Source: Microvenator marinus
GTDB lineage: Bacteria > Myxococcota_A > Bradymonadia > Bradymonadales > Bradymonadaceae
Direction of reading: 5' to 3'
NCBI RefSeq assembly: GCF_007993755.1
Contig: NZ_CP042467.1
Coordinates: 62,001 to 126,000 of the forward strand
DNA: 64,000 nucleotides
The notes under the pieces were generated by a model that was not told where the DNA came from, made no database searches, and worked only from the letters and a program-made list of their open reading frames with translations. Shown here one piece after another: positions 1-64,000 of the stretch. A program made the position numbers and the translations under genes. The number at the start of each line of letters is the position of its first letter. The first letter of the stretch is position 1.

Positions 1-543
1 CCTGCGCCCAAGTTTGGTGAACTTGAATGGGGCATCGACCCCGACGTCTTTGGGTACATTGACATTGAGCAAGACTCCGCGCGGAAGGCCACGCTTGAGC
101 ACTGATGCCGCGACTTTGGCCGCTGCTGCTGCTGCTGTATCGAAGTTCTGACTTTTGTAGGATGCGAGGCTCACGGCCACCGAAGGGATGTCTTGGAGTG
201 TTGCTTCAGAGGCACCCGCGACGGTGCCGCTATAGATGACATCATCTCCCATATTTGCACCATGATTGACCCCTGAGACGCAGATGTCAGGCCGCCTTGG
301 GAGAATCTTGGAGAGGGCGATATAGACGCAATCTGTGGGGGTTCCTGTGACAGCGAAACGCTGCTCAGCCCGCTGATGAATTCTCAGGGGATTCCAGAGT
401 GTGATCGCATGAGACACGGCGCTTTGTTCGGAGGCAGGTGCCACGGTCCAGACGTCCCCAAGAGCGGACATCGCTTTTTCCAGCGCCTTAATACCAGGCG
501 CGTCGATGCCATCATCGTTGGTGATCAAGATCAAAGGTCGCAT
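1..543 (-). CDS. surE: 5'/3'-nucleotidase SurE, 3' end beyond the left edge
   Basis: SurE is a metal-dependent phosphatase that removes phosphate from nucleoside 5'- and 3'-monophosphates in the cytoplasm. The ATG is at 543 and 181 codons are visible; the family is usually about 250 residues, so roughly the last quarter lies outside the window. The N-terminus carries ITNDDGID with the metal-binding aspartate pair (Asp10, Asp11), and GVNHGANMG near residues 92-98 is the family's Asn-containing metal/active-site segment. An alanine run near residue 135-141 is encoded by a GCT/AGC trinucleotide tract at 122-136. The next gene upstream on the same strand is a tRNA-Arg, 17 bases away. The assignment is confident; only the truncation is uncertain. 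Confidence 0.95.
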   Translation of the reverse strand, partial: MRPLILITNDDGIDAPGIKALEKAMSALGDVWTVAPASEQSAVSHAITLWNPLRIHQRAEQRFAVTGTPTDCVYIALSKILPRRPDICVSGVNHGANMGDDVIYSGTVAGASEATLQDIPSVAVSLASYKSQNFDTAAAAAAKVAASVLKRGLPRGVLLNVNVPKDVGVDAPFKFTKLGRR

Positions 544-560
544 GCATTTGCCTCTTAGAA

Positions 561-634
561 TGCGCCCGATAGGGATCGAACCTATGGCCTCAGGATTAGG
601 AATCCTGCGCTCTATCCAACTGAGCTACGGGCGC
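561..634 (-). tRNA. tRNA-Arg (anticodon CCU)
   Basis: On the minus strand the sequence folds as a full cloverleaf. The acceptor stem GCGCCCG pairs with CGGGCGC, the D arm is GCTC/GAGC, the anticodon stem CAGGA/TCCTG encloses the loop TTCCTAA (anticodon CCT), and the T loop is TTCGATC with a TAGG/CCTA stem. It is 74 nt with discriminator A. The 3' CCA is not encoded and must be added by tRNA nucleotidyltransferase. The CCU anticodon reads the rare AGG codon. Confidence 0.96.
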
Positions 635-723
635 CCGCGCGGATTGTTAACAAAGAGTCGTCGCTTCGTCTAGCATCACGTGCCGTCCAACGATATAGAT
701 CGGCGTCTTCGGTCGGAGTTCAA

Positions 724-1896
724 ATGCGTCGCGTTGTGTTCGTCATCTTGTTCATGGTGGGTTTGGACGTTTCGGCCCAATCCGTGCCGTGCGCGGGCAC
801 CGACGTGTTCTCCGAGTCCAGAAAGGCCCGTCGCATCGTATCGGACTACGACGGTTTACGGGCTATTCATCAACGAGACCTCTCGCGATTGGATTTGCTC
901 TGGGAGCGACAAACAGGGCGAGAGAAGCGAGGTTCCGGCTCGGTGGCTGGATTCGTCGCGTGGACCAAGGAGCTTGGATACGAAACGTGCACGACGCGAG
1001 GCGCTCAACTCGCTTCGTTGAATCCGTGGACCCTTGGTGCCTTAGGTCACGCTCGCCTTCCTTTCGGTTTGAGTATCGAAGCGGCCAGTGTGGTGGTGTT
1101 CGAACGACTTGAGCTTCAGACTGCGGCACAAAACGCTAGTGTAAGAGCGGACGAGAGCATGCTCTCACTTCGCTTAAGTCTGCATGATTGGGCAGATGTT
1201 CAAGGTGCATGGATTGAATCCGAGGCGGTACAGAGCTTCCCCGGGCCTGACGGCGAAGAGATTCTCGTGGGGGCTCAAACTCCTGAGAGTGAGACGGGTA
1301 GGCTCTTTTTTGCCATGGGGGTCCCCGCTCTAAGCCTCCGAACGTACGTGATCTGGGACCCTTCGGATGTCTCTCCTGCCACAATTTCTCTCGGTGTTCG
1401 GGACTTTCCGATCCTTTATAAAGGGCTCGAAGCCACGGCTCTCGTTGAATATCGAGGCGATGAGGAACAGGGTATTCTGCGTTTAGGAGTTGGAAATGTG
1501 CTCGACGTTTTTTCGGCTGAGCTCGGAGCAGAGCATCGTTCAGTGAAACTCAGACACGCCGTCTTGCGGGCGGAGCTCGGGAAGTCTTGGGGATGGGAGC
1601 CTGAAGATTTGGCAGAGTACGCTCCCGACCAAGAGGCCAGTCCGCGATTCGCGTTTGATGCTGGAGTATGGGGGCAGGCCACTTATTTCAATTCCGAATA
1701 CATGCAGCTATCCCAAGGCGAGAGCCACCTCTGGGGGTTCCAGGCAGGATTTTGGGCCTCGCCAGATATTACGATATGGGTCAACCGAATAGATTTTTCG
1801 TTTGGGCTGAACCAGCCTGAGAGGCTCGAAGATTTGAGTGAGTCAGCCGGTCACTGGAGCATAAACGTGCAATTGTACAGTCGATTTGGACTCTAG
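724..1896 (+). CDS. secreted/outer-membrane protein of unknown function
   Basis: This 390-residue protein was not recognised as a member of a named family. It starts with a short charged stretch and a hydrophobic core (residues 4-16), with a plausible signal-peptidase site after VSA, so it is probably exported. The rest has many alternating hydrophobic/polar stretches with aromatic residues, for example IWVNRIDFSFGLNQ near the end, and few Lys residues. That pattern is compatible with an outer-membrane beta-barrel, but the last residue is Leu rather than the usual Phe. Two Cys residues near 24 and 101 could form a disulfide. The next gene begins 62 bases later behind its own candidate promoter. 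Confidence 0.6.
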   Translation: MRRVVFVILFMVGLDVSAQSVPCAGTDVFSESRKARRIVSDYDGLRAIHQRDLSRLDLLWERQTGREKRGSGSVAGFVAWTKELGYETCTTRGAQLASLNPWTLGALGHARLPFGLSIEAASVVVFERLELQTAAQNASVRADESMLSLRLSLHDWADVQGAWIESEAVQSFPGPDGEEILVGAQTPESETGRLFFAMGVPALSLRTYVIWDPSDVSPATISLGVRDFPILYKGLEATALVEYRGDEEQGILRLGVGNVLDVFSAELGAEHRSVKLRHAVLRAELGKSWGWEPEDLAEYAPDQEASPRFAFDAGVWGQATYFNSEYMQLSQGESHLWGFQAGFWASPDITIWVNRIDFSFGLNQPERLEDLSESAGHWSINVQLYSRFGL

Positions 1897-1898
1897 CT

Positions 1899-1927
1899 TT
1901 GACATCCTAAAGTCACTTCGATTAACT
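1899..1927 (+). promoter_or_regulatory. sigma70-type promoter candidate for the PAP2-like gene
   Basis: A perfect -35 hexamer TTGACA (1899-1904) is followed after 17 bases by TTAACT (1922-1927), a weaker -10. It starts just after the stop of the upstream gene and ends 31 bases before the ATG at 1959. It could also drive the downstream cysteine desulfurase, mnmA and rnc run. Confidence 0.45.
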
Positions 1928-1958
1928 CCCCGCCGAGACACGTTGTTCGCGAGTAGTC

Positions 1959-2774
1959 ATGAAGAGATTCACCTTCTTTGTTTTTTTGCTATTGTTGTGC
2001 TGGAACACGGCATCTGCGCAGTCCGTTTCACACGAGCTCGAAAACACCTCACCGCTCTTTCTAGGGGTCGAAGCAGGAGGAGGAGTAGCGCTAACGATTG
2101 GGGCTCGTCTGATTGTCGGTTCTCCATCTGAGACGTGTGGTTGGTGCGAAAGCAATGGCTTTGATCGCGCCGGCCGAAATCTCTTGGTGGTTGAGTCAGC
2201 GTCGAAGGAGATTGGCTACATTAGCCATGGCGTCACGGTTGGGCTCGTTCCTGCACTCGGGCTTTTTGGGATCATTTCACCGGCGCTTGACGCGGACCAG
2301 GGCGGACATGCCATCGAAAACACTGTGATGATGGTCAATGCGTTTCTCTACACTACAGCGGTAGCTGAACTCGCGAAGGGTCTCGCAGACAGGCAGCGCC
2401 CTGGCGTCCATTTTGGAAGGGCTAGCGAAACTCAAGCGGGGGATTTCGTCTCGGAACAAAACCGATCATTCTTTTCTGCAGATACCGCCTGGGCGTTTAC
2501 CCTCGCGAGCTCGGCCTCGACCATATCGTATCTTAGAGGCTACGAGTGGGCTCCCTACATTACGGCGGGTACATTCTCGCTGGCGACCATCGGGGGCGCC
2601 ATGCGCATCATGTCTGATATGCACTGGCCGACCGATGTCTTGGTAGGGGCACTCGTTGGAAGCGCAATTGGATTTTTAGGCCCTTTCCTTTTGCACAGCC
2701 GTGCCGATGTTGCCGTGGTCCCGAGTGTTTCTGAAGGGACGACGATGATGGAACTCATTTGGCAGACCCCATGA
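1959..2774 (+). CDS. PAP2-like (type 2 phosphatidic acid phosphatase) envelope protein with altered motif 2
   Basis: This 271-residue protein has an N-terminal signal peptide or anchor (MKRFTFFVFLLLLCWNTASA) and several hydrophobic segments. PAP2 enzymes remove phosphate from lipid phosphates at the membrane. Motif 1 is complete: KGLADRQRP fits K-x6-RP. Motif 3 is present as MHWPTDVLVG with the His and Asp. Motif 2, normally PSGH, reads FSADTAW, so the general-acid His is replaced by Asp and the Gly by Ala. Activity is therefore uncertain, although divergent PAP2 proteins with a loose motif 2 exist. The stop overlaps the start of the next gene (ATGA at 2771), implying translational coupling. 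Confidence 0.8.
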   Translation: MKRFTFFVFLLLLCWNTASAQSVSHELENTSPLFLGVEAGGGVALTIGARLIVGSPSETCGWCESNGFDRAGRNLLVVESASKEIGYISHGVTVGLVPALGLFGIISPALDADQGGHAIENTVMMVNAFLYTTAVAELAKGLADRQRPGVHFGRASETQAGDFVSEQNRSFFSADTAWAFTLASSASTISYLRGYEWAPYITAGTFSLATIGGAMRIMSDMHWPTDVLVGALVGSAIGFLGPFLLHSRADVAVVPSVSEGTTMMELIWQTP

Positions 2775-3886
2775 ACCGAATTTACCTCGATTGGAACGCA
2801 ACCGCGCCCATGCTTCCGGAAGTCCAAGTGGCTGTGTTGGAAGCTATGAAGCTTCCGGGCAACGCCTCGAGTATTCATCAGGAAGGGCAGGCGGCTCGGA
2901 CTATCATCGAGCGCGCTCGACGTGCCGTAGCCAAGGCAGTGAGCTCCGCAGCCCAAGGCGTGTTTTTTACAGGTGGGGCCACGGAGTCAAACAATCAGAT
3001 CCTCAAGGATTTTGTGCGCCGAAAGCCGGAATGCACGCTTATTTGCTCGTCCGTCGAACACCCTTCCGTCATTGAGGTCGTGTCGGATTTGAGCGGTATG
3101 GTGGCGACACGGCAGCTCAAGGTCGATGAAGCAGGCCGAATTGATCTCGATGACTTGCGCGAGATTTCGGGGCCATTTTTGGTCAGTTTGATGTGGGCCA
3201 ACAATGAGATCGGCAACATCTATCCCATTCGTGAGGTAGCTGACTTTGTGCACGAACGCGGTGGGCTCTTACATGTTGATGGCACGCAGGCGCTTGGCCG
3301 CATCCCTATCAACTTCCGTGAGAGTGGTGCCGATTTCATGAGCCTTTCCTTCCATAAAATGGGGGGGCCCAAAGGCGTAGGAGCCGTGGTGGTTCGTGAA
3401 GGATTGAAGGTCGAGAATATGGTTTCGGGCGGCCATCAGGAACGCGGAAGAAGGCCCGGAACGGAAAATGTGCCCGTGATTGCCGGCGTCGAAATGGCTA
3501 TGAATTGCCTGATCGAGAACCTCGGGGTGTGGAATTCTCAGATGGCCGAGCTTCGGGAAAGGCTTTTCCAGGGGCTCGCTGCGACCGGCGCAGTGAGGCG
3601 CGGCGATGCCGAGTCATGTCTGCCTAACACCCTGAATGTAGCATGGGATCTGGATGGCGAGGATATGCTTTTGGCGCTCGATTTGGCCGGTGTTGCGGTC
3701 TCGAGCGGCTCCGCATGCACTGCCGGGTCTTTGGAGCCCAGTCATGTTATACTCGCCATGGGCTTCGACGAGGCCCGCGCCCGACAGTCCATTCGTTTTT
3801 CGCTAGGACCGTCGACGACCCGTGAAGAAGTCGATGATGCAATAGAGCGAGTTTCAAAAGTCGTTGACCAACTTCGTCGAATCTGA
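2771..3886 (+). CDS. cysteine desulfurase (NifS/IscS family)
   Basis: This PLP enzyme converts cysteine to alanine and hands the sulfur on as a persulfide. The 371-residue protein from the ATG at 2771 begins MNRIYLDWNATAPM, the usual family start. An in-frame ATG at 2759 is less likely because the ATGA overlap with the upstream gene fits 2771. The PLP lysine is Lys196 in SFHKMGGPKG, HVDGTQA (168-174) binds the cofactor, and the catalytic Cys316 lies in SSGSACTAGSLEPSH, a loop of the IscS/NifS group I type. The next gene is mnmA, the tRNA 2-thiouridylase that needs exactly this sulfur. No iscU/iscA genes adjoin it, so a dedicated sulfur donor for tRNA thiolation is the most likely role. Confidence 0.93.
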   Translation: MNRIYLDWNATAPMLPEVQVAVLEAMKLPGNASSIHQEGQAARTIIERARRAVAKAVSSAAQGVFFTGGATESNNQILKDFVRRKPECTLICSSVEHPSVIEVVSDLSGMVATRQLKVDEAGRIDLDDLREISGPFLVSLMWANNEIGNIYPIREVADFVHERGGLLHVDGTQALGRIPINFRESGADFMSLSFHKMGGPKGVGAVVVREGLKVENMVSGGHQERGRRPGTENVPVIAGVEMAMNCLIENLGVWNSQMAELRERLFQGLAATGAVRRGDAESCLPNTLNVAWDLDGEDMLLALDLAGVAVSSGSACTAGSLEPSHVILAMGFDEARARQSIRFSLGPSTTREEVDDAIERVSKVVDQLRRI

Positions 3887-3906
3887 GAGACGAAGCGCGG
3901 CTAGAA

Positions 3907-5022
3907 GTGGAGAAGATGATGACAATGATCGAAGTCCCTGATGTTGAGGGGCGAGTCGTAATCGCGATGAGCGGTGGTGTGGATAGCTCGGTAGCGGCGG
4001 CTTTGCTCGCTGAGGAGGGGTTTGATGCGGTCGGGATCTCGATGCGTCTGTACTCCACCCCACAGGAGGATTACAGCAAAAGCTGTTGTAGCCCAGACGA
4101 CCTCTTCGACGCCCGGATGGTCGCGTCCAAGTTGGGGATTCCGTTTTACGTCGCCAACTACGAGAGCGCGTTCCGTGAGCGGGTGATCGACTATTTTGTG
4201 GATGAGTATTCGCGTGGACGGACGCCAAATCCTTGTGTCGCGTGCAACAACTATCTGAAATTCGATATCTTGCTTTCACGCTCACTTGCCCTTGGTTCCA
4301 AGTTTTTGGCAACCGGGCATTTTGCTCGAATCGACCATTCAGGCGAGGTGCCTGTCATGCGTCGCGCGAAAGACGAGAACAAAGACCAGACGTACTTCTT
4401 GTTTGGCATCCCGCGAGAAGCGCTGGGCCGCATTCTCTTCCCTTTGGGCGGCATGACTAAAGACGAGGTCCGTGTCGAGGCGCGTCGCCTCGAGCTCGAA
4501 ACGGCGGAAAAGGCCGAGAGTCAGGAGATTTGCTTTGTGGCGGGCGGTAACTACAAGGACTTTGTGGCTGAACGCCTCAAGGAAAAGGGCACGATTCCAG
4601 GTAAGATTGTGCATTCCAGCGGCAAGGTCTTAGCAGAGCACGATGGCATTCATAGCTTCACCATTGGCCAGCGAAAGGGCCTCGGGATTGCGTGGGATGA
4701 GCCGCTCTACGTCAAGTCGATCCATCCGAAGGACGGAACGGTAGTGGTAGGACCCAAGTCAGACTTGGCTGTCCGAGGGTTGGTGGCCGACCGATGCAAC
4801 TGGTTGTCGTTTGAGCGTCCGCCAGGAGCCTTCGAGTGTGAGGTCAAGGTTCGCTATCGAAGCCAACCAGTCCCTGCGTTCGTGACGGTCGGAGCGGATC
4901 CAGACACGGCGTTTGTCGAGTTTGCGGAGCCTGTGAGGGCAGTGACTCCGGGGCAAGCTGCAGTATTCTACAGGGGAGATGAGGTCTTGGGCGGGGGATG
5001 GATTGAGGAGTCCCGCACATGA
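3907..5022 (+). CDS. mnmA: tRNA-specific 2-thiouridylase MnmA
   Basis: MnmA adds sulfur to C2 of the wobble uridine in tRNAs for Lys, Glu and Gln. Numbered from GTG 3907 (371 residues), the PP-loop SGGVDSS is at 22-28 and adenylates the uridine. The first catalytic cysteine is Cys110 in TPNPCVACN, the second is Cys209 in SQEICFVAGG, and the C-terminal beta-barrel region includes TIGQRKGLGIA. The start is ambiguous: GTG 3907 or in-frame ATGs at 3916, 3919 and 3925, with GGAG at 3909-3912 favouring one of the later ATGs. It follows a cysteine desulfurase by about 20 bases and overlaps rnc by ATGA. Function is certain; the start is not. Confidence 0.96.
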   Translation: MEKMMTMIEVPDVEGRVVIAMSGGVDSSVAAALLAEEGFDAVGISMRLYSTPQEDYSKSCCSPDDLFDARMVASKLGIPFYVANYESAFRERVIDYFVDEYSRGRTPNPCVACNNYLKFDILLSRSLALGSKFLATGHFARIDHSGEVPVMRRAKDENKDQTYFLFGIPREALGRILFPLGGMTKDEVRVEARRLELETAEKAESQEICFVAGGNYKDFVAERLKEKGTIPGKIVHSSGKVLAEHDGIHSFTIGQRKGLGIAWDEPLYVKSIHPKDGTVVVGPKSDLAVRGLVADRCNWLSFERPPGAFECEVKVRYRSQPVPAFVTVGADPDTAFVEFAEPVRAVTPGQAAVFYRGDEVLGGGWIEESRT

Positions 5023-5732
5023 GTTTAGAGGTTGTGGCGGGTCTGCAAGAGATCATCGCCTACACGTTTGAAGACACATCGCTACTTTGCGCCGCCCTGA
5101 CTCACCGCTCGTACCTGAACGAGGTCGAGGAGGTGATACCGGATAACCAGCGGCTCGAGTTTCTGGGAGACTCCGTACTCGGTCTTGTTATCGCGTCAGA
5201 CCTTTATGCCCGGTTTCCTGAAGCCCACGAGGGGCAGTTGTCGACGATGCTTGCTCAAATGGTTTGTGAGCCGTCGTTGGCCGAGAGGGCACGAGAAATC
5301 GACCTCGGGTCCTTCCTCAGGCTGGGTCGAGGCGAGGAAAAGTCTGGTGGACGTTTGAGGGCGAGCCTCTTAGCTGATGCCTACGAAGCGCTTCTCGGAG
5401 CAATATTTCTCGATGGAGGAATGCTGGAAGCCGAGCGAGTGATCTTGCAACTTTTCCAGAATCAGCTAGCGTCATGTCGAGTTCGCGAGCATGCCCCCAC
5501 AGACTTCAAATCAAGACTGCAAAAGCTCGTACAAGGTGCCAAGCTTGAGGCGCCGAGGTATCGAATCGCGGACGAGAACGGCCCTGACCACGAGAAATTG
5601 TTCGTGGCCGAAGTCTTGGTGGACGGTGAAGCGGTGGGGAGTGGAGAAGGTCGGTCGAAGAAAGAAGCGGAGCAACGCGCAGCAGAGCGCGCATTAAAGG
5701 CTCTCGGTATCAAATCCGTAGAGTCGGTATAA
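5019..5732 (+). CDS. rnc: ribonuclease III
   Basis: RNase III cleaves double-stranded RNA in rRNA and mRNA processing. The 237-residue protein has the signature QRLEFLGDSVLG (44-55) with catalytic Glu47 and Asp51. Asp120 and Glu123 in LLADAYEALLGAIFLDGG complete the metal site. A double-stranded RNA-binding domain follows (about 162-230, DFKSRLQKLVQ to KKEAEQRAAERAL). Length and order are normal. Its ATG overlaps the mnmA stop (ATGA at 5019), so the two are probably translationally coupled. Confidence 0.97.
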   Translation: MSLEVVAGLQEIIAYTFEDTSLLCAALTHRSYLNEVEEVIPDNQRLEFLGDSVLGLVIASDLYARFPEAHEGQLSTMLAQMVCEPSLAERAREIDLGSFLRLGRGEEKSGGRLRASLLADAYEALLGAIFLDGGMLEAERVILQLFQNQLASCRVREHAPTDFKSRLQKLVQGAKLEAPRYRIADENGPDHEKLFVAEVLVDGEAVGSGEGRSKKEAEQRAAERALKALGIKSVESV

Positions 5733-5748
5733 GGCGAGGAGGTTGAGC

Positions 5749-5931
5749 ATGTTTGGATTAGGAACGACAGAGCTCATCATCATAATGGTGATACTGATAA
5801 TGTTCTTTGGCCTTGGTAAGCTTCCAAAGGTAGCCAAAGAGCTTGGGGCCGGAGTGCGTAGCTTCCAGAAGTCCCTCAAAGGCGAGGAAGACGAGCCTGA
5901 GAAGACCGACAAGCAGAAGCTTGAAGAATGA
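5749..5931 (+). CDS. tatA: Sec-independent translocase subunit TatA
   Basis: This 60-residue protein has the TatA architecture: a short periplasmic N-terminus, one membrane helix (TELIIIMVILIMFFGLG), the FGLGKLP hinge with conserved Phe-Gly, an amphipathic helix (KVAKELGAGVRSFQKSL) and a charged tail. TatA forms the pore through which folded twin-arginine substrates cross the inner membrane. ATG 5749 is preceded by GAGGAGG-like sequence at 5735-5741; an upstream TTG is possible but less likely. No tatB or tatC is next to it. The stop overlaps the next start (ATGA). Confidence 0.93.
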   Translation: MFGLGTTELIIIMVILIMFFGLGKLPKVAKELGAGVRSFQKSLKGEEDEPEKTDKQKLEE

Positions 5932-6803
5932 TTCGAAGCATGACCGGTTATGGGTCGGCTGAGGGGCAGTCGGGGCCGTGGCATGTGTCCGTCGAATGCC
6001 GTTCGGTGAATCATAAGAATTTTGATCTCCGGACAAGTTTCCCAAGAACGATGGGGTGGCTCGAGTCGCTGACTCAAGACCTGAGTAAGCGCTCCATCAA
6101 GCGTGGTCGTCTCGAGGTCAGGGTCGATCTGGAGCTCGTAAGTACCAAGGAACCATCCCTGGTAGACGAAGAACGATTTGCCTGCGTTGCAGACCAGCTC
6201 CGTGGACTCGCGCTGGCTCACGGATTGGCATCTCCAACAATCGCTGATGTGTTGGGTTTTCGAGAGACCCTGGGTGACACCAAGGTGGACGTCCCCGATG
6301 CAGAGGCAATGACACCGCTGCTTGAGCAGGCACTAGACCTGCTCTTCGAGTCGCGCTCAGAAGAAGGCAAAAAGCTCTCCTTGACCTTGATTCGGTTGAT
6401 CGAAGAGATCGAGGCTGATTTTGCCTACATTGACTCCATGAGAGACGAGATTCTGGCCGAGTATCGTGAGAAATTGCATGCTCGAGTTGGAGAAGCCGCG
6501 GCAGCCGCAGGAGTGGAGCTTGAGGAGTCGCGCATTGCGCAAGAACTGGTGATCTTTGCGGATCGCTCAGACATTGCAGAAGAGGTGCAGCGAGCACTCT
6601 CGCATTGTTCCAAGCTGCGAGACCTGATCGAAGAATCCGACGATACGCCAGTGGGCAAGAGACTCGACTTCTATCTACAGGAGTTGATTCGCGAAGCGAA
6701 CACCACGGGCTCCAAGAGCTCGGCGGTTCGTATCACCGATGCTGTGGTCCGTATCAAGACGGCCATCGAGCAACTTCGAGAACAAGCGAGTAACGTAGAA
6801 TGA
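5928..6803 (+). CDS. YicC/YloC family endoribonuclease
   Basis: This 291-residue protein begins MIRSMTGYGSAEG, the hallmark of the YicC-like N-terminal domain. It ends with the DUF1732 domain, including GKRLDFYLQELIREANTTGSKS, one of the most conserved segments of the family. Family members are reported to be RNases acting on RNA in the cytoplasm. The gene sits between tatA and gmk with ATGA overlaps on both sides. YicC next to guanylate kinase is a common bacterial arrangement, which supports the call. Confidence 0.93.
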   Translation: MIRSMTGYGSAEGQSGPWHVSVECRSVNHKNFDLRTSFPRTMGWLESLTQDLSKRSIKRGRLEVRVDLELVSTKEPSLVDEERFACVADQLRGLALAHGLASPTIADVLGFRETLGDTKVDVPDAEAMTPLLEQALDLLFESRSEEGKKLSLTLIRLIEEIEADFAYIDSMRDEILAEYREKLHARVGEAAAAAGVELEESRIAQELVIFADRSDIAEEVQRALSHCSKLRDLIEESDDTPVGKRLDFYLQELIREANTTGSKSSAVRITDAVVRIKTAIEQLREQASNVE

Positions 6804-7417
6804 TCGAATCAGACGAAGGCCTCCTCTTTATCGTGTGCGGCCCTTCAGGGGTTGGGAAGACCACGCTCTGCCGAGAGTTGCTCGAGCAACGCCCCCGGTT
6901 GAGTTTGAGTATTTCGTACACGACCCGTTCGCCTCGCGGAGATGAAAAGGACGGGGTGGCCTACCACTTCGTGAACGAATCTCGTTTTCAGGAAATGATC
7001 GATCAGGAACTCTTCGCCGAGTGGGCTCGTGTGCATGGCCACAGCTATGGCACGAGTGTCGAGGTCATCGAAGATGCGTGGTCAAAAGGGCGCGATATTC
7101 TGTTTGATATTGACTATCAGGGGGCCGGACAGCTGCGTGCGAGGTTTGGCAAACGCGCCGTTTTAACCTTGGTCGTTCCACCGAGCATGGGGATTTTGGA
7201 AAAGCGATTGCGCGGTCGCGGCACGGATAGTGCGGAAGTCGTGGATCGTAGGCTTCAGGCCGCGCGCCATGAACTCTCGCAGTTTCCTATGTTTGACTAC
7301 GTCATTGTTAACGACGATCTAGCCCACGCACAGGCCATGATCTTCTCGATTTATGATTCGAGTCGCCATATGCGCCTGATTTGGGAAGAGCGAATGCGCT
7401 CGCTTTTGAGTCTCTGA
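6800..7417 (+). CDS. gmk: guanylate kinase
   Basis: Guanylate kinase phosphorylates GMP to GDP with ATP. The 205-residue protein has the P-loop GPSGVGKT (14-21), the GMP-binding segment SISYTTRSPRGDEKDGVAYHF and the catalytic region DIDYQGAGQLRA. Length is typical. The start overlaps yicC by ATGA. In many proteobacteria rpoZ lies between gmk and the (p)ppGpp synthetase gene; here the next gene is rel and no omega-subunit gene is seen. Confidence 0.96.
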   Translation: MIESDEGLLFIVCGPSGVGKTTLCRELLEQRPRLSLSISYTTRSPRGDEKDGVAYHFVNESRFQEMIDQELFAEWARVHGHSYGTSVEVIEDAWSKGRDILFDIDYQGAGQLRARFGKRAVLTLVVPPSMGILEKRLRGRGTDSAEVVDRRLQAARHELSQFPMFDYVIVNDDLAHAQAMIFSIYDSSRHMRLIWEERMRSLLSL

Positions 7418-7427
7418 CTTAGATTTG

Positions 7428-7469
7428 TTGCCGCCGGGCACGGTGTTGTTTACATTGTCTACCGGGTAG
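7428..7469 (+). promoter_or_regulatory. candidate rel promoter with a small palindrome at the start site
   Basis: TTGCCG (7428-7433), a 17-base spacer and TACATT (7451-7456) form a plausible sigma70-type promoter in the 60-base gap after gmk. Right behind it, CTACCGGGTAG (7459-7469) is a perfect 11-base palindrome at the expected transcription start. It could be an operator, but short palindromes also occur by chance. Confidence 0.35.
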
Positions 7470-7477
7470 TCTTTGAA

Positions 7478-9661
7478 GTGGTAGACATGGACGCAGCTGA
7501 AAAAGCATTGAGGGAGCGGGTTGAGGAGATTCTGGACAAGACGGCTGTGTATCAGCCGAACTTGGACCGCGACCTCATCTTAAAAGCATTCGATTTCGGG
7601 ATGATGATGCATGAGGGCCAGAAGCGTAAGTCTGGCGAGCCCTACATGTCTCACCCGGTCGAGGTCATGGATATCATCGCGGAGTTGAGACTCGACTCAT
7701 CGAGTCTGGTGGCGGGTTTGCTGCACGACACGGTGGAGGATACTCAGACCACAGTGGACGAGTTGAAGGACCTCTTTGGCGAAGATGTGGCTTTCCTCGT
7801 TGATGGTGTCACAAAACTTTCGAAGCTCAGTTTCAATACGCGGGAGGAAGCTCAGGCCCAGAACTTCCGAAAGATGATCATCGCGATGAGTCGCGATCTC
7901 CGCGTGATCGTGCTCAAACTAGCCGACCGACTGCACAATATGCGGACCATGAAACACATGCCGCAGCATAAACAAGAGCGGATCTCGGAGGAAACTCTGG
8001 ACATCTACGCTCCTATTGCGCATCGCCTCGGCATCTCGTGGATCAAGACAGAGCTTGAGGATCAGTCGTTTAGGTATCTTTATCCGGATGCTTATTTCGA
8101 CATCTCTGAGCAGGTGTCAAAGAAGAAGCGGGAGCGCGAGAGCTTCATCCGCGAGGTGATCAACATCCTCAAGGAATTGATGGGCGAGAACACCATCACC
8201 TGTCAGGTGGACGGTCGGCCGAAAAATTTCTGGAGCATCTACCGCAAGATGCAAAAGCAGCAGATCGAATTCGACCAGGTCTACGACGTGTTGGCCTTTC
8301 GAATCATCGTGGACGAGAAGTACCAGTGTTACGAGGCATTGGGGCTAGTTCACAACCTTTGGAAACCCATCCCCGGACGCTTCAAAGACTACGTGGCCAT
8401 CCCGAAGCCAAACGGATACCAGTCTTTGCACACTTCGGTCATCGGCCCGGATCAAGAGCGTATCGAGATCCAGATTCGAACCCACGAAATGCACCGTGTT
8501 GCTGAAGAGGGTATCGCCGCGCACTGGATGTACAAAGAAGGCAAAGCGGTACCGAATGCCGACGATGCGGCCTTTGCATGGCTGCACCAGCTGATGGAAG
8601 AGCATCACGACGCGGAGGACCCGCACGAGTTCTTGGAGTCTGTGAAGATCGATCTCTTCCACGATGAAGTCTATGTTTTCACGCCGAGAGGCGATGTCAA
8701 AGGACTTCCTGCCGGCGCGACCTGTCTCGACTTTGCTTTTGCGATTCATACCGAAGTCGGTTCCCACACGGTCGGCTCGAAGGTAAACGGGCAGATTGTG
8801 CCGCTACGCTACGAGCTTAAGACCGGGGATATCTGCGAGATATTGACGAGCCCGAACCAGAAGCCGAACAAAGATTGGCTGGCGTTTGTGGTGACGGGCA
8901 GGGCGCGGACCAAGATTCGAAACGCGGTCCGAGAAGAGCAGCGGGAGCGAAGCCGTGAGCTTGGGCGAGAGCTATTGGACAAGGAATTCAAGCGGCACGG
9001 CACTAACGTTCGAGAAATGGAGCGCAACGGAAAGCTGCTCGACGCGACCTTGAAGTCCAAGTTTCACAATATCGACGAGATGCTGGCGGATATTGGTTAT
9101 GGCAAGTCTTCGCCCGAAACGATTGTTTCCAAGATATTTGCCCAAAAAGAACCCGAGCAAAAGAAAGAGAGCAAGCTCGACCAATTCATCAATAAGTTCA
9201 CGGGCCGCGGTAAAGGCAAGGGCGTCATCATCGATGGAATCGACGATATCATGGTGACCTACGCCAAGTGCTGCAATCCCGTCCCGGGGGACGATGTGCT
9301 TGGATTCATCACGCGCGGGCGCGGCCTATCGGTTCATCGGCGCGATTGTGATAAGGTTGCGCATCTTGAGAAGGAGAGGAAGGTCGATGTCTCCTGGGCC
9401 TCGAGGGGCAAGGAAGACAAGACGAGCCGGCACTCGGTCAATGTCCGCGTGTTCTGCACCGACAAGCCAGGTCTTTTGGCGAATATCTCTCAGTCATTCT
9501 CGGATTCTGGCGTCAATATTGCTCAAGCCCATTGTTTGACGACCGAAGACCAGCGGGCTGTGAATACGTTCGAAGTCCTTGTCTTGGACTTGAATCAACT
9601 TCAGGCCGCGATGCGGAAAATTCAACGAATCAAAGGTGTCTACCGAGTTGAGCGTGTCTAA
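7478..9661 (+). CDS. rel: bifunctional (p)ppGpp synthetase/hydrolase (Rel/SpoT family)
   Basis: This protein makes and degrades the stringent-response alarmone (p)ppGpp. The order is complete for a long RSH protein of 727 residues. The HD hydrolase domain has His59 in SHPVEV and HDTVEDT (83-89). The synthetase domain contains RPKNFWSIYRKMQ and RFKDYVAIPKPNGYQSLH; RFKD at 301-304 is the motif typical of bifunctional enzymes. A TGS domain (from about 399, VYVFTPRGDVKGLP), a Cys/His-rich region (KCCNPVPGDD, near 595) and a C-terminal ACT domain follow. The start may be GTG 7478 or ATG 7487. The stop overlaps the next ATG as TAATG. Intact HD and synthetase motifs suggest both activities. Confidence 0.96.
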   Translation: MVDMDAAEKALRERVEEILDKTAVYQPNLDRDLILKAFDFGMMMHEGQKRKSGEPYMSHPVEVMDIIAELRLDSSSLVAGLLHDTVEDTQTTVDELKDLFGEDVAFLVDGVTKLSKLSFNTREEAQAQNFRKMIIAMSRDLRVIVLKLADRLHNMRTMKHMPQHKQERISEETLDIYAPIAHRLGISWIKTELEDQSFRYLYPDAYFDISEQVSKKKRERESFIREVINILKELMGENTITCQVDGRPKNFWSIYRKMQKQQIEFDQVYDVLAFRIIVDEKYQCYEALGLVHNLWKPIPGRFKDYVAIPKPNGYQSLHTSVIGPDQERIEIQIRTHEMHRVAEEGIAAHWMYKEGKAVPNADDAAFAWLHQLMEEHHDAEDPHEFLESVKIDLFHDEVYVFTPRGDVKGLPAGATCLDFAFAIHTEVGSHTVGSKVNGQIVPLRYELKTGDICEILTSPNQKPNKDWLAFVVTGRARTKIRNAVREEQRERSRELGRELLDKEFKRHGTNVREMERNGKLLDATLKSKFHNIDEMLADIGYGKSSPETIVSKIFAQKEPEQKKESKLDQFINKFTGRGKGKGVIIDGIDDIMVTYAKCCNPVPGDDVLGFITRGRGLSVHRRDCDKVAHLEKERKVDVSWASRGKEDKTSRHSVNVRVFCTDKPGLLANISQSFSDSGVNIAQAHCLTTEDQRAVNTFEVLVLDLNQLQAAMRKIQRIKGVYRVERV

Positions 9662-10578
9662 TGTCTGTGAATGTGGATCGTTTTCTGGAGTATTTGCGCG
9701 TGGAGCGCGGACGTAGCGAACGTACGTTGGCTGCATACTCGAGCGATCTTTCACAACTTCAAGAGCATTTGGAGGAGCACGAGCTCTCGCTAGACCATGT
9801 GGACCAGATTGGTTTGAAGAATCTGAGAGGGTTTGTGGCGTCACGCCTTGACGTGGACACTTCTGCCACGCTCGCCCGAAAGATTTCGGCGATTCGCTCA
9901 TTTTGGACGTTTTTGGTCAAAAAGGGCGTGATTGAAGATGATATTGCGGAGCTCTTGAGCGCGCCCAAGGTTCGACAGCCACTGAAAAACTTTCTGAGTG
10001 TGGACGAGATTTTCCAACTTTTAGACGGCCACAAACAAGACGGCGTGCTCGGTATCCGAGACATGGCGATGTGGGAGACCCTCTACGGGTGTGGGCTTCG
10101 TGTTTCCGAGCTCGTGGGTTTGAATTTGGCCGAAGTCGATTTGAAGGACGGCTGGATTCGGACAGTGGGTAAAGGAAACAAAGAGCGCATGGTTCCTCTT
10201 GGTCAAAAGGCCAAGGCGGCCATCGAGCTTTATCTCTCAAGACGTAGTGAGATTGCCCAGGACAACCACTCCACGAGTGCGATTTGGGTCAATTCTCGCG
10301 GTGGACGACTCAGCGACCGCAGCGTTCGAAGGCTCTTGAAGGAACATCTGATTCGGGCAGGTCTGGACACATCCGTGACACCTCACGGTTTGAGACACTC
10401 CTTTGCCACACATCTCCTTGATGCTGGTGCCGATTTGCGCGGCATTCAGGAGCTCCTTGGGCACGCAAGCCTTTCTACAACGCAACGCTATACCCACGTC
10501 TCGGTGGAGCGTTTGGCCGAAGTCTACGATGCGGCACATCCGCGCGCTCGCTCGCAAAACAAAGGGGAGAACTCATGA
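9661..10578 (+). CDS. xerC: tyrosine recombinase XerC (or XerD)
   Basis: Xer recombinases resolve chromosome dimers at dif. The 305-residue protein has the N-terminal SAM-like core-binding domain (about 1-90) and the catalytic domain with all expected residues: Arg147 in CGLRVSEL, Lys171 in GKGNKER, His242 and Arg245 in HGLRHSF, His268 in [12 protein letters not shown] and nucleophile Tyr277. The length is that of XerC/XerD, not of phage integrases. The xerC-hslV-hslU order is conserved in many bacteria and favours XerC. The start overlaps the rel stop by one base and the end overlaps hslV by ATGA. Confidence 0.93.
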
Positions 10579-11117
10579 TTAAAGGGACCACAATTCTGAG
10601 CGTACGCCGAGGCGATGAGGTCATCGTGATCGGTGACGGGCAGGTTACCATGGCCGAAAAGACCATTTTGAAAGCCAGTGCGCGCAAGGTGCGACGCATC
10701 CACGATGGCAAGGTGATTTGTGGGTTTGCGGGGTCCACTGCGGACGCGATCACGCTCTACGAGAAACTGGAGGAGAAGCTTCGAAGTACCCAGGGCAACC
10801 TTCTCAGGGCCAGCGTCGAGTTGGCCAAGGAGTGGCGTTCTGACAAGATGTTGAGGCAGCTTGAGGCGTTGCTTATCGCAGCCGACCGAGAGCGGACGCT
10901 CCTGATCAGCGGAAATGGGGACGTACTCGAGCCGGAAAACGGTATGGTTGCGATTGGTAGCGGCGGGGTCTATGCGCTTGCGGCCGCGAAGGCTTTGCAC
11001 GCTCATACGGAGCTCTCACCGCGAGAATTGGCCGTCAGCGCGATGAAGATCGCCGCAGAAATGTGTGTCTTTACGAACGATAACTTCACACTCGAGGAGC
11101 TTCGCGATGAACCCTGA
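10575..11117 (+). CDS. hslV: ATP-dependent protease peptidase subunit HslV
   Basis: HslV (ClpQ) is the threonine peptidase of the HslVU protease. The 180-residue protein begins [20 protein letters not shown]. The double Thr (residues 5-6) corresponds to the mature N-terminal nucleophile, so the first four residues should be removed by self-processing. [14 protein letters not shown] and [10 protein letters not shown] are diagnostic. An AAGG-type ribosome site is not obvious, but the ATGA overlap with xerC suggests coupled translation. The last eleven bases overlap hslU. Confidence 0.95.
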
Positions 11118-12471
11118 GCAGCTTACTCCGCGCGAGATTGTGGAGCATTTGGATCGCTATATTGTGGGGCAGTTAGAGGCCAAGAGAAGTGTGGCAATCG
11201 CTTTGCGGAACCGATGGAGGCGCCAAAACGTTGCGGCGGACTTGAGGCACGAGATCATGCCTAAGAATATCTTGATGATAGGCCCCACAGGTGTCGGAAA
11301 GACCGAGATTGCGCGTCGATTGGCCAAACTCGCCGGCGCTCCTTTTCTCAAGGTTGAGGCGACGAAATTCACTGAGATTGGCTACGTGGGGCGAGACGTT
11401 GAGAGCATTGTTCGTGATCTGGTGGACGTTGGTGTGGCGCTGGTCCAACAAGAGCATGAAGCACGCCTCGAAGATCGGGTCCGCGACATCGTGGAGCGCC
11501 GCATCGTAGAAGCGATTGAGGCACAAAAGGGCGTCAAACGGGCGCTTGATGGGAGCGATGCGGGTCGGCCCACGTTTGTCGTTGGACAAGATGGCAGCGT
11601 GCACGAGGACCATGGCACAGGTCTGCACGCCCAAGTCCGCGACGGGCACCTTGACGATATGTGGATCGAAGTTGAGTTGGATGAAAACGAAGCCGGCCCA
11701 AAAGTTCAGGCCGAGGTCAGCGCTGCGTTTGATTTTGCGCCAATTTTTGAGCAGCTCATCCCTAAGAAAAAGCGGCGAAGGCGCATGAAGGTTAAGGAAG
11801 CGCGTCAAGCTTTCATGCGCGAAGAGTCACTGCGGCATCTCGATATGCGGCGGGTGGTCGACGAGGCCATCGAGCGGGTCGAAGAATACGGCATCGTTTT
11901 CATCGACGAGCTCGACAAAGTGGCTGTGCGACAAAATAGCCATGGCCCGGATGTGTCGCGCGAGGGCGTTCAGCGCGACCTGCTTCCTTTGGTGGAGGGC
12001 ACTACGGTTTCGACAAGGCACGGTCTGGTCTCTACAGACCACATTCTCTTTGTGGCTGCTGGTGCGTTTCACGTGTCTACTCCCGCGGATCTTCTTCCAG
12101 AGCTCCAGGGTCGCTTTCCGATCCGCGTGAATTTGGACCCGCTGACCCAAGATGACTTTCGGCGCATTCTGACTGAGCCTTCGAATAGCCTGACTCGTCA
12201 GTATTCTGCGTTGATGGCCACGGAAGGTGTGACGCTGCAATTTGAGAGTTCGGCTATCGAAGCCATCGCTGAAATGGCCTTTCAGGCCAACGAAAATGCA
12301 GAGAATATCGGCGCGCGGCGGCTTCAAACCGTGATGGAAAAGCTCTTTGAGGAGATTTCCTTTAGTGCGCCTGAGCGCGATGGCGAGGTCATTCCTGTGA
12401 CCGATGCTTTTGTGCGAGCCCGTCTTGGTGATATCGTGGCCGACAGAGACCTGAGTCGATACATCCTCTAG
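11107..12471 (+). CDS. hslU: ATP-dependent protease ATPase subunit HslU
   Basis: HslU (ClpY) unfolds substrates and feeds them to HslV. From ATG 11107 the protein has 454 residues and begins [16 protein letters not shown] as expected; an in-frame GTG at 11065 would add residues foreign to the family. It shows Walker A GPTGVGKT (59-66), the pore motif GYVG, a full intermediate (I) domain, Walker [10 protein letters not shown] and the C-terminal SRYIL tail that docks into HslV. The 11-base overlap with hslV fits equimolar production of the complex. Confidence 0.96.
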
Positions 12472-12505
12472 GTTTGTTTTAATCCTAATGCCCCCTCATA
12501 GAGCT

Positions 12506-13735
12506 ATGAATACGACAGAACTACTTGAATCCGGAAATGCTCATAATTCACCATCCTACGCTCCTGCACCTGTCATCCTGGAGAGGGGCGAGGGCGTTCG
12601 AGTGTGGGATACTGAGGGTCGCGAGTACTTAGATTTCCTTGCCGGAATCGCGGTGAACTCGCTTGGCTATGCGCATCCCGCGTTGACGAAAGCGTTGCAG
12701 AGGCAAGTCGGCGAATTGATGCACGTCTCGAACATGTTCTTCACCAAGCCTCAGATCGAGCTGATGGATTTGCTCTGCGAGCGCTCATTTGGTGACCGGG
12801 TCTTCTTGTGTAACTCCGGTGCTGAAGCGAATGAGACGGCCCTGAAGTTGGCTCGTAGATATCAAAAAGCGGTCAAAGGTGACGAGGACCGAGTCGAATT
12901 CATCACCTTTAAGCAGTCCTTTCACGGGCGTACATTTGCAGCGATTACCGCGACTGGACAGCCGAAGTACCACAAGGGGTTTGAGCCCATGCTTCCGGGC
13001 TTCACGTACGCTACGTTCAACGACCTCGCCAGTGTAGAGGCGCTGATAAGTGAGCGCACGGCTGCAGTGATGGTGGAACCTATTCAAGGCGAGGGTGGCG
13101 TCAGACCTGCGGACCCCGAATTCCTCAAGGGACTTCGGGAGATCTGCGACAGGTTTGGCGCGTTGCTCATTTTTGATGAGGTCCAGTGCGGGATTGGCCG
13201 AACAGGCACCTTGTTCGCGTACGAGGGGTATGGCGTTGCGCCAGACATCATGACTCTGGCGAAGGGGCTTGGCGGTGGTGTTCCGATTGGCGCATGTGTG
13301 GCTACAGAAGAGGCATTTAAGGGCTTCGAACGGGGAAGTCATGCGACGACGTTTGGAGGAAATCCTCTGGCGAGTACCGCGGCTCTTTGTGTGCTTGAGA
13401 CGGTGGAATCGGAGAATCTCCAAGAGAATGCCATTGCTCGAGGCAACCAACTCATGGATGGTCTAGGCAAGCTGGCCAATGGGAGCCCAACGATCGTCGA
13501 GGTACGTGGAAAAGGCTTGATGGTGGGGGTTGAATGCGTAGAAGGTGCCGCTGGTGAGATCGTCGGCTTGTGTCGCGAGCGTGGCTTGTTGGTCAACGTA
13601 GCTGGGCCGTCGACCGTACGCTTTGTGCCGCCACTGGTCGTAAGGGCCGAAGATGTTCAGTCCGCGTTGGGAATTTTCGAAGAGTCGTTGCACGAATGGG
13701 AAGCCAAGCAGAACCCGAGCAAGCAGGTAGGGTAG
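12506..13735 (+). CDS. argD: acetylornithine/succinylornithine-type class III aminotransferase
   Basis: This PLP-dependent class III aminotransferase has 409 residues from ATG 12506; an in-frame ATG at 12488 would add six residues, and neither has a clear ribosome site. The family is recognised by FLCNSGAEANETALK, FHGRTFAAI, the cofactor-binding IFDEVQCGIGRTG, and the PLP lysine in TLAKGLGGGVPIGA (Lys253). ArgD converts N-acetylornithine to the semialdehyde in arginine synthesis. No other arginine gene adjoins it, so an ornithine or succinylornithine substrate cannot be excluded. Confidence 0.88.
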   Translation: MNTTELLESGNAHNSPSYAPAPVILERGEGVRVWDTEGREYLDFLAGIAVNSLGYAHPALTKALQRQVGELMHVSNMFFTKPQIELMDLLCERSFGDRVFLCNSGAEANETALKLARRYQKAVKGDEDRVEFITFKQSFHGRTFAAITATGQPKYHKGFEPMLPGFTYATFNDLASVEALISERTAAVMVEPIQGEGGVRPADPEFLKGLREICDRFGALLIFDEVQCGIGRTGTLFAYEGYGVAPDIMTLAKGLGGGVPIGACVATEEAFKGFERGSHATTFGGNPLASTAALCVLETVESENLQENAIARGNQLMDGLGKLANGSPTIVEVRGKGLMVGVECVEGAAGEIVGLCRERGLLVNVAGPSTVRFVPPLVVRAEDVQSALGIFEESLHEWEAKQNPSKQVG

Positions 13736-13846
13736 TATTTTAGCCCGAACTTTGGATCTGTTTCCTTGTCAGTCTATCGCTTACGGGTTAAGTTATCGGG
13801 TGAAAATGAACCCCAATGAACTGCACTTTCCCATGCGGGTGAAACG

Positions 13847-15325
13847 TTGTTAGACGACGCTCTCAAGCTGGCGCCCAAAGAGGACGTAGACTACCGCAAT
13901 CTGAGCGGTCAACCGACTCCGGAAGATTTCTTTTTGCTTTCGAGAATTCGGGGCTCCGTTACAGTTGCACAAGTCATTAGCGTTTCTGGTCTCGGTCGCG
14001 ATAAGACAATCACGGGACTTGAGCGATTGCTATCCTTAGGACTTTTAGAGGCCGAAGGTCATTCGTCCGTCGCACAATCTCCCCCCGCTGTGCAGGCACC
14101 AGCGCCACAACCAAGACCAACTCCTGAGCCAAGGCCCGAGCCAGCGCGTACCTCAGTACCGACTGCTCCAAAAGCAGCGCCAGAGCCAGCCAAAGTTGTC
14201 GAGCCAGTCTTGGAGCAAAAGCACGTCCATGAGTCGTTTGCGCCGGTAATCTCAGAGCCTGATGACGACGACCTTTTTGAAGCTGATTCGCCGGCCCATC
14301 TTTCAAAGCTAAAGAACGCGAGCGGTACCACGGTGCATACGGCGGAAGCCGAACTTTTCGGCTCGGACGACGACGACGACGACCTTTTTGGCGGGCCACC
14401 GGCTGCAAGTGCTGACGATGACGACCTCTTTGGTGGGCCTCCCGCCCAAGCTGCGGCTCCTGCTCAAGCCAAGCCAGAGCCTGTAAGTCTCTTTGAGGAC
14501 GATGCGCCGAGTCCGACTCCGACTCCAGCTGCGAGTCCTTCGCAACCAGATTTTGGTGAGGCTACTTTTGCGGTGGCGTGGTCCGATTACGAGCTTGATG
14601 AGAGTCAATTGCTCTTTGGGCCCGACCTCGACGACGGGTTCAAGCGCGAAATCCTATATGTGTATGAGCAGCTGCCTCGGCTGACCTACTATGACCTCCT
14701 CGGGGTCAAGGACGGAGAGGATCCGCGCAAGAGTAAAAAGACGTATATCAAGTTGAGTAAGCGCTTTCATCCGGACGTTTTCTACGGAAAAGACGCCGGG
14801 GAGTTTGGGACGTGGTCCGAAGAGATTTTTAAGACCGTGACGAAAGCATTCCAGACACTTTCTAACCCGAAAAAGCGGGCAGAGTACGACGCGACGCTGC
14901 AGGACTCTGAAGGGCTTGGCGGTGAATCGGGCAGTGAAGCGGCTGACGAGAACCGTCGCCAATTGGCCTTTCAGACGCTCGTAAGGCAGGCCTACGCACT
15001 TGAGGAACAGGGCCTTTTTTCGCAGGCCGTCAACGAGTACCGCCGCGCTTTGTCGTTTCAGCGAGACGATTCCTTGTTGATTCGCTGTGCGACCCTGCTT
15101 CTTCACGCGGGCATTCGTCTGGATGAAGCTGCCACCTATGCGCGAGCGGCATTGGAGGCTAACCAGCGGGATTCAGAGGCCTGGCTCTTATTGGGCAAGA
15201 TATACGAGCGCAGCGAAATTCTGGACGCCGCGCTCGAGGCGTACGAAAAGGCAGCAGAGTGCGCGCCTCACGAGCAAACGTTATTAGTTCATGTTGAGAG
15301 ATTGAGAGCATCATTGGGATACTAG
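13847..15325 (+). CDS. J-domain protein with N-terminal winged-helix-like module and C-terminal TPRs
   Basis: This 492-residue protein starts at TTG 13847, the first usable start after an in-frame stop at 13817. Residues 27-70 (DFFLLSRIRGSVTVAQVI to LLEA) look like a small winged-helix module. A Pro/Ala-rich acidic linker follows (about 75-245) with three DDDDLF/DDDDLFGGPP repeats encoded partly by a GAC tract. A J domain spans about 278-345 (LPRLTYYDLLGVKDG, HPD motif near 307) and TPR-like helices fill the last 120 residues. J domains stimulate the ATPase of Hsp70; the next gene 24 bases on encodes an Hsp70. It is not the housekeeping DnaJ, because the zinc and C-terminal substrate domains are absent. 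Partner function is inferred. Confidence 0.85.
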   Translation: MLDDALKLAPKEDVDYRNLSGQPTPEDFFLLSRIRGSVTVAQVISVSGLGRDKTITGLERLLSLGLLEAEGHSSVAQSPPAVQAPAPQPRPTPEPRPEPARTSVPTAPKAAPEPAKVVEPVLEQKHVHESFAPVISEPDDDDLFEADSPAHLSKLKNASGTTVHTAEAELFGSDDDDDDLFGGPPAASADDDDLFGGPPAQAAAPAQAKPEPVSLFEDDAPSPTPTPAASPSQPDFGEATFAVAWSDYELDESQLLFGPDLDDGFKREILYVYEQLPRLTYYDLLGVKDGEDPRKSKKTYIKLSKRFHPDVFYGKDAGEFGTWSEEIFKTVTKAFQTLSNPKKRAEYDATLQDSEGLGGESGSEAADENRRQLAFQTLVRQAYALEEQGLFSQAVNEYRRALSFQRDDSLLIRCATLLLHAGIRLDEAATYARAALEANQRDSEAWLLLGKIYERSEILDAALEAYEKAAECAPHEQTLLVHVERLRASLGY

Positions 15326-15349
15326 GCCAAGAATGGCTAAGGAGTTTAT

Positions 15350-17152
15350 ATGAGGGTGATTGGCATCGACTTGGGGACCACAAATTCATGCGTGGCCGTT
15401 GTAGAAGCGGGAGTTCCCCGAGTGATCTCGAATAAGGGAGGTTATAAAACGACCCCGAGTGTCGTCGCCATCTCTGAGTCCGGCCGACGCCTCGTGGGAC
15501 AAATGGCGAAGCGCCAGGCCATCACCAATGCTCGACACACGGTGTACGCAGCCAAGCGCCTTATCGGACGCAAGTGGAATTCGGCGGCTGTCAATCATTG
15601 CATCGAGACATGTCCGTACGAAATCGTGCCAGGCCCGCATGAAGATGTGAGGATTAAGCTTCGTGGCAAGGAGTATAGTCTGCCTGAGATCTCGAGCATC
15701 ATTCTTCAGGAAATGAAATTGGTGGCCGAGGAAGACCTCAAGGAAGAAGTCACTCATGCCGTGGTGACGGTGCCTGCCTATTTCAACGACCTACAGCGTC
15801 AGGCAACCAAGGATGCTGGACGAATCGCGGGTCTTGAGATCCTTAGGATTATCAATGAGCCAACTGCTGCAGCGCTAGCCTATGGTTACGGCAAAGATAT
15901 GGATCGCCGCATCGCCATTTATGACCTCGGCGGCGGAACCTTCGATATCTCGATTTTGGAGATTAGTTCTGGGGTGTTTGATGTACTTTCCACGGCCGGT
16001 GATACCTTCCTTGGCGGTGAGGACTTTGACGCGCGGATCATCGAACATCTTGCGTTTGAGTTCGCTCGGCAACATCGGGTGGATTTGCGAAAGGACGAGA
16101 TGTCTCTTCAACGCCTCAGGGACGCCGCGGAGAAAGCGAAGATCGAACTCACATCCAAGAATGAGACAGAAATCAGTCTTCCTTTCATTTACACCCGTGA
16201 GGGTGGAGAGGCGTTGCACCTTCAAACGACCATTTCAAAGGAAACGTTTGAAGGCCTGGTCGTTGACTTGATTCAACGTACCATCAAAATTTGCCAGGCG
16301 ACCCTCCAAGATGCCGGACTCGAGGTGGCGGATATCGACGATGTGGTGCTCGTTGGCGGAATGACCCGGATGCCAAAAATCCAGGAAGCGGTTAAAGAGT
16401 ATTTTGGTCGAACCCCTGGAAAGAGCGTTCATCCTGACGAGGCGGTGGCGATTGGGGCCGCGATTCAGGGAATGGCACTAATCGAGCCTGAAAATGACGT
16501 TCTACTCTTGGACGTGACTCCGCACTCGCTCGGGATCATGATTCACGGTGGTGGATTCGAAAAGCTCATCGAAGCACAATCCACGGTGCCGACGAGCCAT
16601 AGTCACGAATTCACAACGATTCGTGATAACCAGACCTCGGTAAAAATCGTGGTGTTTCAGGGCGAGAGCCCGCGCGCAGCAGAGAACGAACTCCTTGGCG
16701 AATTCGTGTTGACTGGACTCAGACCGGGCCCAGCCGGCGCGGTCACTATCGAGGTTACCTTCGACATCAGTTCTGATGGTATTGTAAGCGTGGCGGCCAA
16801 AGACTTGGATACTGGAAAGGAACAGTCGATCACCGTGACAGCGGCCAGCGGCCTTACCGAAGAAGAGATTCAGGCCATGATCAAGGAGAACGAGAGTTAT
16901 CTCGTTCAGCTTAAGGAAGGCGAGGACCTTGAAAAGCTCCGCGCGTGGGTCCGAAAGCAGGTTCGTGAAGTTGAGAGGTTGGCGTCGCTCCTCGATGGAA
17001 GCTCGGGTCCGCAGCGAATGGCGGGTGAGAGCGCAGAGACGGTGGTCAGCCAGGCGCGCGCGGCCTTGGATGAAGATACTCCAAGTGCACTCAAGAACTC
17101 GATTGACCAGCTTGAAAGTGCACTTTCTGATTTGAAGACTTTTGTCGATTGA
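15350..17152 (+). CDS. Hsp70/DnaK paralogue
   Basis: Hsp70 chaperones bind unfolded segments under ATP control. The 600-residue protein begins [19 protein letters not shown] (phosphate 1 motif) and has the connect motif [15 protein letters not shown], phosphate 2 [14 protein letters not shown] and the adenosine motif [10 protein letters not shown]. The substrate-binding domain is complete ([16 protein letters not shown]-like region replaced by [13 protein letters not shown]). The lid is short and the usual acidic Gly-rich tail is missing. The ribosome site AAGGAG precedes ATG 15350. It lies between a J-domain protein and a TPR protein and lacks a nearby grpE, so it is probably a specialised Hsp70 rather than the main DnaK. 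Confidence 0.9.
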
Positions 17153-17182
17153 ACTGTCGGTCCTAAGCAGTAGATACAACGA

Positions 17183-18652
17183 ATGAGCGAAAAACCGACA
17201 CTTTTTGGATTATTGGAGCAAGCCTCTCGATCGCTTGATGAGGGAGAGTTGCGCCAAGCCCAGGATGCTTTGCGAGAGGCTCAGAGATTGAGTCCGGGGA
17301 ACGAAGCGATTCAAGAGCACGTAGAGCTATTGGAGAACGGCGAGGTTAGCGAGACTTTGGATTGGTTAAAGTCCTCGTTGGAGATCATGCGGGGTCCAGA
17401 CTCACAAGCTGCCGATGATGGGTTTGGCTTTGACCTATTCGACGGTATGGATCCTGATGATTTGATCGCTCAAGATATGATTTCGAGCGCATTCAATGCA
17501 TCTGTAGAGGCGGAAGCTCCAAAAGCTTCTACCCAAGATCTTTCGGACAGACTTCGAGCAGCGACCGGGAAATTCAAGCTGCCGCCGCCATCGACTCAAT
17601 CTGAACCGACGCCACAAAAGGTCTCTGAAAAGCCTGCCGAGAAACAGACCAAGCCCAATTTTGACAATCCCAAGAATGATTTCGACGAGTTCTTTGCGGA
17701 CATTGAGGTCGAAGACGACGACGGAAGAAATCTGACCCCCCTAAGAGGTGTTCCGACCGTTGGTGGTGAAGAATCGGAAGAGGAGCTTGGTCGAAACACC
17801 CCATTCAGGCGGGAGCAAACGCCAACAGGACAAATGCCTGGGTTTAGTGAACTGGAAAGCGGCGATTCCGACTTCGATTTTGACCTTGGGTTATCGAGTC
17901 CAAACCAAGGATTTTCGGCGCCAACAAACAATCCGACTCCAGTTTCAACCCCGGCGATTTCCACCAAGCAATCGCCTGCTCGTGAGCCTGTGCGTACGCC
18001 TCGCGCCTCAAGCCGAGAGATTGAGGAAGATGAGTTTTTCGCGCTCGCTGAGTCATTTGCCGCTGAAAGTTCGAGCGCAGAGGACAAGCCATATCGCGGT
18101 GAACCAATACCGAAGGGTGCGGCAAGTCGAACTAAGGAAGTCGCGGCTGACGAGAATCCTTTCTTACAAAATGAGCCCACTGGTATTAGGCCCGGGCCTG
18201 TTGAAGCGTCGTTCGTACTTGAGGAGATGACGAATCAATCGGAAGCAAATTCTGCATCGTCCTCCGTGGTTGGGCCGAGTACCAATCTGGCCGCAATCCT
18301 ACTCGAGGCTCGCCGTATGTATGAGCGCGGCGAGTTTGACGAGGCTTTAGACGTTTGCCTCAAAGTGCTTTCACGTGGGCCGAATCAAGAGGCCGAGGAT
18401 CTCAAATCTGCGGTATCCGGCGAACTTGAGCGCAAGTATGTCGCCGCCCTTGGTTCGTTGGCGAGGGTTCCCGAACTCGATATGAGTGTCGACGTGGCAT
18501 CACTCAATCTGGACCATAGAGCAGGCTTTATTATGAGCCAAGTCGACGGGATGATGGCTTTTGAAGATATTCTAGAATTGGCTTCTATGCCGCGTGTTGA
18601 GACACTTCAACTCTTGGTGAAGCTACTAGAGAAGGGCGTGATCAAGGTCTAG
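17183..18652 (+). CDS. TPR protein with acidic linker and C-terminal winged-helix-like module
   Basis: No named family was recognised for this 489-residue protein. Residues about 5-55 form a TPR-like helix pair (LEQASRSLDEGELRQAQDAL). Residues about 90-360 are low-complexity, acidic and Ser/Pro/Thr-rich (DDDGRNLTPLRG, DSDFDFDLG), probably unstructured. A second TPR pair follows (AAILLEARRMYERGEFDEALDVCLKVL). The last 43 residues (447-489, AGFIMSQVDGMMAFEDILE to KGVIKV) align without gaps to residues 28-70 of the J-domain protein two genes upstream. That shared module and the spacing suggest one functional set with the Hsp70. It ends convergently with the HD-type gene, the two stop codons sharing CTAG at 18649-18652. 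Confidence 0.75.
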   Translation: MSEKPTLFGLLEQASRSLDEGELRQAQDALREAQRLSPGNEAIQEHVELLENGEVSETLDWLKSSLEIMRGPDSQAADDGFGFDLFDGMDPDDLIAQDMISSAFNASVEAEAPKASTQDLSDRLRAATGKFKLPPPSTQSEPTPQKVSEKPAEKQTKPNFDNPKNDFDEFFADIEVEDDDGRNLTPLRGVPTVGGEESEEELGRNTPFRREQTPTGQMPGFSELESGDSDFDFDLGLSSPNQGFSAPTNNPTPVSTPAISTKQSPAREPVRTPRASSREIEEDEFFALAESFAAESSSAEDKPYRGEPIPKGAASRTKEVAADENPFLQNEPTGIRPGPVEASFVLEEMTNQSEANSASSSVVGPSTNLAAILLEARRMYERGEFDEALDVCLKVLSRGPNQEAEDLKSAVSGELERKYVAALGSLARVPELDMSVDVASLNLDHRAGFIMSQVDGMMAFEDILELASMPRVETLQLLVKLLEKGVIKV

Positions 18653-20151
18653 CTCAGTAGGAAGACCTTCGAAACCGAAATTTCTGAAGGGTCTACTTCA
18701 ACCGATTTCGCAATCTCGATATGGGCATATTTGGGGTCGGAAAGGTCAAACGACATTGGGTTCGCTTGATTCAGGATCCTGACCACAGGCTTGCGCGGGT
18801 CACCCGAGGGGTCAGGCGTTCTAACGATGACTGCCTTTTCACCAGTCGTGAGCAGAACCGTGGTACCGATCGGATAAACACCCAGCGTCGAGACCATCAA
18901 TTTAACCAACGCAGAATCAAAAACGGACCCCGCGCGGGCCTGGATGTATTCGATGGCCAAGTCTGGCCGTCTGGTTTTGTAGCCCTCTAGGCCCTGGATT
19001 AAGAGATCATAGGTGCGGCAGAGGTCGATGATTCGCGGTGCAAGGTGGAGCTTACGGTTGCGCTTGTAGAATGGCGCACGAACAGACTGTTCAAATGAAC
19101 AGCCGCGCTCATAAGTGTTCAGCACTCTGAGTGTAGAAATCACATCACCTTTGACGCGCGGCAGCATCTTGGCCACATCACGAAGGTTCATCGAAAACTG
19201 AGTCGATGGGTCGAGCACCGAATCACGGTCTCGGTGACCCACGGTGATTCCCGCAAGTCTATCCACGTCCTGATAAATGATAGACATACCGATATACGAA
19301 ATCATCTGAGGCGATAGACCTAGGCGGTCAGCGAGGATCATTCCGTAGATAGCCGAGTTAAACGAGTGAGAGCTCAAGTCCGGTGGGACCAGTCGTAGCG
19401 GCAAGAGTCCGAGAATCGTAAAATCCTCGTCGGCGATGAGGTCCGAGATACTCTGCATGATTCTCTTGATCACACCGGTCGACACGTCTGCATCACCTGT
19501 ACGCCGGACGTGGTCGTGTGCGTTCTTGAGTTTGACGAGTCCGCGAATATACACGTGGCACACGTACATCGCCTTGTTCACGTTCATCACGGCTTCGATG
19601 ATATTGCGTGTGGGCTGTCCGTGATCGATAACGATCGTGGCGAGCTGTACGTGTTCCATTCCAGTTTTGGCTTTTGATGCGGCTTTCAGGGCGCCCAGAA
19701 AGCTCAGGAAGTCGTCTGTGTTCAATCCTCGGCGCAAGAGCAGGCCTCGGATATCGGCGGCCGCAAAAAGGTCTCTCAGCTCGTTGAGTCGACCCTGCAT
19801 CTTCCGCTTCAATCTGAGCGGGCTTCCGTTGACCACCGCGAGTTCGTCTCGAATGGAGATCGAGATATCGTCTTCGGGATATCGAGCCATCGCCTGCGAA
19901 AAGAACTGCATGAATTCATCAGAAGCAATTCTGGTTTGGTTGTGCTCAACTTCATAAATACTTCCAACCTTCAAAATCTTAAAAAGACTTGTCAGGAAGG
20001 TGCGCCCAAAGACCTGCGCATCCGAGGGGTCAACCGAATATTCCTCGTCCTGATACTCAGAACGAGAGCTCTCGGTGGTTCCCGCAACGTAAGACTTCTT
20101 TGCAAAACTTGCTTCGCTAAGGCCTTCTTTTGACTCTTCATCGCCAATCAT
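18649..20151 (-). CDS. degenerate HD-domain (HD-GYP-like) protein
   Basis: This 500-residue cytoplasmic protein was not assigned a named function. Its C-terminal half resembles HD-GYP domains (HSFNSAIYGMILADRLGLS), but the HD metal pair is QD (SIIYQDVDRLAG) and no GYP triad is present, so phosphodiesterase activity is unlikely. The N-terminal part (about 45-150: ISISIRDELAVVNGSPLRL, then LLLRRGLNTDDFLSFLGAL) resembles the same region of the HEAT-repeat protein encoded just upstream. The start has GAGG seven bases upstream, and that site overlaps the stop codon of the HEAT gene three bases away, so the two are almost certainly co-translated. Confidence 0.7.
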   Translation of the reverse strand: MIGDEESKEGLSEASFAKKSYVAGTTESSRSEYQDEEYSVDPSDAQVFGRTFLTSLFKILKVGSIYEVEHNQTRIASDEFMQFFSQAMARYPEDDISISIRDELAVVNGSPLRLKRKMQGRLNELRDLFAAADIRGLLLRRGLNTDDFLSFLGALKAASKAKTGMEHVQLATIVIDHGQPTRNIIEAVMNVNKAMYVCHVYIRGLVKLKNAHDHVRRTGDADVSTGVIKRIMQSISDLIADEDFTILGLLPLRLVPPDLSSHSFNSAIYGMILADRLGLSPQMISYIGMSIIYQDVDRLAGITVGHRDRDSVLDPSTQFSMNLRDVAKMLPRVKGDVISTLRVLNTYERGCSFEQSVRAPFYKRNRKLHLAPRIIDLCRTYDLLIQGLEGYKTRRPDLAIEYIQARAGSVFDSALVKLMVSTLGVYPIGTTVLLTTGEKAVIVRTPDPSGDPRKPVVRILNQANPMSFDLSDPKYAHIEIAKSVEVDPSEISVSKVFLLS

Positions 20152-20154
20152 TTC

Positions 20155-21936
20155 TTACCTCGTGAGCAAGTCGCTTAGTTCTTTGCAAGTAGACTTAATC
20201 TTTCCGGGAACGAGCCAATCATTGGCCACTTCCGTAAGCAGTTCCACAACGCCGGGCTGTGGGTTTCTCGCGATGAGCTTGGCAAGGAGCACCGCGAGGT
20301 CACGGTCAGACTCACCGACTACGCCGCGTTTATGGATCAACTCTTTCATCTCCACGAGTGCTTGGGCGCCGCCGAGTTGCAGGAAGAGCAGGGCGATTTC
20401 TTTGGCCTCGTTCTCAGACTTCTTCGCGAGCTGGTTATTGAGCATCCCGCTGAGCAGAGGAAAGAGTTTCGAGGGGTTTGCGTCCGCCAAGCCACGCAAG
20501 GCGGCGATTCGAATCCCTTCGTGGGATGCCGTAAGCAAAGGCGTAAGAAGTTCGGCGGCCTGGTCCGGAGAATCCCAATGACCCGACATGGACCTAAGCG
20601 CCATGACCTTGATCTCTGGCTCCGCGGGTTGAGTGATGATCTCCAAAATCACGTCTTTGGATTTTGGCATGCGCGCGACCGCAATCTCGACGAGCGGTTT
20701 GGCTTTCTCTGCAGGCACTTCAAAGATAGCTTGTTTTAGGAATCCGACCCCGTATTTGGAGCGTTCCATCAAGAAGCGCTTCACGTCCTTTTCGACGTCT
20801 TCTGGGATGTCCCAGGCCAAAAGTCTCACCAACTCCGTAGATGCTGGTCCGAGGTGGAGTGCATTGAACATCTGTAGAATCGCGCGACGAACGTCTGGAG
20901 GCGCTGTGGCCACCATCTTAATCATCAGCGCCAAACGACGGCCTGTGAAACACTCAGCGACCACATTCTTGAGTTCTCCGGTCACCGGTCCATCAAATTT
21001 ATCTCGCCATTCGTGGATGAGTTTTAGAAACTCGAGGGATTCCCACGGGTGTTGCGTCTCGAGGAGCGTCCCCATCACCTCTCCGATCTGGTCGATCGAC
21101 TGGTGGCGAAGCTTCTCTTTGGGACGTGCGCCGAGAATCGCAGCCAAGATTTCGCCTTCCCGGTGCTCAAGCTCCGCATGCTCTGTAAAGCCACGCTTGA
21201 GTTCTCGAAGGTGCTCTTGGGCTTCGGGTGAAAGGTCAAGAAACTGCCTTGAGCCAAGCTCCATACGCTGTTGACGCTCAGACCTCTTTTGCATCCGAAG
21301 CTGAAACTCTTCCTGCTGCTTTTGGCGCGCCTGTTCCGGGGTCATGTTGTTTTGTTGTTCTTTGTCGAACGCTTCCTCGAAGAGTTCTTCGATTAACTCC
21401 TGTTCCTCTTTGGTATCACGGTCACGAATATCAACTTCGAGTCCGGCTAGCTTTGCCAGCGATTCGTCGATCGCGTCGTAGGAGATGTAGCGAAAGCCCG
21501 CTTCGAAGAGGATTGAGACGGCGTCTTTCGAGAGGTCACGCTCGTCAACTAATTGGTTCAGCACTTCGACAAAGGTGCGCAGCTCGTTTTGGTCAATACC
21601 GGCCAAAATATGCAGGAGATACACTCCATCACGGCTAAGTGCCCAAGAGTAGTCTCTTGGGTCTTCTGTTTCCCAAACGCGCTCCTCGGTACCGAGGTAT
21701 TTCATGGAGTGTGCATCGACGAGAACGCTGAGTCTGTCGTTGTGTTCGAAGAATTCACGAAAGCTCTGAACCGTCACATTTGCAGCTTCTTCAACGATCG
21801 GGTGTCCAGGTGGGTAGGACATCATCAGGTTTGTGAGTCGATCGATTTGGGCAAAGCAGCGCCTTGCAAGACGAACCTCTTGCTTGACGTCTGTGACGAG
21901 TTCATCAACGACCGAGGCTTCAGACGTCGATTGCAT
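20155..21936 (-). CDS. HEAT-repeat scaffold protein
   Basis: This 593-residue protein has three parts. An N-terminal domain (about 1-165) contains LSVLVDAHSMKYLGTEERV and LHILAGIDQNELRTFVEVL, similar in pattern to the downstream HD-type protein. A Gln/Glu/Arg-rich helical stretch (about 190-240) is probably coiled coil. From about 290 to the end there are HEAT-type repeats (for example LLTPLLTASHEGIRIAALRGLADANP). HEAT proteins usually serve as binding platforms. A strong ribosome site (AAGGAG, six bases from ATG 21936) is present. No signal peptide or membrane segment is seen. Confidence 0.75.
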   Translation of the reverse strand: MQSTSEASVVDELVTDVKQEVRLARRCFAQIDRLTNLMMSYPPGHPIVEEAANVTVQSFREFFEHNDRLSVLVDAHSMKYLGTEERVWETEDPRDYSWALSRDGVYLLHILAGIDQNELRTFVEVLNQLVDERDLSKDAVSILFEAGFRYISYDAIDESLAKLAGLEVDIRDRDTKEEQELIEELFEEAFDKEQQNNMTPEQARQKQQEEFQLRMQKRSERQQRMELGSRQFLDLSPEAQEHLRELKRGFTEHAELEHREGEILAAILGARPKEKLRHQSIDQIGEVMGTLLETQHPWESLEFLKLIHEWRDKFDGPVTGELKNVVAECFTGRRLALMIKMVATAPPDVRRAILQMFNALHLGPASTELVRLLAWDIPEDVEKDVKRFLMERSKYGVGFLKQAIFEVPAEKAKPLVEIAVARMPKSKDVILEIITQPAEPEIKVMALRSMSGHWDSPDQAAELLTPLLTASHEGIRIAALRGLADANPSKLFPLLSGMLNNQLAKKSENEAKEIALLFLQLGGAQALVEMKELIHKRGVVGESDRDLAVLLAKLIARNPQPGVVELLTEVANDWLVPGKIKSTCKELSDLLTR

Positions 21937-22001
21937 GTGGGTCTCCTTAATCTGTTCGCGACAGGTTACGGTTAGGTCTGCATCGCGTCAACGTCCAACT
22001 C

Positions 22002-22490
22002 TCAGTTGATGGACGTGTCCAGGAACAAATAGACGAGGAGTCCGGTGGACGCGTCTCGACCATAGAATTCCACATCGTATTCTTGGGAAAGTTTGAGGAG
22101 CACTGTGTTGTTGATCGCTGCAGTTTCCTCGCCTTTTGGGTCCACGACGAAATACCAACGGTCTTGAGGGTAGCCAGCCGAGACCATGGACGATGCCGGC
22201 TGGGCTAAAGAAGCGCTCGATGTATCGGTGACGCTCTTGGCGTTGCAATCGATGGTCTTGTTGGTGATTTGTTCGGTGTTGAACCGAAAGATCTGGAAAC
22301 TATCGACTCCACAAGGGCTTGTGGGCGGCGCTGGCTCTTCGGCCCTTTCAGGCTTCTTCACAACTTTGACGATCTCAACATTGGATTCGGGTTCGGGAGG
22401 AGGCGAAGATTGCACCTTCTCTTTTCCGGCGTAGCCCCAGGCGCAGCCAGATAACACGAACATCACGAGCAATAGTTGAGTAGATTTCAC
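22002..22490 (-). CDS. small lipoprotein of unknown function
   Basis: From GTG 22490 the 162-residue protein starts with a lipoprotein signal: basic start, hydrophobic stretch LLLVMFVLSGC with lipobox LSGC. The mature part has a Pro/Glu/Lys-rich linker (about 25-55), then a compact domain with two Cys residues (SPCGVDSFQIF, TIDCNAKSV) and the strand-rich end RWYFVVDPKGEETAAINN to YLFLDTSIN. Longer in-frame starts up to 22652 are open but would bury the lipobox. The gene is followed after 65 bases by the HEAT and HD genes, possibly one operon, and is divergent from the UPF0104 gene. Confidence 0.65.
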   Translation of the reverse strand: MKSTQLLLVMFVLSGCAWGYAGKEKVQSSPPPEPESNVEIVKVVKKPERAEEPAPPTSPCGVDSFQIFRFNTEQITNKTIDCNAKSVTDTSSASLAQPASSMVSAGYPQDRWYFVVDPKGEETAAINNTVLLKLSQEYDVEFYGRDASTGLLVYLFLDTSIN

Positions 22491-22623
22491 GAGTCCAAGG
22501 GTGAAATAGTTGAAGTGCAAAGTACAATTTGACGGGTGAACATTCCTTGCCCACACTGGGCGTGCTTTGGCGTCGTCGGAGCATAACCAAGGTTGCCGAG
22601 ATCCGCAAAGATCACTTTGTATT

Positions 22624-23586
22624 ATGAGTCGATTAGAGCGTCGTACACTCATGGGGGTACTCTTTGCCGTGCTCGCCTACGCATTGCTCGCCATGTGGGC
22701 GGACGCGCGCGAGGTTCTTGACGGTTGGACCGAGCTAGATCCGCTGGTATTCACATTGGCGCTTGGGCTCAGTGTGGTGAACTACGCGTTTCGCTACTTG
22801 AAATGGGTGATGTATCTTCGGTTGCTGGGCGAGCGAGTCGAACATCGCATCAACATTCCGATTTTCCTAGCTGGATTCTCGATGGCCGTCACGCCAGGCA
22901 AGATTGGAGAGGTCCTGAAGAGTTCACTTCTTAAAGATGCGCGGGGGATTTCGGTGGCGAAGACCGCCCCAATCGTACTGGCAGAGCGTCTGACCGATCT
23001 CATCGCGCTCGTTTTGATGGCAGCGTTTGGAGCAAGTGCGTTTGGAATCGGTCTCAACGGATTGGTCATCGTGATGTTGGTGTTGGTGAGTGGAATGCTC
23101 TTCATTCAACGCCGTGATTGGGTGCTTGCCCTTCTTAGAGTGATTCGATGGAAGCGTTTACTCGGCATCAGGCAAAAACTTGAAGAAGCCTATGAATCCG
23201 CCCGCACCCTACTTGGGTTCAAGGTCACGATCTTAAGTGTTCTATTGAGTGTTGTTTCATGGTCGATGGAGGGGCTCGCGTTCTACCTTATCGTGGACTC
23301 ACTCGGTGGCGAGGCGACTCTCTCAAGCGCCATCTTTGTGTTCTCGATGAGCACGGTGCTCGGCGCGCTGAGCTTTCTTCCGGGCGGGCTCGGAGTGGCA
23401 GAGGGGAGTATGTTGGGGATGTTGAAGGCTCTGGGGATCTTCACCCAGAGGGCGCCTGCATTGCTTTCAACCTACGTGATTCGATTTACTACGCTTTGGT
23501 TTGCGGTCTTTATTGGGTTCGTCGCGCTCAGCGTTCATCGGAGGCAAATGATATCTACGCTTGACCATCAGAATCCAAGTTCTTAG
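22624..23586 (+). CDS. UPF0104/lysylphosphatidylglycerol synthase TM-region membrane protein
   Basis: This 320-residue integral membrane protein has about seven to eight hydrophobic segments and the family's conserved patches: FRYLKWVMYLRLLG, FLAGFSMAVTPGKIGEVLKSSLL, LAERLTDLIALVL, and FLPGGLGVAEGSMLGML near the C-terminus. Family members lack the catalytic aminoacyl-transfer domain, as here, and are thought to move or help flip lipids; the substrate is unknown. ATG 22624 is chosen because the protein then begins at the first membrane-proximal segment. The next gene, a ParA-type ATPase, starts 42 bases later. Confidence 0.85.
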   Translation: MSRLERRTLMGVLFAVLAYALLAMWADAREVLDGWTELDPLVFTLALGLSVVNYAFRYLKWVMYLRLLGERVEHRINIPIFLAGFSMAVTPGKIGEVLKSSLLKDARGISVAKTAPIVLAERLTDLIALVLMAAFGASAFGIGLNGLVIVMLVLVSGMLFIQRRDWVLALLRVIRWKRLLGIRQKLEEAYESARTLLGFKVTILSVLLSVVSWSMEGLAFYLIVDSLGGEATLSSAIFVFSMSTVLGALSFLPGGLGVAEGSMLGMLKALGIFTQRAPALLSTYVIRFTTLWFAVFIGFVALSVHRRQMISTLDHQNPSS

Positions 23587-23628
23587 TGTCGCGTTCGAAG
23601 ACCAACGCTCGAAGAGACATGGAAGGCT

Positions 23629-24687
23629 ATGAGCGCACTCAAGAAGTGTAATGTTTGCTCCACCGAATTTTTCGTAAAATATCGGTGGCAACTCGACAAT
23701 AAGAACGGCCAAATGCGTTATTTTTGCTCACAGGAGTGTGAGCAGAAAGCACGTGAAGAGGCCGACGAAGTCGCGTGTTCAACGTGTGACAAGCGTTTCA
23801 CCCCCAAATACGCCTATCAGGCGGGAACTGTAGATGGCCGACCTGTCTACTTCTGCTCGATGGAGTGTCGAACTCCTACTGTTCAGGAAGTACGTAAGAA
23901 GGCAGAGGAGGGCGCGGGGCCAATGCGAATCGCCATCCTCAACCAGAAGGGTGGAACCGGAAAGACCACGACGACCGTGTCGCTCGCCGCTGGATTGGCG
24001 GAGGCAGGGCATCGAGTTCTGGTCATCGACGTGGATAGCCAGGGTCACGTGGGTGTGAGTTTGGGGGTTGAAGGAAAACACACGATTTATCACGTTGTGG
24101 TCGAAGAGATTCCGCTGGAACGTTGCGTTGTTCGAGCCCGTCCTAATCTCGATATTTTGATAGGCAACGAGACGCTTGCTTCCGCGGAAATCGTCTTGGC
24201 TCGAATGAACGAAGGCCGAGATCGTGCGCTACGTGACCGCCTTGAAGACGTTTCTAACTACGATTTCGTGCTTCTAGACTGCGGGCCGAGCCTGAGCCTT
24301 CTAAATATGAATGCTCTGACATTCGCAGACCACCTTATCGTTCCGGTCTCATGTGATTACTTGAGTCTGGTAGGTGTTAAGCAGGTGATGAAGACTTTGA
24401 AGAACGTCAATCAGGTCTTACTCCATCCGATTACCGTTTTGGGTATCCTCCCGACCTTCTACGATATGCGAAATAATATCAGTGACGAGTCGGTGCGTAC
24501 CTTGAAAGGATACTTTCAGGACAAGGTTTTGCCTCCTATCCGTGTGAATACAAAGTTGAAAGAGGCTCCAAGTCTTCAGAAGACGATTTTCGAGTTTGCG
24601 CCGGAAAGCCGAGGCGCTTCTGACTACCAAAAAGTGGTCGATTGGCTTCTCAGAGAAAAGGAAACTCGCTTTAAGAAGTCAGCTTGA
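23629..24687 (+). CDS. ParA/MinD-type ATPase with two N-terminal zinc fingers
   Basis: This 352-residue protein fuses two zinc-binding modules to a ParA-like ATPase. Cys7, Cys10, Cys33, Cys37 and Cys50, Cys53, Cys76, Cys80 give two copies of C-x2-C-x22-C-x3-C with identical spacing, so the finger was probably duplicated. The ATPase begins at Met99 (MRIAILNQKGGTGKTT), with a deviant Walker A carrying the signature Lys107, switch region VIDVDSQGHVG and Walker B-like FVLLDCGPSL. ParA ATPases position DNA, plasmids or protein machines. No parB or parS-like gene is adjacent, so a chromosome partition role is not indicated. The next gene encodes a membrane sensor-like protein. The ribosome site GGAAGG precedes the ATG. 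Confidence 0.88.
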   Translation: MSALKKCNVCSTEFFVKYRWQLDNKNGQMRYFCSQECEQKAREEADEVACSTCDKRFTPKYAYQAGTVDGRPVYFCSMECRTPTVQEVRKKAEEGAGPMRIAILNQKGGTGKTTTTVSLAAGLAEAGHRVLVIDVDSQGHVGVSLGVEGKHTIYHVVVEEIPLERCVVRARPNLDILIGNETLASAEIVLARMNEGRDRALRDRLEDVSNYDFVLLDCGPSLSLLNMNALTFADHLIVPVSCDYLSLVGVKQVMKTLKNVNQVLLHPITVLGILPTFYDMRNNISDESVRTLKGYFQDKVLPPIRVNTKLKEAPSLQKTIFEFAPESRGASDYQKVVDWLLREKETRFKKSA

Positions 24688-24693
24688 AACTTT

Positions 24694-24738
24694 ACGCTTT
24701 TAGAGAAGTTGACCGTACGGCTCAAAGCGTTCTACACT
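24694..24738 (+). promoter_or_regulatory. promoter with a dyad around the -35 element
   Basis: TTGACC (24709-24714), 18 bases, TACACT (24733-24738) is a good promoter candidate before the membrane-protein gene at 24810. The perfect 7-base inverted repeat ACGCTTT (24694-24700) / AAAGCGT (24724-24730) flanks the -35 element, as an operator would. It could instead be a weak hairpin after the ParA gene. Confidence 0.4.
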
Positions 24739-24809
24739 CTCAACAAGTAGCAATAGTGTTTTTAAATTAGATTGACGCGATTTGAAGTTCGTCAGAGGGG
24801 CAGATTCAT

Positions 24810-26192
24810 ATGCTTAAGACAACTATACCGTCATTGATCGCGCTGCTTTTTGTCGTTGCGGCCGTGTTGACCATCATTAGTGGAACAAGCGCCTTTACAA
24901 CGGCGCTCGAGCAAGACGCTCAAGAGTCCTTGCGCCGCTCGGCGAACGTTGCCGAGCAAGCTGTGCGCCTCGAAGAGGCGAGTCTCCTGGCCAAAGCGAG
25001 TTTCGTGGGTCAGGGAGATACACTCTATCAAGCGATGAAGGGGGAGATTGAGCTTCCGGAGGACCAGCGCCCCGAAGAAATCTCATTCGAAGAAGAGCGC
25101 CACCTTGTCGTTCACGACAAATTGACCGCTCAAAAATACAAACTCGACGATATCGCTGCCAAGGTAAAGGGGCGGCGCAATCTTGAGTTGGGGCCGCTTG
25201 AGCGTACTCCGCACGACTACGATGTGTTCATCGCTTTGGACGATACCGGAGTAGGCGTCGCGGCGTTGGGAAGGAATCTCTTCTCCTGGTTTGGTGCTGA
25301 CGTTTCGAAGACTTTTCCTTCGGTCAAGGAGGTCTTGAAGACAGGTGAGACTCGCATTGAGCACTGGAACTGGAGCTTTAGTGGGGATGATAAGAGAGTT
25401 CATCGTGTGGCGCTTGCCCCCATTCGACGCGCCGAGAAGGAAGAAATTGTGGGCGTAGTGGTCGTGGGCTACATGCTCGGTGACGGAGCCGCCAAAACTC
25501 AACAAAAACTGCTTGCCGGTGTTTCCGAAGATTCAAAAGACCAAGAGGTTTTGGACCGCGCACCTGATATCGTTCTCTTTCAAGGAAAGCAGGTCGTGGG
25601 CTCAACCTTCGACACCTCGCGTCAGTCCGCAGTCGCAGCCGAGCTCGACCGTGTTGGTGGGTTTAGCGCTGACGCTGCCACCATTTTTGAGTTGAGTGAA
25701 GAAGGTAAACGCTACCTCGCTATGGTCCGTCCAATCGCCGGAAGTGGCGAGAACGCTATGGGAGTTGCGGTCATGGGGGATTTGACACACGCGCTCAAGC
25801 CCGTGAAGTCCCTGCAAATCACTCTTGCACTGATCCTTGGTCTGATGCTCTTGCTCGGAGTCGGAGCGAGCATCTTCCTTATTGTGCGCTGGATGTCTCC
25901 TCTCGAGAGACTTGAGATCGGCATTCAGGAAGTCATTGCAGGGAACAAGGACCATGTGTGGGAACCGCTTAAGAATCACGACTTGCACGAAGGCCTTGCT
26001 CAGGGGCTCAACCTGATGAGCGCGTACCTACAAGGTAAGCCAATGCCGGACGATGAAAATGCCGGCCAAAGTTGGAGTGCCGACGAGCTCGATTCCACCA
26101 ACGTTGGCGGGCCAGCTCCAAAAGTACAGGGTGTCTCACTCCCAATGATGCAGGCTCCTCCTCCGAAGGACGATGAGGACTCGGAAGCCTAG
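24810..26192 (+). CDS. membrane-anchored sensor-like protein (Cache-like, no output domain)
   Basis: This 460-residue protein has an N-terminal membrane segment (about 5-29), a large extracytoplasmic domain (about 30-340), a second membrane segment (about 342-366, LQITLALILGLMLLLGVGASIFLIV) and a HAMP-like start (RWMSPLERLEIGIQEVIAGNKDH). The tail of about 80 residues is Pro/Asp-rich. The outer part has the double-Cache look: paired repeats ending in hydrophobic strands such as EIVGVVVVGYMLGD and NAMGVAVMGDLTHAL. No kinase, methyl-accepting or cyclase domain follows, so the output must come from a partner. The ParA-type ATPase upstream is a candidate. Role inferred. Confidence 0.7.
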   Translation: MLKTTIPSLIALLFVVAAVLTIISGTSAFTTALEQDAQESLRRSANVAEQAVRLEEASLLAKASFVGQGDTLYQAMKGEIELPEDQRPEEISFEEERHLVVHDKLTAQKYKLDDIAAKVKGRRNLELGPLERTPHDYDVFIALDDTGVGVAALGRNLFSWFGADVSKTFPSVKEVLKTGETRIEHWNWSFSGDDKRVHRVALAPIRRAEKEEIVGVVVVGYMLGDGAAKTQQKLLAGVSEDSKDQEVLDRAPDIVLFQGKQVVGSTFDTSRQSAVAAELDRVGGFSADAATIFELSEEGKRYLAMVRPIAGSGENAMGVAVMGDLTHALKPVKSLQITLALILGLMLLLGVGASIFLIVRWMSPLERLEIGIQEVIAGNKDHVWEPLKNHDLHEGLAQGLNLMSAYLQGKPMPDDENAGQSWSADELDSTNVGGPAPKVQGVSLPMMQAPPPKDDEDSEA

Positions 26193-26220
26193 CTTCTTTC
26201 ATAACCAAGGATGGTTAAAA

Positions 26221-27399
26221 ATGGTCAAGACAGGCCTCGACAGAATTCTCAGCGAAGAAGAATTTCTTTCAAAACTTAAGGGAAAACGGGTCGGCCTTTT
26301 GGTCAACCCGACCAGTGTTACGTCGGGACTAAAACACGCCATCGACGCGCTCCAGACCGCCGGCGTGAATGTGGTTCGTCTCTTTGGGCCCGAACACGGC
26401 GTTCGAGGTGAAGCGCAGGATATGGAGGCCGTAGACGAGAATTTTGATCCCGTCACGGGCCTTCCAACCGTCAGTCTTTATGGGCACACGTACGAAAGCC
26501 TAAAGCCTACCCCAAGCGACTTGGACGGCATCGACCTCGTGCTGGCGGATATTCAGGACATCGGAGCCCGGTATTACACCTATGTCTATTCCATCGGATT
26601 GATGATGGAGGCGTGTGGCGAGGTGGGAATCGAGGTTTGGGTTCTGGATAGACCGAACCCGATTGGCGGCGAAGTCGTGGAAGGCAACGTGGTCATGCCC
26701 GAGTGTAAATCGTTTGTGGGTATGCAGCCGCTCGCCGTGCGGCACGGGATGAGCGCAGGCGAACTGGCGCACTTCTTCAACCGGTTCACCACCTGGAAGT
26801 GCGAGCTCAAAGTTGTCGAAATGCGGGGGTGGAAACGCTCGATGTGGTTCGACGAGACGGGCCTTCCTTGGGTCATGCCGTCACCGAATATGCCAACGTT
26901 GGATACGGCTATCGTGTACCCCGGGCAATGTCTTTTGGAAGGGACCAACGCGAGCGAGGGCCGCGGTACCACGCGACCTTTTGAGCTTTTCGGGGCACCG
27001 TATGTGAACGCGGTGGAGTTGGGTAAAGAGCTTCGAGTGCTTGATTTACCCGGCGTCGCATTTAGAGAAGTTTCATTTCGCCCAAAGTTTCAGAAGTTTG
27101 GAAATCAGACCTGCGCCGGGCTACAAATGCATGTCACAAATCGTGATTCATTCCGAAGCCTAAGTGCCTCGATGGCCATTTTGGGAGCATTCTGGAAGCT
27201 ATACGCGCCTGAGTTCGCGTGGAGAGAAGAAGCCTATGAGTTTGTGCAGGACCGACTGGCCATCGACCTCTTGTTGGGCGATATGGTCCTTCGCAAAGGG
27301 ATTGAAGACGGGCATGATTGTGTCGAGTTGGCAAATGCAACCGGGGCAGGCCGTCAAGAGTTTGATGCACGTCGTGCCGAGTGCCTCATCTACACGTAG
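26221..27399 (+). CDS. exo-beta-N-acetylmuramidase NamZ family (DUF1343)
   Basis: DUF1343 proteins include NamZ, which releases N-acetylmuramic acid from the non-reducing end of peptidoglycan fragments. The 392-residue protein has the conserved N-terminal segments KGKRVGLLVNPTSV, LFGPEHGVRGEAQDM and DIQDIGARYYTYVYS, followed by VLDRPNPIGG and LEGTNASEGRGTTRPFE, all diagnostic. No signal peptide is seen, so it may act on recycled fragments in the cytoplasm or be exported another way. ATG 26221 is favoured because AAGGA lies upstream, inside the loop of a small hairpin at 26202-26217. A murein-recycling role is inferred. Confidence 0.9.
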   Translation: MVKTGLDRILSEEEFLSKLKGKRVGLLVNPTSVTSGLKHAIDALQTAGVNVVRLFGPEHGVRGEAQDMEAVDENFDPVTGLPTVSLYGHTYESLKPTPSDLDGIDLVLADIQDIGARYYTYVYSIGLMMEACGEVGIEVWVLDRPNPIGGEVVEGNVVMPECKSFVGMQPLAVRHGMSAGELAHFFNRFTTWKCELKVVEMRGWKRSMWFDETGLPWVMPSPNMPTLDTAIVYPGQCLLEGTNASEGRGTTRPFELFGAPYVNAVELGKELRVLDLPGVAFREVSFRPKFQKFGNQTCAGLQMHVTNRDSFRSLSASMAILGAFWKLYAPEFAWREEAYEFVQDRLAIDLLLGDMVLRKGIEDGHDCVELANATGAGRQEFDARRAECLIYT

Positions 27400-27408
27400 A
27401 GTCAAATC

Positions 27409-28227
27409 ATGGAGCGAGCGTACGTTCCCTGGACTATTCTAGGGGCCGGTCGAGCGGGAAAAGCGATTTCACTTCTTGGAAAGGAAGTTGGAGCCAAGGT
27501 GACGCTATGGAACCGCACCGCTTTTGATTCCCCACACAGCTCGATTCGATGTGTGGAAGGCGAGCTTGAGACTCTGCTTTCGCAAGTGGGTGGGAGTGTG
27601 GTGTGGCTCACAGTCAGTGACGACGCGATTGCCGAGGTGGCGGCTGAGCTCGTTCCCTACCTCAAGCCTGCAGATATTGTAGTGCATGTGTCGGGAAGCC
27701 TCGACAGCCGAGTGCTGCGAAGTGCCGGATTGCGTGGACCTCTAGCTTCGATTCATCCGCTCCTCTCAATTTCCAATCCCAGGGTCGCGCTCGATGCGTT
27801 CAGGGGCTGCGCGTGGACCATTGAGGGGGATTTTGCGGCGCTTGAGTTTGGCCGTTGGGTCTTGGGAAAGATTGGCGTTGAGCCCATTGAAATCAGACCC
27901 GAAGACAAAATTCTCTACCACGCGGCCGCTGTGATGAGCGCAGGGCATCTTACTGCCTTGATGGACGCGGTTTTTAGTGTGGCTGAATCGTGTGGATTCA
28001 GTGCTGAACAAGCGCGTCAGATGTACTTGCCGCTGGCGAGTTCCATCCTCAAGAATCTTGAGAATCTCGATACGGCCGCGGCGTTGACCGGTCCCGTTGC
28101 GAGGCGAGATCAGAAGACCATCCAAAGCCACGAGGCTGCGCTCCAACGATTGGAGGATAGCAGTGTGTCTGAGGTCTATAAGGTACTCTTGAAGCGAAGC
28201 CGGGCCTTGCTAGACGACCCGCACTAA
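27409..28227 (+). CDS. Rossmann-like/DUF2520 domain protein
   Basis: This 272-residue protein has an N-terminal NAD(P)-binding fold (WTILGAGRAGKAISLL, about 8-23) similar to F420/6-phosphogluconate-type dehydrogenases. A C-terminal helical DUF2520 domain follows (LYHAAAVMSAGHLTALMDA, then ALTGPVARRDQKTIQSHEAAL). The order and length match the DUF2520 family, whose substrate is not established. It starts nine bases after the muramidase gene, so they are likely co-transcribed, and it ends 11 bases before the convergent Clp gene. Confidence 0.85.
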   Translation: MERAYVPWTILGAGRAGKAISLLGKEVGAKVTLWNRTAFDSPHSSIRCVEGELETLLSQVGGSVVWLTVSDDAIAEVAAELVPYLKPADIVVHVSGSLDSRVLRSAGLRGPLASIHPLLSISNPRVALDAFRGCAWTIEGDFAALEFGRWVLGKIGVEPIEIRPEDKILYHAAAVMSAGHLTALMDAVFSVAESCGFSAEQARQMYLPLASSILKNLENLDTAAALTGPVARRDQKTIQSHEAALQRLEDSSVSEVYKVLLKRSRALLDDPH

Positions 28228-28238
28228 CGCTCGATCGA

Positions 28239-30923
28239 CTACGCTTCTGGGAGGACCACGAGGTTGCCCTCGTGTACATCCACAAAGACGGTGTCGCCGC
28301 GTGTGGCCTCGCCATTGAGAATGAGTCTGGCCACAGCGCCTTCGACGTGTCTCTCGATGGTCTGCCGCATCGGGCGCGCCCCGAATTCCTGATCCCAGCC
28401 ACCGTTGGCCACAAGCCATGGCACCACGAGGTCCGAAACCACGAGTTTGATTCCCGAATCGTCCGAGAGCCTGCTACCCGAAGACCTGAGCTGCAACGCC
28501 GCAATCTTTGCGACTTCAGCCTTAGAAAGAGGCATGAATACGAGGCGTTCGTCGATTCGATTCCAAAGCTCAGGTGGGAAGTGTCGTTGGGCAGCGCTGA
28601 TCACAGCGTTTCGACCTGCTCCAGTATCGGTGCCTTCTGAGAACCCTATTCTAGGTCCACGCTTCTCTTGAAGAGCGCTCGCCCCAAGGTTGCTCGTCAT
28701 CACGATGACACAGTCCGCAAAGTTGACGATTCGTCCCTGTCCATCAGTCAATCTACCGTCGTCGAGCAATTGCAGCAGGATGTTCAAGACATCGGGATGG
28801 GCCTTCTCAACCTCGTCAAAAAGGATGACTTGATAGGGGCGTCTTCGAACGGCTTCAGTGAGTTGTCCACCGCGTTCAAACCCGACGTATCCGGGAGGGG
28901 CTCCAATCAGACGGCTCACCGTATGAGGTTCGAGAAACTCCGACATATCAAAACGGATCATGGCGTCGCGATCAAAGAATAAGAAGTCCGCCAAGACCTT
29001 TACAAGTTCGGTCTTTCCAACACCGGTTGGCCCCAGGAAGAGCAGGGAGCCAATGGGTTTGTTCGAGCGGAATCCGGCGTAGTTCCTGCGAATCACGTCA
29101 CTCAATGTTGAGACGATATCGGAATGCCCAACGATTTGTTCTCCGATGTGTTCTTCCATCCGAAGGAATCGTTCTTTGTCCTCTTGGGTCAGTCTTTCTG
29201 GCGGAATTCCCGCAAGCTCGGCCACCACTTTGGCGATGTGCTCGCGCGTAATCTCATTGCGGTTTTCTCGCGCCGCTCGAGAGCCCGCAAGGTCCATCAC
29301 GCCGATAGCCTTGTCTGGAAGGCGGCGCTCGTGAATGAAGCGCTGGGCAAGCTTTACGACGGCCTCAAGTGAGCCTTCTTCATAGGTGACGCCGTGGTGG
29401 TTTTCATAGTTTTGGCGAATACCGTGTAGAATGTTGACGGTGGTATCCACGTCAGGTTCTTCCACGTAGACCGCTTGGAATCGGCGTTCGAAAGCTGGGT
29501 CGGACTCTACAAACTTCTTAAACTCATCATGCGTCGTGGCGCCAATACAAGGGAAAGTCCCGCGGGCCAGCGCCGTTTTGAGTTCTCCTGCGGCATCCGT
29601 GCCATCTCCACCGGCACCTGCATTCATCCAGGTGTGAATCTCGTCCAAAAAGACGATGACTCGGCCATCTGCTCTCTTGACTTCATCTTTGATGGCGATG
29701 AGTCGCTCGGAGAACGAGCCGCGCAAATGGGTGCCGCCCAAAATTCTTCCGACTTCCAATTCGACAACGATGCGCTTTCCGAGTCTTGAGCCCGTCTTCG
29801 CAAGCGCCACGAGTTCAAGTGCCAGTCCTTCCACGATGGCGGTCTTTCCGACTCCGGCATCACCGAGGAGCATCGGGTTATTCGAGCGACGCTTCCCTAG
29901 GATATCGATGACTTGAGAAATCTCGCGCTCACGCCCAAAGACATTGTCGAGCTTTCCGAGCGCGGCCTCTTCGGTGATGTTACGCCCGAATTTGACTAGG
30001 TTTGGGAACTCCTGCGCGGAGAGTTGATAGGTCTCGGCGATGTCCTGGTCCTGGAACGTAAGTCCGTGTGCGGCCTTGCGCGCAGGCGCAATCGGCTCGG
30101 GTGGAATAGTGATTCGTGGCCCACTTGAGTCTTCTTCGACCTCATCTTCGGCGGATTCAGGTGCCTCAGCAACGGGTTCCGGCTTCTTGGCTCGAGCGGC
30201 TTCGGCCCGTTTTCTCTTAAGAGATTCCGCGAGCTTTTTGGCGGTCGAGCGGGCCTCTTGAACGGCTTTTTCGCGTGCGAGGGCTTGTTCTTCTGGAGTG
30301 GGTTCCGCACGCTCGGGCCTTTCGGGCTGCGTGGGAGCCTTTGGTGCTTTAGGAGGCTCTGGGGCCTGAGTCGGCATTGGCGCGAGAGCATTCTCTTGAC
30401 GTCTGGCTCGTCGAAGCGATGGGTGGATTTCAATGGGGGAGGGCGCGTGCTCAATGAGTTGCGATGTCGTCACCGTTGGCGTTGATATCACGGTGGCGAC
30501 GCCTGTGCGTCGAGGCATGACTCGTGACCCGGTGGCATAGCTCATCACGGAAGCGCGAATCGCGCTAACATTGGCCCCAGCTTCGTCCAAGATTCTGTGC
30601 GCCTGTGAGCTCGACTCACGAATGAGTGAGGCGAGTAGGTGCAAGCTATCGACGGCCTGAGCGCTTGAGCCCTCGGCGAGTCGGGTGCTTCGAGCCAGAA
30701 TTCTTTCCAAAATTCGTTCATCTTCGGTGCTCAATTTGCGGACCGCACTGAGGAGTGCATCCACCGTAATCTCGCGGTCCTCTAAGAACGTAGCGGCCTG
30801 GTTTGGCACCGTGTAGAGCGCGAGCAATACATGCGCCGAAGACAAGGTCTTCCCGCACTGCCGCGCAATATCATTGGCCTGTGTAAAAATGGATACGAGC
30901 TCTGGGTCACGCGGTATAGACAT
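28239..30923 (-). CDS. ClpA/ClpC-like AAA+ unfoldase with long charged linker and IGF loop
   Basis: This 894-residue Hsp100 protein runs from ATG 30923, which has AGAGGA seven bases upstream; an in-frame ATG at 30983 lacks a ribosome site. It contains a Clp N-domain (about 1-140), an unusually long Pro/Ala/Glu/Lys-rich linker (about 150-320), AAA1 with GDAGVGKTA (near 356) and AAA2 with GPTGVGKTE (near 632). The middle domain of ClpB is absent, so this is not a disaggregase of that type. In AAA2, GPRIGFSEG (near 757) sits where ClpA has IGL and ClpC has VGF, the loop that docks into ClpP. A ClpP partner is therefore plausible, although no clpP is in the window. Confidence 0.88.
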   Translation of the reverse strand: MSIPRDPELVSIFTQANDIARQCGKTLSSAHVLLALYTVPNQAATFLEDREITVDALLSAVRKLSTEDERILERILARSTRLAEGSSAQAVDSLHLLASLIRESSSQAHRILDEAGANVSAIRASVMSYATGSRVMPRRTGVATVISTPTVTTSQLIEHAPSPIEIHPSLRRARRQENALAPMPTQAPEPPKAPKAPTQPERPERAEPTPEEQALAREKAVQEARSTAKKLAESLKRKRAEAARAKKPEPVAEAPESAEDEVEEDSSGPRITIPPEPIAPARKAAHGLTFQDQDIAETYQLSAQEFPNLVKFGRNITEEAALGKLDNVFGREREISQVIDILGKRRSNNPMLLGDAGVGKTAIVEGLALELVALAKTGSRLGKRIVVELEVGRILGGTHLRGSFSERLIAIKDEVKRADGRVIVFLDEIHTWMNAGAGGDGTDAAGELKTALARGTFPCIGATTHDEFKKFVESDPAFERRFQAVYVEEPDVDTTVNILHGIRQNYENHHGVTYEEGSLEAVVKLAQRFIHERRLPDKAIGVMDLAGSRAARENRNEITREHIAKVVAELAGIPPERLTQEDKERFLRMEEHIGEQIVGHSDIVSTLSDVIRRNYAGFRSNKPIGSLLFLGPTGVGKTELVKVLADFLFFDRDAMIRFDMSEFLEPHTVSRLIGAPPGYVGFERGGQLTEAVRRRPYQVILFDEVEKAHPDVLNILLQLLDDGRLTDGQGRIVNFADCVIVMTSNLGASALQEKRGPRIGFSEGTDTGAGRNAVISAAQRHFPPELWNRIDERLVFMPLSKAEVAKIAALQLRSSGSRLSDDSGIKLVVSDLVVPWLVANGGWDQEFGARPMRQTIERHVEGAVARLILNGEATRGDTVFVDVHEGNLVVLPEA

Positions 30924-31085
30924 CCTTGTCCTCTCCGTCCAGACATCACCACGAGTGCGAGTTTCATCCTGAAAGGCACTCATCGTGATATTGTGAGACT
31001 AAACTAATTCATGTATTCCCAACTGACCCTAGCACTCGGCAGATCGCGGGTAAAGGGTTCATGTTGTTGTTTGAAGGATTTTGAG

Positions 31086-31811
31086 ATGCACAAGAAGTTC
31101 ATTGTCGATACAGCGAGAGCACCGAGGGCGATGGGCCCGTTTTCCCAGGCGGTGGGCTACGGTGCGTTGCTTTTCGTTTCGGGCCAGATTGCGTTGGATC
31201 CTCATACCGGCAAGCTCAATCAAGGTGGAATCGAGTCGCAATCCCGGCAAGTGATGGACAATATCCAGGGCATCTTGATGGGAGCAGGCTTGGACCTGAG
31301 CCACGTGCTCAGCGTGACGATTTATCTCAGAAACTTGAACGATTTTGAAATCGTCAACGATGTCTATAACCTTTACTTCGACCACGGCGCGCCGGCGCGT
31401 TCAGTAGTGGAGGTCACACGACTTCCTCAAGATGCGTTGATACAAGTCGACGCCATCTGCGCTGCTCCTGCAAATTACGAGGCGCTCGCCGATGAGTACG
31501 AAGACGAGTACCCTGATTACGACCCGACCTACGGCGACGATGGTACCGGCCCTGATTCGGCGGACACCGTTGTTCCTGAGGTCGCAGAAGAAGCGACTGA
31601 CGACGTCGAGCCTGAAACTCCGGCTGAGTCTCAGTCTGAAGAGCCACCGAGCTTGCCAGGAACAGTCCAAGCGGCCACCACGCTGGCCGGAGGTTTTTCG
31701 CCAGTGGCCGGGCTTAAGCTGCCCGCGCCTGGAGCCAAGAAAGACGAGCCTGTTGCCGAGGAAGCAAAAGAAGAGCCAGGCGAAAAGAAGGAAGATTCCG
31801 AGGATAAGTAG
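31086..31811 (+). CDS. ridA: RidA/YjgF family protein with an acidic C-terminal tail
   Basis: RidA deaminates reactive enamine/imine intermediates from PLP enzymes. Residues 1-125 are a complete RidA domain: MGPFSQAVGYGALLFVSGQ, and near its end ARSVVEVTRLPQDALIQVDAI, which carries the substrate Arg. The remaining about 115 residues are an extension rich in Asp, Glu, Pro and Ala (for example EDEYPDYDPTYGDDG) and probably unstructured; normal RidA stops near residue 128. ATG 31086 is preceded by AAGGA. The stop is followed with no gap by the TTG start of the endopeptidase gene. Confidence 0.9.
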   Translation: MHKKFIVDTARAPRAMGPFSQAVGYGALLFVSGQIALDPHTGKLNQGGIESQSRQVMDNIQGILMGAGLDLSHVLSVTIYLRNLNDFEIVNDVYNLYFDHGAPARSVVEVTRLPQDALIQVDAICAAPANYEALADEYEDEYPDYDPTYGDDGTGPDSADTVVPEVAEEATDDVEPETPAESQSEEPPSLPGTVQAATTLAGGFSPVAGLKLPAPGAKKDEPVAEEAKEEPGEKKEDSEDK

Positions 31812-33563
31812 TTGAAACTCAGGTATTGGATAGCGTTGACGGTTTTTGGGGCGGCATGTGCCACCGCAGTGACCACCACCCGCTCGCCGGATGTACCTGA
31901 GAACGTACAAGCGCCTGTCGCGCCGAAGCGAGAGCCATTGCCTCCAGCTCCGCTCCCAGCGCCACCTCCAGAAACTTTTTTTGAAATGCCATACATCGGC
32001 GCCGATGCGCCGCAGATTGGGCTCCTGCCCGATGAGGCGCCAGACATCTCAAGGTCCGTCGGAACCGTCACCGAAGGATGGCTTGCGAATTCCGAAAGGG
32101 TGATTCCTAACGAGAAGATGCTCTTTCTCGAGGTTCATCAGGAGCGCGGGCTCCACTACACGTCGACATTCCTGAAGCAATTGATGGAAAAGACGGCAGA
32201 GTACGTCTGGGACAGGCATCAATCGCCGCTATTGATGGGGAATTTTGGCGCTCCTGGCGGTGGAGATATCCCGTACTCGGTGTCACATAACTCCGGCCGT
32301 GACGCCGACCTCGCGTTTCATATGCTCGCACCGAGTGGGAATGTCTGGGTCCCAAAATCCTTCGTGGAGTTTGACGAAAATGGCCAATGGGTGGATGCCT
32401 CGACCGGTGGTGTCTATCGATTCGATGTCGCGCGCAACTGGACCGTGATCGAGGGTCTTCTGACCCATCACGAAGGCCAGATTCAGATGATATTTGTGTC
32501 GAATGGTCTGAGGCGCCTGCTATTGAACCATGCGGCAGCCATCAAGGCTCCTCCGGCCATCATCTCTGACGCGGCGAGGGTCTTAGTTCAGCCGGGAGGT
32601 GCGCTACCGCACAATGACCACTTTCATATCCGGGTGTTTTGCTCGGTCGTCGACATCGAGAGCGGGTGCGAGGAAACCGGACGTTGGCAGCCGAACCTCG
32701 CGGAAAACCGGGCTCGAAGAGCGAAGCTGCTCAAGGATCTTAGAGTTCATCTGAGCGATACCGATCCGAGCATCCGAGCCCACGCGGTCCAGAGATTGGT
32801 GTTGCTTCAGGAACAAAGGGCTGTCTCGTATCTTGGAAAGCTGCTCGACGATTCAGATTCTGCAGTGAGGGTGGCCACAGCGCGAGCCTGGACACACCTT
32901 GAAGGAGGACACCAGCCTCTCATCGCTCAGCTCGAACGTGAAGAGAATTGGCGTGTGCGCTTAGAACTCATCTCGGGACTGAGTGGAGTCGGGGCTGCAA
33001 AGCCCACTTTGATCTCACTTTTGGAGTCGGGAGAGGCTCACCAAACGCCGTATGGGGAGATTCGCGAAGAGTGGGTCGTAGCGGGCGCCGTGGCTACTTC
33101 TGAGGACCAGGACTATGTGGCGGGATTGATTCGAGTGATGAGCGTGCAGGAGGCCGAGGGTGTGGCGCATTTTGCGCGAGCACTAGCGTTCTTGACGAAT
33201 CAGCAATTTGAGTCGGCTCAAGAATGGGTAGCCTGGTACGAAGAGGCCAAAAGCCAAACACGGGACGAATGGCTCGCGAGCGGTTTTCAGGCGGCTGGTT
33301 TTTCGGTCCAAAAGATCGGCTTCGAGTCTGTCTGGGAGCTCTGCCGCGCTATCTCAGGCTCCGACCCCGTCAGCCACAACGCTCAAAAGGCCTTGATGCG
33401 ACTTTCGGGTCAAGAGGTGCCCTCGCTCCTCTGGTCCAAATGGGACGCGAGCTTCTACTGGCGCCGTTTTTTCGAGCGGAAAATTGCTGAGTTAGGCCTG
33501 CCTCAAATCCCGCCAGAACTCTCAACGGCCGGTGGATATGTGAAGGAAGATGAGGGAGGATGA
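31812..33563 (+). CDS. penicillin-insensitive murein endopeptidase-like (MepA/M74) protein with HEAT repeats
   Basis: This 583-residue exported protein starts at TTG 31812 directly after the ridA stop. It has an N-terminal hydrophobic signal with a possible lipobox near GAAC and a Pro-rich linker (about 35-60). Residues about 95-285 carry MepA-type zinc ligands, SHNSGRDADLAFH and DHFHIRVFC, matching the His/Asp/His set of LAS/M74 endopeptidases that cut peptidoglycan crosslinks. The C-terminal half (about 300-570) consists of HEAT-like repeats (AVRVATARAWTHLEGG). Fusing a murein hydrolase to HEAT repeats is unusual and suggests protein-guided placement at the wall. Confidence 0.8.
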   Translation: MKLRYWIALTVFGAACATAVTTTRSPDVPENVQAPVAPKREPLPPAPLPAPPPETFFEMPYIGADAPQIGLLPDEAPDISRSVGTVTEGWLANSERVIPNEKMLFLEVHQERGLHYTSTFLKQLMEKTAEYVWDRHQSPLLMGNFGAPGGGDIPYSVSHNSGRDADLAFHMLAPSGNVWVPKSFVEFDENGQWVDASTGGVYRFDVARNWTVIEGLLTHHEGQIQMIFVSNGLRRLLLNHAAAIKAPPAIISDAARVLVQPGGALPHNDHFHIRVFCSVVDIESGCEETGRWQPNLAENRARRAKLLKDLRVHLSDTDPSIRAHAVQRLVLLQEQRAVSYLGKLLDDSDSAVRVATARAWTHLEGGHQPLIAQLEREENWRVRLELISGLSGVGAAKPTLISLLESGEAHQTPYGEIREEWVVAGAVATSEDQDYVAGLIRVMSVQEAEGVAHFARALAFLTNQQFESAQEWVAWYEEAKSQTRDEWLASGFQAAGFSVQKIGFESVWELCRAISGSDPVSHNAQKALMRLSGQEVPSLLWSKWDASFYWRRFFERKIAELGLPQIPPELSTAGGYVKEDEGG

Positions 33564-33582
33564 GTGGCTTTACACGTGGGCT

Positions 33583-33602
33583 TTGAGGGTCTAGACTCTC
33601 AA
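33583..33602. promoter_or_regulatory. near-perfect 20-base palindrome between genes
   Basis: The two 10-base arms TTGAGGGTCT and AGACTCTCAA are reverse complements at nine of ten positions. As RNA it gives an 8-pair hairpin with one G-U pair and a CUAG loop. No T-run follows, so it is not a typical intrinsic terminator. It lies 20 bases upstream of the lipoprotein ATG at 33622. Confidence 0.5.
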
Positions 33603-33621
33603 GCACGAAACACCCGTTGAA

Positions 33622-34278
33622 ATGGCCAAAACCATGCGAACCAGGATCATTGGAATAGCTCTCCTCTTGTGTTTTCTTCTCACGGGGTGTGGGAAGAAGC
33701 TCGACCCGTCAGACCCAGAGGGGGCGTTTAATCTTTTCTGGCAACACATGATGGATGGCCAGTCTGAGGCGATGTGGGACCTCATGGCGCCGTCATCTCA
33801 TGAGTATTTCGACCAGCAGTTGGAGAGACTGCACCAGATGGACGAGAAGATTGGGCGGTACTTGCCACCGACCGACCACACCCTCGCGCGCAAGCAGGCA
33901 GGGTCGATCTTGACCGATGAAATCAAAGACGGCCGTGGCCTTTTTCTCAAAATTTTCAAGCCAGCAGAAGTTCCCAAGGAAGAAGCAATTCAGGTCGGGA
34001 TGCAGGTTGAACAAGTCACGATGTCCGAGGACCAAAAGTCGGCTGCTGTGTTGACGCGCGGCGGCCAAAAAGTGCTTCTCACCTACGACCAAGAGAACGA
34101 AAAGTGGGAAGTGATGTTCGTTGAATCCTTTGCGGAATTGGGGACGGCCATGGGGTGGTTAGAATCTAATGAAACTGCTTTGGACCAGACCATCGAAGAC
34201 TTGATCAGCGAGGAGAGACGGGAACGTGAGTCCTTGATCGCTGAACTTATGGGATACGAGGAAGAGAGCGCGAACTGA
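33622..34278 (+). CDS. lipoprotein of unknown function (NTF2/DUF4878-like)
   Basis: This 218-residue protein has a clear lipoprotein signal: MAKTMRTR, then IIGIALLLCFLLTGC with lipobox LTGC. The mature domain (FNLFWQHMMDGQSEAMWDLM to NEKWEVMFVES) has the helix-then-strand pattern of small NTF2-like envelope domains, which is only a fold guess. The C-terminal about 35 residues are Glu/Arg-rich helix. The stop is one base before the start of the giant kinase gene, implying coupled expression and perhaps a shared pathway. Confidence 0.65.
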   Translation: MAKTMRTRIIGIALLLCFLLTGCGKKLDPSDPEGAFNLFWQHMMDGQSEAMWDLMAPSSHEYFDQQLERLHQMDEKIGRYLPPTDHTLARKQAGSILTDEIKDGRGLFLKIFKPAEVPKEEAIQVGMQVEQVTMSEDQKSAAVLTRGGQKVLLTYDQENEKWEVMFVESFAELGTAMGWLESNETALDQTIEDLISEERRERESLIAELMGYEEESAN

Positions 34279-34279
34279 A

Positions 34280-37200
34280 ATGGCCAACGACAAAAACGAC
34301 CTCCCTGAAATCGCCGTTGAACCTCTGGACGACGGCCCCAATTCTTCCAACGTGCTCTCCGGGCCGCAGTCAACCCACGGCGGAGCGCCCGGAACGCGTG
34401 GACCTCGAAGCGCCAAGGTAGAACCTGAAGATCCCATGATTGGGGTCACCTTGATGGGCAAGTTCCGCATCGTCAAAAAGGTGGGCGAGGGCGGCATGGG
34501 AAACGTCTACCTTGCGCTCCAGCAACCACTTCAGCGTGAAGTGGCCATCAAGTTGCTCAAGCCCACGGAGAATAACCCCGAGGGCGAGCACTACTTCATG
34601 CGCGAAGTTCAGGCGATTAACATGCTTCGCCACCCGAATATCATCGGGATTTTGGACTTCGGTAAAGAGCCGGACGGCACGCTCTATCTGATCATGGAGT
34701 ACTTGCCGGGGCGAACTCTGAAGAGGCTCATCCGCAAGGAGTACCCGCTCGATCCCGTGCGTATCTGCAAGATCTGTATGCAGATTCTGAGTGCTCTTGA
34801 GCAGGCACACTCAACGGGAATCGTTCACTGCGACCTCAAACCTGCAAACGTCATGCTCGAGGAGGTGGCGGGCGAGTCGGATTTCGTAAAAGTGCTCGAC
34901 TTCGGTATCGCCAAAGTGAAAGGCCCTGCCATGGAGGTTGGTCCCTACACGCAGGCCGGAAATATCGTCGGTACCTTTGATTATATGAGCCCCGAACAGA
35001 TCATGCGCAAAGACCTCGATGGTCGCGCCGATATTTGGTCGCTCGGGGTCATCATGTACGAGATGTTGACACGCAAGCGCGTGTTCCACGACAAAGACGC
35101 GGTGAGCATTATTGGGCGCGTGATGCAGATGCCCATCAAATCGCCGACCGAAATTGTAGACCCGTCGCTGAATTATCGCATTCCGCCCGAACTCGAGGCG
35201 ATTGTAATGAAGGCGATGGAACGCCAGATCGACAAGCGCTACCAGTCGGCCAAGGAAATGCGAGATGCGCTCAAGAAGCTAGCCGCGCGCCTGGAGGCCG
35301 GCATTGACCCAGATATGACCATGCCTCCCGGGCCGAATGAGAGCTCGGACGTGCACTCCGGAAGTCTTCCGAGTCAAGGGTTTGGGAGCGCATTCCAACG
35401 TGATGCCTCAGGTAATTTGCAGACCAATTCAGGGCTGCAGGACACGAGTCGTACCGGGATAAATCCGCTTTCTTCGCGCTCGGGCGGCTTCGGGCTGATG
35501 GACTCGCAAAAGCTCGGGACGGGTATTGCGGCGGGGACTTCGGTGCTCGACCAAACGTTCTCGATCCAAGAGCTGGAATCTTCGCTCGCAGGCGAGAGAA
35601 GAAAGGTTGCGGTGCTCGCCATTCAGCAACGTGCCCGACGCGGCAAAGGCATTGACCCTGAAGAGATCGCGCGGCGTTCCCAAGAGGAAGTCAAAGTCAT
35701 CCGAGAAGTGATTCAGCAACACGACGGTGAAATTGATAGCTTCCTCGGTGGCACTTACACCGTGCTCTTTGGTGCCACGAAAGCCCGTGTGGGTGACAAC
35801 GTGCGCGCCGTGGAATGCGCCCTTGCGCTGCGCGCACGCTTTCAGTCGCTCGAAAGTGGAGCTGACCACATCGGAATCGGCCTGAGCTACGGCGAGATAT
35901 TCTTGTCCAGCCGCAAAGGCGGGAGCGCGTTTGGCGGGGCTATTGACCGCGCAATCGAGATTGCTCGTGGCACGCAGAATGCCCAGGTGATTGTCGACGA
36001 AGAGCTCGTGGATCTGACCAAAGAGCAGGTTGAGTATCAGGGCCGCAAGAACGTGGCCGGTGAGCCGGCTGCTGAAGTAGTCCAGCTCAAAGCTGGTGGC
36101 GCGGACGCGGCGGATATCGAAGTTTCCGACGTCTACGTACCAAGGCCCTCGATTTTTGATGAGTTGTCCAGGCGCGCGGCCGACGCGAAGAGGGAGCGAG
36201 GCGGCGGCATCGTGATGTTGGGCGATGTCGGAACAGGAAAGTCGACCACCCTCAAGCACTTCGCAAACGACATGAAGGACGCGGGCTGGGAGACTTTTCT
36301 GGTGCGTCACCGCGACTCACAAAACCGGCAAAGTTTGTCGGTGGTGCGTTCCTGGATTCGACAGATTGCGCTGACCTACAAAGAGCCGGCGACGCTGATT
36401 CGGCGGGCGTGTGAGAGTATTGGCCTTGAGCAAGGCATTGATGCCGTGGTCGCCCTCTATCTGAGCGCCAACGGGGCCGATGCAAGATTGGCGGGACAAC
36501 TTCCGTGGCAAGACGCCAAAGCCTACGCGTTTTTTACGACTGCGCTGCTTCAACGCATGGTGCGTTTCGCGATGAAGAAGGGGCCAGTTCTTCTGGCCGT
36601 CGATGACTTGGACAAGCGTGATGCGGCCGAGATCGACGTGATGGAGAGTTTACTTCAAACGGTGCAGAAGCACTCGGTCTTGGTGATCGCAACCATGCGT
36701 CATCAATCAACCGAGCGCGACCACGGTCTGCCGGCATTGTTCGAAGTCTTGCCGATTGGCTCGTTCAGTGAAAACGAAGCGCGGCAGTTTATCTCCATGT
36801 CTTTGGGGTATACGCCACCTGCCGACGTGGTGGCCCATTTGACGAGCCGCTCCGGCGGCAACCCGATGTTCCTCACCGAGATGGTTCGCACGATTACGCG
36901 CGATGACCAAACGCGGATGCTCACAGCGTCCGCGCTGGAAAAAGCTATCCCGCAATCTCTACAAGAGATACTCGCCTCGAGAATCGACGAGGTTGGAGAT
37001 TCGGTTCGAGACGTGCTGGCGATTGCTTCGGTGCTTGGTGAGTCGTTCCGAGAGCAGTTTCTCTACCAGATTGCGCCCGCACACCTCGGGCCCCAGTTTG
37101 CCGTAGCCGAGTTGGTGAAGAAGCGTCTCCTAGATGCAGCGCTCGATCCGATGGGGAATGTCACTCTGGCCTTTAATCCTCGAGCGCTTCGGCAGATTGT

Positions 37201-38269
37201 CTACGATAGGCTTCCTCGCGAATCCCGAGCGCAATTTCATCGTGGGGTCATCGAGTTCTTGGAGCAGGCTGGCGATATGGCGGCCATCGACCCACTCGAA
37301 TGGCCGTTGATGTTGGCCTTCCACTACCGAAATGTTGAAGGTTGGGAAGGTGCCGCGCACTACTTGATGCGCGCCGGTGATGTGCTTCTCGACCTCTACG
37401 ATTACGCTGGAGCAATCCTGCAATACGAAGAAGGAAAGGGACTTCTGACGCAGCACGGATTCCCAAAAGATAATCCGACGTATCTGGCGCTCATCGCGCG
37501 CCTTTTGGTAGCGTTGCGTGAATCTGGGCGCCTCGACGCCGCTTACGATCTGATTGGCTCCTTACCGAATTTGGATTCGGTCGGCGAAGATTTTGTGGCC
37601 CCGCTTCTACTGGAGCAGGGAAGGGTGGGAATGGAAGCCGGAGACGTGGACAAGGCCTATCAGGCTCTGGACCGCGTTCGCGACATCGCCCTTCAGCGCC
37701 AAGACCTGAAACTCGAGATTCAGGCCCTGCTTGCGATAGGCCAGATTTTCGAGAAGCAAAATCAGCTCACGAACGCGGCAAACACCATGATGGAGGTTTC
37801 CCGTAAGGTGGAGGGCATCCAGATCAATATGGCGGATCCGGAAGACCGAAAGCTCTACTGGACCGCGTACAATCAGCTCGGAACACTCTTCATTCGTCAA
37901 AGGGACTTCAACCGTGCGCAGCACTTCTTGAACCAGGCCTTGCGCCGCGCGCAAGAGATCCAAGACCAGCGAGGGTTGATTCGCGTGCTGAGTAATCTCG
38001 GTGCCCTTTGCTTGTCCATGAGAGATACGTCCGGCGCCCGTGAGTACTTTGCGAACGCGTTGCAATTCGCACGTGGAAGCGGGGACTTGCTCTCGCAGGC
38101 ACGAATCCAAATCAATCTGGGGATTGCTTTGATGGAAGTCTCAGATTTTGAGGGTGCTAAGAAGTACTTCAAACAAGCCCGAGACGTGGCCGAAGATATC
38201 GGTTGGCACGAAGGACTTGCCGACCTCTCACTTCATATTCAGCGGCTTCGCTCAGCGATGGGCATCTAG
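34280..38269 (+). CDS. giant Ser/Thr protein kinase with cyclase-like, ATPase and TPR domains
   Basis: This 1329-residue cytoplasmic protein is modular. Kinase (about 58-335): Gly loop GEGGMGNVY, Lys91, HCDLKPAN (184-191, a non-RD loop with Cys in place of Arg) and DFG (207-209). A Ser/Gly-rich linker follows. Class III cyclase-like domain (about 445-605): both metal-binding Asp positions are lost (LAIQQ, FLGGTYTVLFG), so it cannot be a normal cyclase. AAA/STAND-type ATPase (about 630-900): Walker A GDVGTGKST near 647-655 and LLAVDDLDK. TPRs fill the rest (for example QLGTLFIRQRDFNRAQHFLNQ). Such proteins act as signalling hubs in Myxococcota. No membrane segment is seen. It ends convergently on the SDR gene via a shared CTAG. 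Confidence 0.88.
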   Translation: MANDKNDLPEIAVEPLDDGPNSSNVLSGPQSTHGGAPGTRGPRSAKVEPEDPMIGVTLMGKFRIVKKVGEGGMGNVYLALQQPLQREVAIKLLKPTENNPEGEHYFMREVQAINMLRHPNIIGILDFGKEPDGTLYLIMEYLPGRTLKRLIRKEYPLDPVRICKICMQILSALEQAHSTGIVHCDLKPANVMLEEVAGESDFVKVLDFGIAKVKGPAMEVGPYTQAGNIVGTFDYMSPEQIMRKDLDGRADIWSLGVIMYEMLTRKRVFHDKDAVSIIGRVMQMPIKSPTEIVDPSLNYRIPPELEAIVMKAMERQIDKRYQSAKEMRDALKKLAARLEAGIDPDMTMPPGPNESSDVHSGSLPSQGFGSAFQRDASGNLQTNSGLQDTSRTGINPLSSRSGGFGLMDSQKLGTGIAAGTSVLDQTFSIQELESSLAGERRKVAVLAIQQRARRGKGIDPEEIARRSQEEVKVIREVIQQHDGEIDSFLGGTYTVLFGATKARVGDNVRAVECALALRARFQSLESGADHIGIGLSYGEIFLSSRKGGSAFGGAIDRAIEIARGTQNAQVIVDEELVDLTKEQVEYQGRKNVAGEPAAEVVQLKAGGADAADIEVSDVYVPRPSIFDELSRRAADAKRERGGGIVMLGDVGTGKSTTLKHFANDMKDAGWETFLVRHRDSQNRQSLSVVRSWIRQIALTYKEPATLIRRACESIGLEQGIDAVVALYLSANGADARLAGQLPWQDAKAYAFFTTALLQRMVRFAMKKGPVLLAVDDLDKRDAAEIDVMESLLQTVQKHSVLVIATMRHQSTERDHGLPALFEVLPIGSFSENEARQFISMSLGYTPPADVVAHLTSRSGGNPMFLTEMVRTITRDDQTRMLTASALEKAIPQSLQEILASRIDEVGDSVRDVLAIASVLGESFREQFLYQIAPAHLGPQFAVAELVKKRLLDAALDPMGNVTLAFNPRALRQIVYDRLPRESRAQFHRGVIEFLEQAGDMAAIDPLEWPLMLAFHYRNVEGWEGAAHYLMRAGDVLLDLYDYAGAILQYEEGKGLLTQHGFPKDNPTYLALIARLLVALRESGRLDAAYDLIGSLPNLDSVGEDFVAPLLLEQGRVGMEAGDVDKAYQALDRVRDIALQRQDLKLEIQALLAIGQIFEKQNQLTNAANTMMEVSRKVEGIQINMADPEDRKLYWTAYNQLGTLFIRQRDFNRAQHFLNQALRRAQEIQDQRGLIRVLSNLGALCLSMRDTSGAREYFANALQFARGSGDLLSQARIQINLGIALMEVSDFEGAKKYFKQARDVAEDIGWHEGLADLSLHIQRLRSAMGI

Positions 38270-39363
38270 CCCAAAAGCTCGTCTGCGTCAGGCATCTCGA
38301 TATCCAAGGGGTTATCGCTCGTCTTGATGAATTGGACCAAGTGGTCCACGTACGAGGTGAACGGCGGGCACGTATCAAGCCCCTTGAGCGCCTTCGACGT
38401 GTTGATGGCGTTGTAGATCGTGAGCTGGTTGAAATCGTCCATGAATTGGCGAGGGCTTCGGGTCATTTTTTCCAGATAGGGGAACTTCATGACCATCTTG
38501 GCGATTTTGTATGGGAATCGGCCCACAGGCGCTGCGCGGCCTACCGAATGCGCCACGATATCGAAGACTTTTCGTGCTGAAAGTGGGTTCGGATCGGCAA
38601 TATGAAAGGTCTTCGAGGCCGTGTCGTCAGCCATGCTGATGGAGTGCATCGCGTTACACACGTAGTCGACCGGAACCATGTTGAGGGGCTTGTCGCCTTT
38701 GCCCGGCATGAGGATGGGCATATTAGGCGGCATCAAAACGATGGCATTCATGATGTAGTACGGACCGGCCATTTTCTCGATTTCGCCGTTCCTGGAGTCC
38801 CCGACGATGATCGAAGGTCTGAATACGGAAATCGGAATATGTCTCATGGCGTTGCGCATGAGTTTTTCGGCTTCGAACTTGGTGCTTTCATACGCGTTTC
38901 GGAAGGTCTGCCCCTCGTCGAGTTCGTCCTCCATGATGACGCCCGTTCTGTCTCCTGCCACAAAGGCCGTGGAGAAATGATTGAGGCGACGCAGGTTCTT
39001 CATCTCCATCGCGGCGTCGATGACGTTTCGGGCGCCGTCTACGTTGACCTCGTGAATGGTTTGCTTGTCCACGCCGAGGTACCAGATACTCGCGATATGG
39101 TAGATATCCGTGACGTGCTCCACGATATCTAGATATTCTGCACCTGAGAGACCAAGGTCCATGGATACGACGTCTCCAGACAGAAGCTGGATGTCCACGT
39201 CAGGTCGCTCGAGTTCCTCGATTCTGCGCGCCGCATCGTCCACATGGTCGCGACGGGCAAGGAGCCGAATCGTGATGTCCTTCTCCCTCTCAAGGATCGT
39301 GTCGAGAAGTCGCCGCGCGAGGAACGAGGGATAGCCAGTGATGAGAATGTCGCGTTTTGTCAT
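38266..39363 (-). CDS. extended SDR/thioester-reductase-like NAD(P) oxidoreductase
   Basis: This 365-residue protein has an N-terminal Rossmann fold of the NAD-binding-4/male-sterility type: ILITGYPSFLARRLLD (a modified TGxxGxxG with Ala in place of a Gly), YHIASIWYLGVDKQTIHEVNVDGARNVIDAA, STAFVAG, and the active-site YESTKFEAEKL (Tyr-x3-Lys). These enzymes reduce acyl thioesters or modify sugar and lipid groups; the substrate is unknown. Its ATG at 39361-39363 overlaps the coaE stop by four bases. Its stop shares CTAG (38266-38269) with the convergent kinase gene. Confidence 0.85.
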   Translation of the reverse strand: MTKRDILITGYPSFLARRLLDTILEREKDITIRLLARRDHVDDAARRIEELERPDVDIQLLSGDVVSMDLGLSGAEYLDIVEHVTDIYHIASIWYLGVDKQTIHEVNVDGARNVIDAAMEMKNLRRLNHFSTAFVAGDRTGVIMEDELDEGQTFRNAYESTKFEAEKLMRNAMRHIPISVFRPSIIVGDSRNGEIEKMAGPYYIMNAIVLMPPNMPILMPGKGDKPLNMVPVDYVCNAMHSISMADDTASKTFHIADPNPLSARKVFDIVAHSVGRAAPVGRFPYKIAKMVMKFPYLEKMTRSPRQFMDDFNQLTIYNAINTSKALKGLDTCPPFTSYVDHLVQFIKTSDNPLDIEMPDADELLG

Positions 39364-40001
39364 GGTGTTCCGTAACGGTCGGTGAGTTCCTCAAAAATCC
39401 GTTTGGTTTGGTCCCAAGTGTGCTCCAGCGTACCATCATTGTCGATGACGTGGGTAGCTACCTTGACTTTGTCTTGAAGCGGAAGCTGAGAATTTATGCG
39501 AGCGGAAGCCTCGTCGGCACTCAGCTCGTCTCGTTGCATAATCCGTTGGAGCTGGGAGGCAGTGCTGGCGCTGACGACGATGATTTCAGGTAGCCAGTGT
39601 TGGGCACCATTTTCCACGAGAAGCGCCGCGTCGTATATGACCCAACGCGAGCCCTTGTTGCCAGCGGCTTGGGCGAGCTCCAGCATTCGAGTGGCCACGG
39701 CGGGATGCACGATGGCGTTGAGCTGGCTGCGTTTTTCCACATCGTTGAAAATGACCGCGCCGAGCGCCTTGCGGTCGAGACTCCCGTCCTCGGCTAGTAC
39801 CTGCGCGCCAAATGTTTCTTTGATGGCCTCGAAGCCTTCGGTACCCGGTTCGACGACTTCGCGAGCGATGAGGTCCGCATCGATAATGGTGACGCCCAAT
39901 TTGGCGAAATATGCGGAGACGGTCGACTTACCGCTCGCGATTCCTCCGGTGAGGCCGACGATGACGGGCATCCCCGTGGTTGACACTTTTTCTTGGCTCA
40001 T
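39360..40001 (-). CDS. coaE: dephospho-CoA kinase
   Basis: CoaE phosphorylates dephospho-CoA, the last step of coenzyme A synthesis. The 213-residue protein has the P-loop GLTGGIASGKST, the conserved DADLIAREVVEPGTEGF, DRKALGAVIFNDVEKRSQLNAIVHP and VIYDAALLVENG, all diagnostic. Length is normal. It is divergent from the gene at 40094, the gap carrying TTGG/CCAA inverted repeats. The stop overlaps the SDR start. Confidence 0.96.
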   Translation of the reverse strand: MSQEKVSTTGMPVIVGLTGGIASGKSTVSAYFAKLGVTIIDADLIAREVVEPGTEGFEAIKETFGAQVLAEDGSLDRKALGAVIFNDVEKRSQLNAIVHPAVATRMLELAQAAGNKGSRWVIYDAALLVENGAQHWLPEIIVVSASTASQLQRIMQRDELSADEASARINSQLPLQDKVKVATHVIDNDGTLEHTWDQTKRIFEELTDRYGTP

Positions 40002-40036
40002 GCTAATCCCCGCACTCCTGCGTCACTGCTAGTCAG

Positions 40037-40070
40037 GGTTGGAATACACCAACCTTTGATTGGTTGCCAA
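40037..40070. promoter_or_regulatory. two TTGG/CCAA dyads in a divergent promoter region
   Basis: GGTTGG (40037-40042) and CCAACC (40049-40054) form a perfect 6-base inverted repeat with a 6-base spacer. TTGG-TTG-CCAA (40060-40070) is a second, smaller one. Both are in the 92-base gap between coaE and the divergent membrane-protein gene, where an operator would be expected. Confidence 0.35.
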
Positions 40071-40093
40071 CACGACGCGTCTGGAGGCATTCC

Positions 40094-41071
40094 GTGAAAA
40101 CGTTGAGCTCTCAAGCCGAAGTCATCGTCGCCAAGATTTGGAGACGGGTGTATCGGCCAGAGGTAGCTGCCGCGCTGGTGTTTGCGGCGGCAATGGTCAT
40201 GCTTCTCGCAGCGTGGACTGAGCTTCCTTCGAGACCAACTCAGGGCTGGTGGAGCGTACCGTTCCACTTTCCGGAAGTGCTCCGCGGCTCCGCGACACTC
40301 TTGGGGCTTGCCTGGGTGGTGTTTCTCGGTGTTGAGATTCAACGGGCAAAAGACGGCGCGAAGAGACTTCAGACTTTGGGTAGAGTGCTCGTTGGCACAG
40401 GCGTGGCGCTCGGCGTCGGGGTTTGGCTCTGGGGTCAGTCCTCGCTTCCGAGCGCAATCATGCAATTGCCCGTCGGTCAAACCATCGAGTCTATCTCCGC
40501 GAGGGACGCACGGGGAGCAGTGAAGGTGATGCTTCCGTATCGCCTCAAGGTCACCGAACTCGATGCGTCCACAGGACGCGGTAGCGTTCAGATTTCAGGC
40601 GTCAACGAACCCGGGAACATCTACGATCTTGAGGTTGGCTCGCCGCTGCTCGTCAATGGATACCGGATATCGCTCTTGGGGTTAGCCTGGGATGAGCGTT
40701 TTCTCGAGGCAACGCTAGAAGGCACCGAGGAGAATTCGATCTCGGACGTTGGCACGAAAGGTTCGAAGGTGAAGTTTACCTTGGAAGGCCCTGAGTACGA
40801 CGTGCTTCAGATATCGCGGAACTACCTTCAGGCCATGGGGCCCGCAGTAGAACTTGGGTCTGAGGCGTCCGGGCGGTTTTGGGTGTTTCAGCGGGCCGAG
40901 GCAGATGCGATGAAGCCAGCCGCGCCGGTGAAGTTGCTCGGCCTTAAGACCGCACCGATGGCGATACTGGCCGTTTCCAAAACGGAAGGTGGACCGGTCT
41001 ATTCGGCAGCCGCAATCGTGTTTATTGTGGGATTACTCCTCTTGCTCTTCATCCGTGAGGAGGAAGTATGA
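40094..41071 (+). CDS. ResB-like membrane protein (tentative)
   Basis: This 325-residue protein starts at GTG 40094, six bases after GGAGG; the upstream ATG at 40064 has no ribosome site. It has three or four N-terminal membrane helices (about 22-42, 58-80, 95-115), a large extracytoplasmic domain and a last membrane helix at the C-terminus (YSAAAIVFIVGLLLLLFI). The layout and segments such as GSPLLVNGYRISLLGLAWD recall ResB, a cytochrome c maturation factor, but similarity is weak. It overlaps the next membrane-protein gene by ATGA, as resB and ccsA pairs often do. Assignment is a hypothesis. Confidence 0.45.
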   Translation: MKTLSSQAEVIVAKIWRRVYRPEVAAALVFAAAMVMLLAAWTELPSRPTQGWWSVPFHFPEVLRGSATLLGLAWVVFLGVEIQRAKDGAKRLQTLGRVLVGTGVALGVGVWLWGQSSLPSAIMQLPVGQTIESISARDARGAVKVMLPYRLKVTELDASTGRGSVQISGVNEPGNIYDLEVGSPLLVNGYRISLLGLAWDERFLEATLEGTEENSISDVGTKGSKVKFTLEGPEYDVLQISRNYLQAMGPAVELGSEASGRFWVFQRAEADAMKPAAPVKLLGLKTAPMAILAVSKTEGGPVYSAAAIVFIVGLLLLLFIREEEV

Positions 41072-42297
41072 GTATCGCGATTGTCGTCCTGGCGTTGATT
41101 CTGAGTCTGGCTGCGATAGTGGTCGGCCTAAAGCGCCCGAGCTTCACGAAACACGTCCAAGCCGCGCTATGGGTGGGGCTTGGAGCAGCGTGTGCGGCCG
41201 CATTTTTTGGAGAAGGGCTCGATCCAAAACTCCTCGTCGGTGTTTCAAGCCTCGCGTTGATGGTTGGAGCGACGAGCGCTCGGCTCGACGGCGACTCTCT
41301 GGCGGACTCCGGAATCCTGAGTATCGGACTCGCGTTGCCCGTGTTGGCGTTCTCCGAGGGAGCATTTTTAGAGCCTCATCTCGGCTTCTTGGTCTTGGCA
41401 TTCGCAGGTCTTCTTGCGGCTTCGCTCGGTGCTTGGACGGTCGTGATGTCGCGGCGCTTTGCCTCGGTGTTAGGGGCTACGAGTGTCGCTGGGGCCCTGG
41501 TCATCGGTTTTGCACGAGGTGCCATCGGAGAGGGCGGCTATCATTTGCCGCTCAGCTCGTCCGGCAGTCCGGTCTACTGGGAGGTTCCTCCGATGGAGCG
41601 GCTTCCTGACGGGATTCGCCTGCTCGCGACTGGGCCACTGCCAGATTGGGCCCCGGTTGTTTTGCTTGTCCTCGGAATTCTAGGGCTTGTTGCGCCTGTA
41701 TTTCATAAGAGTCAGAAGGCCCGCCTCGGGATTGCAGGATTGGGGGCATTGGGTGCGGTTGTCATGGCTTGGGTCATGGCCACGATTCGCGCCGGTGGAA
41801 CGGGGCCGACTGAGCCCTACAAAGAGTATGCGCGCCAGATTTTGCTGAACCGACAGCTGCCGGAAAGTGTGCTCGTAGGCGCGAAGTTCAGCGCCGAAAG
41901 CCAGATCGTGGTGGACCTAGCAGCCGTGATGCCCGACCTATTTCTCCTAACTCTTGCTGGCGCATTCTTTGTGCTCGGCGGACGAGGTCCAGCGACGAAC
42001 GCCAAAGGCCCCGAGGTTCAACGCGCAGCCGTGCTCTTTTGGGGCGCCTGGTTTGTCTCCGTGCTCTTCCATATGACCTTGTTCGGTGTCCCCGGAATTC
42101 ACTCGGCGTCCGAGTGGACCTTGCTCGGGAACGTTCTGATTGGGACGAGCGTGGCTCTTGCGATCGCGAGCACGAACGCCAAGATTTCCGGTGCTGCCCT
42201 GAAATTCGGTCCCGTCTTGGTGCTGGTTGCGCTGATCTTGAGCGCCGCGGGTAGTTGGGTCTTTCAGACGCCATTTGGTTTAAGTTTATCTCTCTAG
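41068..42297 (+). CDS. polytopic membrane protein, possibly CcsA-like partner
   Basis: This 409-residue protein has about ten to eleven hydrophobic segments and almost no soluble part, except a loop around EPYKEYARQILLNRQ (about 250-280). HSASEWTLLGN near residue 350 is reminiscent of a haem-handling loop. However, the WWD signature of CcsA/CcmC/CcmF is missing, so canonical haem delivery cannot be claimed. The pairing with the ResB-like gene (ATGA overlap) is the main clue. Otherwise it is a hypothetical inner-membrane protein. Confidence 0.5.
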   Translation: MSIAIVVLALILSLAAIVVGLKRPSFTKHVQAALWVGLGAACAAAFFGEGLDPKLLVGVSSLALMVGATSARLDGDSLADSGILSIGLALPVLAFSEGAFLEPHLGFLVLAFAGLLAASLGAWTVVMSRRFASVLGATSVAGALVIGFARGAIGEGGYHLPLSSSGSPVYWEVPPMERLPDGIRLLATGPLPDWAPVVLLVLGILGLVAPVFHKSQKARLGIAGLGALGAVVMAWVMATIRAGGTGPTEPYKEYARQILLNRQLPESVLVGAKFSAESQIVVDLAAVMPDLFLLTLAGAFFVLGGRGPATNAKGPEVQRAAVLFWGAWFVSVLFHMTLFGVPGIHSASEWTLLGNVLIGTSVALAIASTNAKISGAALKFGPVLVLVALILSAAGSWVFQTPFGLSLSL

Positions 42298-42312
42298 TGT
42301 GCAGGTTAGTCC

Positions 42313-42915
42313 GTGAAAATTCTAAAGGCCGAGTTTATCAAGAGTGGGACCAAGGCTTCGCATTGGCCTGAGCTTGATTGGCCAGAAATCGCGGTGGCTG
42401 GGAAGAGTAATGTCGGCAAGTCGAGCATGATCAATTGCCTCGTCGAGCGGAAGAAGCTCGTCAAGACGAGCGGCACGCCTGGCCATACTCAGACGATTAA
42501 TTTCTTCAATGTGAATGATTGCCTAAGCCTTGTTGACCTTCCTGGGTATGGATTTGCCAAAGTCGCAAAGTCCGAGCGCGCTACCTGGGGCGCGATGATC
42601 AACGGTTATCTGAGCTCGAGGCCACAATTGCTCGGCCTGGTGGTCATCATGGATATCCGGCGCGGTGTAGATGAAGACGATATGCAGCTGATTCATGCGT
42701 GCGCGAACCTCGGAATTCAGCCGATCTTGGTCTTCACAAAGGCCGATAAGTTTAGCCGAAACCAACAGTTCAAGCGCCGGCAGGAGATCTCGAAAGAAAT
42801 TGGAGAGGCCGCGGACTCGCTCTTGATTTTTTCGGCAAAGAACGGCCAGGGACGCGAAGAGCTTTGGGACAGAATCCAGCAGTTGACGCAAATCGAAGAT
42901 CCCGGTGCTAAGTAG
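42313..42915 (+). CDS. engB: ribosome biogenesis GTPase EngB (YihA/YsxC)
   Basis: EngB is a small GTPase needed for large-subunit assembly. The 200-residue protein starts at GTG 42313 and has G1 AGKSNVGKSS, G2-region GTPGHTQTINFF, G3 DLPGYGFAKV, G4 TKAD and G5 FSAKNGQG. The order, the length and the circularly unpermuted layout fit the family. A short gap (15 bases) separates it from the membrane-protein pair, and the rimI gene begins eight bases after its stop. Confidence 0.95.
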   Translation: MKILKAEFIKSGTKASHWPELDWPEIAVAGKSNVGKSSMINCLVERKKLVKTSGTPGHTQTINFFNVNDCLSLVDLPGYGFAKVAKSERATWGAMINGYLSSRPQLLGLVVIMDIRRGVDEDDMQLIHACANLGIQPILVFTKADKFSRNQQFKRRQEISKEIGEAADSLLIFSAKNGQGREELWDRIQQLTQIEDPGAK

Positions 42916-42922
42916 GGCTGCG

Positions 42923-43363
42923 ATGATTTTGAGAGCGGCGACTGAAACCGATCTTGATGCGGTGCATGAGATCGAATCTGAGTCTCAGTCGAATCCTTGG
43001 TCTCTCAAGATGTTTCAAGACGAGCTACACCGTGAAGAACGTGGGCTTTTTTGGGTGGTCGAATCGGGCGCTGTGCTCGGTTTTGCGGTTTTTGACCTGA
43101 TCCGCCCGGATGCGGAGCTCTTGAACGTGTCTATTCGCTCCGTAGAGCGTGGAAAGGGCTGTGGTAGGCACCTGCTTGAGGGTTGCCTACTAGAACTCAA
43201 AGAGCGTGGCTTTGAGCGCGTCCTGCTTGAAGTGCGTTCCTCTAACGCCGCCGCTATTGGGCTCTATTCGAGGCTCGGATTTCAGACCGATGGCAAGCGG
43301 GCCAACTACTATGACCACCCGAAAGAGGACGCAATCTTGATGTCATTGGGTCTCTGTGGTTAG
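42923..43363 (+). CDS. rimI: ribosomal protein S18 alanine N-acetyltransferase RimI (GNAT)
   Basis: This 146-residue GNAT acetyltransferase starts at ATG 42923 (AGTAGGG seven bases upstream), not the GTG at 42905, which would overlap engB. Features: AATETDLDAVHEIE at the N-terminus, the acetyl-CoA loop RGKGCGRHLLEGCL, LEVRSSNAAAIGLYSRLGFQTDGKRANYY and the C-terminal DAILMSL. The NxxAxxLYxxxGF and YY pattern is that of RimI. Often rimI sits beside tsaB; here the following gene is prs. Confidence 0.88.
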   Translation: MILRAATETDLDAVHEIESESQSNPWSLKMFQDELHREERGLFWVVESGAVLGFAVFDLIRPDAELLNVSIRSVERGKGCGRHLLEGCLLELKERGFERVLLEVRSSNAAAIGLYSRLGFQTDGKRANYYDHPKEDAILMSLGLCG

Positions 43364-43397
43364 ACTCGCGTAACTCTCACCCGCACGGAGTCCCAAA

Positions 43398-44336
43398 ATG
43401 GACGCCCCTCTCAAAGTATTTTCAGGAAGTTCCCACCCTGAGTTGGCCCAGTCTATATGCGACAAATTGGGAATCGACTTAGGTAAATCTCACACCGTGA
43501 CATTCTCGAACGAGAACATGATGGTGCAAATCGACGAGAACGTACGTGAGTGCGATGTCTTTGTGGTGCAAACCTCGACGCCTCCAGTCCACACCCATCT
43601 TTTCGAACTTCTGATGATAATCGATGCGCTTCGTTCGGCCTCGGCTGCCAGGATCACTGCCGTAATGCCCTACATCCCGTACATACGCAGCGACAAAAAG
43701 GACAGGCCACGTATCAGCATCACGGCGCGTCTGGTAGCCGACCTCTTGGAGACGGCTGGTGCCGATAGGGTGCTCACAATGGACATGCACACGCCGCAGG
43801 CGCAAGGGTTCTTCAGGATTCCCGTAGACCATCTGATGGGCGTCGGGCCTATTTGTGAAAGACTCGAGCGGGACAAGCAAGACGATTGGATCTTGGTGGC
43901 GGCTGATATCGGCGAGGCCAAGGATATCGGCAAATACGCGAACCGTCTCAACCTTCCATTTGCCATCATCGATAAAAGACGCGAGGGCGACGACGACAAG
44001 CCCAAAGCCGTCAATCTAATCGGGGATGTGAGTGGGAAGACTGCGCTGGTGGTTGATGACGAGATCGCGAGCGGAGGCACACTCTGCGAGGCAGCACTCT
44101 ACCTCAAAGCCCACGGTGCTGAGCGAGTCATCGCGACGGCTACTCACGGTGTGCTGAGCGGGAAGGCAATCGAGCGAATCGAGCAGGCTTTTATCGAGAA
44201 GGTCATCGTCACCGATACCATTCCGCTCGCCCGCGACAAACGTGGGTCCAAAGTAGAGGTGCTGAGCGTGGCGTCGATGTTTGCGGCCGCCATCACGCGA
44301 ATCCATGATGGTCGCTCGGTGTCCGCGCTTTTTTAA
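43398..44336 (+). CDS. prs: ribose-phosphate pyrophosphokinase
   Basis: PRPP synthase makes phosphoribosyl pyrophosphate for nucleotide, His and Trp synthesis. The 312-residue protein has the expected order: VFSGSSHPELAQSICDKLG, FVVQTSTPPVHTHLFELLMIIDALRSASA, VMPYIPYIRSDKK, LTMDMHTPQAQGFF and the PRPP loop LVVDDEIASGGTL. The two flexible segments are divergent from the main bacterial type (DKKDRPRISITA in place of RQDRKVRSR-like; DDEIASGGT in place of DDMIDTAGT). Differences in regulation are possible. The stop codon lies within a small hairpin (44325-44340). Confidence 0.9.
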   Translation: MDAPLKVFSGSSHPELAQSICDKLGIDLGKSHTVTFSNENMMVQIDENVRECDVFVVQTSTPPVHTHLFELLMIIDALRSASAARITAVMPYIPYIRSDKKDRPRISITARLVADLLETAGADRVLTMDMHTPQAQGFFRIPVDHLMGVGPICERLERDKQDDWILVAADIGEAKDIGKYANRLNLPFAIIDKRREGDDDKPKAVNLIGDVSGKTALVVDDEIASGGTLCEAALYLKAHGAERVIATATHGVLSGKAIERIEQAFIEKVIVTDTIPLARDKRGSKVEVLSVASMFAAAITRIHDGRSVSALF

Positions 44337-44340
44337 GCGC
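44325..44340. terminator. hairpin at the end of prs between convergent genes
   Basis: GCGCTT (44325-44330), loop TTTT, AAGCGC (44335-44340) is a perfect 6-base stem spanning the prs stop codon, 15 bases from the stop of the convergent gene. It may end transcription from either side. No strong T-run follows, so intrinsic termination is uncertain. Confidence 0.35.
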
Positions 44341-44354
44341 TCATCTGCCAAGTC

Positions 44355-45989
44355 TTAGCGTGGGGCGGCGACCAATTTGAAGTTCGAGCTTGTCGCATAG
44401 CCCTGAACCATCGCGTAGATTTTGGCTGGAGCGGGAAGTTCAACAACGCAGAGTTCTTCTGATCCAGCCTTGTAAGGGCGGCAATCGTACGCGTCTGAAG
44501 TCGGCTCGTTGCCTACGCGAACGTAGAGGTCGGCATCATTATCCCCGCTCAAGACGAACTGATAGGCGCCGGCAGGCAGAGTTGGCGTCTCCACCCGCAC
44601 TTCCTCGCCTTTTGCCACTGCGCCGTCTTGCTCAAGCCCTTGCCATGCCTCAACTTCCGGCTCCTCACCACCGCCTGGCACGAACTCATTGTCCTGTTCA
44701 CCGGTCACGATGATGACCTGTGAGCTATCAACACCGGCGAAAATTTGCTCGAAGGTCTTGGGCTGGTCCACATCCATGAGGCCTCGGATGAATTGAACTG
44801 TGGAGTTCGAGACCTCGCGGAAGAACGCTGGCATCGCATTGGTCACGAGGTCTAGATGTTTGGTGCCGGTTGGGTCGTCTGGATTGACGGCGGCGTGGGC
44901 CTCAAAGAGTGATCCATCGATGTAGGCATAGGTGTCGCAGCCGTTCATGAAGACGATGGCGTACTGCCCTTGTGTCCACTTTCCTTTGGATGCGAGCGCA
45001 CGAATATTTGCGCCAAGGCCTGCGTGGCCATTGTAGGCGATGAGGTCGGCCTTAGTTGAAAGCTCTTCGTAGCGCCTTGTGAACTCGGGGCCCGCTTCAC
45101 GAACATTGTCCACCAGAAGGGCCACAATTTCCACGCGCTTACCGTCAGCGAGCTCGGCGTTGAAGACTACTTCAGGAAGCTCGACTCCAGGATTATAGGG
45201 GACTTCGGCAGGCTCGGTTACAAGGCTCATCTGCGCGAGGTCAGTTTGCATGGTGCGCAAGAATGAGTTGTAGGCCGAGATCCCCGCATCGGAGCTCGAT
45301 GTCGCGTGGTCCTTGTACTTGCCAAAGATAGCCACGACCTTGAGCACGTCGTCTTCCCAAACTTTGTGATACTCGGGGTACTTGCCGGTGGTGTTGACCG
45401 AGCTAATCTCAACGCTTGCCTCGGTTTTGATGATATCACTTTCGGCGAGGTTGCAACGGTATGACGCAGGGCGATAGTAGTACCACATCGAGCCCGCATC
45501 CACGTCCGAAGCCCCGAAATCTACGCAGGTCTTGCTGTAGAGCTCGGCGAACTTATCCTGTCCCGCATTGCTGAGGTCTTTCGGAAGCGTGAAGGTGTAG
45601 TTGGCTGGAATCTGGTCCTTCTTTCCCCACGCAACCTGCATCGTGGCGTCGTAGGTCACTCTGTAGAGCTCACCGTCGCGCTCGGTCTGAACGTTCTCCA
45701 GATCCACTTTGTCGAGGCGTCCGACCGAGTTATCACCGTTGAGGTGCCCAATCGTGTAGAGGAGCTGAGTCTCGATGGAAGAGTCCACGTTCCAAGTCGA
45801 GCTCGTAAGGAGCTCGCCCGAAAAGCGCATGTCCACAAAGACCGCCTCTAGCGAGGAGTCGTCTTTGCCGTCCGATTTGGTGACGTCACTCGATGAGGCT
45901 TCAATGGTTGGGGTGCCTTCTTCGGATTCTGCACATCCGACATAAAAGACAAATCCAAGGGCGAGTGCGATATGAAGAGGGTTTCTCAT
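44355..45989 (-). CDS. lipoprotein with caspase-like middle region and pre-peptidase C-terminal domain
   Basis: This 544-residue protein runs from ATG 45989. The N-terminus has a hydrophobic signal ending at Cys (YVGCAES), a likely lipoprotein site, then an acidic Ser/Asp/Lys linker. The middle (about 270-400) carries DLIAYNGHAGLGANI and, 25 residues on, YAIVFMNGCDTYAYID. A strand-Gly-His and strand-Gly-Cys pair of this kind is the layout of clan CD cysteine peptidases. The last 75 residues are a PPC domain (GDNDADLYVRVG, DYDCRPYKAGSEELC-like segment), common in secreted peptidases. Peptidase activity is inferred, not shown. It is otherwise uncharacterised. Confidence 0.7.
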   Translation of the reverse strand: MRNPLHIALALGFVFYVGCAESEEGTPTIEASSSDVTKSDGKDDSSLEAVFVDMRFSGELLTSSTWNVDSSIETQLLYTIGHLNGDNSVGRLDKVDLENVQTERDGELYRVTYDATMQVAWGKKDQIPANYTFTLPKDLSNAGQDKFAELYSKTCVDFGASDVDAGSMWYYYRPASYRCNLAESDIIKTEASVEISSVNTTGKYPEYHKVWEDDVLKVVAIFGKYKDHATSSSDAGISAYNSFLRTMQTDLAQMSLVTEPAEVPYNPGVELPEVVFNAELADGKRVEIVALLVDNVREAGPEFTRRYEELSTKADLIAYNGHAGLGANIRALASKGKWTQGQYAIVFMNGCDTYAYIDGSLFEAHAAVNPDDPTGTKHLDLVTNAMPAFFREVSNSTVQFIRGLMDVDQPKTFEQIFAGVDSSQVIIVTGEQDNEFVPGGGEEPEVEAWQGLEQDGAVAKGEEVRVETPTLPAGAYQFVLSGDNDADLYVRVGNEPTSDAYDCRPYKAGSEELCVVELPAPAKIYAMVQGYATSSNFKLVAAPR

Positions 45990-46147
45990 GGGAGTTCCAG
46001 GGTAAATCAATGTTATGGAACTCTCTTTTGCACTTTGCGTGCCACTATTTTCCGCGCCAACATATGGGGATTTCAGAGAAATTTTGGCAAGAGTGGCTAT
46101 TCAACCATTCAGGTCAAGAGGCACCAAGTGGACACTCGAGTGGTCAC

Positions 46148-47020
46148 CTATTTCTGAAGCGCACTCAACCTTGCGAACTGTTCTGCTAGGGGAAGGTCGG
46201 GACGGTGAAAGTTCAAGAATTCTGGCACGCCGTCCAGAAGTGGAGGGCGTTCTAAAACCTCAGCCCACTTCAAAAACGGCACCAGATAAGGCGTGGCAGA
46301 CTCGAGCTCTTTGAGCAGGAGCGCGGCGGTCGCACCTCCACAATCCAAGAACCCGGTCTCCTCAAAGGCGCGACGCGTCTGATTGAGGTCGTATTGAACC
46401 TGCTTGAGTTCCACGTCCCACGAATCGGCGTTTCTTTCCAAAATGGCGTATTGTGCCCTGGTATCGCGATTGAACGGCAATCCCACCGAACCCACATTGA
46501 CCACGAGCCCCTGCGGAAGCCTCCAAACATGCGCCCTGTGCGTGTGGGCGCAAATCAAGACGGGTTCTTCCACGGAATCAAAATGCTCTTGAATCTCAGC
46601 TTCTTGGAGCCAAGGACCGATGCCCTCGTTGTACGAGCGAGACGAGCCGTGAACGATTCGAACCTCGTTTGCGTGGCCTCGAGTCATCGAGAAGGGTAGA
46701 GCGTCCAAGAATTCGATATCGGTGTTGGAAAGCTCGTCCGCCATCCAGCGGGTGCACGCCCACTCCTCGGCGCTCAACCATTCCTCGGGAACTGCCCCTT
46801 TGCGAAAATCTAGAAGGTAGTCCTCATGGTTGCCGCGCACGCTCTCAAGGCCGAGCTCGCGGACACGGCTACTAACCGCGCTGCCCTGAGGACCACGCCC
46901 CACGAGGTCACCCGCAAGGACAACCTCATCAACGCCTTGGCCAGCGATATCATCGAGAACGGCCTCAAGTGCAGGAAGATTGCCGTGAATATCGGCCAGA
47001 ATAGCGAGCCTTTTGGTCAT
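46148..47020 (-). CDS. calcineurin-like metallophosphoesterase (YfcE/Ap4A-type)
   Basis: This 290-residue cytoplasmic phosphoesterase has the dimetal motifs in order: LADIHGNLPAL (D-x-H), LAGDLVGRGPQ (GDxxxRG), RGNHEDYL (GNHE), and the late His motifs RIVHGSS and VLICAHTHRAHVW (GHxH-like). The mature core resembles small phosphodiesterases/diadenosine tetraphosphatases; the about 75-residue C-terminal extension has no recognised motif. It starts seven bases after the stop of the HNH gene on the same strand, so the two form a unit. Confidence 0.9.
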   Translation of the reverse strand: MTKRLAILADIHGNLPALEAVLDDIAGQGVDEVVLAGDLVGRGPQGSAVSSRVRELGLESVRGNHEDYLLDFRKGAVPEEWLSAEEWACTRWMADELSNTDIEFLDALPFSMTRGHANEVRIVHGSSRSYNEGIGPWLQEAEIQEHFDSVEEPVLICAHTHRAHVWRLPQGLVVNVGSVGLPFNRDTRAQYAILERNADSWDVELKQVQYDLNQTRRAFEETGFLDCGGATAALLLKELESATPYLVPFLKWAEVLERPPLLDGVPEFLNFHRPDLPLAEQFARLSALQK

Positions 47021-47026
47021 ACTAAA

Positions 47027-47530
47027 TCAAATCCACAAATAGGGCTTCCAACGCTCTGGATGATGGCCATCCCATTGCGAAGTAGAAAACGGCCACCATT
47101 TGGGCTCCTTGGGCTTTGAAAGCAAGGGCATTTCAGCTTCCAAGGGAGTCAGGTCGCCTTTCCTACGGTTGCACGGCTCACAGCTCGTGACAATATTCTC
47201 CCACGTGGTTTGGCCGCCACGGCTGCGAGGGAGGACGTGGTCAAAGGTCAAAGTGGTTTCGTGTTGGTCCACACCACAATACTGGCACCTGTGGCCGTCT
47301 CGCCGGTAGACATTTCCCCGGGAGAACTGAACGGCTCGCCTCGGAACTCGGACGCGAGAAAAGAGGCGCAGGACCGACGGTAGCAGGAATTCGTCCGTCG
47401 CAGAGCGCACCGAGTTATCTTGGGCTGCCAATACCTCGGCCTTGCCGAGGATGACCAGGGTGATTGCTTTTTTCCAGTCTACAACAAGTAGAGGCTCATA
47501 CGTTGCATTCAGTAGTAAAGCCGGCTCCAT
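47027..47530 (-). CDS. HNH endonuclease family protein
   Basis: This 167-residue protein has an HNH/McrA-like domain with zinc knuckles: CQYCGVDQHETTLTFDHVLP, then TWENIVTSCEPCNRRKGD. The four Cys ligands and the H-N-H catalytic set (FDHV, ENIV, CNRRK) are present. The N-terminus MEPALLLNATYEPLLVVDWKKA is typical of a widely conserved chromosomal HNH group not linked to mobile elements. Target and role are unknown. It precedes the metallophosphoesterase. Confidence 0.9.
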   Translation of the reverse strand: MEPALLLNATYEPLLVVDWKKAITLVILGKAEVLAAQDNSVRSATDEFLLPSVLRLFSRVRVPRRAVQFSRGNVYRRDGHRCQYCGVDQHETTLTFDHVLPRSRGGQTTWENIVTSCEPCNRRKGDLTPLEAEMPLLSKPKEPKWWPFSTSQWDGHHPERWKPYLWI

Positions 47531-47629
47531 TTTTAATGCTCACTTCATGTCTCACGGGCCCTGCCCGCAAGTGTTTTCCCATCACTAAAGACTTTGAATG
47601 AGCCAAAAATTCCACATCTTAACAACTTC

Positions 47630-50098
47630 TTAGAGGCAGACTCCATTTTGGCAAATGTACTTTTGTTCTTGAGGGCAATCGGCGTCCGTGACGCAGCCTC
47701 GAACGCTGTTCTCCCAACGCAGATAAGGGATGACGATACGGTCCGCGGTCTGCGGTGGATTCGGCCCGTTGAAGTTCACGCGGTTGACGATGGCGTCGTA
47801 GTCCCAGCCATCGGCGCGGCTTCTATCCGGGCTCAAGATGGTCTGAGTAGAAGCTTGTCCAACCTTCACATTGATGCTCGGAGGTACTGGAACACCGCGT
47901 AAACGAAGTCCGCTGGCCAGTCCGACAGACGCGGAAGCAATCTGCTCTAGCGTTGACGTGAGATCAGCTTGACAGATGTTGCCCGCGAGCCCACCAGTGC
48001 GGTTTACCACGCGGTCAATACCAGCGGCTGCTTCAGAGGCGATGGTACAAGGCGTGCCGGGAATCCAGTAAATTCCGAAGATGGTCGCGTTGATGCCTGG
48101 ACGAAGGAAATAGTCGATAAATGGTTGAACGTGTGGGTCCATGGCGTTTGGATCCCAGCCCGGCTCGGTGGACGGGTCGCTCGGTGGCTCCCCTGCTTGT
48201 CCTGCGTCTCTCCAGCCCATACGAGCTTGGAAGTGGTCGTCAAACTCATCGGTGACCGAAATCAAGATGGTCGCGGCATCGGGCCGAAGCTTGGTATTGT
48301 CGGTATCGGAGCGGGGCAGAGCTCGGTCAATCGCGGCCGCGCCCATGGTCAGGGTGTGTTCGCCGGCAATCCTCAAGCCCACTGAGCTTGGGTCGAGCTC
48401 GTCCACGCAATCTTTGAACTTTTGAACGTCATTGGTGAAGTTCGCGCCGTTCTTGTCACAGAGCTTTCCATTGGGGAGCACGTACTGGAAATTTCCGAAA
48501 GGAATGGGTTGGCAGGAGGTTGCCCCGCCCATGGTCATCAAGTTTTTGACGTCCTGAGAGATGGTCGGGTCGGTCGCGAGCTTATCGCATGAGCCTGAGG
48601 CCACGGCGATGCGCCAGTCGATGTTCGACTGCTGCAGAATCTGAGCAAACTGGTCGGCGAAATTCTTCACGGCTTCAATTTCTTCACTCATGGAGCCGGA
48701 GCCGTCCAAAAGCCAGATGAAGTCGACCTTTGCCTGAGAAGTCACGCGATAAGAGACGCAGTCCGCCTCAAGGGTGTCACCCACCCCCGCGATACCAGTA
48801 CCCCCTGCGATATCGTCCACGCGAATGGCCCCAGGTGCCGTATCGGTGTTGTAAAGGCTTTCTGGAATGACTGAGAGCGCCACAATGGCAGATGCCGGAC
48901 GCTTCACCACTTGGAACACGGCCAGCGAACGATCGGTAGAAGCAGCCGGGGTGAAATTACCCTGAACGTTGGGGTTGAGTGTGGTTCCCGCGAGACGGCT
49001 CAGAATAGCGTTTCTAGCCGTGTCAGCCTGCAGACCACCTGGCAGTTCTACCACGCCTCCTGCGATGGCCTGGTGTCCGTCGTGAGTAAGGATGCGTCGG
49101 CCGCTTGTGCGCACGGTTGAGCCTGCATAAGCGTTGCGAATCTGCTGTGTCACCCAGGCTGCCGATTGTTCAGCCGTTGCTGCGTTTGGAGGCACGAATG
49201 AGCCTACAAGGCCCGCATATCCTGCAGGTGCGTCGTTGAATGCGTGCGCCGTAACACCCGGGATTGGGGTGCTTGTGAGGCCCGGCTCAAGGGCGATTTG
49301 GTAGTCCGCGGTATTGTTCGTGAGGAATAGGGGCTGGACTAGATTCGCCGTGTCTTCGGGCGTGCAATCCAGGTATTGAACTTCGTCATTGTCGGGTGTT
49401 CCGTCACCGTCAGTATCTGTCTTGCAAGGGTCGGACTCTATACCTGCACACTCTGCGGTGTATTGGCGGTTGACGCAGGTGCCGAGCTGGCCGTCGAGGT
49501 TCTCGTCCTCTAGATTGTCAGGCAGCCCGTCGCCGTCGGTATCCGTGGACGTTGGGTCCATGCAGCCGCTCGCGACCTCGTCACCGTCGGTGATGCCGTC
49601 GCCGTCTGAGTCAGGGTTGAGTGGGTCTAGGCCGCGCGCGACCTCATCGCCATCCTCAAGTCCGTCGCCATCTGTGTCCGCACTCCGAGGGTCCGTCTCG
49701 CCGGCATCAAATCGGCAGTTGCGGTTGACGTCTTCTTGCCCGTCAAGAAGTCCGTCTCCGTCCGTATCTGGGCGGGCCGGGTCAGTGCCGAGTTCGCATT
49801 CACACGAGTTCGTCAGGCCATCCAAATCACTGTCGATTCCAACAGCGCAGCGGTCTTCTTCGGAGACATCAGCAGGCATGTCTAGGAACGGATTGTCCGG
49901 CATATCGACGCCCGCATCGCCTTCGGTTCCGCCGTCCATGCCGCCTGGTCCGCCACCCGAACGAGCCACGCATTGGCCTGTAATCGGATTATACGATTCA
50001 CCTGGAAGACACCCGGGCTCGGTGGTCTTATTGTCGTCTGAGCAACTAAGGATCGAGCTTGCGATGATTAGAGAAAATAGCTTTGATCTGAATTTCAT
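47630..50098 (-). CDS. large lipoprotein with thrombospondin type 3 repeats and a von Willebrand A domain
   Basis: This 822-residue surface or periplasmic protein runs from ATG 50098. The signal ends at lipobox ILSC (SSILSCSDDN). A Gly/Pro/Asp-rich linker is followed by about six calcium-binding TSP3 loops (about 85-260), recognised by DTDGDG and DSDGDG repeats. A middle domain (about 270-440) is unassigned. A VWA domain (about 465-750) starts with WLLDGSGSMSEE, the metal-ion adhesion site DxSxS in the form DGSGS. The C-terminal ends with Cys pairs (RGCVTDADCPQEQKYICQ). The layout suits adhesion or matrix binding; ligand unknown. A candidate promoter lies at 50134-50162. Confidence 0.85.
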   Translation of the reverse strand: MKFRSKLFSLIIASSILSCSDDNKTTEPGCLPGESYNPITGQCVARSGGGPGGMDGGTEGDAGVDMPDNPFLDMPADVSEEDRCAVGIDSDLDGLTNSCECELGTDPARPDTDGDGLLDGQEDVNRNCRFDAGETDPRSADTDGDGLEDGDEVARGLDPLNPDSDGDGITDGDEVASGCMDPTSTDTDGDGLPDNLEDENLDGQLGTCVNRQYTAECAGIESDPCKTDTDGDGTPDNDEVQYLDCTPEDTANLVQPLFLTNNTADYQIALEPGLTSTPIPGVTAHAFNDAPAGYAGLVGSFVPPNAATAEQSAAWVTQQIRNAYAGSTVRTSGRRILTHDGHQAIAGGVVELPGGLQADTARNAILSRLAGTTLNPNVQGNFTPAASTDRSLAVFQVVKRPASAIVALSVIPESLYNTDTAPGAIRVDDIAGGTGIAGVGDTLEADCVSYRVTSQAKVDFIWLLDGSGSMSEEIEAVKNFADQFAQILQQSNIDWRIAVASGSCDKLATDPTISQDVKNLMTMGGATSCQPIPFGNFQYVLPNGKLCDKNGANFTNDVQKFKDCVDELDPSSVGLRIAGEHTLTMGAAAIDRALPRSDTDNTKLRPDAATILISVTDEFDDHFQARMGWRDAGQAGEPPSDPSTEPGWDPNAMDPHVQPFIDYFLRPGINATIFGIYWIPGTPCTIASEAAAGIDRVVNRTGGLAGNICQADLTSTLEQIASASVGLASGLRLRGVPVPPSINVKVGQASTQTILSPDRSRADGWDYDAIVNRVNFNGPNPPQTADRIVIPYLRWENSVRGCVTDADCPQEQKYICQNGVCL
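49385..49845 (-). repeat. DNA repeats encoding thrombospondin type 3 loops
   Basis: On the plus strand the block repeats variants of CCGTCGCCGTCGGTATC, the complement of codons for D-T-D-G-D-G. About six units occur with variable spacing. It is coding repetition within the VWA lipoprotein gene, not an independent element. Confidence 0.75.
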
Positions 50099-50133
50099 GT
50101 GGCATCCAACGCGCAAAATGGTCTGAACACCTC

Positions 50134-50162
50134 TTTTTATGGGAAATCGCCCCGCGTTGCAA
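50134..50162 (-). promoter_or_regulatory. candidate promoter of the VWA lipoprotein gene
   Basis: Reading the minus strand, TTGCAA (50162-50157), a 17-base spacer and TAAAAA (50139-50134) resemble -35 and -10 elements. The -10 lies about 35 bases upstream of the ATG at 50098, in the gap behind the four-gene cassette. Confidence 0.4.
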
Positions 50163-50187
50163 AGCTAAGTGGCACAATTTCCGTGCT

Positions 50188-50526
50188 TCAATCTTCACAT
50201 GCCAAAACGGCCGGCTCCCAGTTGGGCCGGTCGGGTGCCCAATATGCCTCCTCCCAAAACTCAGGCGTGCACTCTTCAAAGCCTTTTTCAAGATAACGTT
50301 GAAACGCAACAAGTCGCTTGGGCGCATTGACACTGCATAGCGTGGTCCACTCGTGAACTACCAAAGGAGGAGGATCTTGCACGGGTCGTGTGTCTACGAC
50401 GCGAGGCGATGCAGGGTCGAGGAGGCAGAGTCTATCTGGGTCATATTCGTAGGCGAGCACATCTTCGTCATCGACACAGGCCAGTGACGTAGCTGAAAGG
50501 ATGGCCATGAAGAGGAGTTGTCGCAT
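50188..50526 (-). CDS. small Cys-containing lipoprotein
   Basis: From ATG 50526 the 112-residue protein starts MRQLLFMAILSATSLAC, a compact lipoprotein signal with lipobox SLAC. The mature part is short, acidic and Trp-rich (VVHEWTTLC, EFWEEAYWAPDRPNWEPAV) with four further Cys residues that could form two disulfides. No family was recognised. A longer in-frame opening exists upstream but overlaps the next gene and lacks a lipobox-compatible start. It is the last gene of the four-gene secreted cassette. Confidence 0.65.
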   Translation of the reverse strand: MRQLLFMAILSATSLACVDDEDVLAYEYDPDRLCLLDPASPRVVDTRPVQDPPPLVVHEWTTLCSVNAPKRLVAFQRYLEKGFEECTPEFWEEAYWAPDRPNWEPAVLACED

Positions 50527-50563
50527 TGAATGGAGCCCAGAGGGGTTGAGTGCCTTGCAATCT

Positions 50564-51694
50564 CTACGGTTCAGGCTCGACATTGGGTGGACATTTTTCA
50601 CGTTTGCTCGGGCTTCCATCCGGACAAATCGAGTTCCAGAATCGCACATCATCCAGTCGCGTTTTCTCAAGGTTCGCACCTTCCAAATTGGAGTGAGCAA
50701 AGATGGCATTTCGAAGGTCGGCACCCGTAAAGTCCACCCCTCGAAGGTCCACACCACCGAAAGTTGCTCGAAACAAGCTTGCACCCCGGAGGTCGAGACC
50801 ATGCAAGTCTTCCGATTGGATGTGGTGGACCGTGCTGACCGTTCGTACTGGCGTGGCCTTCGTGTGGGAGCGAATCCGTGTACTGAGTGCAGGTGCTTGG
50901 TCAAGGAATCCATTTCTCGCCATGAAATGTCTGACCTGACGTAGGTCGCCACCGCCGTAGAAGATGTCCTGCGGACCTTGGGCAGGGTCTAAAACGAGCA
51001 GTGTTGGAACGGCCGGAACTAATCCAAAGGATGTGGCCAAGTCCTTATCTTTGAACCCATCTACAAAGTAGATATGCTTCTGTGCGGCCTCTGGGAGCCT
51101 CGATAGAAGGTCGTGCATGCGCGACGCTGCCATGCACTCAGAACTCCCAAAAAACACGACGTGTTTGCCTTCTGGTTCTGCGTCTTTAAGTGATGGAAAC
51201 TCGGCGAGGGTCGGAGAGTCAGAAAAGACGTCATGCTCAAACCCGTAGAAACTCGGCTGCCCAAGATTCAGAACCACTCCAGGGTAGTAGTCTTCCTCTC
51301 CAATCGGCGTTGGAATGAAGAGAAAGGCACTGGGTAGGTTGGGTGCGTCGGGGACGTCTGCAATGGCGGCTTTGGAGCCAGGCTTTCGCAAGAACTTATC
51401 CGCGTGTTGTAGGAGAGGATCATCTCCCGGAAAAGTCTCGTTCGCCGCTTCGAGGAGGGTTAGCGCATAGGTTCCTTCAATCTCGACAATCGGAGTGTCC
51501 TTAAAACTTGTCCCTTTAGTCTTATCGTAAGCGTAGAGAACCCCGATCAGATTGTTTCCGAAGTCTTCTTCGTAGGCGACCTCATCCGTGTCGGCTTCGG
51601 GAGGCGCCGAGTTGTTGGGAGAGGGTGGAGCTGATGAGCAGTTTGCGAGCACCAGCATCAGCAGGAGCGTTTGACTAGAGTGGACAATCCGCAA
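50564..51694 (-). CDS. lipoprotein with thioredoxin-like and pentapeptide-repeat domains
   Basis: The best start is TTG 51694, giving 376 residues with signal SSQTLLLMLVLANC (lipobox LANC); it overlaps the upstream gene by 20 bases. After a Pro/Ser linker there is an unassigned domain, then a thioredoxin-like stretch (about 190-285): HVVFFGSSECMAASRMHDLL, IYFVDGFKDKDLATSFGL and the cis-Pro loop AVPTLLVLD. The CxxC is reduced to one Cys (ECMAAS), so disulfide exchange is doubtful. A short pentapeptide-repeat helix follows (about 300-355, DLHGLDLRGASLFRATF) and the end is Cys/Pro-rich. The fusion is unusual. Role unknown; probably in the periplasm or on the surface. Confidence 0.7.
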   Translation of the reverse strand: MRIVHSSQTLLLMLVLANCSSAPPSPNNSAPPEADTDEVAYEEDFGNNLIGVLYAYDKTKGTSFKDTPIVEIEGTYALTLLEAANETFPGDDPLLQHADKFLRKPGSKAAIADVPDAPNLPSAFLFIPTPIGEEDYYPGVVLNLGQPSFYGFEHDVFSDSPTLAEFPSLKDAEPEGKHVVFFGSSECMAASRMHDLLSRLPEAAQKHIYFVDGFKDKDLATSFGLVPAVPTLLVLDPAQGPQDIFYGGGDLRQVRHFMARNGFLDQAPALSTRIRSHTKATPVRTVSTVHHIQSEDLHGLDLRGASLFRATFGGVDLRGVDFTGADLRNAIFAHSNLEGANLEKTRLDDVRFWNSICPDGSPSKREKCPPNVEPEP

Positions 51695-52823
51695 GTTGAA
51701 TCTCGGCGACGGGCGAAGACGTGTATGGGAGAAGAGGATAGTCAAGTACCTCTTCGGTGGCATAAAGAATTTGGTCTCCTGCCAAAGTAGACCGGAAGTC
51801 AGTGGGCGGATTACTACCCACAAAAGGGATAACACCGAGGCAAGTCATAGTCGTGGAGGTCGCGTCGAAAACAAGCGTGAACGTTCCAAGAAAATTCCTG
51901 TATGGAATCGCCACCCAATCGTCGTTGGCGTAAACACTTGATCCGCCAGTCTGATTGTCGCCGAATTGAGCCGAGACTTCCCACGTGTCCGCTAACTCAA
52001 ACGGGTTCCGGGAATATACGTAAAGTCTACTTTCCTTCGGAGTGCCTACAGCTATGGGCATGTAGATGAAATCTTCAGAAGCCTGGATACCCTGACTATT
52101 ACCTTCAATCGAGTCCGAGACTCCGACGAGAAGGTCATCCTCAGTATCAGCCAATAGATTCCACACCAAGACTTGCTTAAAGCCGGGTTGGGGAGCGATC
52201 TGCTCGTAGAGAGTGTCATCGCGCAAGACGTAACTGGCGGGGGCCACTCCGATTTGCGGATATTCTGCGAGGTAAGAAGCCCTAGAAATAGTGCGAGTGA
52301 CGCGCAAATCCAAAAGGGTCTCTTCTACGACCAGGAGTCGTTCTCGGCAGGCCAAGAGCAACTTCTCGCCGTAACTCAACACTCGTTGGCAATCTGGCTC
52401 GGGAAGAACCTTTGAGGGGACAATTGTTGCGGGATTCTCATAGTATTCCAAGTTCAACGTTTCAGATTGCCTTACGAGTGCATATCCCGACTTGTAGGCG
52501 ACGATTGAGCGGACATACGTATCGCGACGCAATTCGGTTACCTCAAATCGTTCGCCTTCAATTCCGACCAATGTGCCTAAGCCATCGTCATAGGAAACCC
52601 AGCGCCTATCTGAAAGTAGGACAGGGGGCTGAGACAAAACGACCGTGATAGGGTCAGGACCCATCTCCACATCCGCGTCACTATCTAGGTAGGAGTCATT
52701 TCCTTCGTCCAAGATAGGCATATCGTCACTTGAGTCATGGATGCCGAAATCCACTGCCGGTTCGACTGGTGACGAGCAAGAACACCAGCACAATGCGAGC
52801 AAAGACAAAAGCAAGTTCTTCAT
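51675..52823 (-). CDS. secreted lipoprotein, possible beta-propeller
   Basis: This 382-residue protein starts at ATG 52823, overlapping the upstream stop by ATGA. Signal: MKNLLLSLLALCWCSC, with several Cys near the lipobox. An acidic linker (about 20-55, Asp/Ser-rich) is followed by a strand-rich body with repeating Tyr/Val/Leu blades such as RRWVSYDDGLGTLVGIEG and KQVLVWNLLADTEDD, reminiscent of a seven-bladed propeller; this is a fold guess. No known family. It is the second gene of the cassette. Confidence 0.6.
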   Translation of the reverse strand: MKNLLLSLLALCWCSCSSPVEPAVDFGIHDSSDDMPILDEGNDSYLDSDADVEMGPDPITVVLSQPPVLLSDRRWVSYDDGLGTLVGIEGERFEVTELRRDTYVRSIVAYKSGYALVRQSETLNLEYYENPATIVPSKVLPEPDCQRVLSYGEKLLLACRERLLVVEETLLDLRVTRTISRASYLAEYPQIGVAPASYVLRDDTLYEQIAPQPGFKQVLVWNLLADTEDDLLVGVSDSIEGNSQGIQASEDFIYMPIAVGTPKESRLYVYSRNPFELADTWEVSAQFGDNQTGGSSVYANDDWVAIPYRNFLGTFTLVFDATSTTMTCLGVIPFVGSNPPTDFRSTLAGDQILYATEEVLDYPLLPYTSSPVAEIQLADCPL

Positions 52824-53365
52824 TGGCAAAGATGTCCGAAATTGGTTTCGCATGCTTCAAGTTGACCAATGAACGGTTCACCGTAGTCGAGATCGCAGGA
52901 CGCCTCGCTCACCGTGTGGGACACTACGATGTGAAAGATGTCGGTACCCGAGAGATGAACAGCTTGAGCGGTCCCGTAAACTTCGTGGCTTTCCCACCAT
53001 ACGGGGGTGCTGTTGACATCATAGGCTGTGAAATTGAAAGAGCCTCCCCCTGTCAGCACGAATCGTACTTCGTTCGCTGGTTGCGGCAATTCAATCACGG
53101 TAACTTGGCCTGGAATGTAGATAGCGTTGCCAATATTGGTGAGGTTATGGATCTGGTACTGCCCCGCCCCGCTTAGAATTTCGAAATAGAAGCCATTAGG
53201 CGAAAGGTAAGGATTACCCACATTTATATACGATGAAACAGGGTAGGAACTGAAGTCTTCCTCAATGCAAGACCTCTCCAATAGATCACAGACTCCCTCG
53301 TCTGGAAATGCGTTGGCCAGCCCGGAATTCGCGCAGATTGCCACGAGCACTAGGGTAGCCAGCAA
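52820..53365 (-). CDS. secreted protein whose natural start is out of frame (candidate phase-variable gene)
   Basis: The open frame (181 residues from TTG 53365) begins inside a signal peptide, LLATLVLVAICANSGLANA, and continues with a strand-rich Cys-containing domain of unknown family. The TTG has no ribosome site. Instead, GGAGG (53393-53397) and an ATG at 53385-53387 lie 22 bases upstream, separated by 3.8 copies of a 5-base repeat. In the present copy number that ATG runs into a stop after 33 codons. One more repeat unit, or two fewer, would join it in frame and give an ordinary signal peptide beginning MNRT. The protein may therefore be switched off here, or the repeat may carry a sequencing indel. 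It heads a tight four-gene unit. Confidence 0.7.
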   Translation of the reverse strand: MLATLVLVAICANSGLANAFPDEGVCDLLERSCIEEDFSSYPVSSYINVGNPYLSPNGFYFEILSGAGQYQIHNLTNIGNAIYIPGQVTVIELPQPANEVRFVLTGGGSFNFTAYDVNSTPVWWESHEVYGTAQAVHLSGTDIFHIVVSHTVSEASCDLDYGEPFIGQLEACETNFGHLCQ

Positions 53366-53366
53366 A

Positions 53367-53385
53367 GTTCTGTTCTGTTCTGTTC
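53367..53385 (-). repeat. 5-base tandem repeat (AACAG, minus strand) at a start codon
   Basis: On the minus strand AACAG occurs three times followed by AAC directly after ATG 53387; counted on the plus strand it is GTTCT x 3.8 at 53367-53385. A unit length that is not a multiple of three makes copy-number change shift the reading frame. Confidence 0.85.
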
Positions 53386-53417
53386 ATGTCCGCCTCCAAG
53401 GCTTTGGGTGAGTTGAG

Positions 53418-53455
53418 AGAATAGCACTTCGAAAGATTCGATCAAGAGCGAAGTG
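53418..53455 (-). promoter_or_regulatory. promoter of the secreted cassette with a 7-base dyad
   Basis: On the minus strand TTGATC (53445-53440), 16 bases, TATTCT (53423-53418) resembles a promoter about 30 bases upstream of ATG 53387. The perfect inverted repeat CACTTCG (53425-53431) / CGAAGTG (53449-53455) brackets the -35 element with a 17-base spacer, as an operator would. Confidence 0.45.
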
Positions 53456-53604
53456 ATATTTTGTGAGTGCAATGCCACGTTTCCGAAGACCGGTCGCCGA
53501 TTATCTTGGGTAACTCTGAGCATTAGCCAGTAACGCACTTCCTGGCGTTTAGAGAGGCGAATGGATTTAAGCCGCGAACGGAATGCTACGTGCCAGCGAT
53601 CCCT

Positions 53605-54066
53605 CTAGTCCTTGTGGTAGGGCTCTCCACGGATGATCGTAAACGCTCGATAAATCTGCTCAAAGAGGATGGTGCGGGCCATTTCGTGAGGAAGTGTCAT
53701 TTTTGAGAGTGAAAGTCGTTTTTGAGACTGCTCCATGAGCTCCGGGTCGAGGCCTGCAGCCCCGCCGATCATAAAATAGATGTATCGAGTGCCATGAATC
53801 ATGTGTGTTTCGATGAACTTGGAGAAGGCCTCACTTGTCATTTCTTCACCACGCTCATCCATCGAAATGAGGATGGAGTCCGGCGAGATACCCTGGGTGA
53901 GGTTTGCGGCCTCTTGGGCCTTGATTTCCTCGATTCTGCCGCTGCCTTCGCGAACTTCTTCGGCGACTACACTCAGGTAGTGGTTGGACCGTTTCAGGTA
54001 CTCTTCCGAGAGTTGTTTGAGGCGTTTGTCTTTCGTCTTACCTACGCTGCGCACAACAATTTTCAC
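53605..54066 (-). CDS. rlmH: 23S rRNA pseudouridine-1915 N3-methyltransferase RlmH
   Basis: RlmH is a SPOUT methyltransferase that modifies helix 69 of 23S rRNA. The 153-residue protein has MKIVVRSVGKTKDKRLKQL, LISMDERGEEMTSEAFSKFI, YFMIGGAAGLDPEL and the end LPHEMARTILFEQIYRAFTIIRGEPYHK, which is almost invariant in the family. Length is normal. It is divergent from the ComF-type gene with 63 bases between the starts. Confidence 0.96.
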   Translation of the reverse strand: MKIVVRSVGKTKDKRLKQLSEEYLKRSNHYLSVVAEEVREGSGRIEEIKAQEAANLTQGISPDSILISMDERGEEMTSEAFSKFIETHMIHGTRYIYFMIGGAAGLDPELMEQSQKRLSLSKMTLPHEMARTILFEQIYRAFTIIRGEPYHKD

Positions 54067-54129
54067 TTTGACACCACCTTTTTTCGCAACACTTCGAAAA
54101 ATCGTCCGATAACATAATCAGGAGATTTT

Positions 54130-54801
54130 ATGTTCGATCTGGTTTTTCCACATATGTGCGGGGCGTGTCGAGAGTTTATCAAGGCGGCCGGCATCTGTAA
54201 GATTTGTAAGAATGCTCTCTTTGAACTCGGCGGCGGATGCGAAGTGTGTCTTGAGGCCTTGGACGAAGAAGGGCGTTGCGCAAATTGCGAGACGCGGCCT
54301 CCGGTTTTCAAAAGGCTCTTGGCGGCGTGGGAATACGACGGTGTGGCTGTGGAGGTATTGTTGCGCACAAAATCGAGTGGGGACCTGACCGACCTGAAGT
54401 CCCTTGTGGCCGAATTCAAACGCACAGACGCCTGCCGGACCGCGCTTGGGTTGGGTTTCCATGTGGCGCCAGTCCCGGCGTTGGACGCCAAGGTTCGAAA
54501 AGATGGCTTTGAACTCACCACTCAAATCGCCAAATGGTGCGGCTTTAAGGCCCGATGGCCCTTGAAGAAAGTGAGAGACACCTTGGCCCAAAAGGGGCTC
54601 GACCGCGGTGAGCGCGAACTCAATGTAGTAGGCGCATTCGAGTCAAAGCCGGTTTCAGGGTCATGGCTTCTCCTCGATGACGTGGTGACCACGGGTGCAA
54701 CCATGAACTCGGCGGCTCAGGCGCTTTTGGACGCAGGTGCTACCGAAGTCTTCGGACTCTCCCTGGCCCGCACCATCAACTTAAAGGAAGGAGCTATCTG
54801 A
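54130..54801 (+). CDS. ComF-family phosphoribosyltransferase-like protein
   Basis: This 223-residue protein has the ComF layout: an N-terminal zinc-ribbon-like Cys set (FPHMCGACREF, CKICKNALF, CEVCLEAL, CANCETRPP; about 8 Cys in the first 57 residues) and a phosphoribosyltransferase domain with the PRPP loop LLLDDVVTTGATMNSA near residue 180-190. ComF homologues support DNA uptake in competent bacteria, but most chromosomal copies are uncharacterised. It ends convergently with the BtpA gene, overlapping it by eight bases. Confidence 0.9.
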   Translation: MFDLVFPHMCGACREFIKAAGICKICKNALFELGGGCEVCLEALDEEGRCANCETRPPVFKRLLAAWEYDGVAVEVLLRTKSSGDLTDLKSLVAEFKRTDACRTALGLGFHVAPVPALDAKVRKDGFELTTQIAKWCGFKARWPLKKVRDTLAQKGLDRGERELNVVGAFESKPVSGSWLLLDDVVTTGATMNSAAQALLDAGATEVFGLSLARTINLKEGAI

Positions 54802-55594
54802 AGAATGCGGCGAGCGCCTTGACTCGCGCGGGATCCACTGGGTTGCGCGTGATGCCGTCAACTTTGAGCGCGGTCCCGACGATGGCGCCATCGCATTCAG
54901 CCAAGAGCTCGGCCGCGTTCTCCAGAGTTAGGCCCGAACCAATGAGCACCGGAGCTGAAGCTGCTCCAGATTTCGCGGCTCGAAGCACGTCCAAGGACAC
55001 CGGAGCCCCAGTTCCGTGGCCGGATACGATGAGGGCGTCAGCGAGACCTCTGCCTACGCATTCTTCGGCAGCCCTCGCGGGGTCCGTCTCTCCAAGGGGA
55101 ACTGAGTGTTTAACCAGAATATCTGCCATGATCCCGATGTTGCCGCCCAATAGCTTTCTGTAGGTGAGCGTGTTTGCAGCGTCGGACTCGATGATCCCTT
55201 GGTCGGTGACGAACGAAGAGGCGTGGACGTTGACCCGGATGAAGTCTGCGCCAGAAGCCGAGGCCGCCCCAAGGGCAGATTTTGCATCATTTCTAAGACA
55301 GTTGATGCCGATCTTTAGCTCAGGAAATCCTTCCTTGGCGATATTCGCCAAGACGGCTAGCGCGGAGATCTGATGAGGTGGAGTGGGGTCTGAGGGCGTG
55401 CCCTTATGAAAGGGCACCGAGCCGAAGTTTTCGATGATGATGCCATCCACTCCCGAGTCGGCAAGGGCGTCGAGGTCGCGCAACGCCGCATCAAATGCCG
55501 CTTTGCGGGTGGTTCCGAGCGCGTCGCCCGGAAGTGCAGGTACATGGATGACACCAATAATTCTCTTTTTTGTGGGCTCAAAAATCTGGATCAC
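54794..55594 (-). CDS. BtpA/SgcQ family TIM-barrel protein
   Basis: The family includes BtpA (linked to photosystem I in cyanobacteria) and SgcQ (sugar-operon proteins); the enzymatic function is unknown. The 266-residue protein from GTG 55594 begins with IIGVIHVPALPGDALG, the family's N-terminal hallmark. It continues with GVDGIIIENFGSVPFHKG, IGINCLRNDAKSALGAASASGADFIRVNVH, VSGHGTGAPV and PVLIGSGLTLENAAELL, a phosphate-binding TIM-barrel end. A longer in-frame opening to 55696 overlaps the TPR gene and is unlikely. The host is presumably non-photosynthetic, so a metabolic role is more likely. Confidence 0.85.
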   Translation of the reverse strand: MIQIFEPTKKRIIGVIHVPALPGDALGTTRKAAFDAALRDLDALADSGVDGIIIENFGSVPFHKGTPSDPTPPHQISALAVLANIAKEGFPELKIGINCLRNDAKSALGAASASGADFIRVNVHASSFVTDQGIIESDAANTLTYRKLLGGNIGIMADILVKHSVPLGETDPARAAEECVGRGLADALIVSGHGTGAPVSLDVLRAAKSGAASAPVLIGSGLTLENAAELLAECDGAIVGTALKVDGITRNPVDPARVKALAAFFR

Positions 55595-55604
55595 GAGTGG
55601 CTCT

Positions 55605-56783
55605 CTAGTGTTGGTTCGAAAGGGCGTCAGCCTGTGCGCGAAGAGCTTTGGCTTGAGTTGCTTCACCTGCTTCTTCCAAGATATCCGCTGCGACACGTTG
55701 GGCGTCGACCAGCTGACTCGGGTCCACCGCGTCTAGTGCTTCTGCGCAGATGCGCACGGCTTTCGGTGCCTCGGCCTTTTTGACGGCCAACCGGGCGCGC
55801 GCCAAATCGGTCCAAGTGGAAGAGATTCCGCGGGCTCGCTTCATCTCCGATGCGGCGTCGAGGAGCGGTTCTGCTTGAGTCAGTTCACCATCTTCAAGAA
55901 ACGCGTGGCCAAGCTCGTGAAAGAGCTCAATTCGGATGTGTTCTGGGACGTCTTCGGCGGAGTCGAGATCTTGGAGTGTTGCGATGAGCGTATCGAGGCC
56001 ATCTTCGGCGTGTCCGGTTTGTCTTAGAAATTTGCCGAAGTCGAGGCGCGAATTGAGTTCAAGTGCTCTATCCAGACCTTGAGCCTTCTCAATCGCCGTT
56101 TCGTACGCCTCTTTGGCGATATCGAAATAGGGGCGGTCGGCGGGCTCAAAGCGTTGCATGGCGTCCCGAACCTCGGTCGCGTCCATGCCCAGAGCTTCGA
56201 GCTCGGTCATGAGTGAATCGAGCTCCGCACTCAAACTCTCGAGCGAAGCCATCTGGTTCGCCGCGCTCGCCAATCTGTACGACACAAAGGCGGTGGAGCG
56301 CGCGTCGCCGTTGGGGCCGATGAACTTCAACGTGCGCCGAAACACCTTTGTGGCCTCGGCAAACTGCCCGAGGCTCATGTGTGCCTCAGCCCACTGAAAT
56401 GCGGGTGTTGCGCAGAACTCTGGCGCCATATCGCCTTCTTCCATCATGTTCACGGCGCGTTCAAAACAGCCAAGCGCCTCGCGGTAGTGGCCCATGCCCA
56501 CAAGTGCCTCTCCGATTTTTCCCCACGAGTTCCCGATCCCACCTCGTGGCTCGCCGGCCCGTTCTTCATAGCGAATCATAAAGGTGTAGGCGTCTTTTGC
56601 GTCCTCGTATTCGAACCGTGCGATGCTCAAGTCTCCCAGGAACTCAAAGTACTTGGCGCGTTCTTTGTCCGTGAGCGAGTCGTTCGACGTGAGCTCCAAC
56701 GATTCACGAATCGCTTGCGCCTCTTCGACCTGGCCATTTCTCAGGTGATTAAGGCCCACCTCGACAGCCTCGATGAATTCCAT
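55605..56783 (-). CDS. TPR-repeat protein
   Basis: This 392-residue protein consists mainly of tetratricopeptide repeats (for example FLGDLSIARFEYEDAKDAYTFMIRYEE, then ALGCFERAVNMMEEGD and AFLEDGELTQAEPLLDAASEM), with no signal peptide, so it is probably cytoplasmic and mediates protein contacts. ATG 56783 is chosen because AAGGAG lies six bases upstream. That ribosome site forms one arm of a 10-base inverted repeat (56786-56842), so translation may be controlled by RNA folding. The gene is divergent from the ABC exporter and is followed by btpA ten bases on. Confidence 0.75.
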   Translation of the reverse strand: MEFIEAVEVGLNHLRNGQVEEAQAIRESLELTSNDSLTDKERAKYFEFLGDLSIARFEYEDAKDAYTFMIRYEERAGEPRGGIGNSWGKIGEALVGMGHYREALGCFERAVNMMEEGDMAPEFCATPAFQWAEAHMSLGQFAEATKVFRRTLKFIGPNGDARSTAFVSYRLASAANQMASLESLSAELDSLMTELEALGMDATEVRDAMQRFEPADRPYFDIAKEAYETAIEKAQGLDRALELNSRLDFGKFLRQTGHAEDGLDTLIATLQDLDSAEDVPEHIRIELFHELGHAFLEDGELTQAEPLLDAASEMKRARGISSTWTDLARARLAVKKAEAPKAVRICAEALDAVDPSQLVDAQRVAADILEEAGEATQAKALRAQADALSNQH

Positions 56784-56785
56784 AA

Positions 56786-56842
56786 CGACTCCTTGTAATT
56801 GGGGAACTCTTGCCCATTGCCAAGGCACTCGTCAAGGAGTCG
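56786..56842. promoter_or_regulatory. 10-base inverted repeat between divergent genes, covering a ribosome binding site
   Basis: CGACTCCTTG (56786-56795) and CAAGGAGTCG (56833-56842) are perfect reverse complements separated by 37 bases. One arm contains the complement of the Shine-Dalgarno AAGGAG of the TPR gene (ATG 56783, minus). If transcription of that gene begins upstream of 56842, the arms could pair and mask the site. It could alternatively bind a regulator of both divergent genes. Confidence 0.55.
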
Positions 56843-56890
56843 AATTTCGAAGTATTGAAACTCAGGAACTCATGCGAGCATCAGGAGTCT

Positions 56891-58723
56891 ATGGCAAAAC
56901 GACGAGACCCCAACCCGAGAGAGAACGACCTGAAGAGCGATACTCCGTTCTTCAAGATGCTTTGGACCTTTGTTCCTTATCTTAAGGACCATTGGGTTCG
57001 GGCGGTTGTCTCTATCATCTTGCTCCTGAGCGTGAAGGGCGCGACGGTTACGATTCCGCTGGTCCTCAAGGAGATCGTTGATTACCTCGATGCCGGAGAT
57101 GCCGCGCTCGTGGCGATTCCACTGGGGATGCTCTTGGCCTACGGGGGACTTCGCGCGGCTTCTACGGTCTTCAAAGAGCTGCAAACTGTGGTGTTCGCGA
57201 GGGTTCGCTACGGACTCTCCCGCTCGATCTCAGCTGCGCTTTTGAGGCATCTGCACGCGCTCTCGTTGCGATATCACCTGGAAAGAAAGACTGGCTCGCT
57301 CACTCGAGATATCGACCGCGGAACCAACAGCATTAGCAATTTGTTGAACTATCTCGTGTTCAATATCTTTCCGACCATCGTGGAAGTCTTGATGGTCACA
57401 AGCATCCTCCTGGCCAACTACAGTCTTGGTTTTGCACTGATTATTCTCGTGTCTTTTATTGTCTATGTGATCTTCACACTAGTGGTTACCCGTTGGCGAA
57501 TGCAGTTTCGCAGTGCCATGAACAATAAGGATTCCATCGCGAGCTCGTTCGCTATCGACAGCCTCCTAAATTTCGAGACCGTGAAGTATTTCGGGAACGA
57601 GCGATTCGAAATCGACAGATACACCCGAACCCTCAAAGAGTACGAGGATGCCAGTATCAAGTCTCAGGCCTCAATGTCCTTCTTAAATGGTGGGCAAGGT
57701 CTGATCATTGCGGCTGGTGTGACGGCGGTCATGTTGTTGGCCGCTTCCGAAGTGGCGAGTGGTCTAATGTCTATTGGCGACTTGGTGGCCGTCAATGCGT
57801 TCCTCTTGCAGATGTTTATGCCGCTCGGGTTCTTGGGCATGATCTATACGATTGTGAAGAATTCAGCCGCAGACATGGAGCGCATGTTCGTGATTCTGAA
57901 CACCGAGCCTGAGATTAAAGATAGGCCCGGTGCTACAAGACTTAATGTTGAGCCGAATACCGCCGACGTGCGTTTTGAGTTGGTGAGCTTTCATTACGAG
58001 TCGGAGAGACCGATTCTCCACGACGTGAGCTTTGAGATTCCCGCCGGAAAGAAGGTGGCCATCGTCGGACCCAGCGGGTCTGGTAAATCTACGCTTGCCC
58101 GGCTTCTCTACAGATTTTACGACGTAAGCTCTGGGCGTATCACGATTAACGGTCAGGATATTCGCGACGTAGAACAAGAGAGCTTGCGCGATGCGATTGG
58201 AATCGTTCCGCAGGACACCGTGCTTTTCAACGACACGCTTCGCTACAATATTAAATATGGTCGGCTTGATGCGACAGATGATGAGATAGAGCGCGCGGCC
58301 GAGATGGCCTACTTGAAGGACTTCATCGCCTCGTTGCCGGACGGCTGGGACACGATAGTTGGGGAGCGTGGCCTGAAGCTTTCGGGCGGTGAGAAGCAAC
58401 GCGTGGCGATTGCGCGCGCCATCTTGAAAGACCCCGAAATCCTGATTTTTGACGAAGCAACCTCTTCGTTGGACTCCGGTTCGGAGAACGCTATTTTGAA
58501 GGCGATGCGAGAGGTTTCTTCGGCGCGCACTACGCTCACCATCGCGCATAGGCTGAGTACGATTGTGGACTCGGACCAGATTGTCGTCTTGGAGTTCGGC
58601 CGTGTGGTGGAGAGGGGGACTCATCGTGAGTTGCTCGAGCTCAACGGCCATTATTCAAAGCTCTGGTCTCTACAACAAGCCGAAGACGTCGGGGCCGATT
58701 CCGAGCCCTATCACGCAGCTTAA
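56891..58723 (+). CDS. Atm1/HMT-type ABC exporter (fused permease and ATPase)
   Basis: This 610-residue half-transporter starts at ATG 56891, preceded by AGGAG. The membrane part (about 20-330) has six helices and the signature LNFETVKYFGNERFE, characteristic of mitochondrial Atm1/ABCB7 and bacterial heavy-metal or glutathione-persulfide exporters. The ATPase part has Walker A GPSGSGKST, the Q-loop (IVPQDTVLFND), the signature LSGGEKQRVAIARA, Walker B ILIFDEATSSLDS and the H-loop IAHRLST. Likely substrates are glutathione-type or metal-thiol conjugates; this is by family, not by context. It is divergent from the TPR gene. Confidence 0.92.
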   Translation: MAKRRDPNPRENDLKSDTPFFKMLWTFVPYLKDHWVRAVVSIILLLSVKGATVTIPLVLKEIVDYLDAGDAALVAIPLGMLLAYGGLRAASTVFKELQTVVFARVRYGLSRSISAALLRHLHALSLRYHLERKTGSLTRDIDRGTNSISNLLNYLVFNIFPTIVEVLMVTSILLANYSLGFALIILVSFIVYVIFTLVVTRWRMQFRSAMNNKDSIASSFAIDSLLNFETVKYFGNERFEIDRYTRTLKEYEDASIKSQASMSFLNGGQGLIIAAGVTAVMLLAASEVASGLMSIGDLVAVNAFLLQMFMPLGFLGMIYTIVKNSAADMERMFVILNTEPEIKDRPGATRLNVEPNTADVRFELVSFHYESERPILHDVSFEIPAGKKVAIVGPSGSGKSTLARLLYRFYDVSSGRITINGQDIRDVEQESLRDAIGIVPQDTVLFNDTLRYNIKYGRLDATDDEIERAAEMAYLKDFIASLPDGWDTIVGERGLKLSGGEKQRVAIARAILKDPEILIFDEATSSLDSGSENAILKAMREVSSARTTLTIAHRLSTIVDSDQIVVLEFGRVVERGTHRELLELNGHYSKLWSLQQAEDVGADSEPYHAA

Positions 58724-58801
58724 ACGACTAAATCGACATTTCAGCTAGATCCTTTTTCGTTCCCATGCGTTAGGTTGAGCATGAACGATAAGGAGTCATT
58801 G

Positions 58802-61800
58802 ATGAAGATTCGATTGCTGAGTATTTTCGCAGTAGTTTTGGGGCTCTGCTCTCTTTCTTGCGACAAAGAGAAAGTATTGGAAACTGCTAAGCCGGTGGCC
58901 AATGCCCCTGAAATTCGCGCCGTTTTTATTGAAGGCGAAGCCGACGGACTTTCGATCAAAGTGGGAGATGAAACTCGCCCCTTGGACGCCACCGCGCCCG
59001 TGCCGGCTGGTGCCGTCATCGAAAGCACCACGCGGGCTCGACTCAGCGTTGGGCCAACGACCGTGGTGTTGGGAGAGGACTCAGCGGTTGAGGTCTACGA
59101 CTCGGCATTTGAGCTCAAGATCCTGAAGGGAGAGGTCCTGGTTGAGGGAGAGGGCGCCGAGCCACTCGTGATTCACACTCCACATGCAGACTTCAGGGCA
59201 GAATTCTCAAAGGCGAACTTCCTCGTGCGGGCTGATGAGACTCTGGTGAGCGTCGCACGCGGAGAGCTAGGCGTGACTCACGGAGGCCAAACCCAGCTTG
59301 CGTTCGCAGGGCAGGAGGTTTCGGTCCGAGGCGGAGCTTCGAGCATTCTGTGGTCTTCGCAGATTGGCGAGAATGTGGGGTGGTCCGAGTTGGTTCGTCC
59401 CTCCGAGGAGCGCGTGTACACGAGCCTTCCGCGTGGGCTTGGAAAGCTTGTGGGGCGACCACCACTCTCGTCTAATGAGCGCGAGCTCGACATGGTTGGC
59501 CACGATGTAAGCGTGCGAATCGCCGGTAACGTGGCCTATACCGAGGTTCACGAGTCTTTTAAGAATCCAACCGGTGAGAGCCTCGAAGGCCTCTACCGCT
59601 TTCCACTTCCTCCCGATGCCCAGATATCGCGACTCGCCCTGAAGGTTGGAAACACCTGGATGGAAGGCGAGTTCCTTGAGACGGCGCGCGCTGAGCGAAT
59701 CTGGCGGGATATCATCACGCCGAGACGCGATCCTGCGATCCTCAAATGGAAACAGGGCAATCAATTTGAACTTCGGATCTTCCCAATCCTTCCGGGCCAA
59801 ATTCGTGAGGTCAAGATTGGCTATACACAAGAGCTGAAGCCGGCTGCAGAAGGCTATCGCTATGTGTATCCTATGGCGGCCGAAGAGGCTGCTGGTGTTT
59901 TGACTAAAGAGTTTGGCTTCGAAGCCAAACTTTTAGGTGTGGACGCGTCGGCTGCACTCGAGGTCTCGGGCTACCCGGCTGAGGTGCGACGAGGTGCAAG
60001 TGAAAGCGACCAAGCTACGGCCATAGTCTCCTACGATGCCAAAGACTTTAGGCCGAGTGGGGACTTCGTCATCCGCTACACGGGTGGCGCGGATTCCCAG
60101 GCACTGAGGTCTGACGTTGGTGCGATTCGTACCTGGTCATTCACGAGTGATAAGACGCCTAAGTCGGAGCCGTCTACCTTTGTGTTAAGCGCGATTCGGC
60201 CGGTCTTTGAGACGCCCGGCACGCGCTCGAGTCGCGATTTCGTGATCGTGGCCGATACATCCTATTCGCGCCGGGGTTTAGTCGCCGAGCTGCAAACTGA
60301 GCTCGTTCAGAAATTGGTCGAAGAGATGGACCCTCGTGATCGCGTGAGTGCGATGGCGTGCTCGGTACGATGCGTGCCGCTCTCTACTCCCGAGTTCACC
60401 CTTGCGTCGACGGCCCGTGCACTGGCCCTTGGCGACGCCCTTGGAAAGATGGAAGCCGCTGGAACCTACAACGCGCTTGAAGGTGTTGAGGTTGCTTCAC
60501 GCCTTTTTGCGGCTCGGTCTGGAGAGGATTCAAAGCGTGAAACTCATGTGATCGTTCTCACCGACGGTCAGGTGAGCGCAGGATGGTTGAATCCGTCGAA
60601 GATCAAATCAGAGGCTTCGAGTCTCCTCGAGTCCGTTAGCGCGCGGGTTAGCGTTGTGGACTTCGGAGGGGACTCCGATGCGTTGGTGCTCGAGGCCATT
60701 GCTTCGGCCGGCAAAGGAAGTGTGATCGCTCTTGACCCCATGCTTCCCAGGGCGTCCCAGGCTCTCAACATTCTCAGTCTTCACTACGGGCAAGTCCTAA
60801 GGGACGTGGAGATTTTGCTTCCGGATGGCCTGCAAATGCAGACCGAGACTCGAAAAGGTGCATTACTGAGTGGGGATGAATTGGTAGTAGCGTCGCGCAC
60901 AATGGAGCCAGGCCTGGAAGGTGTTGTTGAGATCCGTGGAACTCTTGGAGATAATCCTTGGAAGGGGACTTTTCCGCTCAAAGTAGAGCCGAGTTCAAAA
61001 TTCGGGTTTGTTCCGAGGGCGTGGGCTAGTCATAGGATTGCGCAACTAGAGCTAGGCGAAGAGGATGCGCGTTCCGAGATTATCCGCACCTCGATTCGCT
61101 ATGGAGTCTTGTCGCGCTACACCGCTCTCCTTGCGCTCGAAGATAGGGCGATGATGGATGAGTTCGGCGTCAAGGCTCGCCAGCGCGACGATTGGCGCGG
61201 CGAAGAGGTGGAGGCCGAAGTCAGTGAGGGAGACATGCTTGCAGATTCGGGCGCCAAAGACGCCGAGGCTCCGATGGCTGCGCCAGCACCAGCGAAGAGT
61301 GGGCGCGCCATGGCTCCTCAGAAGTCTATGAGTCTGGACTCGTTGGGTGGCGCCGAAATGGATTTCAAGGAGCCCCCGATGGAACGCCGTAGTGCTCGAA
61401 GGAGACCAATGTATCCGGTTCGCGTTCCGGTCGTTGAACACACCGTGACTGAAGGTGTGTCGGAGAGTTTGGTGGAGAGTGCGAAAAGAAGATTGGACTC
61501 ACTTCGCAGAAGACTCGACCGTGAGCCCGAAAACCGTACATACATGATGCGCTACATCCGCGGTCTGGTTAGGGCACACGAGCATGAGCAAGCCAAAGAG
61601 TGGACTGAGAAATGGTTGGCGACAAATTCCTCGGACCCCGAGGCACTCGTTCAGAAAGCTCAACTTCTCTCGCACGAGGGCCGCTTTGATGAGGCCATGA
61701 TGCACCTTGCTTCAGCTGCCGATTCCGCGGCTCGTGGGACCTGGATTCAAGAGCGAATCCACAAGGCTTACGCGTCGATTGGAGAAGCTGCGCTGGCTTG

Positions 61801-62272
61801 TCAGCACGAGGCGTCTTGGGCCGAAGCTCGAAACAAGGCGTTCGACAAAAAGTGCGAATTAGCAAGTGACACCACTCTTTTTGGTCTCTCACAGGCGAGC
61901 CTCTCAGCTGAAACTACGACCGTGAATCTCAAGGGCGGACAAATCGAGATTGAGCTCGAATGGCAAGGGCCCGCTCGGCATCATATCCTTCTGGTTGAGC
62001 CAGATGGGCGCACGCTATCTGCGTTTTCGCAACGCAGAGGTTTGGTGGTTTCGCACGAAAAAGGGCGTGAGAAACTGGTGTTGCCCAGTAGCTATTCGGG
62101 GCAATTCCAGGTTCGAGTGGTTTCCGAAGCCGACGGCGGAAGCGCAAAACTCAGCATCAAAGCTGGCGCGAATAAAAGGACTTACGAGATAGAGCCGAGT
62201 CGAGCCCAAGGCTGGGTAGCACAGGTTGCTCACGAAGTTAAATACCGCACCAGAGCACGCCCTTTTCGTTAA
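58802..62272 (+). CDS. lipoprotein with FecR-like, VIT and von Willebrand A domains
   Basis: This 1156-residue protein starts at ATG 58802 with AAGGAG upstream. Signal MKIRLLSIFAVVLGLCSLSC ends in lipobox SLSC. A FecR-like domain (about 35-190, TRARLSVGPTTVVLGEDSAVEV) is followed by a VIT domain (about 225-365, ESFKNPTGESLEGLYRFPLP, RIFPILPGQIREVKIGYTQEL), then a VWA domain (about 480-665, RDFVIVADTSYSRRGL, VIVLTDGQVSAG). The first VWA metal motif is D-x-S-x-S (DTSYS), with the Gly changed, so metal binding may still occur. The C-terminal part holds a Pro/Ala/Arg-rich stretch and TPR-like helices (about 900-1010). Such proteins are thought to be surface or adhesion factors. Confidence 0.82.
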   Translation: MKIRLLSIFAVVLGLCSLSCDKEKVLETAKPVANAPEIRAVFIEGEADGLSIKVGDETRPLDATAPVPAGAVIESTTRARLSVGPTTVVLGEDSAVEVYDSAFELKILKGEVLVEGEGAEPLVIHTPHADFRAEFSKANFLVRADETLVSVARGELGVTHGGQTQLAFAGQEVSVRGGASSILWSSQIGENVGWSELVRPSEERVYTSLPRGLGKLVGRPPLSSNERELDMVGHDVSVRIAGNVAYTEVHESFKNPTGESLEGLYRFPLPPDAQISRLALKVGNTWMEGEFLETARAERIWRDIITPRRDPAILKWKQGNQFELRIFPILPGQIREVKIGYTQELKPAAEGYRYVYPMAAEEAAGVLTKEFGFEAKLLGVDASAALEVSGYPAEVRRGASESDQATAIVSYDAKDFRPSGDFVIRYTGGADSQALRSDVGAIRTWSFTSDKTPKSEPSTFVLSAIRPVFETPGTRSSRDFVIVADTSYSRRGLVAELQTELVQKLVEEMDPRDRVSAMACSVRCVPLSTPEFTLASTARALALGDALGKMEAAGTYNALEGVEVASRLFAARSGEDSKRETHVIVLTDGQVSAGWLNPSKIKSEASSLLESVSARVSVVDFGGDSDALVLEAIASAGKGSVIALDPMLPRASQALNILSLHYGQVLRDVEILLPDGLQMQTETRKGALLSGDELVVASRTMEPGLEGVVEIRGTLGDNPWKGTFPLKVEPSSKFGFVPRAWASHRIAQLELGEEDARSEIIRTSIRYGVLSRYTALLALEDRAMMDEFGVKARQRDDWRGEEVEAEVSEGDMLADSGAKDAEAPMAAPAPAKSGRAMAPQKSMSLDSLGGAEMDFKEPPMERRSARRRPMYPVRVPVVEHTVTEGVSESLVESAKRRLDSLRRRLDREPENRTYMMRYIRGLVRAHEHEQAKEWTEKWLATNSSDPEALVQKAQLLSHEGRFDEAMMHLASAADSAARGTWIQERIHKAYASIGEAALACQHEASWAEARNKAFDKKCELASDTTLFGLSQASLSAETTTVNLKGGQIEIELEWQGPARHHILLVEPDGRTLSAFSQRRGLVVSHEKGREKLVLPSSYSGQFQVRVVSEADGGSAKLSIKAGANKRTYEIEPSRAQGWVAQVAHEVKYRTRARPFR

Positions 62273-62275
62273 GGT

Positions 62276-62323
62276 TTGACGCGGGAGGGGGATTTCGGCC
62301 ATATTCCTCCGGTCAAACCGGAG
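62276..62323 (+). promoter_or_regulatory. xdh promoter with palindrome over the ribosome binding site
   Basis: TTGACG (62276-62281), 18 bases, CATATT (62300-62305) is a likely promoter. At the expected start point CTCCGGT (62307-62313)-CAA-ACCGGAG (62317-62323) forms a perfect 7-base stem whose 3' arm contains the GGAG ribosome site of the ATG at 62331. It may be a repressor operator, an RNA hairpin that hides the ribosome site, or both. Confidence 0.55.
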
Positions 62324-62330
62324 TGTGAGC

Positions 62331-63758
62331 ATGGCAGTCGAATTTTGGGTCAATGATGAGTTGGTAGTCACCGAGGTGTCTGAAGGAAAGCTCCTTCTGG
62401 ATTTCCTGCGAAAAGACCTCGCAAAAACAGGGACAAAAGAGGGCTGTAAAGAAGGCGATTGTGGTGCCTGCTCGGTGATGTTGGGCGAGCTCAAGGGCTC
62501 GGACGTTGACTACCGCGTGATGACCTCGTGCTTGATTCCGCTTGGAGAGGTGCACGGGAAACATGTCGTTACGGTGGAAGGCGTGGCACTAAGCCTCGAC
62601 CAGCTCAACCCCGTTCAAGCTGCCATGGTGGAGCGAGGTGGCTCACAATGTGGCTATTGCACGCCGGGATTCATTGTCTCGATGACGTGGTGGATGTTGG
62701 GCGAAGCCGGCGCACCTACGTTGGACAGTGTTAAGCGCGCCGTCAGCGGCAATCTTTGCCGATGCACCGGCTACAACTCTATCAAACGCGCAGGTGAGGA
62801 CCTGGTTGACCACTTCAGCGGTAAATACAAGGCTGCGTGGGAAAGCCCGAAGAGGCTGCAGAGTCTCGTGGAAGCGGGGCTTCTGCCGACGTACTTTTCT
62901 GAGGTCGCGGCTCGACTGAAGGCGATTCAACCCCAAAAAGCCGTTGTTCCACACGGTCAAGCTGACTTCTACATTGGAGGCGGCACGGATCTTTACGTGC
63001 AGCGCGGCGAAGAGATTCCTCAGTCCACGGTCACGATCCTGAATCGATACCCGCAGATGCGAGGGATTGAGTTCAAGGACGGCTATTTTGTGTTGGGAAG
63101 TCTCACCACGTTTGAGGAGTTCGCGCAGCATCCTGAGCTTCGCCGCGTGATTCCGAGCATGGACGAGTGGATATGGCTTATCGCCTCGTTGCATCTGCGA
63201 AACAGGGCCACGATTGCCGGCAATATCGTCAATGCTTCCCCCATTGGAGACATGTCGAACTTGCTCCTTGCCCTGGATGCCGAGTTGGTGATGGTGGCGG
63301 GAGATGCGGAACGTATCGTGCCACTCAAATCCTTCTACAAAGGATATAAAGTCTACGATAAGCGCCCCCACGAGATCATCACGCAGATTCGTTTCCCTGA
63401 CCCCGATGGTGCGGTCATTCGTTTCGAAAAAGTTTCGAAGCGAAAGGCGCTCGATATCGCGTCCGTCAATTCTGGTGCCAAGCTGAAGGTGGAGAACGGT
63501 GTAGTGGTCGAGGCCAGCCTGAGTGCAGGCGGGGTGGCAGCCTATCCACTTTGGTTGAAAGATACGGGTGAGTTTTTGAGGGGTAAGGCGCTCAATCTCG
63601 AAAACGCTGCAGCCGCGCTTGAGATTGCCATGTCTGAGGTTTCGCCGATCTCCGATGTGCGTGGTTCGGCAGACTACAAACGACTCCTGACTCGCCAATT
63701 CTTAGTCGCCCACCTCGATGCACTTTCTGACGCCCCGCTCGCGGAGGAGTTGATATGA
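62331..63758 (+). CDS. xdhA: xanthine dehydrogenase small subunit (2Fe-2S/FAD)
   Basis: This subunit carries electrons in purine oxidation. The 475-residue protein has two iron-sulfur clusters. The first is held by Cys39, Cys44, Cys47 (GCKEGDCGACSVML) and Cys67; the second by Cys107, Cys110 (SQCGYCTPG) and Cys143, Cys145 (NLCRCTGY). An FAD-binding domain of the CO dehydrogenase-flavoprotein type follows (about 200-370, FYIGGGTDLYVQ, ASLHLRNRATIAGNIVNASPIGD), then the C-terminal domain. The layout matches bacterial XdhA. ATG 62331 follows GGAG; a GTG at 62325 is possible. It overlaps the next gene by ATGA. By family it works with the Mo subunit downstream. Confidence 0.93.
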   Translation: MAVEFWVNDELVVTEVSEGKLLLDFLRKDLAKTGTKEGCKEGDCGACSVMLGELKGSDVDYRVMTSCLIPLGEVHGKHVVTVEGVALSLDQLNPVQAAMVERGGSQCGYCTPGFIVSMTWWMLGEAGAPTLDSVKRAVSGNLCRCTGYNSIKRAGEDLVDHFSGKYKAAWESPKRLQSLVEAGLLPTYFSEVAARLKAIQPQKAVVPHGQADFYIGGGTDLYVQRGEEIPQSTVTILNRYPQMRGIEFKDGYFVLGSLTTFEEFAQHPELRRVIPSMDEWIWLIASLHLRNRATIAGNIVNASPIGDMSNLLLALDAELVMVAGDAERIVPLKSFYKGYKVYDKRPHEIITQIRFPDPDGAVIRFEKVSKRKALDIASVNSGAKLKVENGVVVEASLSAGGVAAYPLWLKDTGEFLRGKALNLENAAAALEIAMSEVSPISDVRGSADYKRLLTRQFLVAHLDALSDAPLAEELI

Positions 63759-64000
63759 CTCATTATGACGCACGACTTCACGTTCAAGGCCTCTCCACTT
63801 ATGTGGACGATGTAGCCGCTCCACACGGCATGCTTCATGCCGCAGTCTTCTCTTCTCCAAAGGCCCACGGGAAGTTGCTGGGGGTCAACGATAGTGCCGC
63901 GAAAGAGCTTCCAGGCGTCAAGGCCATTCTCTACGCGGCGGACATCCCTGGTGAAAACCAAATCGGTGCGATTATTCCGGACGAAGTGCTTTTGGCGACG
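63755..64000 (+). CDS. xdhB: xanthine dehydrogenase large (molybdopterin) subunit, start only
   Basis: The ATG at 63755 overlaps the xdhA stop (ATGA); 82 codons are visible before the right edge. They begin MTHYDARLHVQGLSTYVDD and continue with MLHAAVFSSPKAHGKLLGV and LPGVKAILYAADIPGEN. This is the a/b-hammerhead start of xanthine dehydrogenase/aldehyde oxidase large subunits, which bind the molybdenum cofactor. The catalytic part lies outside the window. Confidence 0.9.
   Translation, partial: MTHYDARLHVQGLSTYVDDVAAPHGMLHAAVFSSPKAHGKLLGVNDSAAKELPGVKAILYAADIPGENQIGAIIPDEVLLAT

Follow-up and report, generated by a model that had tools for sequence, protein, structure and literature searches.

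A pentanucleotide (AACAG) repeat that directly follows the start codon of a small secreted-protein gene of Microvenator marinus is, with a probability that we put at about 0.6, a slipped-strand translational ON/OFF switch, among a few contingency loci of this organism. The other stand-out short repeats of the genome are mostly placed in a similar way, a pattern suggestive of secreted proteins being switched ON and OFF at random. The window analysed is a stretch of 64,000 nucleotides (positions 62,001-126,000 of contig NZ_CP042467.1); coordinates with the prefix C1 refer to the genome contig, all others to the window. M. marinus is a predatory member of the Bradymonadales, and the strain was sequenced with Illumina HiSeq and PacBio (PMC7460792). 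The genus has lately been given the name Allomicrovenator (PMC12872784).

In the proposed mechanism 5-base units gained or lost in replication would shift the ATG into or out of frame with the signal-peptide gene, hereafter gene 1, and one in three repeat counts (1, 4, 7 and so on) would be ON. The sequenced clone, with three units, would be OFF and would yield a 33-residue dead-end peptide. In the ON state the exported protein would be made and the overlapping lipoprotein gene (gene 2) would be translated by coupling. The locus would be one of a few in M. marinus at which repeats of different types (periods 5, 7 and 8, poly-C and poly-G) are attached to the 5′ ends of secreted or lipoprotein cassettes. 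Slippage, its reversibility, the coupling and a cell-surface role in contact with prey, kin or phage are the parts of this proposal that we infer.

Results

On the minus strand, the Shine-Dalgarno sequence GGAGG (53393-53397) stands five nucleotides from an ATG (53385-53387), the start codon of candidate switchable gene 1, which is followed at once by (AACAG)x3+AAC (53367-53384). The order is CTTGGAGGCGGAC-ATG-AACAGAACAGAACAGAAC-T-TTG-CTG-GCT, and the sequence-only reading had described this arrangement correctly to the base. At the current repeat count the frame from the ATG is out of frame with gene 1 and meets a stop after 33 codons (53286-53387, minus strand), in agreement with the earlier translation. 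The long frame downstream (52820-53365, minus strand) has 181 codons counted from TTG 53365, its sole start at the present count, and a TGA overlapping the ATG shuts it on the upstream side. The TTG has no Shine-Dalgarno sequence, the strong one fitting ATG 53387-53385 instead, which bears out the initial description of a long frame with TTG as the only start and no ribosome site. The gene 1 body (52820-53371, minus strand) encodes a small secreted protein with conserved cysteines, as judged from sequence and homologues, and the signal peptide assigned to it earlier, RTLLATLVLVAICANSGLANA, holds.

Templates with zero to five AACAG units were translated in silico. One or four units joined the ATG to the long frame, giving products of 185 or 190 amino acids, and zero, two, three or five units did not; it had been predicted that adding one unit or removing two would join the frames, and this is what was found. 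Joining counts run 1, 4, 7 and onwards, the present count being three. An in-frame (triplet) function of the repeat was considered and rejected, since five is not a multiple of three.

The array, 3.6 copies or 18-19 bp long, is the sole perfect pentamer array that TRF detected in the window. Its 15-mer AACAGAACAGAACAG is found once in the whole genome (5.85 Mb), and shuffled windows gave an expectation of 0.00 for exact or one-mismatch copies of the array.

Codon usage was examined along gene 1 and its neighbors. The per-codon score is 0.00 in the gene 1 frame, -0.52 and -0.68 in the shifted frames, -0.01 for gene 2 and 0.00 for gene 3, and the gene 1 signature is maintained in each quarter of the gene. 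Because codon usage of the gene body is normal, gene 1 is not decayed. Its protein has no match in Pfam, NCBIfam or PDB, and nothing in these databases linked it to Opa or to any other known outer-membrane family. A single-sequence AlphaFold model was uninformative (pLDDT 39).

Gene 1 heads a series of exported genes on the minus strand. The stop of gene 1 and the start of gene 2 overlap in ATGA (52823-52820), and gene 2 (51675-52823) encodes a predicted lipoprotein (MKNLLLSLLALCWCSCSS). Gene 3 (50564-51694), whose start is uncertain, overlaps gene 2 and encodes a predicted lipoprotein with C-terminal pentapeptide repeats; gene 4 (50188-50526) encodes a small predicted lipoprotein (MRQLLFMAILSATSLACVDDE). 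Gene 5 (47630-50098), coding for a TSP3-repeat/VWA-like predicted lipoprotein, possibly belongs to the same transcription unit. The layout of a secreted cassette headed by gene 1 therefore stands as first proposed, but the count of four genes is to be replaced by at least four and probably five. Given the overlap, gene 2 would plausibly be translated less when gene 1 is not translated, through translational coupling. Sigma-70 scans revealed no convincing promoter for gene 1 or for its paralogue.

This paralogue is located in the same genome at C1:4284011-4284550 and is 32-35% identical to gene 1. It starts as TGGAGGGACC-ATG-ACC-ATC-AAG, with a Shine-Dalgarno sequence and an ATG directly before its signal peptide. 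A gene 1 homologue in another genus begins MRKPTSLIVGIIFTLFSVQASA, its signal peptide again following straight from the ATG. These two starts indicate that members of the family normally start just ahead of the hydrophobic core and, compared with them, the present frame in the window is the odd one out. The overlap between the small secreted gene and the lipoprotein gene is kept in all three pairs (window, paralogue and other genus), measuring 13 nt in the paralogous pair and 10 nt in the other genus. A search of genome contigs with an alignment of the two paralogues matched no relative. At a third gene 2-like locus (C1:3622920-3623040) all that is left of gene 1 upstream is a Shine-Dalgarno region and a C-terminal piece (...ITSILACDF), which suggests an internal deletion of gene 1.

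A census of short repeats was made on a sample of 2.88 Mb, 49% of the M. marinus genome (5,847,748 bp, single contig). Run lengths drop geometrically, with isolated outliers beyond. For period 5 there are 29 runs of 13, 11 of 14 and one of 15, and then a single run of 19, which is the AACAG array, the longest period-5 array of the sampled genome; the longest period-5 runs in simulated 2.08 Mb sequences were 14-16. The period-7 tail ends at 19 and is followed by an outlier of 61 bp, and the period-8 tail, also ending at 19, by one of 23 bp. Among mononucleotide tracts of the sample, A/T tracts end at 8, while G/C tracts reach 8 and then 10, 10 and 13. G/C tracts of 6-9 occur several-fold less often than expected under a Markov model, and against this avoidance the long ones are conspicuous; a whole-genome search found just three G/C tracts of at least 9.

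The period-7 outlier, GCAACAC x8.7 (C1:633560-633620, minus strand), has the structure GGGGAAGAATC-GTG-CAAACAC(GCAACAC)n and is followed by the lipobox LALFALSGC of a predicted lipoprotein of 745 amino acids, whose frame the GTG does not share at the current count. This lipoprotein has a homologue in genome G001. The period-8 outlier, CTCTTCAG x2.9 (C1:5632007-5632029, minus strand), reads GGGAGGAACGC-ATG-AA-(CTCTTCAG)2.9, then the signal peptide MNSSALQLFTFFIIWLFSYTVNA; it is in frame with its short exported-protein gene, and a lipoprotein gene comes next. A C10 tract (C1:4599868-4599877) directly follows MKNLTMCATIFTLVGCA, the last codon being that of the lipobox cysteine, and puts out of frame a 445-amino-acid frame with weak similarity to LipL53 beta-propeller lipoproteins (SBBP/LipL53-like). 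The longest G/C tract of the genome, G13 (C1:4284631-4284643), precedes the ATG of the gene 1 paralogue by 81 nt, with a divergent gene 134 nt away, and no promoter was recognised in its surroundings. The third long G/C tract, G10 at C1:5807805, has no clear gene, which counts against the proposed set. As candidates for faster switching, the 8.7-copy heptamer, G13 and C10 are stronger than the AACAG array. A decamer array, ATCGACGCAA x4.2 (C1:1601027-1601068), also separates two divergent genes whose N-termini are of exported or membrane type.

The layout common to the arrays of periods 5, 7 and 8, i.e. a Shine-Dalgarno sequence, a start codon, a repeat within 6 nt and a signal-peptide-like frame, has a background frequency of 0.26% at random strand positions. 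In each of these periods the single longest array shows it, and it was seen at none of 217 triplet-period repeat sites. The chance of three of three is ~1.4e-7 and that of three of the six non-triplet periods ~3e-6, both figures being optimistic because the layout was defined after the first cases had been seen. A cruder test, with the start codon anywhere up to 45 nt upstream, gave 3 of 12 against 3.6%. Looser TRF arrays close to hydrophobic segments were left out of account, since 18% of random positions pass such a test. Three of the four coding arrays are OFF, where about two-thirds would be expected if slippage were free of frame constraint, the number being small. MutS is present in the genome; no mutator background is therefore implied, and switching would rely on the type of repeat.

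At the window locus we find several features of a contingency locus: a non-triplet tandem repeat in the 5′ coding region, a unit count that sets whether the full protein results (by translation of zero to five units), an array exceeding the repeat background of the genome, and a gene otherwise intact and constrained, as its codon signature and homologues indicate.

Discussion

We favor a small set of contingency loci because the starts of the paralogue and the homologue, the intact codon usage of gene 1 and the similar placement of other outlier repeats at the 5′ ends of exported genes all point to it. The same evidence strengthens the phase-variation reading originally made of the window locus, against which counts the shortness of the array. 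At 3.6 copies it lies at the short end, and its switching rate may be low, since known fast switches usually have more. A review defines phase variation by reversible switching that arises spontaneously and exceeds a threshold rate (PMC11868660), and the AACAG locus stays a candidate for it, as that definition demands a demonstration of reversible switching. The original interpretation is partly supported, and the repeats listed above broaden it from a single unusual start into a consistent handful of candidate contingency loci.

The same low copy number would also fit a recent, essentially irreversible frameshift, in which a 5-base duplication silenced gene 1 in the lineage or the laboratory strain and left an array too short to revert usefully. 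The third copy of the gene pair, in which little of gene 1 is left (a remnant ahead of C1:3623015), tells us that the family can be lost. However, codon usage is intact along all of gene 1, and a chance frameshift would lead one to expect neither two further tail-outlier arrays likewise placed at exported genes nor the longest G/C tract of the genome at the paralogue. We consider such a loss unlikely, though deserving of some weight.

Improbable, in our judgment, is that gene 1 is always on, with the repeat count irrelevant, whether by a start at TTG 53365 (or the adjoining CTG) or by ribosomes slipping on the repeat. The frame is indeed open from TTG 53365, but the strong Shine-Dalgarno sequence matches the ATG and the TTG has none. 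Furthermore, the product MLATLVLV... initiated at the TTG lacks the charged n-region that MNRT... provides, the paralogue and the homologue start at an ATG upstream of the core, and a classical slippery heptamer was not seen. There is very little room for an assembly or sequencing error in the AACAG count. Long-read assemblies can mis-call repeats, poly-G/C most of all, but any short read spans an 18-bp array, and the error would have to comprise whole units, which is unlikely because both Illumina and PacBio were used for this strain (PMC7460792).

The closest parallel to the proposed switch is neisserial opa, with CTCTT pentamers in the leader-peptide coding region and switching at ~1e-3 per cell per generation (PMC3960869), a rate of which the 3.6-copy AACAG array may fall far short. 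As in opa, whose product is a surface protein, a pentamer separates the start codon from the signal-peptide core of an exported protein, and its count sets the frame. In contrast to opa, the unit is AACAG, the copies are fewer and gene 1, which is unrelated to Opa, heads an overlapping lipoprotein cassette; the M. marinus case is known from sequence. In Neisseria pilC1/pilC2, a poly-G tract lies in the signal-peptide region (PMC13190605). The C10 tract right after the lipobox codons is arranged similarly, albeit in another gene and organism and in one genome sequence. A promoter-region repeat switch is described for nadA (PMC2791445). By analogy, G13 upstream of the paralogue could alter expression through tract length, but no promoter is recognised there and the region is shared with a divergent gene.

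Intergenic heptamer repeats occur in other bacteria. M. marinus too has a heptamer array, (GCAACAC)8.7, but it is single-copy, has no counterpart in 20 other genomes of the family and is read through into a lipoprotein frame.

Most work on repeat-driven phase variation has dealt with host-adapted pathogens of small genome size. The literature searched on phase variation in Bradymonadales, Myxococcota or predatory bacteria, itself incomplete, held no account of switching by repeats in this group; the mechanism is known, as in neisserial opa, and apparently undescribed in Bradymonadales. If our proposal is true, the concept would extend to predator-prey, kin or phage conflict via the secreted cassettes of a predatory environmental bacterium, and OFF-state genes at such loci would be mis-annotated as short or missing.

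A broader picture, which we put forward tentatively and would not yet bet on, is a small phasome in a predatory free-living marine myxococcote. The five repeat types would there act as stochastic switches of entire secreted/lipoprotein cassettes, through frame and coupling. Both full copies of one gene family would be independently switched, one by the pentamer and one by poly-G, and cells would be diversified for encounters with prey, kin or phage.

Repeats were also seen in other genomes. Five genomes of the family (G009, G011, G013, G016 and G018) contain many G/C tracts of at least 11, which may represent additional switches or arise by chance where genomes are GC-rich, and are not counted as evidence. 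In genome G004, predicted lipoprotein genes are preceded by heptamer arrays, TCAGCTT x4 (L013:805-832) and AAAACCA/ACCAAGA (L013:7461-7507), and this contig also carries a homologous gene 1-gene 2 pair.
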